Shown here piece by piece: positions 1 to 33,388 of a stretch of 33,388 bases of DNA. The stretch comes from a bacterium (GTDB taxonomy: Bacteria > Ratteibacteria > UBA8468 > B48-G9 > DTJG01), in the NCBI GenBank assembly GCA_021800535.1, contig JAJYYV010000020.1, positions 1 to 33,388 on the forward strand. Reading direction: 5' to 3'. How positions within the stretch are numbered: the first letter of the stretch is position 1; every line of letters begins with the position of its first letter. The notes below the pieces were generated by a model. It saw only the letters and a list, made by a program, of their open reading frames with translations. It made no database searches and was not told the origin of the DNA. Made by a program: the position numbers and the translations under genes.

Positions 1-2
1 CT

Positions 3-560
3 TCGTTATTTAATTATATACGACGGAAAAAGTGGTCATGGAGGGTAATAAATGGTGATATGAAATTTTATGATAATGATTTAGAAAAACAAGTAATAAC
101 AGAAATAGAACAATATTTGTTACAATTAGGTATTCCACTTTTAAATCATTACCCAGGGCATCCCAGAGCCAAAGGGAAAATAGAAAGAATATTTAGATTT
201 ATCAATAGTAGATTTATTAAAGAAAATAGAGGGAAAATCAATAGAATGAATCAATTGAATAGTGCTTTTCAAAATTGGATAGATTGGTATAACAAAAATT
301 GGATAAATAGAGAAATAAAAACAACCCCAGAAAAAAGAAAAATACCATCAGTTTTTAAACCATTACAAGATAAAATAAATCTTGATGATATATTCTGCAT
401 TAAAGATACAAGAAAGGTTGATAGAACAAATGCTTTTTCTTATAATGGAACAATTTATAGATTAAATGATAAAAGAAATTTAGTAGGAAGAAAAATTTCA
501 CTTTATATTCATCCGGATAAAAAAATAAGAATTTGGTATAATAATGAATTTATTGAATGA
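3..560 (+). CDS. DDE transposase/integrase core, C-terminal part (cut by window start)
   Basis: The reading frame is open from the first complete codon (position 3); an internal ATG lies at 60, but the gene clearly starts outside the window. The visible part fits the end of an rve/IS481-like DDE domain: YDND supplies an Asp, then LGIPLLNHYPGHPRAKGKIER supplies the spaced Glu of the DDE triad (in GKIER). A basic stretch follows, then a small C-terminal beta domain (SYNGTIYRL, GRKISLYIHPD) typical of integrase-like transposases. The role would be cut-and-paste or copy-paste movement of its element. The first catalytic Asp and the DNA-binding domain are not visible, so I cannot say whether the full gene is intact. 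The family is secure; the exact IS family is not. Confidence 0.8.
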   Translation, partial: SLFNYIRRKKWSWRVINGDMKFYDNDLEKQVITEIEQYLLQLGIPLLNHYPGHPRAKGKIERIFRFINSRFIKENRGKINRMNQLNSAFQNWIDWYNKNWINREIKTTPEKRKIPSVFKPLQDKINLDDIFCIKDTRKVDRTNAFSYNGTIYRLNDKRNLVGRKISLYIHPDKKIRIWYNNEFIE

Positions 561-574
561 AGAATTACCATATT

Positions 575-608
575 AAAAAAGTGACATTCTATATTTTAAA
601 CTACACAA
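575..608. mobile_element. Possible right end of the insertion sequence
   Basis: After the transposase stop there is a short segment containing AAAAAAGTGACATTCTAT and ending near CTACACA. It precedes the nrdJ promoter by only a few bases. GTGACA...ACACA is the kind of sequence found at IS ends, but the left end is outside the window, so no inverted repeat can be matched. Weak, positional evidence only. Confidence 0.25.
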
Positions 609-613
609 TTTTT

Positions 614-642
614 TTGACAAAGAATAAATATGGAAATAAAAT
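614..642 (+). promoter_or_regulatory. Sigma70-type promoter of nrdJ
   Basis: A perfect -35 TTGACA (614-619) is followed after exactly 17 bases by TAAAAT (637-642). The nrdJ start at 681 lies about 38 bases downstream of the -10. The -35 lies close to the likely end of the upstream insertion sequence. Confidence 0.7.
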
Positions 643-659
643 GATACTAAGTTTGTCTC
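639..659 (+). promoter_or_regulatory. Putative Rrf2-family operator at nrdJ
   Basis: A 21-base element begins AAATGATACTAA and overlaps the -10 and presumed start point of the nrdJ promoter. It matches the element at 2965-2985 in front of the Rrf2 gene at 17 of 21 positions, with the first 12 bases identical. The right half (GTCTC) is a degraded form of the GTATC half seen at the other site. Placement over the -10 is what a repressor site would look like. That the Rrf2 protein binds it is inference. Confidence 0.5.
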
Positions 660-680
660 AAAAGTAAAGTGAGGGAAAAA

Positions 681-2945
681 ATGAGTATTAAAATTTCTCA
701 AAATGCTTTAAAAGTTTTGGAAAAAAGATATTTATCCAAGAATGAGAATGGAGAAATTATTGAAACGCCAGAACAATTATTTCTTAGAGTGGCAAGGGCA
801 ATTGCTTCAGGAGATAAATTCTATGGTATCTCAGATTCTGAAGTTCAAGATACAGAAGAGATTTTTTATGAAATGATGTATAATCTGGAATTTATGCCAA
901 ATTCTCCATGTTTAATGAACGCAGGAAAGGAATTAGGGCAGTTAAGTGCCTGTTTTACTTTGCCAGTTGAAGATTCTATAGGGGGTATTTTTGAAACTCT
1001 TAAAATTACAGCTATTATCCATAAATCCGGGGGAGGAACAGGTTTTTCTTTTTCTAAACTAAGACCGCAAAATTCAGTGGTTCAAACTACTAAGGGAATA
1101 GCTTCAGGTCCTGTTTCTTTTATGAGGGTTTATGATGCGGCTACAGAAGCAATAAAGCAGGGAGGTACACGAAGAGGGGCAAATATGGGAATCTTAAGGG
1201 TTGACCATCCTGATATTCTGGATTTTATTACCTGTAAAGATGATTCTCATGTCCTTACAAATTTTAATATCTCTGTAGCCATTACTGATGAATTTATGGA
1301 GAAACTAAATAATGGAGAAAAATATAATTTAATAGACCCACATTCCGGACAGGCAAAGGATACACTTGAAGCAAATAAGGTTTTTGATTTAATAGTTTCT
1401 CAAGCACATAAAAATGGAGAACCCGGAATAATATTTATTGACAAAATAAATAAAGCAAATCCTACACCCAATCTTGGTGAAATAGAATCAACAAATCCTT
1501 GTGGAGAACAACCTCTTTTACCTTATGAAAGCTGCGATTTAGGGTCTATTAATTTATCAAATATGGTAGAGAAAATACAGGATGGATATCAGATTAACTG
1601 GGGGAAACTTAAAAAAACTGTTCATAATAGTATTCATTTTCTTGATAATCTTATAGATGTGAATAAATTTCCCATTCCTCAGATTGAAAAAATGACAAAG
1701 GTGACCAGAAAAATCGGTTTAGGTGTTATGGGATGGGCAACTCTTTTGTTTAAATTAAACATACCTTATAATTCCCAGGATGCTTTACAATTAGCAGAAA
1801 AAATTATGGGTTTTATTTTAAAAGAGGCACAAAATAAATCCATCTTTCTTGCAGAATCAAGAGGAGTATTTCCTGCCTATAAGGGTAGTATTTATGAAAA
1901 AGAGGGTTTAAAGTTAAGGAACTCAACCCTAACCACTATTGCTCCTACTGGAACTATTAGTATTATTGCCGGACCTTGTTCTTCTGGTATAGAGCCTATT
2001 TTTGCTCTTTCATATTTCAGAAATGTTATGGATAATGATAAATTGATAGAGGTTGACCCGATTTTTGAAGAAGTGGCAAAAAAAAGAAATTTTTACAGCA
2101 GGCAATTAATGGAAAAAATAGCAGAGATTGGTTCTATCCAGCATATTGATGAAATCCCGCAGGATGTAAAAAAAGTTTTTGTGACATCTCATGATATTGA
2201 ACCGCAGTGGCATATAAAAATGCAGGCAGTATTTCAGAAATATGTTAATAATGCCGTTTCCAAAACGGTTAATCTTCCTGAAACGTCCAGTAAAGAAGAT
2301 GTGAAGAAAATATTTTTACAGGCTTATGAATTAAGATGTAAGGGTGTAACTATTTATCGTAATAAAAGCAGAGAAAATCAGGTTCTGAATATAAATAAAG
2401 AATCTGTTGGTTTTACAGCAAAAGGGAAAATTACTCCGAAACCCAGACCGGATGTAACTATGGGAAATACAATAAAAGTCACTACAGGATGTGGTAATCT
2501 TTATGTAACCGTTAATTGCGATAAAAGTGGTCAGCCATTTGAGGTATTTATTCAGATGGGTAAAGCGGGTGGTTGTGCGGCAAGCCAGTTAGAAGCTATT
2601 GGCAGACTTACTTCTTTATGTCTTCGCTCTGGCGTAGATGCAAAATCAATTGTTGAACAATTAAAAAATATCCGTTGTCCCTCTCCTTCATATCAGAAAG
2701 GTGTAAAAATTTTCTCCTGTGCAGATGCTATTGCTAAAGTAATAGAAGAGACTATAAACAATTTTCAAAATAGTAAAAATATAAATTCAGAAAAAAATAA
2801 TAACACCTTATTTTTACCTTTAGGCGATAAATTAAAGAATTTTAAAAATAAAAATATTATAGGAATTTGTCCTGATTGCGGAGAAATTCTTACTTATGAA
2901 GAAGGTTGTTCAAAATGTTATAATTGTGGTTTTTCCCGTTGTTAG
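681..2945 (+). CDS. nrdJ: Adenosylcobalamin-dependent (class II) ribonucleoside reductase
   Basis: Makes deoxyribonucleotides from ribonucleotides using a B12-derived thiyl radical; works with or without oxygen. The N-terminus (NALKVLEKRYL, then ETPEQLFLRVA) is the start typical of class II enzymes without an ATP cone. Numbered from the upstream GTG at 669, key residues are C95 (SACFTLPVEDS), N276-C278-E280 (NPCGEQPL) and C289 (SCDLGSINL). These correspond to the redox Cys pair and the radical Cys/Asn/Glu site. HKSGGGTGFSFSKLRP and GGTRRGANMG are present. A TSCPD-like domain follows at about 590-690, then a C-terminal cysteine cluster (CPDCG...CSKCYNCG) thought to relay electrons. I prefer the ATG at 681 (754 aa) because GTGAGGG sits just before it; the GTG at 669 would add four residues. 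Monocistronic with its own promoter. Confidence 0.95.
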   Translation: MSIKISQNALKVLEKRYLSKNENGEIIETPEQLFLRVARAIASGDKFYGISDSEVQDTEEIFYEMMYNLEFMPNSPCLMNAGKELGQLSACFTLPVEDSIGGIFETLKITAIIHKSGGGTGFSFSKLRPQNSVVQTTKGIASGPVSFMRVYDAATEAIKQGGTRRGANMGILRVDHPDILDFITCKDDSHVLTNFNISVAITDEFMEKLNNGEKYNLIDPHSGQAKDTLEANKVFDLIVSQAHKNGEPGIIFIDKINKANPTPNLGEIESTNPCGEQPLLPYESCDLGSINLSNMVEKIQDGYQINWGKLKKTVHNSIHFLDNLIDVNKFPIPQIEKMTKVTRKIGLGVMGWATLLFKLNIPYNSQDALQLAEKIMGFILKEAQNKSIFLAESRGVFPAYKGSIYEKEGLKLRNSTLTTIAPTGTISIIAGPCSSGIEPIFALSYFRNVMDNDKLIEVDPIFEEVAKKRNFYSRQLMEKIAEIGSIQHIDEIPQDVKKVFVTSHDIEPQWHIKMQAVFQKYVNNAVSKTVNLPETSSKEDVKKIFLQAYELRCKGVTIYRNKSRENQVLNINKESVGFTAKGKITPKPRPDVTMGNTIKVTTGCGNLYVTVNCDKSGQPFEVFIQMGKAGGCAASQLEAIGRLTSLCLRSGVDAKSIVEQLKNIRCPSPSYQKGVKIFSCADAIAKVIEETINNFQNSKNINSEKNNNTLFLPLGDKLKNFKNKNIIGICPDCGEILTYEEGCSKCYNCGFSRC

Positions 2946-2958
2946 TTTTTATTTTTTA

Positions 2959-2987
2959 TTGACTAAATGATACTAATATGGTATCTT
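2959..2987 (+). promoter_or_regulatory. Promoter of the rrf2-HD-ferredoxin operon
   Basis: TTGACT (2959-2964), 17 bases, then TATCTT (2982-2987), in the 70-base gap between nrdJ and the regulator. The spacer is filled by the putative operator, giving the geometry expected for autoregulation. Confidence 0.55.
2965..2985 (+). promoter_or_regulatory. Putative autoregulatory Rrf2 operator (inverted repeat)
   Basis: Inside this element GATAC (2969-2973) and GTATC (2981-2985) form a perfect inverted repeat with a 7-base centre (TAATATG). It lies between the -35 and -10 of the regulator's own promoter and is repeated with 17/21 identity at the nrdJ promoter. Dyad sites over the promoter are usual for IscR/NsrR-type Rrf2 proteins. 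Binding is inferred. Confidence 0.55.
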
Positions 2988-3015
2988 TTTAACAGAAAGA
3001 ATTTTTATAAGAAAA

Positions 3016-3435
3016 ATGAAAGGAAAACTTATTACCAGGGATACAGATTATGCAGTAAGGGCTTTATGTTTTATGGCAATAAATGAGGAAGAAATAATGC
3101 CGGTTGATAAACTTGTGGAAGAACTGAAGATACCACGGCCTTTTTTAAGAAAAATAATGCAAATGTTAAATAAAAAAGGGATATTACATTCTTATAAAGG
3201 GAAAGGAGGAGGATTTGCTTTATCTGTTTCTCCTGATAGGATATTTTTAACTGACTTGATAGAAGTATTTCAGGGCCCTTTAAAATTGAATGAGTGTATA
3301 TTTAAAAAGAATATTTGTCCTAATATTAACACCTGTCCTTTAAAGAAGAGAATAGATAAAATTGAAGATTATATAAAAACACAACTTCAATCTATTTCTT
3401 TACATTCTTTGTTGGAAAAAAATAGCAAAATATAA
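3016..3435 (+). CDS. Rrf2-family Fe-S cluster transcriptional regulator
   Basis: A 139-residue protein of normal Rrf2 length. Residues 1-80 form the winged helix: DTDYAVRALCFMA, the recognition segment IPRPFLRKIMQMLNKKGIL, then a glycine-rich wing (SYKGKGGGFAL). Cysteines at 94, 101 and 107 (C-x6-C-x5-C) match the three-Cys cluster site of IscR/NsrR/RsrR-type sensors. The protein should therefore respond to iron-sulfur status, NO or redox state. It heads an operon with the HD protein (12-base gap) and the ferredoxin. A dyad over its own promoter, copied at nrdJ, suggests it controls itself and ribonucleotide reduction. The subfamily (IscR versus NsrR) cannot be told from sequence alone. No strong Shine-Dalgarno is visible before the ATG. 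Confidence 0.9.
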   Translation: MKGKLITRDTDYAVRALCFMAINEEEIMPVDKLVEELKIPRPFLRKIMQMLNKKGILHSYKGKGGGFALSVSPDRIFLTDLIEVFQGPLKLNECIFKKNICPNINTCPLKKRIDKIEDYIKTQLQSISLHSLLEKNSKI

Positions 3436-3447
3436 AAAGAGGTTTTT

Positions 3448-4170
3448 ATGGTTTTTAAATGCCCCGGTTCGATAGGTTTAAGACAGCCAAAACCAGAGGA
3501 AATAAAATGTCCTTCTTGTGGAACAGAGGTTGAAATATGGACAGATGAGGTAAAAGTTATTTGTCCAGATTGTAAAAGTCTTATCCGCAGGGAAATAGAT
3601 TTATCGTGTCTTGAATGGTGCAAATACGGTAAAGAATGTGTAGGCCAACAGGTATATAACACATATATGGAAAATAAAAAATTAACAATAAAAGAAAAAC
3701 TTATAAAGGAATTGGAAGAATATTTTGGCAGAGACACAAAAAGAATAATCCATGCTAAAAATGTCCTTAATTTCGCAGAAGAATTATTAAAAAATGAAAA
3801 AGCTGATTGGCAGATAGTTATACCTGCAAGTATTCTGCATGATATAGGAATAAAAGTGGCAGAAGAAAAATATGGTTCTTCTGATGGACATTATCAGGAA
3901 AAAGAAGGTCCTGAAATTGCAAGAAAGATTCTTTTAAAATATGGATTAAAAAAAGAAGATGTTGAGGAAATATGTAATATAATTGCTCATCACCATTGTC
4001 CCGGAGAAATTGATTCAAATAATTTTAAGGTGTTATATGATGCTGATCGGCTTGTTAATCTAAAAGATGAAGTAGATACCAAAGATAAAGATAGACTAAA
4101 AAAATTGATTGATAAGATTTTTCTTACTGAAACAGGAAAACAGATGGCAAAGAAGATTTACAAAATATAA
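3448..4170 (+). CDS. Zinc-ribbon/HD-domain metal-dependent phosphohydrolase
   Basis: 240 residues in two parts. The N-terminal 70 residues carry eight cysteines: C5, a ribbon of CPSC (21/24) with CPDC (39/42), then C54, C58 and C64. This suggests bound zinc or an iron-sulfur cluster. Residues ~85-240 are an HD domain: H102, H131-D132 (LHDIG), H181-H183 (AHHHCPG) and D198/D200 (LYDADRL) are the expected metal ligands. HD domains hydrolyse phosphate esters, often of nucleotides; the substrate here is unknown. It is preceded by AGAGG. It is sandwiched between the Rrf2 regulator and a ferredoxin (14-base gap), so a redox-linked task is likely. The cysteine-rich N-terminus could serve as a sensor or docking module (inference). 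Confidence 0.82.
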   Translation: MVFKCPGSIGLRQPKPEEIKCPSCGTEVEIWTDEVKVICPDCKSLIRREIDLSCLEWCKYGKECVGQQVYNTYMENKKLTIKEKLIKELEEYFGRDTKRIIHAKNVLNFAEELLKNEKADWQIVIPASILHDIGIKVAEEKYGSSDGHYQEKEGPEIARKILLKYGLKKEDVEEICNIIAHHHCPGEIDSNNFKVLYDADRLVNLKDEVDTKDKDRLKKLIDKIFLTETGKQMAKKIYKI

Positions 4171-4184
4171 GGTGGGTTGAATAG

Positions 4185-5027
4185 ATGAAAAGAAAAATTA
4201 TAAAGATTGACCATGAAAAGTGTAATGGATGTGGATTATGTATACCTAACTGTCCTGAAGGAGCTTTACAAATTATTGATGGCAAGGTAAGACTTATCAG
4301 TGACCTGTTTTGTGATGGACTTGGTGCCTGTATAGGGCATTGTCCTCAAGGAGCAATAACGATTGAAGAAAGAGAGTCAGAAGCTTATGATGAAAAGAAA
4401 GTTATGGGTAATATCATAAAACAGGGGAAAAATGTTATAAAAGCGCATCTTGAACATCTTCTTGCCCATAACGAAAAAGAACTATTTAATCAGGCTATTT
4501 CATTTTTAAAGGAGAAAAACATGGAAATACCAATAAATAAAAAAATGATGCATAAAGGTATGCACCCATCTGGTTGCCCGGGGGCACAAATGGTAGATAT
4601 GAGAGAAAATCAAAAAGAACAGGTTGAGGAAACCGGAAAAAGAATATCTCAACTTAGACAGTGGCCAGTACAACTTCATTTGGTTTCTCCATCTGCTTCC
4701 TATTTTAAAAATGCAGATGTTCTTCTTTGCGCAGATTGTGTTGCTTATGCTGTTGGGGATTTTCATGAGAATTTTTTAAAAGGAAAATCCATTGCTGTTG
4801 CCTGTCCAAAGTTGGATGAAGGTTTAGAAGAGTATGTAGAAAAAATAAAAGATTTGGTGGAACAGGCTCATATAAATACATTGACTGTGGTAATAATGGA
4901 AGTTCCATGTTGTATGGGACTTTTAAGATTAGCACAGCAAGCAACATCATCTGTCAAAAGAAAGATTCCATTAAAACAGATTGTTGTAAGTATTAAAGGG
5001 GAAATTCTTTCCGAAGAGTGGGCCTGA
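4185..5027 (+). CDS. Cysteine-rich 4Fe-4S ferredoxin-like protein
   Basis: 280 residues. The N-terminus is a two-motif ferredoxin: C13-x2-C16-x2-C19-x3-C23P, then a non-standard second motif with C43, C49 and C53 (CDGLGACIGHCP). The rest is unusual: a linker with SGCPGAQ (C131), then ADVLLCADCVAYA (C182, C185), ACPKLDE (C207) and PCCMG (C242, C243), enough for a further cluster or a dithiol. The first cluster probably shuttles electrons; the C-terminal domain has no function I can name with confidence. It has a strong AAGGTGGG ribosome site and is the last gene of the Rrf2 operon. No signal peptide is seen, so it is cytoplasmic. Confidence 0.8.
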   Translation: MKRKIIKIDHEKCNGCGLCIPNCPEGALQIIDGKVRLISDLFCDGLGACIGHCPQGAITIEERESEAYDEKKVMGNIIKQGKNVIKAHLEHLLAHNEKELFNQAISFLKEKNMEIPINKKMMHKGMHPSGCPGAQMVDMRENQKEQVEETGKRISQLRQWPVQLHLVSPSASYFKNADVLLCADCVAYAVGDFHENFLKGKSIAVACPKLDEGLEEYVEKIKDLVEQAHINTLTVVIMEVPCCMGLLRLAQQATSSVKRKIPLKQIVVSIKGEILSEEWA

Positions 5028-5051
5028 TTTTCTGATTGATGATAAAAATTT

Positions 5052-5080
5052 TTGTAGTTAGAATAAATTTAATTTAAAAT
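5052..5080 (+). promoter_or_regulatory. Candidate promoter of the GAF-HD-GYP gene
   Basis: TTGTAG (5052-5057), 17 bases, TAAAAT (5075-5080), eight bases before the proposed ATG. This would give a leaderless or near-leaderless message, which fits the lack of a Shine-Dalgarno there. The region is very AT-rich, so chance matches are likely. Confidence 0.35.
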
Positions 5081-5087
5081 ATTATTT

Positions 5088-6218
5088 ATGGTTTTAAAAA
5101 ATAGAAAAATAGAAAACAAACTTGTAATAAATCCCTCAAAGATTCTTTTTGTTTTAAATAACATTTCAGAGTATGCTTCTAAAAAAATGAGAAGTGATAT
5201 TATTCCCCTGTTGGATTTTACTTTAAAAGAAATTATTAACCTGATGAATGCCAAGGTGGGAAATATCAGATTATATAATACTTCAGCAAAAAAACTTCTT
5301 TTAGTGGCAAGTTATGGAACAAGTAAGGAATATAAAAAAATGAAGTTTTCCATAGAAACAGGTGAAAGTATAGCCGGTCATGTTTTTAAAACAGGTAAAA
5401 TCTATTTTGCCCAAGACCTAAAAGCCAATCACTTATATGCATTTTCTGAGTTTTCCTTGAAAGAAAAAATAAATTCTCTTGTTTGTATTCCCTTGGTGAC
5501 TAAAGATAAAAAATTTGGGGTTTTAAGTATTTATTATCCCAAGCCAAAAAAATTTACAAATGAAGAAATGGAATTTTTTTCAATTCTTGGGTCTTTTTTA
5601 TCAAATTTTATTGCTTCACAAACAATGCAGTATCGTCTGCATAAGATTTATATAAGCATTGCTACAACATTAATAAACATACTTGAAGAAAAGGGTTCTT
5701 ATCATAGAGGCCATTCAGAAAAGGTGAAAGAAATAGCTATAAAAATTGCTGAAAAAATGAAACTTTCCAGAGATAAAATACAAATAATTTCAGATTTTGG
5801 TATTCTTCATGATATAGGTAAAGTTGGTATAGACCCTTCTATTTTAAATAAACCAGATAAACTAACCAGAGAAGAGTGGGAAATAATTAAAAAACATCCT
5901 ATAAATGGTATGCATATAATTTCTCCAATAGAAGAATATATAAAGGATATATCTTTTATTAAATCTCATCATGAACAGCCCAATGGAAATGGTTATCCTG
6001 AAAGACTTAAAGATTCCCGGATTCCTATTCTGGCAAGAATTTTTTCTGTGGCTGATGCTTTTGAAGCAATGATAGCAGACAGACCCTATAGAAAAGCTTT
6101 ATCTTTAGAACAAGCAAAAAATGAATTAGTAGAAAATATTGAAAAACAATTTGATAGGAAGGTAGTTAAAGTAGTTTTAAATTTAATTGATTCAGGAGAA
6201 TTAAACGAATTTATATAG
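5088..6218 (+). CDS. GAF domain plus HD-GYP cyclic-di-GMP phosphodiesterase
   Basis: 376 residues. Residues ~35-180 are a GAF sensor domain (typical GESIAGHVFKTGK, then LVCIPLVTKDKKFGVLSIYY). Residues ~185-376 are an HD-GYP domain: H209 (RGHSEKV), H241-D242 (LHDIGKVGID), H270 (KKHPINGMHII), H294/H295 (SHHEQPNGNGYP), with the GYP at 302-304 and D323 (VADAFEAM). All expected metal ligands and the GYP signature are present, so it should hydrolyse cyclic di-GMP, with activity set by whatever the GAF domain binds. No transmembrane segment is seen, so it is cytoplasmic. No receiver domain and no diguanylate cyclase nearby. It has gaps on both sides and is likely a single-gene unit. Confidence 0.92.
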   Translation: MVLKNRKIENKLVINPSKILFVLNNISEYASKKMRSDIIPLLDFTLKEIINLMNAKVGNIRLYNTSAKKLLLVASYGTSKEYKKMKFSIETGESIAGHVFKTGKIYFAQDLKANHLYAFSEFSLKEKINSLVCIPLVTKDKKFGVLSIYYPKPKKFTNEEMEFFSILGSFLSNFIASQTMQYRLHKIYISIATTLINILEEKGSYHRGHSEKVKEIAIKIAEKMKLSRDKIQIISDFGILHDIGKVGIDPSILNKPDKLTREEWEIIKKHPINGMHIISPIEEYIKDISFIKSHHEQPNGNGYPERLKDSRIPILARIFSVADAFEAMIADRPYRKALSLEQAKNELVENIEKQFDRKVVKVVLNLIDSGELNEFI

Positions 6219-6249
6219 ATTATTTATAATACCTGAAAATATAATAAAT

Positions 6250-6277
6250 TTGTTTTTTTATCCAATACTGCTATAAT
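6250..6277 (+). promoter_or_regulatory. Candidate promoter of the rplU operon
   Basis: A consensus TATAAT (6272-6277) is preceded after 16 bases by TTGTTT (6250-6255). The start codon of rplU is about 31 bases downstream. The -10 is good, the -35 weak. Confidence 0.45.
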
Positions 6278-6308
6278 ATATAAAAAATAATATGGGGAGA
6301 TTAAGAAT

Positions 6309-6623
6309 ATGTATAGTATAGTATCTATTTCCGGCAAACAATTTTTAGTTAAAGAAGGGGATATCTTAGAAGTATATAAACTTCAACAGAAAAAAGGTGA
6401 AAAATTTGAAATTAGTGATGTTGTTGCCCTTGAAAAAGATGGCAGACTTATTATGGATAAAGATGGACTTAAAAACTGCAAGGTAATTGCTGAAGTTATA
6501 AAAGAAAAAAAAGGAGAAAAAATATATTCTTTTAAGAAAAAATCCAAAACCGGATATAAAAGAGGTGTAGGATATAGAGATAGTGTAACTGTTCTTAAAA
6601 TTTCTCAAATAATCCCAGGCTAA
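6309..6623 (+). CDS. rplU: 50S ribosomal protein L21
   Basis: 104 residues, the usual bacterial L21 size. The N-terminus (MYSIVSISGKQFLVKEGD) and the basic C-terminal part (KKKSKTGYKRGVGYRD) are characteristic. L21 binds 23S rRNA in the large subunit. A GGGGAG site precedes the ATG. In most bacteria rpmA (L27) and obgE follow; here hflX begins three bases after the stop and no L27 gene is found anywhere in the window. Confidence 0.95.
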   Translation: MYSIVSISGKQFLVKEGDILEVYKLQQKKGEKFEISDVVALEKDGRLIMDKDGLKNCKVIAEVIKEKKGEKIYSFKKKSKTGYKRGVGYRDSVTVLKISQIIPG

Positions 6624-6625
6624 TA

Positions 6626-7807
6626 ATGGACCTTCTTTCTTTTTTGCCAAATAATTTTAATGGTAAAACAGGCCTGATACTAATTTTTAAACACTCAAAT
6701 CATTTACTCACAGAAGAAAATAAAAAAGAAATAGAGTCTTTATGTAAAACTCTTGGTATAGCAGGCAAATCTTTGCTTTTAAATTCTCCTGTTAAAATTA
6801 ATCCCGCCATATATATTGGTAAAGGAAAAGTAGAAGAAATAAAAAATTATCTTAATACAGAAAAGACGGATTTTATAATTTTTGAAAATGACCTTAGTCC
6901 TATTCAGCAAAGAAATCTTGAAGATTTTTGGCAAATAAAAATTCTTGACAGAACAGAAATCATTCTTTCCATTTTTGCCAGGCATGCCCATACATTGGAA
7001 GGAAAACTGCAGATAGAACTTGCCAATCTGACATATATACTTCCCAGGCTTGCAGGTTCAGGAGTGGGTCTTTCAAGGCTGGGAGGTACAATAGGAACAA
7101 GGGGCCCGGGTGAACAAAAAATTGAAATTCAGAGAAGACGTGTCAGAGAACGAATTAAATGGTTAAATGATAAAATAAAAGAAATAGAAAAACATAGAAT
7201 GATTTTAAGGGAATCCAGAGAAAGAAAAAATCTTCCTGTCATTGCTGTAGTAGGATATACAAATGTAGGTAAAAGCGCACTTATTAATAAACTTATTCAT
7301 AGGCGGGATGCTTATACAGACAATAAACTTTTTTCCACGCTTGACCCTCTTACAAGACTTGTTTATCTAAGTGAAAAACACTATGTTTTAGTTTCTGATA
7401 CAGTAGGTCTTCTTGCAAATCTTCCCCATCACCTTATATCTGCCTTTAAATCAACGCTGGAGGAATTAAGATTTGCAGACCTTTTGCTAATAGTTATTGA
7501 TTCTACAAACCAATTTATAGACAAACAAAAAGAAACTGTTTATAAAGTAATAGACATGCTTGGTATAGAAAATAAACCGAGAATAGAAGTATTTAATAAA
7601 ATAGACCTTCTTGCTCCTGAAGATTTAATTATTCTTCAGAGAAGGTATCAGGAAAATTTATTTATTTCTGCTGATAGTGGAGAGGGTATTAATCTTTTAA
7701 AAGAATTTATTTATAAAGAAATTTATGGTAAAAATGAAGAGGGAAAAGATACCTCTGATATAAAAAAAAATGAAGAAACATATTACAGAAATTATAGATG
7801 TAATTAA
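6626..7807 (+). CDS. hflX: GTPase HflX, ribosome-associated
   Basis: 393 residues. The N-terminal HflX domain (~15-195) includes the PAIYIGKGKVEEI segment and the conserved glycine-rich stretch GVGLSRLGGTIGTRGPGEQK (147-166), followed by a coiled helix. The G domain has G1 GYTNVGKS (210-217), G3 DTVG (258-261), G4 NKID (324-327) and a G5-like SAD (348-350). The G1 Ala-Gly common in the family is Val-Gly here, a mild change. HflX splits or rescues stalled ribosomes, which fits its position right after rplU. Its 3' end overlaps nrnA by 38 bases, implying translational coupling. Confidence 0.94.
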   Translation: MDLLSFLPNNFNGKTGLILIFKHSNHLLTEENKKEIESLCKTLGIAGKSLLLNSPVKINPAIYIGKGKVEEIKNYLNTEKTDFIIFENDLSPIQQRNLEDFWQIKILDRTEIILSIFARHAHTLEGKLQIELANLTYILPRLAGSGVGLSRLGGTIGTRGPGEQKIEIQRRRVRERIKWLNDKIKEIEKHRMILRESRERKNLPVIAVVGYTNVGKSALINKLIHRRDAYTDNKLFSTLDPLTRLVYLSEKHYVLVSDTVGLLANLPHHLISAFKSTLEELRFADLLLIVIDSTNQFIDKQKETVYKVIDMLGIENKPRIEVFNKIDLLAPEDLIILQRRYQENLFISADSGEGINLLKEFIYKEIYGKNEEGKDTSDIKKNEETYYRNYRCN

Positions 7808-8750
7808 AAAGTATAATAGATTTGTTATTACAACACATCAGATTCCTGATGGTGATGGACTTGGTTGTGAGACGGCTTTTTTAAATTTGTTAAAACAAAT
7901 GGGAAAACAGGTTTATGTAATTAATGAAAAATCTTTGCCTGAGAAATATCAATTTCTCCCGGGTGCTGATGAAATTGATACACTTAAAATATTTAAAAAG
8001 AAGAATTTTGTTCCGGAAGTTTCCATTGTTTTTGATTGTAGTGGTGCAGAAAGAATGGGTTCTGTATCCCATATTATTTTAAAAACCCCTATAGTGATTA
8101 ATATAGACCATCATATAGAAAATGAAAATTTTGGAACCATAAACTGGGTTTCCCCCCAACAGTCTTCTGTGGGAATGATGTGTTATTTTTTAATATCTCA
8201 GATGGAAAAAATGAACAAAGAAATCTCTGAATGTCTTTATACCTCATTATCTTTTGATACGGGTTCATTTCATTATAATCTTACAGATAAAACATTTTAT
8301 GTGGCCGCAGAACTTTTAAAGTATGGTATTAATCCACAGGATATTGCCAATAAAATCTATTATCAGCAGCCTTTAAAAATAACAAAACTTCTTGCTTTGA
8401 TTCTAAAAACAATAAAGATTGACCAGGGTTTAAAAATTATATGGGCAAAAGTTTCTCTGGATATGTATAAAAAAACAAAAACAACAGAAGAGGATACAGA
8501 AGGATTAATAGATATATTAAGGTCAGTAAAAGAAGCAGAAATGGCTTTTTTAATGAAAGAAAGAAAAAAAGAAATTAAAATAAGTATAAGAAGTAAATCA
8601 ATGTACAATACCCATAAAATAGCAAAACACTTTGGTGGAGGGGGTCATCCTAATGCTTCTGGATTTTCTATTTATAATGCTTCACTAAAAAAATCTGAAG
8701 ATATCATTCTTCAATTTATAAGAGAAAAATGGAAGGATTTATTAATATAA
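7770..8750 (+). CDS. nrnA: DHH/DHHA1 oligoribonuclease (NrnA-like)
   Basis: 326 residues, the usual NrnA size. The DHH domain has H23, D27 and D29 (THQIPDGDG), D89 (FDCSG), D113-H114-H115 (IDHHIENENFG) and D163 (SFDTGSF), a complete Mn-binding set. The DHHA1 domain ends with GGGGHPNASG (289-298). These enzymes degrade 2-5 nt RNA fragments, pGpG and/or 3'-phosphoadenosine-5'-phosphate. It starts inside hflX, since the conserved region begins immediately and no later Met is suitable, and it overlaps truB by 22 bases. Possible functional link: the nearby HD-GYP enzyme makes pGpG or GMP from c-di-GMP, and NrnA-type enzymes can finish pGpG (inference). Confidence 0.93.
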   Translation: MKKHITEIIDVIKKYNRFVITTHQIPDGDGLGCETAFLNLLKQMGKQVYVINEKSLPEKYQFLPGADEIDTLKIFKKKNFVPEVSIVFDCSGAERMGSVSHIILKTPIVINIDHHIENENFGTINWVSPQQSSVGMMCYFLISQMEKMNKEISECLYTSLSFDTGSFHYNLTDKTFYVAAELLKYGINPQDIANKIYYQQPLKITKLLALILKTIKIDQGLKIIWAKVSLDMYKKTKTTEEDTEGLIDILRSVKEAEMAFLMKERKKEIKISIRSKSMYNTHKIAKHFGGGGHPNASGFSIYNASLKKSEDIILQFIREKWKDLLI

Positions 8751-9412
8751 ACAAGCCATCCGGGATAACATCATATGATGTTATCAGGTTTATAAAAAAG
8801 GTTTTTCATCCTAAAGAAAAATTAGGTCATACAGGAACTTTAGACCCTCTGGCATCAGGGGTTCTTGTTATTTGTGCTGGCAGAGCAACAAAATTTTCCC
8901 ATTTTTTTCTTAATATGGATAAAGAGTATATTACCACAATGGAACTGGGGAAAATTACAGATACTGATGATGTAGATGGGAAAGTTTTAGAAACAAGAAG
9001 TATTAACAATATTACTTCGGAAAACATAAAAGAGGTGGTAAGGGGTTTTCTTGGAGAAATTAATCAGGTTCCGCCAATAGTTTCAGCTTTAAAATTAAAA
9101 GGGGAAAAAAGCTATAATTTATACAGAAAAGGGGAAAATGTAGTATTGCTTCCCCGTAAGGTCCACATAAAAGAAATAGAAATAGTAGATATAAAAATTC
9201 CAGAAGTAAAAATCAGGGTTGTTTGTAGTAGAGGAACATATATGAGATCTTTATGCAGGGATATTGGAGAAAAACTTGGTTGTGGAGCCACACAATCTGA
9301 ACTTTTAAGGACCCGTGTGGGTAAATTTACAATTAAAGATAGTATTACTCTGGAAGAATTAGCAAAACACCCTTTTCCACATTATATTTTACCTTTAAGT
9401 TTTATAAAATGA
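8729..9412 (+). CDS. truB: tRNA pseudouridine-55 synthase
   Basis: 227 residues, at the short end for TruB. The opening GFININKPSGITSYDVI is diagnostic, and GHTGTLDPLASGVL carries the catalytic Asp39. PIVSALKLKGEKSYNLYRKGE and CSRGTYMRSLCRDIGEKLGCGA are the other TruB blocks. The C-terminus is short, so the PUA domain found in many TruB proteins is lacking or reduced. It makes pseudouridine 55 in the tRNA T-loop. It overlaps nrnA by 22 bases and shares an ATGA stop-start with the mutase gene downstream. Confidence 0.95.
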   Translation: MEGFININKPSGITSYDVIRFIKKVFHPKEKLGHTGTLDPLASGVLVICAGRATKFSHFFLNMDKEYITTMELGKITDTDDVDGKVLETRSINNITSENIKEVVRGFLGEINQVPPIVSALKLKGEKSYNLYRKGENVVLLPRKVHIKEIEIVDIKIPEVKIRVVCSRGTYMRSLCRDIGEKLGCGATQSELLRTRVGKFTIKDSITLEELAKHPFPHYILPLSFIK

Positions 9413-10749
9413 TAGATAAAAATTTAATAATCAGTACTTCTGGAATCCGTGGTATATATGGAAAAACTCTTTGTGAAAAAAATGCTTTTGATTTTGGAAT
9501 GGCATTTGGGCAATGGTGTCATGAAAAAAATATTATTATTGGCACAGATACAAGGCCCAGCAGAGATTCTTTAAAAATTTCCTTTTCTGCAGGGGTTTTA
9601 TCTTCAGGTAAGAATATTATTGATATAGGAATTGTTCCAACCCCTGCTATAGGTTTTATTATAGAAAAAAATTGTAAATTAAATGGGGTAATTATAACAG
9701 CCAGCCACAATCCTCAGCCATATAATGGAATTAAATTTTTTTCTTCTTCTGGTACATTTCTAAATGAAGAAGAATTTAGAGAATTTATAAAAATCTATAA
9801 AAAAAATAAAAAAAAACATGTCTCTACCCCTGGACTTTTTATACATTCGGAAAAAGAAATTCATACCTATTTTGCTAAGATTTTAAATTTTATAGATGTC
9901 GCTGCCATAAAAAAGAAAAAATTCAGGGTTGTTATAGACCCATGCCAGGGTGTTGGAGCAGTCTGGACAAAAGATTTTCTTAAAAAGCTTGGTTGTGATG
10001 TAATAGCAATAAATGAGGCACCTATAGGTATTTTTTCAAGGAATCCTGAACCAACCAGAGATAATCTTAAAGAATTAGCCAAAAAAGTTGTTGAAGAAAA
10101 AGCAGACATAGGGTTTGCTCAGGACCCGGATTGTGATAGACTTGTCCTTGTAGATGAAAAGGGTAATATTATCAGTGAAGAATATGGGGTTTCTTTTCTT
10201 ATACAACATATCTTATCCACCAGAAAAAAGGGGCCTGTTGTTGTTAATCTTTCTACAACAATGCTTGTAGATGACATTTGTAAAAAAATGGATGTGCCTC
10301 TTTATAGAACAAAAGTAGGGGAGATGTATGTATCCTCTAAAATGAAAAAAGTTAAAGCTGTCTGTGGGGGAGAAGGAAATGGCGGTATCATTTACTCGGA
10401 TTTTCATTATGGCAGGGATAGTTTTATAGGAATTGGGCTTGCTTTAGAATGTTTAAGCATTAATAATAGTACTCTTTCTGAAAGTATAAATAAATTTCCT
10501 GTTTACCATTTCATAAAAGAAAAAATACAGATTACCCCTGAAAAAATAGAAAAGTTTTTTTCAAAGGTTAAAAATAAATTCAAAGAAGGAAAGATTTCAG
10601 AGGAGGATGGATTAAAAATTTCTTTTCCTGAGTTCTGGTTCCAGTTAAGGGTTTCTAAAACAGAACCAATTATAAGAATTTTCTTTGAAGGGAAAGATAT
10701 TGAAAAGCTTCAGGAAATAAAAAATACTATTTATCATCTCTTGAAATAG
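9409..10749 (+). CDS. glmM: Phosphoglucosamine/phosphomannomutase family protein
   Basis: 446 residues, four-domain alpha-D-phosphohexomutase. Catalytic Ser99 is in TASHNPQPYNG, the metal loop is DPDCDR (239-244), and the phosphate-binding loop near the C-terminus is RVSKTEPIIRI. The sugar-specificity loop reads GEGNGG (321-326), unlike the GExSGH of typical bacterial GlmM and closer to archaeal-type phosphoglucosamine/phosphomannomutases. Conversion of GlcN-6-P to GlcN-1-P is the best guess, fitting the alternative GlmU and NagB genes in the window, but Man-6-P or Glc-6-P activity is possible. It overlaps truB by four bases and meets the convergent nfeD gene tail to tail with a 23-base overlap. 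Confidence 0.85.
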   Translation: MIDKNLIISTSGIRGIYGKTLCEKNAFDFGMAFGQWCHEKNIIIGTDTRPSRDSLKISFSAGVLSSGKNIIDIGIVPTPAIGFIIEKNCKLNGVIITASHNPQPYNGIKFFSSSGTFLNEEEFREFIKIYKKNKKKHVSTPGLFIHSEKEIHTYFAKILNFIDVAAIKKKKFRVVIDPCQGVGAVWTKDFLKKLGCDVIAINEAPIGIFSRNPEPTRDNLKELAKKVVEEKADIGFAQDPDCDRLVLVDEKGNIISEEYGVSFLIQHILSTRKKGPVVVNLSTTMLVDDICKKMDVPLYRTKVGEMYVSSKMKKVKAVCGGEGNGGIIYSDFHYGRDSFIGIGLALECLSINNSTLSESINKFPVYHFIKEKIQITPEKIEKFFSKVKNKFKEGKISEEDGLKISFPEFWFQLRVSKTEPIIRIFFEGKDIEKLQEIKNTIYHLLK

Positions 10750-12088
10750 GTTCCACCTTTAATCTCATATCCTCTTCTACTTTAACCACTTTGATTTCTG
10801 CGCCTTTTGGTATTTGAGTATCTGAATAAGCATTCCATTCTTCACCATGAACAAAAATAATCCCTTTAGGATTAATATCAGAAATTACATGTCCGGTTTC
10901 CCCTACCATTCCTTCCTTTCCTGTTGTTACCTTCCTTTTTTTTGTTCTTCTGATAAAAATAAAAATAGCTAAAAGACAGAGAATTAAAAATGTCCATAGT
11001 CTTATTAAAGCAAATAATGAAATATGAAATTCACTGGAAGGGGAATGAAAAAGCATCCATGAGCCGAGCATTAAACATATTGCTCCTGCTATAGCAAAAA
11101 TTCCATGACTTGGAGCAAAAACCTCTATGATAAACATTATAGCTCCGATAATAATGAAAAAGACCCCTGCAAAACTCTGATTAAAAGCCTGAAAAGCATA
11201 AAAAGATAAAACAAGAGATATTGTTCCTACAACTCCGGGGATTGCAAGACCAGGATGTAAAAATTCAAAGACAATGCCAAGTATTCCAATAATAAGCAAG
11301 ATGGATGCAACATTGGGATTTCCCACAACATCAAGAAGTTTTTCTCCGAATGTATAAGGAATTTGTTTTACTATGGAATTTTTGGTATTAAGAATAACAG
11401 TTGTCCCTGAGGATAAAACAACTTTTTTTCCGTTTAAATCTTTTAAAAGGCTTTGAATATTTGGAGCAATAAAATCTATAACATGTTCTTTAAGTGCTGT
11501 TTCATCACTACTGGCAATACTTTTTCTCACTGCATTTTCTGCCCAGAGAGCGTTTTTACCTCTTTCTTTTGCTATGGATTTTATATAGCTTACCATAGCA
11601 TTCATAACCTTGGTTTTTTCTGTTTTTCCCATGGACCCAACAAGAGAAACAGGATGTGCCGCTCCTATATTTGTTCCCGGTGCCATTGCTACATAATTAC
11701 AGGAAAGAGCAATAAATGTTCCGGCTGATGCACACATGGCTCCCTGAGGATAGACATAGGCGATTACAGGAACAGGTGAGGTTAATATAGATTCAACTAT
11801 TTTTTGCATGGATGCAAGAAGTCCGCCAGGAGTATCTATTAAAAGTATAAGAGCCTGACCATGATGTTTTTTGGTATACTCAATAGAATTTTCTATTTTA
11901 TAGGCTACAAAAGGATTGATAGTGCTATTTACAGACAGAGTGTATACCTTAGGCGTTGAATGCAAAGATACTGCTCCATAAGAATTGAGGCACGTACCTA
12001 AAAACAATATAAAAAGTAAACCTATCTTATAAGTATATCCGGTCTTAAAATATCTTTTCCATTTATTTTTATTTCTTTCATGGGCCAT
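10727..12088 (-). CDS. Full-length NfeD membrane serine protease
   Basis: 453 residues. An N-terminal signal or anchor (KIGLLFILFLGTCLNSYG) is followed by a ClpP-like protease domain: DTPGGLLASM, then Ser121 in MCASAGTFIAL, with a candidate Lys near 160. This resembles the Ser-Lys dyad of the archaeal stomatin-cleaving protease. Then come about four or five membrane segments (~260-390) and an OB-fold NfeD domain (GMVGETGHV...EEWNAYSDTQIPKGAEI). It likely degrades membrane proteins; the usual partner is a stomatin/SPFH protein, but none is encoded here. Start chosen at 12088 because GAGGA lies six bases ahead; this overlaps the 3' end of the M24-like gene by 67 bases. Likely co-transcribed with that gene. 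Confidence 0.9.
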   Translation of the reverse strand: MAHERNKNKWKRYFKTGYTYKIGLLFILFLGTCLNSYGAVSLHSTPKVYTLSVNSTINPFVAYKIENSIEYTKKHHGQALILLIDTPGGLLASMQKIVESILTSPVPVIAYVYPQGAMCASAGTFIALSCNYVAMAPGTNIGAAHPVSLVGSMGKTEKTKVMNAMVSYIKSIAKERGKNALWAENAVRKSIASSDETALKEHVIDFIAPNIQSLLKDLNGKKVVLSSGTTVILNTKNSIVKQIPYTFGEKLLDVVGNPNVASILLIIGILGIVFEFLHPGLAIPGVVGTISLVLSFYAFQAFNQSFAGVFFIIIGAIMFIIEVFAPSHGIFAIAGAICLMLGSWMLFHSPSSEFHISLFALIRLWTFLILCLLAIFIFIRRTKKRKVTTGKEGMVGETGHVISDINPKGIIFVHGEEWNAYSDTQIPKGAEIKVVKVEEDMRLKVEPISRDDK

Positions 12089-13110
12089 TTTTTATCCTCA
12101 GTTATTATCATAGCAGTAGAATCTGTTGTTATAATTGTGTCCTCTGATTTTGTTCCTGAAATTGATGGATTCCAGGCATATGCCTGGTGAGATTCAATAA
12201 TACCTTCTGAATTGAAATTTGCCCTGTAATACCTTGCCTGATAACCAGTTGGACCGCCCTGGTGATGCATTTCCCATTCATTTTCAAAGCCTGTTTGTTT
12301 ATAGGATTCAATAGCATTTGTAAATATAGTGTTTAACCTGTTATCCGGGACACTTTCTGAAATGAATGTGGCGTCAACCGTGCAAACCGCTTCATGTTTT
12401 TGTTTTAATTTGTCAGAAATTTTTCCAAAGCTGACCAGTCTTGTTAAAGAAGCAATCAATCCATATTTTCTTGCGCATACCACCACCATAGCATAATTTT
12501 TAAGTTTTTTTAATGTTGGAAGCGGGTGTCTGTATTTTTCTATTCTGTCATCAACAGCAATTAATATAACCACAGGGATTATATTAACTTTCCAGAATTC
12601 ATTTGCAACTATTGAGGCTATTTCTGTTTCTGTCATACCTGGAAGTATTTTTTGACAGACATCAGAAATAATTTTTCCTGATACAGAACCGAGTTCCTGA
12701 TATTTTTCAATTTCTTCTGGAATCAAAGGAAAATGAAGGCTATCTAAATTGATATATTTACATCCATTAATTACACTATCTGCTCCAATTTTTTCTCCTG
12801 TAATTTTTTTGGCTTCTTCTATCAGTTTTTCATCCTCATACCATGGGAGAATAATTTTTTCTAAATTAATACCATAAACTTCTTCATCCAAGACCCTTGG
12901 GGCTTCAATATTGTTTGTAAGCAAAAATATTTTATCCTGTGTAATAACAAGGCTACTTGCTCCTTCTTCTGAATTTAATCCGACATAATTTTTCCCTCCG
13001 CCTGTAAACCATGAAAAGTTTGAAACCTTGCGCAGAATAATACCATTAATGTCTTGGTTTTTTAATAATTTTCTTACTCTTTCTTGTTTAATCTCTATTT
13101 CCTTTGACAT
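12022..13110 (-). CDS. M24 (Xaa-Pro peptidase-like) protein with most metal ligands missing
   Basis: 362 residues: creatinase-like N-domain (~1-140) and pita-bread M24 fold (~145-362). The fold is clear from LPGMTETEIASIVANEFW and HHQGGPTGYQARYY. Active M24 peptidases use Asp, Asp, His, Glu, Glu. Here the stretch expected to hold the two Asp reads VVVCARKYGLIASLTRLV with no Asp, and the first Glu region reads YAWNPSISG. Only H282/H283 and E323 (GTKSED) remain. It is probably not a standard metallopeptidase and may bind a ligand or have a changed site. Related proteins are widespread and sometimes carry the odd label 'antitoxin VapB'. A good AGGAG lies six bases before the ATG, with a TATAAT (minus strand 13135-13130) upstream. 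It precedes nfeD. Confidence 0.82.
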   Translation of the reverse strand: MSKEIEIKQERVRKLLKNQDINGIILRKVSNFSWFTGGGKNYVGLNSEEGASSLVITQDKIFLLTNNIEAPRVLDEEVYGINLEKIILPWYEDEKLIEEAKKITGEKIGADSVINGCKYINLDSLHFPLIPEEIEKYQELGSVSGKIISDVCQKILPGMTETEIASIVANEFWKVNIIPVVILIAVDDRIEKYRHPLPTLKKLKNYAMVVVCARKYGLIASLTRLVSFGKISDKLKQKHEAVCTVDATFISESVPDNRLNTIFTNAIESYKQTGFENEWEMHHQGGPTGYQARYYRANFNSEGIIESHQAYAWNPSISGTKSEDTIITTDSTAMIITEDKKWPMKEIKINGKDILRPDILIR

Positions 13111-13145
13111 TTTTGCTCCTTTCCTTTATATTATATTCCATATTA

Positions 13146-13175
13146 TTTACAGATTTACTTTACTTTTTTTATATT
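13146..13175 (+). promoter_or_regulatory. Candidate promoter of the PIG-L/LmbE operon
   Basis: TTTACA (13146-13151), 18 bases, TATATT (13170-13175), in the 100-base gap between divergent genes. The ribosome site of the downstream gene begins about 25 bases later. AT-rich background lowers confidence. Confidence 0.35.
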
Positions 13176-13210
13176 ATTATGTCAATTTCTTAATTTATTT
13201 GGAGGTTAAA

Positions 13211-14536
13211 TTGAAAAAATTCGTTTTTTTAATAATTGTTGTTGTTTTTTTCAATCTTGTCCATTCTTATTCCCAGCCTATTAGCCCTCTGGGTAAATTT
13301 ACCAGTAAAGATAGAATTTTAATATGTGCGCCCCATCCTGATGATGAGGTTTTGGGCTGTGGCGGTATAATTCAACAGGCCATTGCTCAAAAAAGCAAGG
13401 TATATGTTGTTTTTCTTACCAATGGAGACCATAACTGGCTGGAATTTAAAATTTTTGAAAGAAAATTAATCCTTCATCCTTACAACTATATTCAGATTGG
13501 AGAACAAAGAAGAAAAGAATCCATTAATGCAGAAAAAATTTTGGGTGTGCCGGAGAAAAATCTTATTTTTCTTGGTTATCCTGATGCAGGAACAATGCTT
13601 ATCTGGCAACACTATTGGAATGTTAAAAAACCCTATTATGATTTTTTAACAAAGGTTAATTATGTTCCTTATCCGCAGGCATTATCTTATGGCAGTCCTT
13701 ATGCCGGAGAAAGTATTGTTTCTGATTTTGTAAAAGTATTAAAAATTGTGAAGCCCACAAAAATTTTTATTACAAATCCTGTTGATACAAATTCTGACCA
13801 TAGAGCTATTTCTAATTTCCTTTTAGTATCCCTGCTTGAAATGAAAAACCAGATACATCCGGATGTGTATTTTTATCTGGTACACTATTATAAATGGCCT
13901 TTTGCCTGGCCTAAACCCAGAAGATTTGCTCCAGATGATACACTATATCCACCAGAGGTACTTCTTAAAACAGGCCACTGGGTTTCATCTTTTTTTACTC
14001 CCCAGCAGGTTCAAAATCAGGCTTCTGCTTTAATGTGTTTCCATTCTGAAATGATTGGCAATAAAGGTTTTATTCTTTCCTTTGCCAGAAAAAATGAAGT
14101 ATTTGAAAAAATGCATATACCATTAGTGGGAAAAGAAGGAAATACTTTTTTAAAAACCAGGATATGTTATTTTAATATTTCACAAAATTCTAAATCTGTA
14201 ATATTTAATATAACATTCCAGCAGCCTGTTAAAGATATATATAATTTAAAAATGTACCTGTTTGGTTATAATAAGAAAGTTTCTTTTTCTACAATGCCCA
14301 AGATACAGGTGGAAGTTAATATCCATAAAGTGAAATCTGTAAGAAATGGAAATATTTATATCCCAGCAGATATAATAAAATATGTAAAAAATCCGTATGG
14401 AAATAAAATAACCTTAATAGTTCCAAAATATTTACTTGGAAATCCACAATACCTTTTTGTGGGAGGAGAATCAAGACTGGGGGAACTCCTTATAGATTCT
14501 TTCCCAGAGAAATTGTTTAAACTATCCTCTTTTTGA
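13211..14536 (+). CDS. Secreted PIG-L/LmbE-family deacetylase
   Basis: I place the start at TTG 13211 because GGAGG (13201-13205) is correctly spaced and the next residues form a signal peptide (KKFVFLIIVVVFFNLVHSYS); the open frame upstream to 13028 has no ribosome site. 441 residues. The PIG-L zinc motif HPDDE is at 42-46 (ICAPHPDDEVLGCGG), and the distal part has TNPVDTNSDHRA supplying the second His. PIG-L enzymes remove N-acetyl groups from GlcNAc-type sugars; the substrate is not shown. The last ~150 residues form a beta-rich tail outside the family core. Likely exported. First gene of a run leading through vapB to the HtrA genes. Confidence 0.85.
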   Translation: MKKFVFLIIVVVFFNLVHSYSQPISPLGKFTSKDRILICAPHPDDEVLGCGGIIQQAIAQKSKVYVVFLTNGDHNWLEFKIFERKLILHPYNYIQIGEQRRKESINAEKILGVPEKNLIFLGYPDAGTMLIWQHYWNVKKPYYDFLTKVNYVPYPQALSYGSPYAGESIVSDFVKVLKIVKPTKIFITNPVDTNSDHRAISNFLLVSLLEMKNQIHPDVYFYLVHYYKWPFAWPKPRRFAPDDTLYPPEVLLKTGHWVSSFFTPQQVQNQASALMCFHSEMIGNKGFILSFARKNEVFEKMHIPLVGKEGNTFLKTRICYFNISQNSKSVIFNITFQQPVKDIYNLKMYLFGYNKKVSFSTMPKIQVEVNIHKVKSVRNGNIYIPADIIKYVKNPYGNKITLIVPKYLLGNPQYLFVGGESRLGELLIDSFPEKLFKLSSF

Positions 14537-14577
14537 ATTATGTGTTAAGATATGTGTATAAGGAGGTGTATAATAAA

Positions 14578-14778
14578 ATGAGAACAAATGTTGTTTTGGA
14601 TGATAACCTTATCAAAGAAGCCATTAAATGTTCAGGTATAAAAACCAAAAAGGAATTAATAAATAAAGCAATACAAAATTTTGTGGAAAACTGCAAATGT
14701 AAAGATTTACGTAAACTCAAAGGTAAAATTCATTTTATAGAATATTATAATTACAAAACTTTGAGAAAGGGTTCATAA
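14578..14778 (+). CDS. vapB: VapB-type antitoxin
   Basis: 66 residues. Start at ATG 14578, preceded by AGGAGG (14561-14566). MRTNVVLDDNLIKEAIKCSGIKTKKELINKA is a typical ribbon-helix-helix DNA-binding start, and the C-terminal tail (KLKGKIHF...RKGS) matches the toxin-binding region of VapB. Such proteins repress their own operon and block a PIN-domain RNase. Its stop is followed directly by the ATG of a vapC reading frame, but that toxin is wrecked. The antitoxin looks complete; it might neutralise related VapC toxins elsewhere. Confidence 0.85.
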   Translation: MRTNVVLDDNLIKEAIKCSGIKTKKELINKAIQNFVENCKCKDLRKLKGKIHFIEYYNYKTLRKGS

Positions 14779-14929
14779 ATGGTTCTTGTAGACACTTCTG
14801 TTTTTACTTCATACTGACAAAGATTTTGAAAATATACAAAAAGTATTTCCACTGAAAATTTTTGATAGATTTTTATTTGAAAATTATGAAAATATTGATA
14901 ACAGCAGGTCCAACAAGAGAGTTTATTGA
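14779..14929 (+). pseudogene. vapC: vapC toxin remnant with large internal deletion
   Basis: The ATG at 14779 begins MVLVDTSVFTSY then a TGA (14815). MVLVDTSV is the exact start of PIN-domain VapC toxins and carries the first catalytic Asp. From 14807 another frame reads LHTDKDFENIQKVFPLKIF, a typical VapC C-terminal end with its last acidic residues (TDKDF). The two ends now sit side by side but out of frame, so roughly 100 codons of the middle are missing. The second frame runs on to a stop at 14927-14929, overlapping coaB. It cannot make an active toxin. Confidence 0.75.
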
Positions 14930-15521
14930 CCCTGTAAGATTTATCAGCAATCCTTCAACAGGGAGACTGGGATACACTCTGGCAGATAAAGCAAAAAATT
15001 TAGGTTATAGTGTGACATTAATTTCTGGTCCGACATATCTGGAACCCCCAAAAAAAGTTAAATTTATCCCTGTTTTATCTGCTTTAGAGATGTTTAGCTC
15101 TGTCCAAAAAGAATTCCCATCAAATGATGCTTTGATAATGAGTGCGGCTGTAAGCGACTGGAGACTGAAAAAGAAATATCCGGAAAAATTGAAGGAAAAA
15201 TCTGCATGGAACCTAAAACTTGTTCCTAATCCTGATATCTTAAAAAGCATTGCAAAGATAAAAAAAGAAAACAAGATTATTGTGGGTTTTGCTTTGGAAA
15301 GTTCACATATTCTTAAAAATGGATGGAAAAAACTTCAAGAAAAAAATATGGATATGATAATTGCAAATGATGTTTCTTATTTTGGAGAAGGAAATAAAAA
15401 CAGTAAAATTTTTATTCTTTTTCCTGATAAAACAATTGAAGATTGCACAGGTTTTACAAAAGAAAAATTATCCAGTATAATACTGAAAAAGATTGAAAAT
15501 ATTTTTAAAGAGAAAAAATAA
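14886..15521 (+). CDS. coaB: Phosphopantothenate-cysteine ligase (stand-alone CoaB)
   Basis: 211 residues from the ATG at 14886; a TTG at 14862 in frame is a less likely start. Sequence matches the C-terminal half of Dfp/CoaBC: ITAGPTREFIDPVRFISNPSTGRLG is the nucleotide-binding opening, AAVSDWR and NPDILK are further blocks, and IVGFALES lies before a variable lysine-rich loop. It joins cysteine to phosphopantothenate in CoA synthesis. In most bacteria it is fused behind the CoaC decarboxylase; here there is no CoaC domain in front or nearby. It has no clear ribosome site and overlaps the vapC remnant, so the deletion next door may have altered its expression signals. Confidence 0.9.
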   Translation: MKILITAGPTREFIDPVRFISNPSTGRLGYTLADKAKNLGYSVTLISGPTYLEPPKKVKFIPVLSALEMFSSVQKEFPSNDALIMSAAVSDWRLKKKYPEKLKEKSAWNLKLVPNPDILKSIAKIKKENKIIVGFALESSHILKNGWKKLQEKNMDMIIANDVSYFGEGNKNSKIFILFPDKTIEDCTGFTKEKLSSIILKKIENIFKEKK

Positions 15522-15539
15522 ATCAAAATTGGGGGAAAA

Positions 15540-17585
15540 ATGAAATATATAAAAATAAGCGGAGGTATATTTTTGTTATTTGCTACTTTTATATTTTCTG
15601 CCAAGGCACAAAATACAAGTCTTGTAACAAAAAATCAGAAAATAATTGCTTCAATTATTTCTGAAGTAAAACCTGCCCTTGTAAAAATACATGTTGTTCT
15701 GGCTCAATATCAAAATGGAAGAGAGATAAAAATAGAAGCTGTTGGAAGTGGAGTTATTATTAACCCACAAGGATATGTGGTGACAAATTATCATGTGGTT
15801 GGTAAAGCGATATGGATTATGTGTACCCTTTATAATAATAAACAGATTCCAGCTAAATTGATTGGTGCAGACCCTTTAGCTGATATTGCTGTTGTAAAAC
15901 TACAGAACCCAAACCATGAAAAATTTTCTTATGCACAATGGGGTAATTCTTCTAAATTAAAGGTGGGGGATACTGTATTTGCTCTAGGTGCCCCTTATGC
16001 TTTTTCTCAGTCAGTAACAATGGGTATTGTAAGTAATACAGGCGCTGTAATACCATCTTTTTTCTGGCCTTTCAATGAATTTACTCTTAATGGAGAAAAT
16101 GTTGGTTCAATTGTAAAATGGATAACACATGACGCTCCTATTTATCCTGGTAATTCAGGAGGTCCACTTGTAAATCTCAAAGGTCATATTGTGGGAATAA
16201 ATGAAGTTAGTTTTGGTCTTTCCGGTGCCATTCCTTCTAATCTTGCAAGGTATGTGGCAGGTCAGCTTATTAAATATGGACAAATAGTCCGGGCCTGGCT
16301 TGGATTTGAAATTCAACCTCTTTTAAAGATTTCTTCAGAAAACAGAGGTGTTCTTATAAGCACAGTAATAAAAGGTTCTCCTGCCCAAAAAGCAGGATTG
16401 CGTTCTGGAGATATTCTTTTAAGTTTAGATAACAAAAATGTCACTGTAAAATATTTAAATCAGGTTCCGGATTTTAATTTATTTGTTTCTAAACTGCCCA
16501 TTGGCAAAGAAATAAATATGGTTGTTTTAAGAAATGATAAAGAAAAAACATTGAAAATTGTTCCAATTATAAGACCTCCTGCAAAACAAAAAACATATCA
16601 ATTATCAAACTGGGGAATGGATGCTTCTGATATTTCTTTTATTCAATCTAAAACTTTAGGTTTAAAATCAATAAATGGAGTACTTGTGGATTCTGTTATT
16701 ACAGGAGGACCCTGCAATGAAGCAAAACCTGATATAAAAAGCAAGGATGTTATTGTAAAAGTGAATGGAGTAAATATCAAAAATATCAAAGATTTAATTT
16801 CCATGACAAAAGGAATGATTAAAATAACAAAATCCAGTAAAACAAGTATTCCTGTTCTTGTTAATTTTAAGAGGAAAGGAGCTTCATATATTACAGTAGT
16901 TAATATAGGACATCAACCTTCTGTAGGTATGGGCCAACAAGCAAGACAGGCATGGCTTGGAGTTAAAATTCAGGTTTTGACAAAACAAATTCGTAAACTT
17001 CTTGGACTTCCAAATGTTCATGGTGTTAGAATTACAAAAATTTATCCTGATAGTCCGGCCAGGACAGCAGGATTAAAAGTAGGTTATTTTATTACTGCTA
17101 TTAATGGGCAACCTCTTTCTTTAAGAAGAGAAAGTGATAAAAATATTTTTTATGAAATGATAAAAGGATTTAATATTGGACAGGATGTGAATTTTTCAAT
17201 AATGAAAGGGAAAAAGACATTTATAAAAAAGGTTAAACTTATATCTTCTCCGCAACCCCCGGAAGAAGCCTCCAAATATAAAGATAAAGAATTAGAATTT
17301 AGTGTAAGAAATTTTACCCGTCTTGAATCTCTTGAGAAAAAAATTAATAAAGGTGTTATTGTGACAGAAGTTAAAGAAGGCGGATGGGCATCTTTGTCAC
17401 ACCTTGCTGTAGGTGATATTATTATTTCTGTAAATGGAATAAATATCGTAAACTGTAAAGATTTTGGAAAATTAATGAATAAAATAGAAAAAGCAAAAAG
17501 CAAAACAATTATCTTAAAGGTGGAAAGAGATATCTACACACATTTTATTCAGATAATTCCACCATGGGAGACAAGGAAAACATAA
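15540..17585 (+). CDS. HtrA/DegP-like serine protease with four PDZ domains
   Basis: 681 residues, longer than DegP. Signal peptide 1-23 (cleavage likely after AKA). Trypsin-like domain ~35-245 with H85 (TNYHVV), D115 (DPLADIAVV) and S206 (GNSGGPL), all intact. After it come about four PDZ-like repeats: ~250-345 (RAWLGFEIQ...SPAQKAGLRSGDILLSL), ~358-455 (GGPCNEAKPDIKSKDVIVKVNG), ~470-570 (QAWLGVKIQ...SPARTAGLKVGYFITAING) and ~585-675 (GGWASLSHLAVGDIIISVNG). DegP has two. It would act in the periplasm on misfolded or specific envelope proteins; extra PDZ domains could gate or dock substrates. A GGGGG ribosome site precedes the ATG. The next gene is a related pseudo-protease, 24 bases on. Confidence 0.92.
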   Translation: MKYIKISGGIFLLFATFIFSAKAQNTSLVTKNQKIIASIISEVKPALVKIHVVLAQYQNGREIKIEAVGSGVIINPQGYVVTNYHVVGKAIWIMCTLYNNKQIPAKLIGADPLADIAVVKLQNPNHEKFSYAQWGNSSKLKVGDTVFALGAPYAFSQSVTMGIVSNTGAVIPSFFWPFNEFTLNGENVGSIVKWITHDAPIYPGNSGGPLVNLKGHIVGINEVSFGLSGAIPSNLARYVAGQLIKYGQIVRAWLGFEIQPLLKISSENRGVLISTVIKGSPAQKAGLRSGDILLSLDNKNVTVKYLNQVPDFNLFVSKLPIGKEINMVVLRNDKEKTLKIVPIIRPPAKQKTYQLSNWGMDASDISFIQSKTLGLKSINGVLVDSVITGGPCNEAKPDIKSKDVIVKVNGVNIKNIKDLISMTKGMIKITKSSKTSIPVLVNFKRKGASYITVVNIGHQPSVGMGQQARQAWLGVKIQVLTKQIRKLLGLPNVHGVRITKIYPDSPARTAGLKVGYFITAINGQPLSLRRESDKNIFYEMIKGFNIGQDVNFSIMKGKKTFIKKVKLISSPQPPEEASKYKDKELEFSVRNFTRLESLEKKINKGVIVTEVKEGGWASLSHLAVGDIIISVNGINIVNCKDFGKLMNKIEKAKSKTIILKVERDIYTHFIQIIPPWETRKT

Positions 17586-17609
17586 AAAATTTTAACAATT
17601 GGAGGCTAT

Positions 17610-18431
17610 ATGATTAAAAAATTAGTATTGTGTTTTTTATCTTTTGCAGTTGGAGTAACAATAGTAAAAGCTCAAAATAGTAGTGAAATTGGGAAAAAAA
17701 TTTTTAAGACCTACCGTAATAGTGTAGTTACCATAAAATTTGTTCTTCAGGAAAGAGCTGTTATGAAAGGACGGGAAGGCGCAAGTGTAGAATCCAAAAT
17801 GCAGACCAATGGGACCATTATTTCAAAGAATGGTATTATTGTTTGTTCTTTAACCACTTCAAATCCTTCTAAACTTATAAGCCAGTTTATGGGTGCAGGT
17901 TCTAACCTTTCTATTAAAAGCAAAATAACCAGTATAAAAGTAAGGTTTCCCAATGGCCAGGAATCCGAAGCCAATATTCTTCTGACAGACCCGGGAGAAG
18001 ATATTCTTTTTATTAAACCTGTAAAAATACCTTCTTCTATGGTATATGTTAATCTTTCTAATAATGCCAGTCCTGAAATTTTTGATAATATATTTTTCCT
18101 GAGCAGATTAGGAACAATGGCAAATTGGGCGGCATTGATTTCTTCTGGTACCATAAGTGGAATAATTAAAGAGCCAAGGCTGGTTTATATACCTGAAAGT
18201 GAAGAATTTGCTAACGAATCCTTTGGGGATGTTCTTGGAAACCCGGTTTTTGCATCAAATGGGAAAATAATTGGTATAATTCTTTTAAGTAAAGGAATAT
18301 CATCTAATGAAGGAGCAAATATGGGATCTATGTTATTTAACTCAACAGAAGCTTTGGGAACAATCCCTGTAATTGTTCCAGCAGGTGATATTTTGAAAGT
18401 GGAATCTCAGATAAAAACTTCCTCTAAATAA
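17610..18431 (+). CDS. Secreted S1-type pseudo-protease
   Basis: 273 residues with a signal peptide (cleavage likely after VKA, residue 21). It aligns with the HtrA protease domain upstream: GTIISKNGIIVCSLTTS against the HtrA His region, DPGEDILFIKP against the Asp region and GDVLGNPVFASNGKIIGI against the Ser region. By this alignment the catalytic His is Thr82 and the catalytic Ser is Leu209; only the Asp (D131) remains. It should be inactive as a protease, and it has no PDZ domain. Downstream of HtrA after 24 bases with a GGAGG site, it may bind or regulate that protease or hold substrates (inference). Confidence 0.78.
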   Translation: MIKKLVLCFLSFAVGVTIVKAQNSSEIGKKIFKTYRNSVVTIKFVLQERAVMKGREGASVESKMQTNGTIISKNGIIVCSLTTSNPSKLISQFMGAGSNLSIKSKITSIKVRFPNGQESEANILLTDPGEDILFIKPVKIPSSMVYVNLSNNASPEIFDNIFFLSRLGTMANWAALISSGTISGIIKEPRLVYIPESEEFANESFGDVLGNPVFASNGKIIGIILLSKGISSNEGANMGSMLFNSTEALGTIPVIVPAGDILKVESQIKTSSK

Positions 18432-18440
18432 TAGAATAAA

Positions 18441-18701
18441 TTAAGATATAATTCTTTTTTCCCAGTCAAGAAGATATTTTTTAAATTCTGCTCCAAGTTT
18501 ATAGTTGCCGGTTTTTCCATTATTTTTAATTATTCTATGACACGGAATAGCTATGAGGTATTTATTCTGGGAAAGAATTTTTCCAACAAGCCTTTCTTTT
18601 CTTCTTATATTAAGTTTTTCTGCTAAATTTTTGTATGATAAGGTAGAACCAAAAGGTAATTTTTTTACCTCATTAAAAATGATTTTTTGTAAGTTATCCA
18701 T
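18441..18701 (-). CDS. Minimal methylated-DNA-protein cysteine methyltransferase (MGMT)
   Basis: 86 residues comprising only the DNA-binding/active-site domain of Ogt/Ada-type proteins. The acceptor Cys54 lies in IPCHRII, and KLPFGSTLSYKNLAEKL, the arginine region IRRKERLVG and GNYKLGAEFKKYLLDWE follow the family pattern. The N-terminal RNase H-like domain of Ogt is absent. It would remove O6-alkyl groups from guanine or flag such lesions for other repair; ATL proteins have Trp in place of Cys, which is not so here. It is convergent with the pseudo-protease gene, with nine bases between stops. No clear Shine-Dalgarno before the ATG, and a 73-base AT-rich gap to the divergent nagB. Confidence 0.85.
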   Translation of the reverse strand: MDNLQKIIFNEVKKLPFGSTLSYKNLAEKLNIRRKERLVGKILSQNKYLIAIPCHRIIKNNGKTGNYKLGAEFKKYLLDWEKRIIS

Positions 18702-18774
18702 TATAATATAAAATAATATAATATCATAATTATTAAATTTATTAACAGTATTTTTTTAATATAGGGGGGATAAA

Positions 18775-19560
18775 ATGCGTGTAATAATAAAGGATAATTA
18801 TGAAGAAATGAGTAAGGCAGCAGCCCAGCTTGTTAAGAACAGGATTTTAAATAAAAATAATCTGATTTTAGGCTTGGCAACAGGCAGCAGTCCTATAGGA
18901 TTGTATAAAGAGCTTATAAAAATGTGTGAAAAAAAGGAAATAAGTTTTAAAAAAATGAAAACATTTAATCTGGATGAATATTATGAATTAAATCCTGACC
19001 ATCCCCAGAGTTATAGATACTTTATGAATATAAATTTATTTGATTATATAGATATTAATAAAAAAGAAACATATGTTCCTGACGGGCTTGCAAAAGATGT
19101 TGATAAATTTTGCAGTGATTATGAAAAGAAGATTAAAAGTGAAGACGGCATAGACCTACAGGTTATTGGTATTGGTGGAGATGGACATATTGGGTTTAAT
19201 GAACCCGGGACCTCTTTGGCTTCCAGGACGCATCTTGTGATTTTAGATGAGCAAACTATTAAGGATAATGCACGATTTTTTAATTCAATTGACGAAGTTC
19301 CCAAATCAGCAATAACTATGGGTGTTGGTACAGTTCTGGATACAAAGGAAATACTTTTGGTGGCAAATGGAATAAAAAAAGCAAAGATTGTAGCCCAGGC
19401 TTTAGAAGGGCCTATTACAAGTATGGTAACCTGTTCTGCTATCCAGCTACATCCTAAGGTGACTGTATTTTTGGATAAAGAGGCGGCTTCAGAGCTTAAA
19501 AGATTATCCTATTACAATTTTGTTGAAAAACAATTGGCAAATATGAATATTTCTTTATGA
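18775..19560 (+). CDS. nagB: Glucosamine-6-phosphate deaminase
   Basis: 261 residues, about the E. coli NagB length. ATGSSPIGLY is the phosphate-binding loop, D67 in FNLDEYY the general base, and D136, H138 and E143 (IGGDGHIGFNEPG) the ring-opening set. It interconverts GlcN-6-P with Fru-6-P plus ammonia. It has a very strong GGGGGGAT ribosome site and heads the longest gene run in the window. No nagA or transport genes for amino-sugar use lie beside it; instead pta and an alternative glmU follow. It may therefore run in the aminating direction to feed UDP-GlcNAc synthesis (inference). Confidence 0.94.
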   Translation: MRVIIKDNYEEMSKAAAQLVKNRILNKNNLILGLATGSSPIGLYKELIKMCEKKEISFKKMKTFNLDEYYELNPDHPQSYRYFMNINLFDYIDINKKETYVPDGLAKDVDKFCSDYEKKIKSEDGIDLQVIGIGGDGHIGFNEPGTSLASRTHLVILDEQTIKDNARFFNSIDEVPKSAITMGVGTVLDTKEILLVANGIKKAKIVAQALEGPITSMVTCSAIQLHPKVTVFLDKEAASELKRLSYYNFVEKQLANMNISL

Positions 19561-20528
19561 ATCTGATAGAACATTTTATAGAAAAAGCAAAATCTTTAAA
19601 TAGAAGAATAGTGTTTCCTGAAGGAAGTGATGAAAGAATTTTAGAGGCGGCAGCCTATATTGGAAAGGAAAAAATAGGTCAACCTATTTTATTAGGTAAT
19701 AAAGAGAAAATCTATGAGCAGATGCATAATCTGAATTTATCCATAGATAATGTTACTCTCATAGAACCAAAAACTTTTCCGGATTTTAATCAACTGGTTA
19801 CAATGTATGTTGAAAAACGTCAAAATATATCAATATCTGTTGCTGAAAAATTGCTTTCCCGGGAATTAATTTTTGGTGGAATGCTGGTTTCTTCCGGTAA
19901 GGCTGATTGTTTGGTCGCAGGAGCTTGTAATCCTACCGCTACTTTAATTCAATCTGCTGTTCTTACTATTGGATATAGAGATAAAATTTCCACTGCCTCA
20001 AGTTTTTTTATTATGGTTTTACCTGGGAATAGAATATTATTTTATGCTGACTGTGCTGTAAATATTGAACCTGATTTTGAACAATTAGCGGAGATTGGTA
20101 TTACCACAGCGTATAGTTATAAAAAACTTATTGGAGGTCAGCCAAAGGTTGCTTTTCTTTCTTTTTCAACCCAGGGCAGTGCCAATCATCCTTTAATTGA
20201 TAAAGTAATTCAGGCTGTTCAATTAGCCTTAAAAAAAGAACCTGCAATAGATTTGGATGGTGAATTTCAAGCAGATACAGCGCTTGTAAAAAGTGTGGCT
20301 GAAAAAAAGATTAAAAAACCAAGTTCTGTTGCAGGGCAAGCAAATATTCTTATTTTCCCTGATTTGAATTCAGGAAATATTGCTTATAAATTAACCCAGT
20401 ATTTAGCAAATGCAGAAGCCTATGGTCCTATTTTACAGGGTTTTAGATATCCGGTAAGTGACCTTTCCAGGGGAGCAAAGGTTAAAGACATAATAGGAGT
20501 TTCTGCTATTACTTCTTTACAGGTTTAA
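19557..20528 (+). CDS. pta: Phosphate acetyltransferase
   Basis: 323 residues, the short Pta form without the DRTGG/regulatory N-terminus. Typical blocks: RRIVFPEGSDERILEAA at the start, ADCLVAGA, SFSTQGSANHP, LDGEFQADTALV and ANILIFPDLNSGNIAYKL. It exchanges acetyl-CoA with acetyl phosphate. It overlaps nagB by an ATGA. Together with ackA, two genes on, it gives acetate/ATP exchange; being fused into a hexosamine gene run is uncommon and could also supply acetyl-CoA for GlcNAc synthesis. A phosphate butyryltransferase activity is less likely given the sequence. Confidence 0.92.
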   Translation: MNLIEHFIEKAKSLNRRIVFPEGSDERILEAAAYIGKEKIGQPILLGNKEKIYEQMHNLNLSIDNVTLIEPKTFPDFNQLVTMYVEKRQNISISVAEKLLSRELIFGGMLVSSGKADCLVAGACNPTATLIQSAVLTIGYRDKISTASSFFIMVLPGNRILFYADCAVNIEPDFEQLAEIGITTAYSYKKLIGGQPKVAFLSFSTQGSANHPLIDKVIQAVQLALKKEPAIDLDGEFQADTALVKSVAEKKIKKPSSVAGQANILIFPDLNSGNIAYKLTQYLANAEAYGPILQGFRYPVSDLSRGAKVKDIIGVSAITSLQV

Positions 20529-20561
20529 TATATATAGTACTAAAGGGGGAAAGGATAAAAA

Positions 20562-21815
20562 ATGAAAGCATTAATCTATGAAGATGAAAAATGGGTAAAT
20601 TTAACGCCGCTAACATATTTAAGGCCGGTTTTTGAATTAAAATGCGGAACATCTAATCTTCTTGAAAAAATTTTACACAAAATATCTAATTTGGAAAGCG
20701 GATTATGGGTAAGAGATTATCTTATTTCTTTGACTCAAAAAAAACATAATCAGCCGGTTAATAAAAATGATTTTTTTATAGAAGACCTGCTTTTAATAAA
20801 TGGACGTTGGTTGGCAAAACCCATGGATAAATTAAATTTAGAAAAAGAATCAATATTTATGTCTGAGCAGGAAATTGTTTATGCAATTATCAAAAAAGAA
20901 ACTATAAATAAATTTTGGAAAGGGGATGTATACTCTTTTCTTGAACAAATTAAAAATGTACTTCCTATAATTTCTATACAGGCAGAAATTATTAAATATC
21001 CATGGGATTTAGTACATAAGAATTCTGAAATGTTAAAATATGAATTTGATGATAAAGGCAAAAAAGGCATAGAAGGGGATTTTTCTCCCCATGCAGTAGT
21101 TCATGGGCCCAAGGATAGACTATATATATCTAAGGATGCAGAAGTTCATCCTTTTGTAGTATTAGATACAAATTCCGGTTCTATATTTATTGATAAAAAA
21201 GTAAAAATTTTCCCATATGCACGGATAGAAGGACCTTGTTACATTGGACAGGAAACACAGATAATGCCTGGTGCAAATATTAGAGAGGGTAATAGTTTTG
21301 GTCCCTGTTGCAGAATAGGGGGAGAAGTAGAAGAAAGTATTATTCATGGGTATAGCAATAAATATCATGATGGATTTATTGGACATGCATATATATGTAA
21401 ATGGGTAAACTTAGGCGGACTTACTACCAATAGTGACCTTAAAAATGATTACTCTACTGTGAGTGTTTATGTTAATGAAAGTTTGATTGATACAGGAGAC
21501 TTAAAGGTGGGTTCTTTTATAGGAGACCATACTAAAACCAGTATAGGGGTTTTATTAAATACAGGGACCTCTGCAGGGATAATGTGTAATATTACTGCTG
21601 GAGGAATTCTTCCTAAATTTTTTCCTTCTTTTACCTGGTTTATAAATAATAAATATATGAAAGGTTTTGGGCTTGAACAGATGATTGAGACAGCCAGAAA
21701 AGCAATGAGTAGAAGGAATATAAATCTTTCAGAGGAAGAAGAAAATATTATTAGACATGTATATAAGGAAACGCAATTATTAAGAAATAAATACATTAAA
21801 AAAACTCAAAGATAA
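20562..21815 (+). CDS. Alternative GlmU: sugar-1-phosphate nucleotidyltransferase/acetyltransferase
   Basis: 417 residues. The start (LIYEDEKWVNLTPLTYLRPVFELKCG) fits the 'alternative bacterial GlmU' family, not classical GlmU with its LAAGxGTRM. The C-terminal half is a left-handed beta-helix of hexapeptides (FPYARIEGPCYIG, TQIMPGANIREG, SIIHGYSNKYHDGFIGHAYICKW, VGSFIGDHTKTSIGVLLNTG), the acetyltransferase-type fold. The probable reaction is GlcN-1-P to UDP-GlcNAc. It lies 33 bases after pta with a GGGGGAAAGG site. The N-terminal catalytic part is short and diverged, so UDP transfer by this protein is a family-based guess. Confidence 0.82.
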   Translation: MKALIYEDEKWVNLTPLTYLRPVFELKCGTSNLLEKILHKISNLESGLWVRDYLISLTQKKHNQPVNKNDFFIEDLLLINGRWLAKPMDKLNLEKESIFMSEQEIVYAIIKKETINKFWKGDVYSFLEQIKNVLPIISIQAEIIKYPWDLVHKNSEMLKYEFDDKGKKGIEGDFSPHAVVHGPKDRLYISKDAEVHPFVVLDTNSGSIFIDKKVKIFPYARIEGPCYIGQETQIMPGANIREGNSFGPCCRIGGEVEESIIHGYSNKYHDGFIGHAYICKWVNLGGLTTNSDLKNDYSTVSVYVNESLIDTGDLKVGSFIGDHTKTSIGVLLNTGTSAGIMCNITAGGILPKFFPSFTWFINNKYMKGFGLEQMIETARKAMSRRNINLSEEEENIIRHVYKETQLLRNKYIKKTQR

Positions 21816-21825
21816 GGGAGAGTCA

Positions 21826-22074
21826 ATGGATACAAAAGAGATTGAAGAAAGAGTAAAAAAAGTTGTATCACAGGTTTTAAATGTACCACAGGATAGCATT
21901 AAAATAGAGAGTAGATTTGTTGAGGATTTAGGTGCGGAAAGTGTGCAGAGTTTGGAATTAGTGGCCGCCTTTGAAAGTGAATTTGATATTCAAATGGAAG
22001 AAGATGCAGCTTTAAGTATAAAAACAGTGGAAACAGCAATAGAATTTATTAAAAAATATATAGATGCAAAGTGA
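21826..22074 (+). CDS. Acyl carrier protein
   Basis: 82 residues, acidic, four-helix ACP. The phosphopantetheine attachment site is Ser39 in EDLGAESVQSLELV; the usual text is DLGADSLDTVEL, so Glu replaces Asp and Val replaces Leu. Such a site is functional in many ACPs. It lies between alternative glmU and ackA, away from any fatty acid synthesis genes, and overlaps ackA by 11 bases. It may serve lipid A acyl transfer or a special biosynthetic task rather than bulk fatty acid synthesis; no partner gene in the window proves this. Confidence 0.92.
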   Translation: MDTKEIEERVKKVVSQVLNVPQDSIKIESRFVEDLGAESVQSLELVAAFESEFDIQMEEDAALSIKTVETAIEFIKKYIDAK

Positions 22075-23272
22075 AAAAATCCTTGTAATTAATTGTGGTA
22101 GTTCTTCTATTAAATATAAAGTTTTCTTAATGCCCCAGGAGAAAACTTTGGCAAGTGGATTATTAGAAAAAATAGGAGATAAAAAAAGTCATCTTAAGTA
22201 TCTGGTTGAAGGTAAAATTTTTCAAACAGATATTTCAGTCAAAAATCATATAGAAGGATTAGAGGTTGTTTCTGGATATCTTAAGGATAAAAATCTTGGA
22301 ATAATTAAAGATGTTAAAGAAATTACCGGGGTAGGCCACCGTGTGGTTCATGGAGGAGAAGGTTTTAATAGTAGTGTTATCATAACAGAAAAGGTTCTAA
22401 AAAAAATTGAAGAATATAAAAATCTTGCCCCTCTTCATAATCCTCATAATTTGGCGGGTATTATAGCTTCCAGTAAACTTTTTCCTACCAGTGTTCAGGT
22501 TGCTGCTTTTGATACGGCTTTTCATACCACTATTCCTCCTGTGGCATATTTATATGGATTACCATATAATTTTTATAAAGATTTTTCTATAAGGCGGTAT
22601 GGTTTTCATGGAACATCTCATAGATATGTCAGCAGACGAGCAGCTGGGCTTATGGGCAGGAATAAGTATCAGATTAATGCAATTACATGTCATCTTGGAA
22701 ATGGTTGTAGTATTACTGCTGTAAAAAGCGGACATTCTGTGGATACCAGTATGGGTTTTACCCCTTTAGAAGGGTTAATAATGGGTACAAGAAGCGGCGA
22801 TATTGACCCTGGAATAATATTTTATTTAGCAGAAAAGATGAATTTAGATTTAAAACAGCTAAATAATCTTCTTAATAAAGAAAGCGGATTACTTGGTTTA
22901 TCAGGCGTTTCCAACGATTTTAGGGATATTTCCCAGGAAGCCGCAATAGGAAATAAAAAAGCACAATTTTCTATTGAAATATTTTGTTATAGAATAAAAA
23001 AATATATTGGTTCTTATCTTGCTGTTTTAGGTAAAACAGATGCTATTGTTTTTACTGCTGGTATAGGAGAAAATGCACCTCTGGTTCGTAAAAAATCCCT
23101 GGAAAATATGGAAAATTTTGGAATAATTTTAGATGATGAAAAAAATAATCTTTCACAACCCAAAGAAAGAGAAATCAGTAGTGATAATTCTTCCATAAAA
23201 GTTTTTATAATTCCTACGGATGAAGAATTAAGAATTGCTTATGATACATACCAATTTGTTTCTAAGAAATAG
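22064..23272 (+). CDS. ackA: Acetate kinase
   Basis: 402 residues, normal AckA length. Family motifs are complete: NCGSSSIKYKVF (phosphate 1), GHRVVHGGE, FDTAFHTTIPP, RRYGFHGTSHRYV, CHLGNGCS, DTSMGFTPLEGLIMGTRSGDIDP (split across the active site) and FTAGIGENAP. It makes ATP from acetyl phosphate, the second half of the Pta-AckA route. Its start lies inside the ACP gene (11-base overlap), so translation is likely coupled. Confidence 0.97.
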   Translation: MQSEKILVINCGSSSIKYKVFLMPQEKTLASGLLEKIGDKKSHLKYLVEGKIFQTDISVKNHIEGLEVVSGYLKDKNLGIIKDVKEITGVGHRVVHGGEGFNSSVIITEKVLKKIEEYKNLAPLHNPHNLAGIIASSKLFPTSVQVAAFDTAFHTTIPPVAYLYGLPYNFYKDFSIRRYGFHGTSHRYVSRRAAGLMGRNKYQINAITCHLGNGCSITAVKSGHSVDTSMGFTPLEGLIMGTRSGDIDPGIIFYLAEKMNLDLKQLNNLLNKESGLLGLSGVSNDFRDISQEAAIGNKKAQFSIEIFCYRIKKYIGSYLAVLGKTDAIVFTAGIGENAPLVRKKSLENMENFGIILDDEKNNLSQPKEREISSDNSSIKVFIIPTDEELRIAYDTYQFVSKK

Positions 23273-23320
23273 AATGTTCTAAAGCGAAAAAATTTTAAAT
23301 GATGTCTGTTATAAAAACAA

Positions 23321-23542
23321 ATGAAAATTTCTGTAATTGCAAAACCATTTTCAAAAATTGAAGGTATAACAAAAATAGATGAAACCAATTTTATTGTTCG
23401 GGTAAAAGAAAAACCAGAAGATGGGAAAGCCAATAAAGCAATTGTTAAAGCTCTTTCCAAATATTTTAAAATTCCTGCATCAGAAATAAAAATAATTTCA
23501 GGCCATTTTTCAAAAATAAAAATTATTTCAATAAATTTATAA
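23321..23542 (+). CDS. DUF167 (YggU) family protein
   Basis: 73 residues matching the YggU/DUF167 fold: ISVIAKPFSKIEGI, the hallmark VKEKPEDGKANKAIVKALSKYF and EIKIISGHFSKIKII. The molecular role is not established. It is short, cytoplasmic and lies one base before rsmE. No strong ribosome site before the ATG. Confidence 0.85.
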   Translation: MKISVIAKPFSKIEGITKIDETNFIVRVKEKPEDGKANKAIVKALSKYFKIPASEIKIISGHFSKIKIISINL

Positions 23543-23543
23543 T

Positions 23544-24281
23544 ATGAGAAGAGTATATTTATCTGGTTCCAGCATACAGGGAAACAATATATATATAAAG
23601 GGAGAATCTTTTCATTATGTTAAAAATGTATTAAGACTGACGGCAGAAGATATTTTTATTGGTTTTGATGGCAGCGGGTGGGAGTATACCCTTGAAATAA
23701 AAGAAATTCATAATAGTGAAATTGAATCAGAAATAAAAGAAAAAAGAAAAGTTTTTGAAACTGAACCAGACCTTGAAATAATTTTATGTATTGCTTTAAC
23801 AAAAAATAAGGTTTTTGATAAGGTAATAGAAAAGGCAGCAGAGATTGGAGTGAAACAAATTATTCCTATTCAGACAACAAGATGTATTGTTGGAATTGAA
23901 AGAGAAAACATTGAAAACAAATTACAACGCTGGAGAAAAATTTTATCTGAAGGAAGTAAAATTTCAGGTAGTGCAAGGATTTCTGATATAATAAAACCTA
24001 TCTCTTTTAATGAAGCGATAAATATTAAGTCGGATTATTCAATCTTTTTCTGGGAACAGGCAGAAGATTCTTTAAAAAATATTTTAAAAAGTATAAAGAT
24101 AAAATCAGAAACAAAGATAAAAATTTTTATTGGTCCTGAAGGGGGTTTTACACAACAAGAGGCGGAAATTGCAAAACATTCTGGTTCTTTTATTGCAAGT
24201 CTTGGAAAAAGAATTTTAAGGGTGGAAACAGCCGTGATTATCGCTCTTGGTTTAATTTTTTATCAATATGACAACAAATAA
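23544..24281 (+). CDS. rsmE: 16S rRNA m3U1498 methyltransferase
   Basis: 245 residues. The N-terminal PUA-like domain (RRVYLSG...HYVKNVLRL, FDGSGWEY) is followed by a SPOUT domain: ALTKNKVFDKVIEKAAEIGV, IQTTRCIV, IFIGPEGGFTQQEAE and the knot ending SLGKRILRVETAVI. It methylates U1498 of 16S rRNA. Its C-terminal codons overlap the downstream glycosyltransferase gene by 14 bases. Confidence 0.95.
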   Translation: MRRVYLSGSSIQGNNIYIKGESFHYVKNVLRLTAEDIFIGFDGSGWEYTLEIKEIHNSEIESEIKEKRKVFETEPDLEIILCIALTKNKVFDKVIEKAAEIGVKQIIPIQTTRCIVGIERENIENKLQRWRKILSEGSKISGSARISDIIKPISFNEAINIKSDYSIFFWEQAEDSLKNILKSIKIKSETKIKIFIGPEGGFTQQEAEIAKHSGSFIASLGKRILRVETAVIIALGLIFYQYDNK

Positions 24282-25773
24282 AAAATTTATTCTTCTGATT
24301 ATTATTATTTTACTGGTAAAAATTTTTCTTTCTGTAATTGTTCCTCTTACAGGAGATGAAGCATATTTTATCATTACTGGCAAATATCATCTTGCCTGGG
24401 GGTATTATGAACATCCGCCTATAATTTGGTGGTTGGCATACCTGCTGTCTGGTTTTGGCAGGTATAATCCGCCGATATTTGTCTATAGATTGTTTTCTGT
24501 TTTTAGTACTGTTCTTATTGGAATTATAATGTTTTTATTTTTAAAAGAATACGACAGAGAAAAAGCTTTTCTTATTTCTTCCATCTTTCTTCTTTCTCCG
24601 TTAAATATTCTTGCGGTTGTTTTTGTTAATGATATTCCTCTTGTGCTTTTCACATTTTTATCCGGTCTTTTTTTCTTTTATGGAATAAAAAGAGAAAAAA
24701 CAAAATATTTTATCTGGTCAGGTATCTTTTTTGGACTTGCTTTTTTATGCAAATATTTTGCTGTTTTATACTTTTTATCTCTGCTTTTATTTTGTATTTA
24801 TAATAAAAAAAACTGGAAAAATTTTTGGATTTTTGTTCTTTCATCTTTTCCGCTGGTTTTCATTAATGCTTACTGGAATTATACTCACCAGTGGGTTAAC
24901 CTTATGTTTAATCTGATATATAGAAATAAGCATTTCTTTTTTAAACCTAAACATATTTTAATGTTTTTTATATACCAGATTTATCTTATAACACCGTGGG
25001 TTTTATACTATATTATAAGAAAGGGTAAAAAATTCTTTGCTTTTTCAGAAAAAAAGTTTTTATTCTTTATTTTTCTGTATATTATTCCTATTCTTTTTTT
25101 AACTTATATCTCTTTCAAAACAGGTGTGGGTATCCATTGGACTATTTCTTTTCTTCCATTTTTATTCCTTTGCATAATAACACTTGAAATATATCAACTG
25201 AAAAATAGTTTTAAATATAATATTTTCTTCGCAGGTTTGCAGATTTTATTTATTTCTATAATATGTTTACTTCCAATTACTTCATTGAAAAAAATATTAA
25301 AAAACTTTCATAAAAATAGTGGATATAGTGATATTGTAATGTTTAAAACGCCTGAAAAAATCTGTAAAAGAATTAATAAATTTCCTTCTACATATATACT
25401 TGCGGCTCAGGGTTATACAGGAGCCTCTATTATGTCTTTTTATGATAAGAAATATTTTGTGATTTTTGGGAGTCTTTCACATAGTGGCAGAGAAGATGAT
25501 TTAATTTCTAATTTTACAGAGTTTAATGGAAAAGATTTTTTGATATTTTGCCCTGAAAAACCAGATAAAAAATTTTATAAACAATTTTTTAAGAAGGTGA
25601 AAATTGTAACAGAAAAAATTGAAGGGGCAAACATTTATTTTGTTTTAGGTAAACAGTTTATATTTAAAAATTACAGAAATATTATACTAAAAAAAGTTCT
25701 AAAAGATTATTGGACTGTTCCCAAATTTTTACCCCATTCTGGAAATCCTTTTAAGAAAAAATATAATCTATGA
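24268..25773 (+). CDS. GT39/ArnT-like membrane glycosyltransferase
   Basis: 501 residues with about ten hydrophobic helices. The first periplasmic loop has the catalytic Asp-Glu of GT-C enzymes (D30-E31 in TGDEAYF), followed by AWGYYEHPPIIWWL (43-56), a strong match to the GT39/83 loop. VFVNDIPLVLF is the usual middle block. Such enzymes transfer a sugar from a polyprenyl-phosphate donor on the outer face of the inner membrane to lipid A, lipids or proteins. Next to the LpxB-like and MsbA-like genes, envelope glycolipid modification is the likely target; donor and acceptor are unknown. Confidence 0.85.
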   Translation: MTTNKKFILLIIIILLVKIFLSVIVPLTGDEAYFIITGKYHLAWGYYEHPPIIWWLAYLLSGFGRYNPPIFVYRLFSVFSTVLIGIIMFLFLKEYDREKAFLISSIFLLSPLNILAVVFVNDIPLVLFTFLSGLFFFYGIKREKTKYFIWSGIFFGLAFLCKYFAVLYFLSLLLFCIYNKKNWKNFWIFVLSSFPLVFINAYWNYTHQWVNLMFNLIYRNKHFFFKPKHILMFFIYQIYLITPWVLYYIIRKGKKFFAFSEKKFLFFIFLYIIPILFLTYISFKTGVGIHWTISFLPFLFLCIITLEIYQLKNSFKYNIFFAGLQILFISIICLLPITSLKKILKNFHKNSGYSDIVMFKTPEKICKRINKFPSTYILAAQGYTGASIMSFYDKKYFVIFGSLSHSGREDDLISNFTEFNGKDFLIFCPEKPDKKFYKQFFKKVKIVTEKIEGANIYFVLGKQFIFKNYRNIILKKVLKDYWTVPKFLPHSGNPFKKKYNL

Positions 25774-26888
25774 AAAAAATTGTTATTGTTTGTGGAGAAA
25801 TTTCTGGTTTTTCTTATGCCAAGATGATTATGAAGTATATTAAAAAGATTAATCCCTCAGTAGAAATCCTTGGTGCTGGAGGAAAAAGTCTTGAAAAATA
25901 TGGAATAAGAATAATAGAAGAATATCCTTCTTCCGGCTTTATTGGGTTTACAGATGTATTTTTACATATTATATCTTTTGCAAGATTTTTAAAAAGAGCA
26001 GAGAAAAAAATAAAATTAGAAAAACCGGATTTAATTGTTTTTATTGATAACCCTGGATTTAATCTTCAACTTGCCAAAAGACTGGGGGACTTAAAAAAAA
26101 TTTATTATATCCCTCCAAAAGTCTGGGCTCATGATTATAAAAGAATAAAAATAATAAAAAAATATTTTTCTTCAGTAATTACCATATTTCCATTTGAAAA
26201 TGCCATATATCAGAAAGAAAATATTCCATCTTTTTATTTTGGTCATCCTATCGTTGATTTAATTGAGTCCCAAAACATTAAAGAGGATTTTTGGATAAAA
26301 ACAGGATTGAATAAGACAAAAAGAATTATAGGACTTTTCCCAGGCAGTAGAAAATCAGAAATTTCAAATATTTTGCCTGTTCTTTTAAAAATTGCCATAG
26401 AAATAAGTCGTACATTGCCTGACCTACAGTTTATAATTTCTTCAGCCTCTGAAGAAATGAAGAATATAATTTCCAGTATTCAGAAGAAATTTAATACATA
26501 TTTCCCTGTTTGGGAAGAAAATTCACAGTCTATTGTTTATGTTTCATCTTTGTGCTTTTGTGCTTCTGGTACAATGAATCTTGAAGTTGCACTTATTGGT
26601 AAACCCATGTGTGTTTTTTATAAAATGAATTTTATAAATTATTTAATTTTAAAATTTATGATAAAATTGCCCTATATCAGTCCTGTGAATATTATCTATG
26701 GTAAAAAAATTGTTCCTGAATTTTTACAAAATATGCCTTATAAAGAAATTCAGAAAAGATGTATTTTATTGCTGGATAATAAAGAAGAAATAGAAAAACA
26801 AAAAAATAGTTTTCAAGAAATAAAAAAAATATGTGGGACCCCTATTATAAGTGAAAAAATATCTGAATTTATATTAAAAAATGTTTAA
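25770..26888 (+). CDS. lpxB: Lipid-A-disaccharide synthase-like protein (LpxB family, divergent)
   Basis: 372 residues, close to E. coli LpxB (382). It has IVFIDNPGFN, whose D93 aligns with the required D98 of E. coli LpxB, the IPPKVWA block, LFPGSRKSEI with R194, and CASGTMNLEVAL. LpxB joins UDP-diacyl-GlcN and lipid X to make lipid A disaccharide. Changes from the family: GEASGD at the N-terminus is GEISGF (F14 for Asp), APDFN is NPGFN, and SLPN is SPVN. Either a divergent LpxB or a paralogue with another substrate. It overlaps GT39 by an ATGA and msbA by eight bases. Confidence 0.82.
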   Translation: MKKIVIVCGEISGFSYAKMIMKYIKKINPSVEILGAGGKSLEKYGIRIIEEYPSSGFIGFTDVFLHIISFARFLKRAEKKIKLEKPDLIVFIDNPGFNLQLAKRLGDLKKIYYIPPKVWAHDYKRIKIIKKYFSSVITIFPFENAIYQKENIPSFYFGHPIVDLIESQNIKEDFWIKTGLNKTKRIIGLFPGSRKSEISNILPVLLKIAIEISRTLPDLQFIISSASEEMKNIISSIQKKFNTYFPVWEENSQSIVYVSSLCFCASGTMNLEVALIGKPMCVFYKMNFINYLILKFMIKLPYISPVNIIYGKKIVPEFLQNMPYKEIQKRCILLLDNKEEIEKQKNSFQEIKKICGTPIISEKISEFILKNV

Positions 26889-28686
26889 AGAATTTCTTAA
26901 AATACGAAAATATGTAAAATTTTCCTATCCATATCTTATAGGTGGTATTATTGCAAGTATTGTAACGAGTGTAACATCTGGTATATCATTTCTTTCCATA
27001 GTTCCTTTAATGGATAAAATTTTTGCTAAAACAGGGATTGTTCTTCCCAAAAATCTTGCAGATTTTCATTTTTTTGATGTTTTTGTGGCACATCTTAATA
27101 TTTTACCTTCATTGGTTCTTTTAAGATACATTTTATTTTTTATTATTTTTGTTATTTTTTTAAAAGGACTTACATTCTATCTTGAAACTTATTTTCTTAG
27201 TTATTTTAGTAATGAAATTACCAGAGATATAAGAAAAAAAATATATGAAAAGATTCAATATTTTTCAATGAAGTTTTTTACCAGGAAAAGAACCGGGGAA
27301 ATTACAACAAGAATTACCTATGATGTAGGTCTTGTTAGTAATATATTTTCAAGGGAAATTCCTCTTATTTTTATGAAGTCTATTGAATCTATTTTCTATT
27401 TACTTGTAATTTTTTTTATTGACTGGAAGCTCAGCCTTTCTGTGATAATTATTCTTCCTATAATTATTTTCCCGATATTAAATCTTGGTAAAAAATTGAG
27501 AAAACTAACAGGTCAGATTCAAAGCAATTATGCTAATCTTGGTAATGTTATTTCTGAAAGTATATATGCACAACCTGTTATAAAAGCATATAATCAGGAA
27601 GAAAGAATAATAAAAAAATTTTCTGAAGAAAATAATTCAATATTCAGACTGACTATATCAATTATAAAAAGAACCGGTGCCATAAGTCCTTTTACTGAAA
27701 TTGTTACTACAATTGTAGCCTGTTTTATCATATTTATGGGAGTAGAAAAAGTACTTTCAGGAAGTTTTTCCCCTGGTTTTCTTCTTTTATATCTTACATG
27801 TTTGGGCTCATTGATTAATCCTGTAAAAACGATTCTTTCTTCTGCAACCTCTGTGTATCAATCAAGTTCTGCTTTTCCGCGTATTTATAGTATTCTTGAA
27901 GAAGAGACAGAAGTTAAGGATTATGGACAGGAAGAATTTGTTGGAATAAAAAAAGAGATAGAATTTTCCCATGTGTGGTTTAAATATGCAAACATAGATG
28001 TAATTAAAGATTTTAATCTTAAGATAAAAGCAGGTGAAAAAATTGGTGTTGTAGGTCATATTGGTGCGGGTAAAAGTACAATTTCCGGACTTCTTCTTCG
28101 CTTTTATGCTCCGGAAAAGGGAGAAATTCTATTTGATGGTAAACCAATAAATACCTTTACTATGCATAGTTTAAGAGAACATATTGGTCTTGTAACACAG
28201 GAGCCATTCTTGTTTTCTGATACGATAAGAAATAATATTATTTTTGGTTTAAAAGATATAAGTGATGAAAAATTTGAGAATATTGTGAAAATAACAAGAG
28301 TTTCAGAATTTATTGAAAGTTTTCCCCAGGAATATGAAACAGTTATTGGAGAAAGAGGATTGACACTTTCAGGAGGACAAAAACAGCTGATATGTCTTGC
28401 CCGTGCAATGTTAAAAAACCCATCTATTTTAATTCTTGATGAAATTAGTGCGTCTTTGGATGCTGATTCTGAAAAATTTCTTCATCAGGCGCTGGATAAT
28501 GTTATAGCAAATAGGACAGTTATATTTATAGCCCATAGATTGTCCACAGTAAAAAATTTAGATAGAATTATTGTTTTAAAAAAAGGACAAATAGAAGAAG
28601 AAGGGACCCACCAGCAGCTTTTAATAAAAAACGGATTATATGCCTATCTATGGGGTCTTCAATATTCACAGGCGAAATCCAGTTAA
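26881..28686 (+). CDS. msbA: MsbA-type ABC lipid exporter
   Basis: 601 residues, a half-transporter: six membrane helices (~15-320) then an ATPase. Walker A is GHIGAGKST (about 391-399), the Q-loop is VTQEPFLF, the signature LSGGQKQ (about 496-502), Walker B ILILDEISASLD (about 515-526) and the H-loop AHRLS. It should work as a homodimer in the inner membrane and flip lipid A core or similar glycolipid. Position right behind the LpxB-like gene supports this. Other ABC exporters of the family move drugs or peptides and cannot be excluded. Confidence 0.9.
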   Translation: MFKEFLKIRKYVKFSYPYLIGGIIASIVTSVTSGISFLSIVPLMDKIFAKTGIVLPKNLADFHFFDVFVAHLNILPSLVLLRYILFFIIFVIFLKGLTFYLETYFLSYFSNEITRDIRKKIYEKIQYFSMKFFTRKRTGEITTRITYDVGLVSNIFSREIPLIFMKSIESIFYLLVIFFIDWKLSLSVIIILPIIIFPILNLGKKLRKLTGQIQSNYANLGNVISESIYAQPVIKAYNQEERIIKKFSEENNSIFRLTISIIKRTGAISPFTEIVTTIVACFIIFMGVEKVLSGSFSPGFLLLYLTCLGSLINPVKTILSSATSVYQSSSAFPRIYSILEEETEVKDYGQEEFVGIKKEIEFSHVWFKYANIDVIKDFNLKIKAGEKIGVVGHIGAGKSTISGLLLRFYAPEKGEILFDGKPINTFTMHSLREHIGLVTQEPFLFSDTIRNNIIFGLKDISDEKFENIVKITRVSEFIESFPQEYETVIGERGLTLSGGQKQLICLARAMLKNPSILILDEISASLDADSEKFLHQALDNVIANRTVIFIAHRLSTVKNLDRIIVLKKGQIEEEGTHQQLLIKNGLYAYLWGLQYSQAKSS

Positions 28687-28700
28687 CAAATAGTAAAATT

Positions 28701-29474
28701 ATGTGGAGAATAATTATTTCAGGAGAATGTAGTCCATATATTAATATGGGCATTGATTATGCTTTATGGAAGGCTGTGAAAGATAAAAAATCCTCTCCGG
28801 TTCTGAGATTTTATTTATGGAATCCACCTTCTGTTTCTCTGGGTTATGGGCAACAGGCAGACGCTCTTGTTCATATGGATTTCTGTAAAAAAAATAATAT
28901 TCCTGTTGTACAGAGACCAACCGGTGGAAGTGCAATATTTCATGATAAAGAGCTCACCTATTCTTTTTGCGGGCATACAGATTCTTATAAGGATTTTTAT
29001 TCTCCTTTTTCTTCATATATATCTATATGTAATGCACTTAAATCAGGGATAGAAAAATTAGGTATTGATATGAAAATAAGAGGATTTTCTGAAGGAAAAG
29101 AACCTTCCATGACAAAAATTCCATGTTTTTTCCTTTCTTCCAAATATGACCTTGTTATAGATAATAAAAAAGTTATAGGAAGCGCTCAAAAACGGGATAA
29201 GGAATCATTTCTTCAGCATGGTTCAATCCTTATGGAAGTAAGAAAAAATTTATGGTCCGGAATTTTCAAAGATAGCAGGGATAAGGATTTTGATAAGATA
29301 GCAGGAATCTATGATTTTGTTAAAAGAACAATTCCAATAGAAAACCTTATAGAAAATATTATAGGTGGATTTAAAGAAATATTTGACAGGGAATTTTTTA
29401 TTAATATACTTACGGATGAAGAAGAAAAAAATTCCCATATTTTTGCTTCAACCTTATTTAACAATTTATTATAA
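28701..29474 (+). CDS. Octanoyltransferase LipM-like/lipoate-protein ligase A family
   Basis: 257 residues from the ATG at 28701, which clears the msbA stop; the ATG at 28650 would overlap msbA by 37 bases and adds no conserved sequence. QRPTGGSAIFHDKELTYSF (71-89) and DNKKVIGSAQKR with K157 are the fold's substrate-binding parts. C142 in KIPCFFLSSKYDL and FLQHGSIL (170-177) match the LipM octanoyltransferase, where this Cys is the acyl carrier, better than lipoate ligase. It would put octanoyl groups on lipoyl domains. No ribosome site is clear. No lipA or lipoyl target gene is nearby. Confidence 0.8.
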   Translation: MWRIIISGECSPYINMGIDYALWKAVKDKKSSPVLRFYLWNPPSVSLGYGQQADALVHMDFCKKNNIPVVQRPTGGSAIFHDKELTYSFCGHTDSYKDFYSPFSSYISICNALKSGIEKLGIDMKIRGFSEGKEPSMTKIPCFFLSSKYDLVIDNKKVIGSAQKRDKESFLQHGSILMEVRKNLWSGIFKDSRDKDFDKIAGIYDFVKRTIPIENLIENIIGGFKEIFDREFFINILTDEEEKNSHIFASTLFNNLL

Positions 29475-29492
29475 AAAACATAGGAGAAAAAA

Positions 29493-31424
29493 ATGAAATT
29501 GGAAAGTAGATTCAGTATTCCTTGTATTTTATCAGATAACATGGTTTTGCAGAGAGGAAAAAAAATTAATATTTGGGGTTGGGCTGAACCCGAAGATCAA
29601 ATTTATGTGGAATTTTCAAGGCAGCAAAAAAACATAAAAACCGATAAAAAAGGCAAGTGGTCTGTTTTTTTTGAACCGGAACTCTTTTCTTGTTTGGGTA
29701 AGGATATGTTTATTTATTCAAAAAAAGAAAATAAAAAAATACAGATTAAAAATATTCTTATTGGTGATGTCTGGGTTTGTTCAGGACAGTCAAATATGGA
29801 GTGGCCTCTTGATTCTGCCCTCAATGCGGAAGAGGAGATAGAAAATGCAAATTATCCAAATATACGATTGTTTTCAGTCCCTTTAAAAGCCCATTTAACC
29901 CCTGACGGTGATGTTTTGGGCCATTGGACTTGTTGTTCTCCTGAAACAGTTGGGAAATTTTCTGCTGTAGGTTATTTTTTTGGTCGTGAAATTCATAGGA
30001 AGACAGGTATTCCAATTGGACTTATCAACTCATCCTGGGGCGGTACAATTGCCGAAGCATGGACTTCCCGGGAAGTCTTGATTTCAGATAAGAATTTTAA
30101 AAAAGTTGTAAAGGAATATGAAGAGGAACTGTTTAATCCGGACTCAAAGAAAATTTTTTTGGAGCAGCAAAGAAAATGGGGGGAAAAATATGATATCAAG
30201 GACTTAAAAAATCAGGGGGAAATTGATGGATGGCATAATATTGAGTTAGATAATTCCGAATGGAGAAATATGTCTCTTCCTGGAAACTGGCAATCTGTCG
30301 GGCACAATTATAGCGGAATATTCTGGTTCCGTAAAGAAATTCAGATACCTGGTGACTGGAAAGGGAAAGCCCTGACACTAAGTCTTGGACCTACGGACAA
30401 ATCTGACATTACATATTTTAATGGGGTAAAGATTGGGAGCATTAATATGGAACAGCGTCTGGATGCCTGGTGCACACCACGTATTTATACGGTTCCGGGA
30501 AAACTGGTCAATACTGGGAAAAATGTAATTTCTGTAAGAGTTTTCAGTAATATTTATCAGGGTGGGTTTATAGGTAGACCTCTTCAGATGAAGATTTTCC
30601 CTGTTGACAATGAAACCTCAGCCATTCCTCTTGCAGGGATATGGAAATACAGAATTGAAGCAAACTTTGGACTTATTCCTCCTCCTCCGGCAGGTCCTCG
30701 TGGAGAAGGTAATGCTAATTCACCATATATTCTTTTTGATAATATGATAAAACCGCTAATAAAATACAGAATCTGTGGCGCAATCTGGTACCAGGGTGAA
30801 TCAAACGTGGATAAAGCAAAACAATATCGTATCCTTTTTTCTCTTATGATTAAAAGCTGGCGTAAGGCGTGGAAGCAGGGAAATTTTCCTTTTTTATATG
30901 TTCAGCTTGCAAATTATATGATGCCTAAGGGCGAACCTTCGGATAGTGCCTGGGCAGAACTTCGTGAGGCACAGACGCTGACTCTGTCTGTCTCTAACAC
31001 CGGTATGGCAGTGGCAATTGATATTGGTGAGGCAGGGGACATTCATCCTCGTAACAAGCAGGATGTAGGTATACGGCTTTCACTGCCGGCTCTTGATATG
31101 ACATGCGATTTTAAAAATCTTGTTTATTCAGGGCCTATTTATAAATCAATGCTTATTGAAAAAAATAAAATCAGGATTAAATTTGATTATACAGCTGGAG
31201 GACTTATTTGTCATGGTAAGTATTTAAAAGGATTTAGTATATCAGGAAAAAATAAAAAATTTGTATGGGCTGAGGCTGTTGTAGAAAATAATGAAGTTGT
31301 AATATCAAGTCCTAAAATTTTAAAACCTGTAGCGGTACGATATGCGTGGGCAGATAATCCTGAATGCAATCTTTATAATTCCTCCGGCCTGCCGGCTTCA
31401 CCATTTCGTACTGATAACTGGTAA
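29493..31424 (+). CDS. Sialate O-acetylesterase (SASA family)
   Basis: 643 residues. SGQSNMEWP places the nucleophile Ser at 100, WYQGESN is the oxyanion/glycine block and GDIHPRNKQDVGIRL gives the catalytic His518. A jelly-roll domain (~215-370: NSEWRNMSLPGN, GIFWFRKEIQIP, TDKSDITYFNGVKIG) is inserted in the esterase, as in many family members. It likely removes acetyl groups from acetylated sugars or polysaccharide. No signal peptide at the N-terminus, odd for a polymer-acting enzyme. A GGAG site precedes the ATG. The latter part is richer in G+C than the neighbours (30 and 32 G+C in the 60-base lines from 30421 and 30961, versus 13 of 60 from 26821), suggesting later arrival. Confidence 0.9.
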   Translation: MKLESRFSIPCILSDNMVLQRGKKINIWGWAEPEDQIYVEFSRQQKNIKTDKKGKWSVFFEPELFSCLGKDMFIYSKKENKKIQIKNILIGDVWVCSGQSNMEWPLDSALNAEEEIENANYPNIRLFSVPLKAHLTPDGDVLGHWTCCSPETVGKFSAVGYFFGREIHRKTGIPIGLINSSWGGTIAEAWTSREVLISDKNFKKVVKEYEEELFNPDSKKIFLEQQRKWGEKYDIKDLKNQGEIDGWHNIELDNSEWRNMSLPGNWQSVGHNYSGIFWFRKEIQIPGDWKGKALTLSLGPTDKSDITYFNGVKIGSINMEQRLDAWCTPRIYTVPGKLVNTGKNVISVRVFSNIYQGGFIGRPLQMKIFPVDNETSAIPLAGIWKYRIEANFGLIPPPPAGPRGEGNANSPYILFDNMIKPLIKYRICGAIWYQGESNVDKAKQYRILFSLMIKSWRKAWKQGNFPFLYVQLANYMMPKGEPSDSAWAELREAQTLTLSVSNTGMAVAIDIGEAGDIHPRNKQDVGIRLSLPALDMTCDFKNLVYSGPIYKSMLIEKNKIRIKFDYTAGGLICHGKYLKGFSISGKNKKFVWAEAVVENNEVVISSPKILKPVAVRYAWADNPECNLYNSSGLPASPFRTDNW

Positions 31425-31471
31425 AAGATAAAAAAAAATTACTTCAATTTTTAACTCAAATTTCAAAAAAT

Positions 31472-31499
31472 TTGACAAGAATTTTAATATGTATAAAAT
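31472..31499 (+). promoter_or_regulatory. rRNA promoter P1
   Basis: TTGACA (31472-31477), 16 bases, TAAAAT (31494-31499), upstream of a second strong promoter. Tandem promoters are usual for rRNA genes. The consensus -35 makes chance less likely in this AT-rich gap, but the -10 could be spaced otherwise. Confidence 0.5.
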
Positions 31500-31550
31500 T
31501 AATTCTTTACTTACCTTTACTTAATAGATAGTAAAAAAACAAAAAAATTA

Positions 31551-31579
31551 TTGACAATACATTTTTGTTCAGGTATAAT
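31551..31579 (+). promoter_or_regulatory. rRNA promoter P2 (perfect consensus)
   Basis: TTGACA (31551-31556), exactly 17 bases, TATAAT (31574-31579): a full consensus promoter, about 45 bases before the 23S sequence. This is the strongest promoter in the window. Confidence 0.85.
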
Positions 31580-31593
31580 TAAATAGAAAGATT

Positions 31594-31605
31594 TGTTCTT
31601 TGACA
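31594..31605 (+). promoter_or_regulatory. boxA-like rRNA antitermination site
   Basis: TGTTCTTTGACA differs from the E. coli rRNA boxA (TGCTCTTTAACA) at two positions. It lies 14 bases after the -10 of P2 and about 20 bases before the 23S gene, where Nus factors would load on the leader RNA. Confidence 0.65.
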
Positions 31606-31624
31606 ATTATAAATTTAAATTTGT

Positions 31625-33388
<1,764 letters not shown>

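Follow-up and report, generated by a model that had tools for sequence, protein, structure and literature searches.

Two adjacent genes in a 33,388-nucleotide stretch of bacterial DNA (hereafter the window) encode an active four-PDZ HtrA protease and a protein of the same predicted fold that has lost the catalytic His and Ser. Our favored reading, which we hold to be probable, is that the two genes specify one exported heteromeric HtrA machine of the diderm envelope, in which the dead subunit would have a non-catalytic, structural or allosteric role. We infer export, the physical complex, its stoichiometry and this role from the conservation and gene arrangements set out below.

The first gene (positions 15,540–17,585, + strand) encodes a 681-aa product with an N-terminal hydrophobic segment, which is identified as an HtrA/DegP serine protease by its trypsin-like domain, intact triad and GNSGG motif. 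A domain search returned Trypsin_2 at 1.2e-28 together with four PDZ stretches. Triad alignment placed the catalytic residues at His85 (codon CAT, 15,792–15,794; invariant in alignment A4), Asp115 (15,882–15,884) and Ser206 (codon TCA, 16,155–16,157, inside GNSGGP), and the His-Asp-Ser triad was intact in 64/64 aligned HtrA sequences. With boundaries set in this analysis, PDZ1 and PDZ2 (residues 252–345 and 355–456) occupy 16,293–16,907 and PDZ3 and PDZ4 (residues 470–572 and 585–676) occupy 16,947–17,567, all on the + strand. An earlier note on this DNA had credited the first gene with an intact triad and about four PDZ repeats, and its coordinates for both genes proved exact.

HtrA/DegP proteins usually carry one or two C-terminal PDZ domains. 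With four, and with 383 bits against the cut-off of 416 for the NCBIfam ‘Do family’ model TIGR02037, the window protein is HtrA-like and lies outside the standard Do subfamily. Its residues 59–342 (protease and PDZ1) nonetheless align with a DegP-like chain at E 1e-49. PF12812, which we take to be a PDZ-like domain of the Nma111 type, scored 21.1 bits on the window HtrA (cut-off 28); among ten relatives scanned, only gene 2 of locus L065 passed this cut-off (30.8).

The second gene (17,610–18,431, + strand) shares the strand of the first and begins 24 bp 3′ of it; the intergenic gap contains a Shine-Dalgarno-like GGAGG (17,601–17,605), and one copy of the second gene was found in the genome. 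Its 273-aa product has an N-terminal hydrophobic segment and no PDZ domain. In alignment, Thr82 (codon 17,853–17,855) stands where the catalytic His is lost and Leu209 (18,234–18,236) where the catalytic Ser is lost, the latter in the motif LG-x-P-V/A-F. The triad Asp is retained as Asp131 (18,000–18,002), as it is in 31 of the 36 aligned relatives, so two of the three triad residues are gone. By itself the protein gave Trypsin_2 as its sole domain match (1.6e-4, under the curated cut-off), and no NCBIfam model matched it at E up to 0.01. A profile built from the 36 relatives did find PDB matches among HtrA/DegP chains, the best at 5e-9, and an AlphaFold2 model (pLDDT 90, pTM 0.85) aligned to HtrA protease domains at Z 19.5–21, with Deg9, DegQ, DegP, DegS and MamO among the matches listed. 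By profile and predicted model, the dead partner has the HtrA protease fold. The pairing of an active enzyme with a same-fold pseudo-enzyme, including the His-to-Thr and Ser-to-Leu replacements that the earlier note had read, is borne out: one triad is intact, the other lacks His and Ser, and both proteins carry N-terminal hydrophobic segments.

The loss of catalytic residues is a property of the whole family. Catalytic His and Ser are both missing in 36/36 dead proteins, a set that takes in a truncated copy as well as close pairs (window and L020; the congeneric L009, L101 and L102). Ser, Thr or Ala usually occupies the position of the lost His, and Leu is the commonest residue at that of the lost Ser (18/36). 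Around the latter, G210 (36/36), P212 (30/36) and F214 (31/36) are conserved, and further conserved columns are found at E61 (34 of 36), E118 (35), D127 (35), R166 (34), P189 (36) and R190 (35), with Lys110 in 28/36. The best His column reaches 6/36 and the best Cys column 7/36, so a catalytic His or Cys is not conserved. Two Ser columns do lie near the lost His, at position 80 (30/36) and position 74 (29/36; Asn74 in the window). The earlier note had raised a working alternative active site in the second protein as the finding that would count against its proposal. For a conserved His or Cys this is answered in the negative, and a novel Ser-based site, with no accompanying His, appears unlikely from the alignment.

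Loss of the catalytic residues is also what a decaying, functionless duplicate would display. Against this, dN/dS between the window and L020 was 0.12 for the dead gene, close to the 0.13 of the HtrA gene (NG86; one pair, with dS of about 1.06 and 0.77, respectively), which points to purifying selection on the dead gene. The same two residues are lost in 36/36 proteins across many phyla, and adjacency to HtrA is kept. We give decay virtually no credence; a degenerate relic was ruled out by the dN/dS value, taken from one pair with dS near 1, together with the family-wide conservation. A simple hydropathy rule found a hydrophobic N-terminal stretch in 35/36 dead proteins and 32/35 HtrAs among the aligned sequences, which makes export of both proteins likely.

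Co-occurrence of the two genes in relatives had been set beforehand as a check on the pair. In a first scan, the dead protein was found in 5/99 genomes (the window’s own included), with HtrA upstream of the dead gene in 5/5; the remaining surrounding genes of these five genomes matched the window only in the same-genus genome. Separate profile searches of 386 genomes found the four-PDZ HtrA (HtrA4) in 15 genomes (E up to 1e-140, at most three candidates scored per genome), the dead protein in 15 and both in 14, and the two genes adjoin in all 14 genomes carrying both. HtrA lies directly 5′ of the dead gene, on the same strand, at 15/15 dead-gene loci. The pair thus held together in 14/15 genomes each way, and both singletons are attributable to contig ends: the 4596-bp contig of G021 stops ~100 bp after HtrA4, and that of G100 begins inside HtrA4. 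These counts take a dead protein as type I, the window’s arrangement, above 150 bits, a cut picked after viewing the list. The dead-protein search, run to E 1e-10, listed 44 genomes, of which 15 were taken as type I and 6 as type II (described below). Nine of the remaining 23 (L124–L132) resemble ordinary single HtrAs, and the other 14, plus second matches in G175 and G311, stand outside the counts.

Named genomes scanned with HtrA alignment A2 gave a similar picture among the best 80 loci. Thirty-one of these (L020–L050) hold a four-PDZ HtrA that is complete or almost so, one of them (L032) without downstream DNA; L051, L052 and L075 are truncated, and the L057 sequence stops short of gene 2. 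The dead gene adjoins HtrA on the same strand in 29/30 testable loci, 3′ of it in 28 and 5′ in L025. The exception, L048 (Tepidisphaera), has a four-PDZ HtrA with no partner detected over nearly 5 kb; the partner is therefore not strictly required. As the two samples overlap (e.g., G021 is L032), their counts are not additive. No dead partner was detected at 20 ordinary DegP loci (L080–L099; 19 with >3.6 kb downstream); two Vibrio controls among them carry a second HtrA gene, in which the His and GNSGG motifs are intact.

Record labels among the best 80 loci place the pair in more than ten phyla or candidate phyla, nearly all in metagenome-assembled genomes. They include Omnitrophota, Nitrospirae, Armatimonadetes, Verrucomicrobia, Planctomycetota, Hydrogenedentota, WOR-3, Kiritimatiellota, Sumerlaeota, Terriglobia, Myxococcales and others. 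Distribution is patchy, with the dead protein in 4/35 genomes of the window’s own phylum. Recurrence across phyla with conserved adjacency takes the pair beyond chance. Across 32 loci, the pairwise distances of HtrA track those of the dead protein (r = 0.83; 0/2000 permutations as high, maximum 0.57), a correlation that partly reflects co-inheritance alone. Co-inheritance and adjacency also fit two proteins of the same pathway that never touch.

The pair does not appear to belong to a larger conserved operon, as no other neighbor family was present in more than 3/34 loci (247 other neighbor ORFs). Five neighbor groups reach 3/34: three of them comprise the three Hydrogenedentota loci (L027, L031 and L034), one is tRNA-synthetase-like by eye (L008, L021 and L028), and one is a reverse-strand ORF overlying HtrA (L030, L034 and L037). 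In L009 the pair has a TauE-like permease as a neighbor; considered as an echo of MamO, it was dropped as not recurrent. A plasmid-borne unit was likewise set aside, with no plasmid match for either protein, one of the searches being limited to E up to 1e-60. The window also encodes LpxB, which fits a diderm envelope.

In relatives, the same domains are redistributed between chains. Split (type II) loci carry the labels Zixiibacteriota, Calditrichota, Latescibacterota and, in one case (L076), Planctomycetota; in them, an HtrA with two PDZ domains is followed by a gene for a dead HtrA domain with two PDZ domains of its own. PDZ domains were assigned with profiles of the window type’s PDZ1-2 and PDZ3-4. 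In 22/22 split loci holding both genes (L053–L079), the gene-1 PDZs matched PDZ1-2 best and the gene-2 PDZs matched PDZ3-4 best, although the recovery of gene 2 at loci from the named-genome scan is partly built in, since the query of that scan contained PDZ3-4. Six more type II genomes were found via the dead domain, and HtrA lies directly upstream in 6/6. The triad Asp, missing in 5/36 type I dead proteins, is missing in 28/28 type II dead domains; in the aligned columns, 2/28 of the latter retain His and 2 others Ser, never more than one triad residue.

In type III, found in planctomycetes, the second gene is longer. The model of the L151 second gene, with second genes folded alone, has two HtrA-fold domains ahead of a PDZ pair (mean pLDDT 75), with matches at residues 23–255 and 252–506 at Z about 14. 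In the planctomycete L066, the active protease, the PDZs and the dead domains, apparently two, lie in a single open chain. With the second half of L066 as query, 18/199 genomes matched (its own included), and L066 is the only full fusion among these 18. HtrA lies upstream of the second gene in 13/17 non-fused loci. As for the exceptions, L155 and L165 begin near contig ends and L164 is cut, and in L163 the roughly 1.3 kb of upstream sequence gave no HtrA match. The second gene of L167 looks type II-like.

The HtrAs of types I–III form one clade against 22 DegP-type sequences tested (FastTree support 0.999), the latter being weaker matches of the same scan and not a full outgroup. Separate type I and type II+III groups are weak (0.76 and 0.55); with 190 columns, type I reached 0.92 and type II+III was not recovered. 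Four long-branch dead second genes present in an earlier tree were removed before the final one. Like DegP, DegQ and DegS, the window HtrA has the same triad and an alignable protease and PDZ1; it differs from them in having four PDZ domains where they have one or two, in its dead partner, and in its separate clade.

The same PDZ pair on the active chain, on the dead chain, or on one chain with both is most easily understood if all are parts of one assembly. Two other readings bear on this point. The dead protein could be a stand-alone substrate-capture adaptor or chaperone, passing clients to HtrA outside any stable oligomer. The two proteins are nearly always together, and a window partner without its own PDZ could plausibly bind clients in a PDZ-independent manner. 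However, a dead domain bearing PDZ3-4, as in the split relatives, better suits a subunit of one assembly, and we regard the adaptor as unlikely. The dead protein could alternatively be an inhibitor that is removed under stress and until then holds HtrA latent. A dead subunit of the same fold could obstruct or misarrange the active trimer, and the close linkage of the genes is in keeping with such control. PDZ swapping between chains and the one-chain fusion better suit a constitutive partner, though, and the L048 HtrA has no detectable dead partner, which together render an inhibitor very improbable.

Sets of active and dead HtrA domains are already known from Deg7 and from MamE/MamO. As described in PMC3473262, plant Deg7 combines an active and a dead protease domain and four PDZ domains in one chain. 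Its homotrimerization is mediated by the dead domain, according to PMC3473262 and PMC4754418. Summed over its two genes, the window pair resembles Deg7, a clade III Deg/HtrA, in holding an active protease domain, a dead one and two tandems of PDZ domains, four in all. Deg7 has the order PD-PDZ-PDZ-PDia-PDZ-PDZ in one eukaryotic chain, whereas the window divides the set between two bacterial proteins, both with probable export signals, and has PDZ3-4 on the active rather than the dead chain. The L066 fusion has a domain order comparable to that of Deg7, but apparently with two dead domains. We take the putative fungal orthologue of Deg7 to be Nma111/Ynm3 and group it with Deg7 by layout. Kinship of the pair with Deg7/Nma111 is an attractive possibility.

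MamE/MamO of magnetotactic bacteria likewise combine, within one organism, an active HtrA with a dead protein of HtrA fold. According to PMC4794232, MamO is required, non-catalytically, for MamE-dependent proteolysis, and its TauE domain is needed for efficient proteolysis; contact between MamE and MamO was not detected in the work reported there. The window pair differs in that MamO has a C-terminal TauE domain and a metal site, and it falls below the NCBIfam cut-offs for both proteins: the window HtrA scored 184 bits against 800 for MamE, and MamO gave no match to the dead protein at E up to 0.01. This precedent suggests another reading, in which the dead protein works alongside HtrA without acting on it, perhaps as a factor of the same pathway that binds metal or a ligand. 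The MamO protease domain binds metal and has a separate role in magnetosome formation beside MamE (PMC4794232), and MamO aligns to the dead-partner model at Z 19.5. The missing MamO match tells against a factor of this kind, as do the His and Cys columns, which peak at 6/36 and 7/36 and are still compatible with Asp/Glu metal sites. No conserved His column for the metal-binding His pair of MamO was found in the 36 dead proteins, in a comparison by column and not by individually aligned MamO residues. We judge such a factor improbable. In Arabidopsis, Deg5 and Deg8 show that two different HtrA proteins can share one hetero-oligomer; PMC4877387 describes them as two Deg proteases, unlike the active/dead pair here.

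With Deg7 and MamE/MamO as precedents, the pair is best seen as a new, widespread bacterial variant of the active/dead HtrA theme. The earlier note had called such a pair undescribed; the idea itself has precedents, while a widespread bacterial two-gene version with three gene arrangements does appear undescribed. Among the matches listed in a search of open-licence papers, no bacterial two-gene active/dead HtrA of this make was found. We tentatively raise the further possibility of an undescribed and widely distributed bacterial class of hetero-oligomeric HtrA, in which four PDZ domains shift between an active and a dead chain or end up in one fused chain; it would be a two-gene counterpart, possibly the source, of the eukaryotic Deg7/Nma111 double HtrAs.

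In the favored heteromeric machine, the first gene would supply the catalytic subunit with its four PDZ domains, and the second a dedicated non-catalytic HtrA-fold subunit that builds the oligomer or sets its state. The dead subunit may organize trimers or higher assemblies, and/or its loops may switch the active subunit on once the PDZ domains bind substrate. It would thereby act like the dead protease domain of Deg7, but supplied in trans. A role as scaffold rather than regulator rests on this analogy with Deg7.

HtrA proteases have been studied mostly as homo-oligomers, and their switching among idle, chaperone and protease states is a matter of continuing debate. A permanently dead type of subunit separates architecture and allostery from catalysis, and experiments with and without the partner would make the state-switching question testable. 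The pair occurs in phyla where envelope quality control is little studied, and if eukaryotic Deg7 and Nma111 share ancestry with it, the pair would also bear on their origin.

At L066, a locus from another genome (2982-6518), a natural one-chain protein of 1179 aa as submitted combines an active HtrA with four PDZ stretches. Judging from the structural model of its planctomycete relative L151, the same chain apparently also holds two dead HtrA domains. Elsewhere, one HtrA is followed by a tandem of two dead-protease genes (L037, 5938-7484), the second copy being cut by the contig end, and the gene order is inverted at L025 (2730-5617), where the dead protease precedes HtrA.

The neighbourhoods of the pair were also inspected. 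A PIG-L type deacetylase-like protein is encoded 5' of the pair in the window (13028-14533), and a protein resembling it by eye likewise lies 5' at L006, from the same genus. Immediately 3' of the pair at L007 is an open frame of 2945 aa (5720-14557). At L009, a convergent gene adjoining the pair (8716-9483) was assigned by eye as a TauE/SafE-like permease; it did not recur in a comparison of neighbour ORFs across 34 loci. A TauE domain is present in MamO, the dead HtrA-fold protein of magnetotactic bacteria, according to an excerpt of PMC4794232.

Among the testable four-PDZ (type I) loci within the best 80 loci listed, the sole exception to pairing is L048, labelled Tepidisphaera in its record. 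No dead partner was detected within nearly 5 kb to each side of its four-PDZ HtrA (4791-7046). This lone HtrA may represent the condition preceding partner gain, or that following partner loss.
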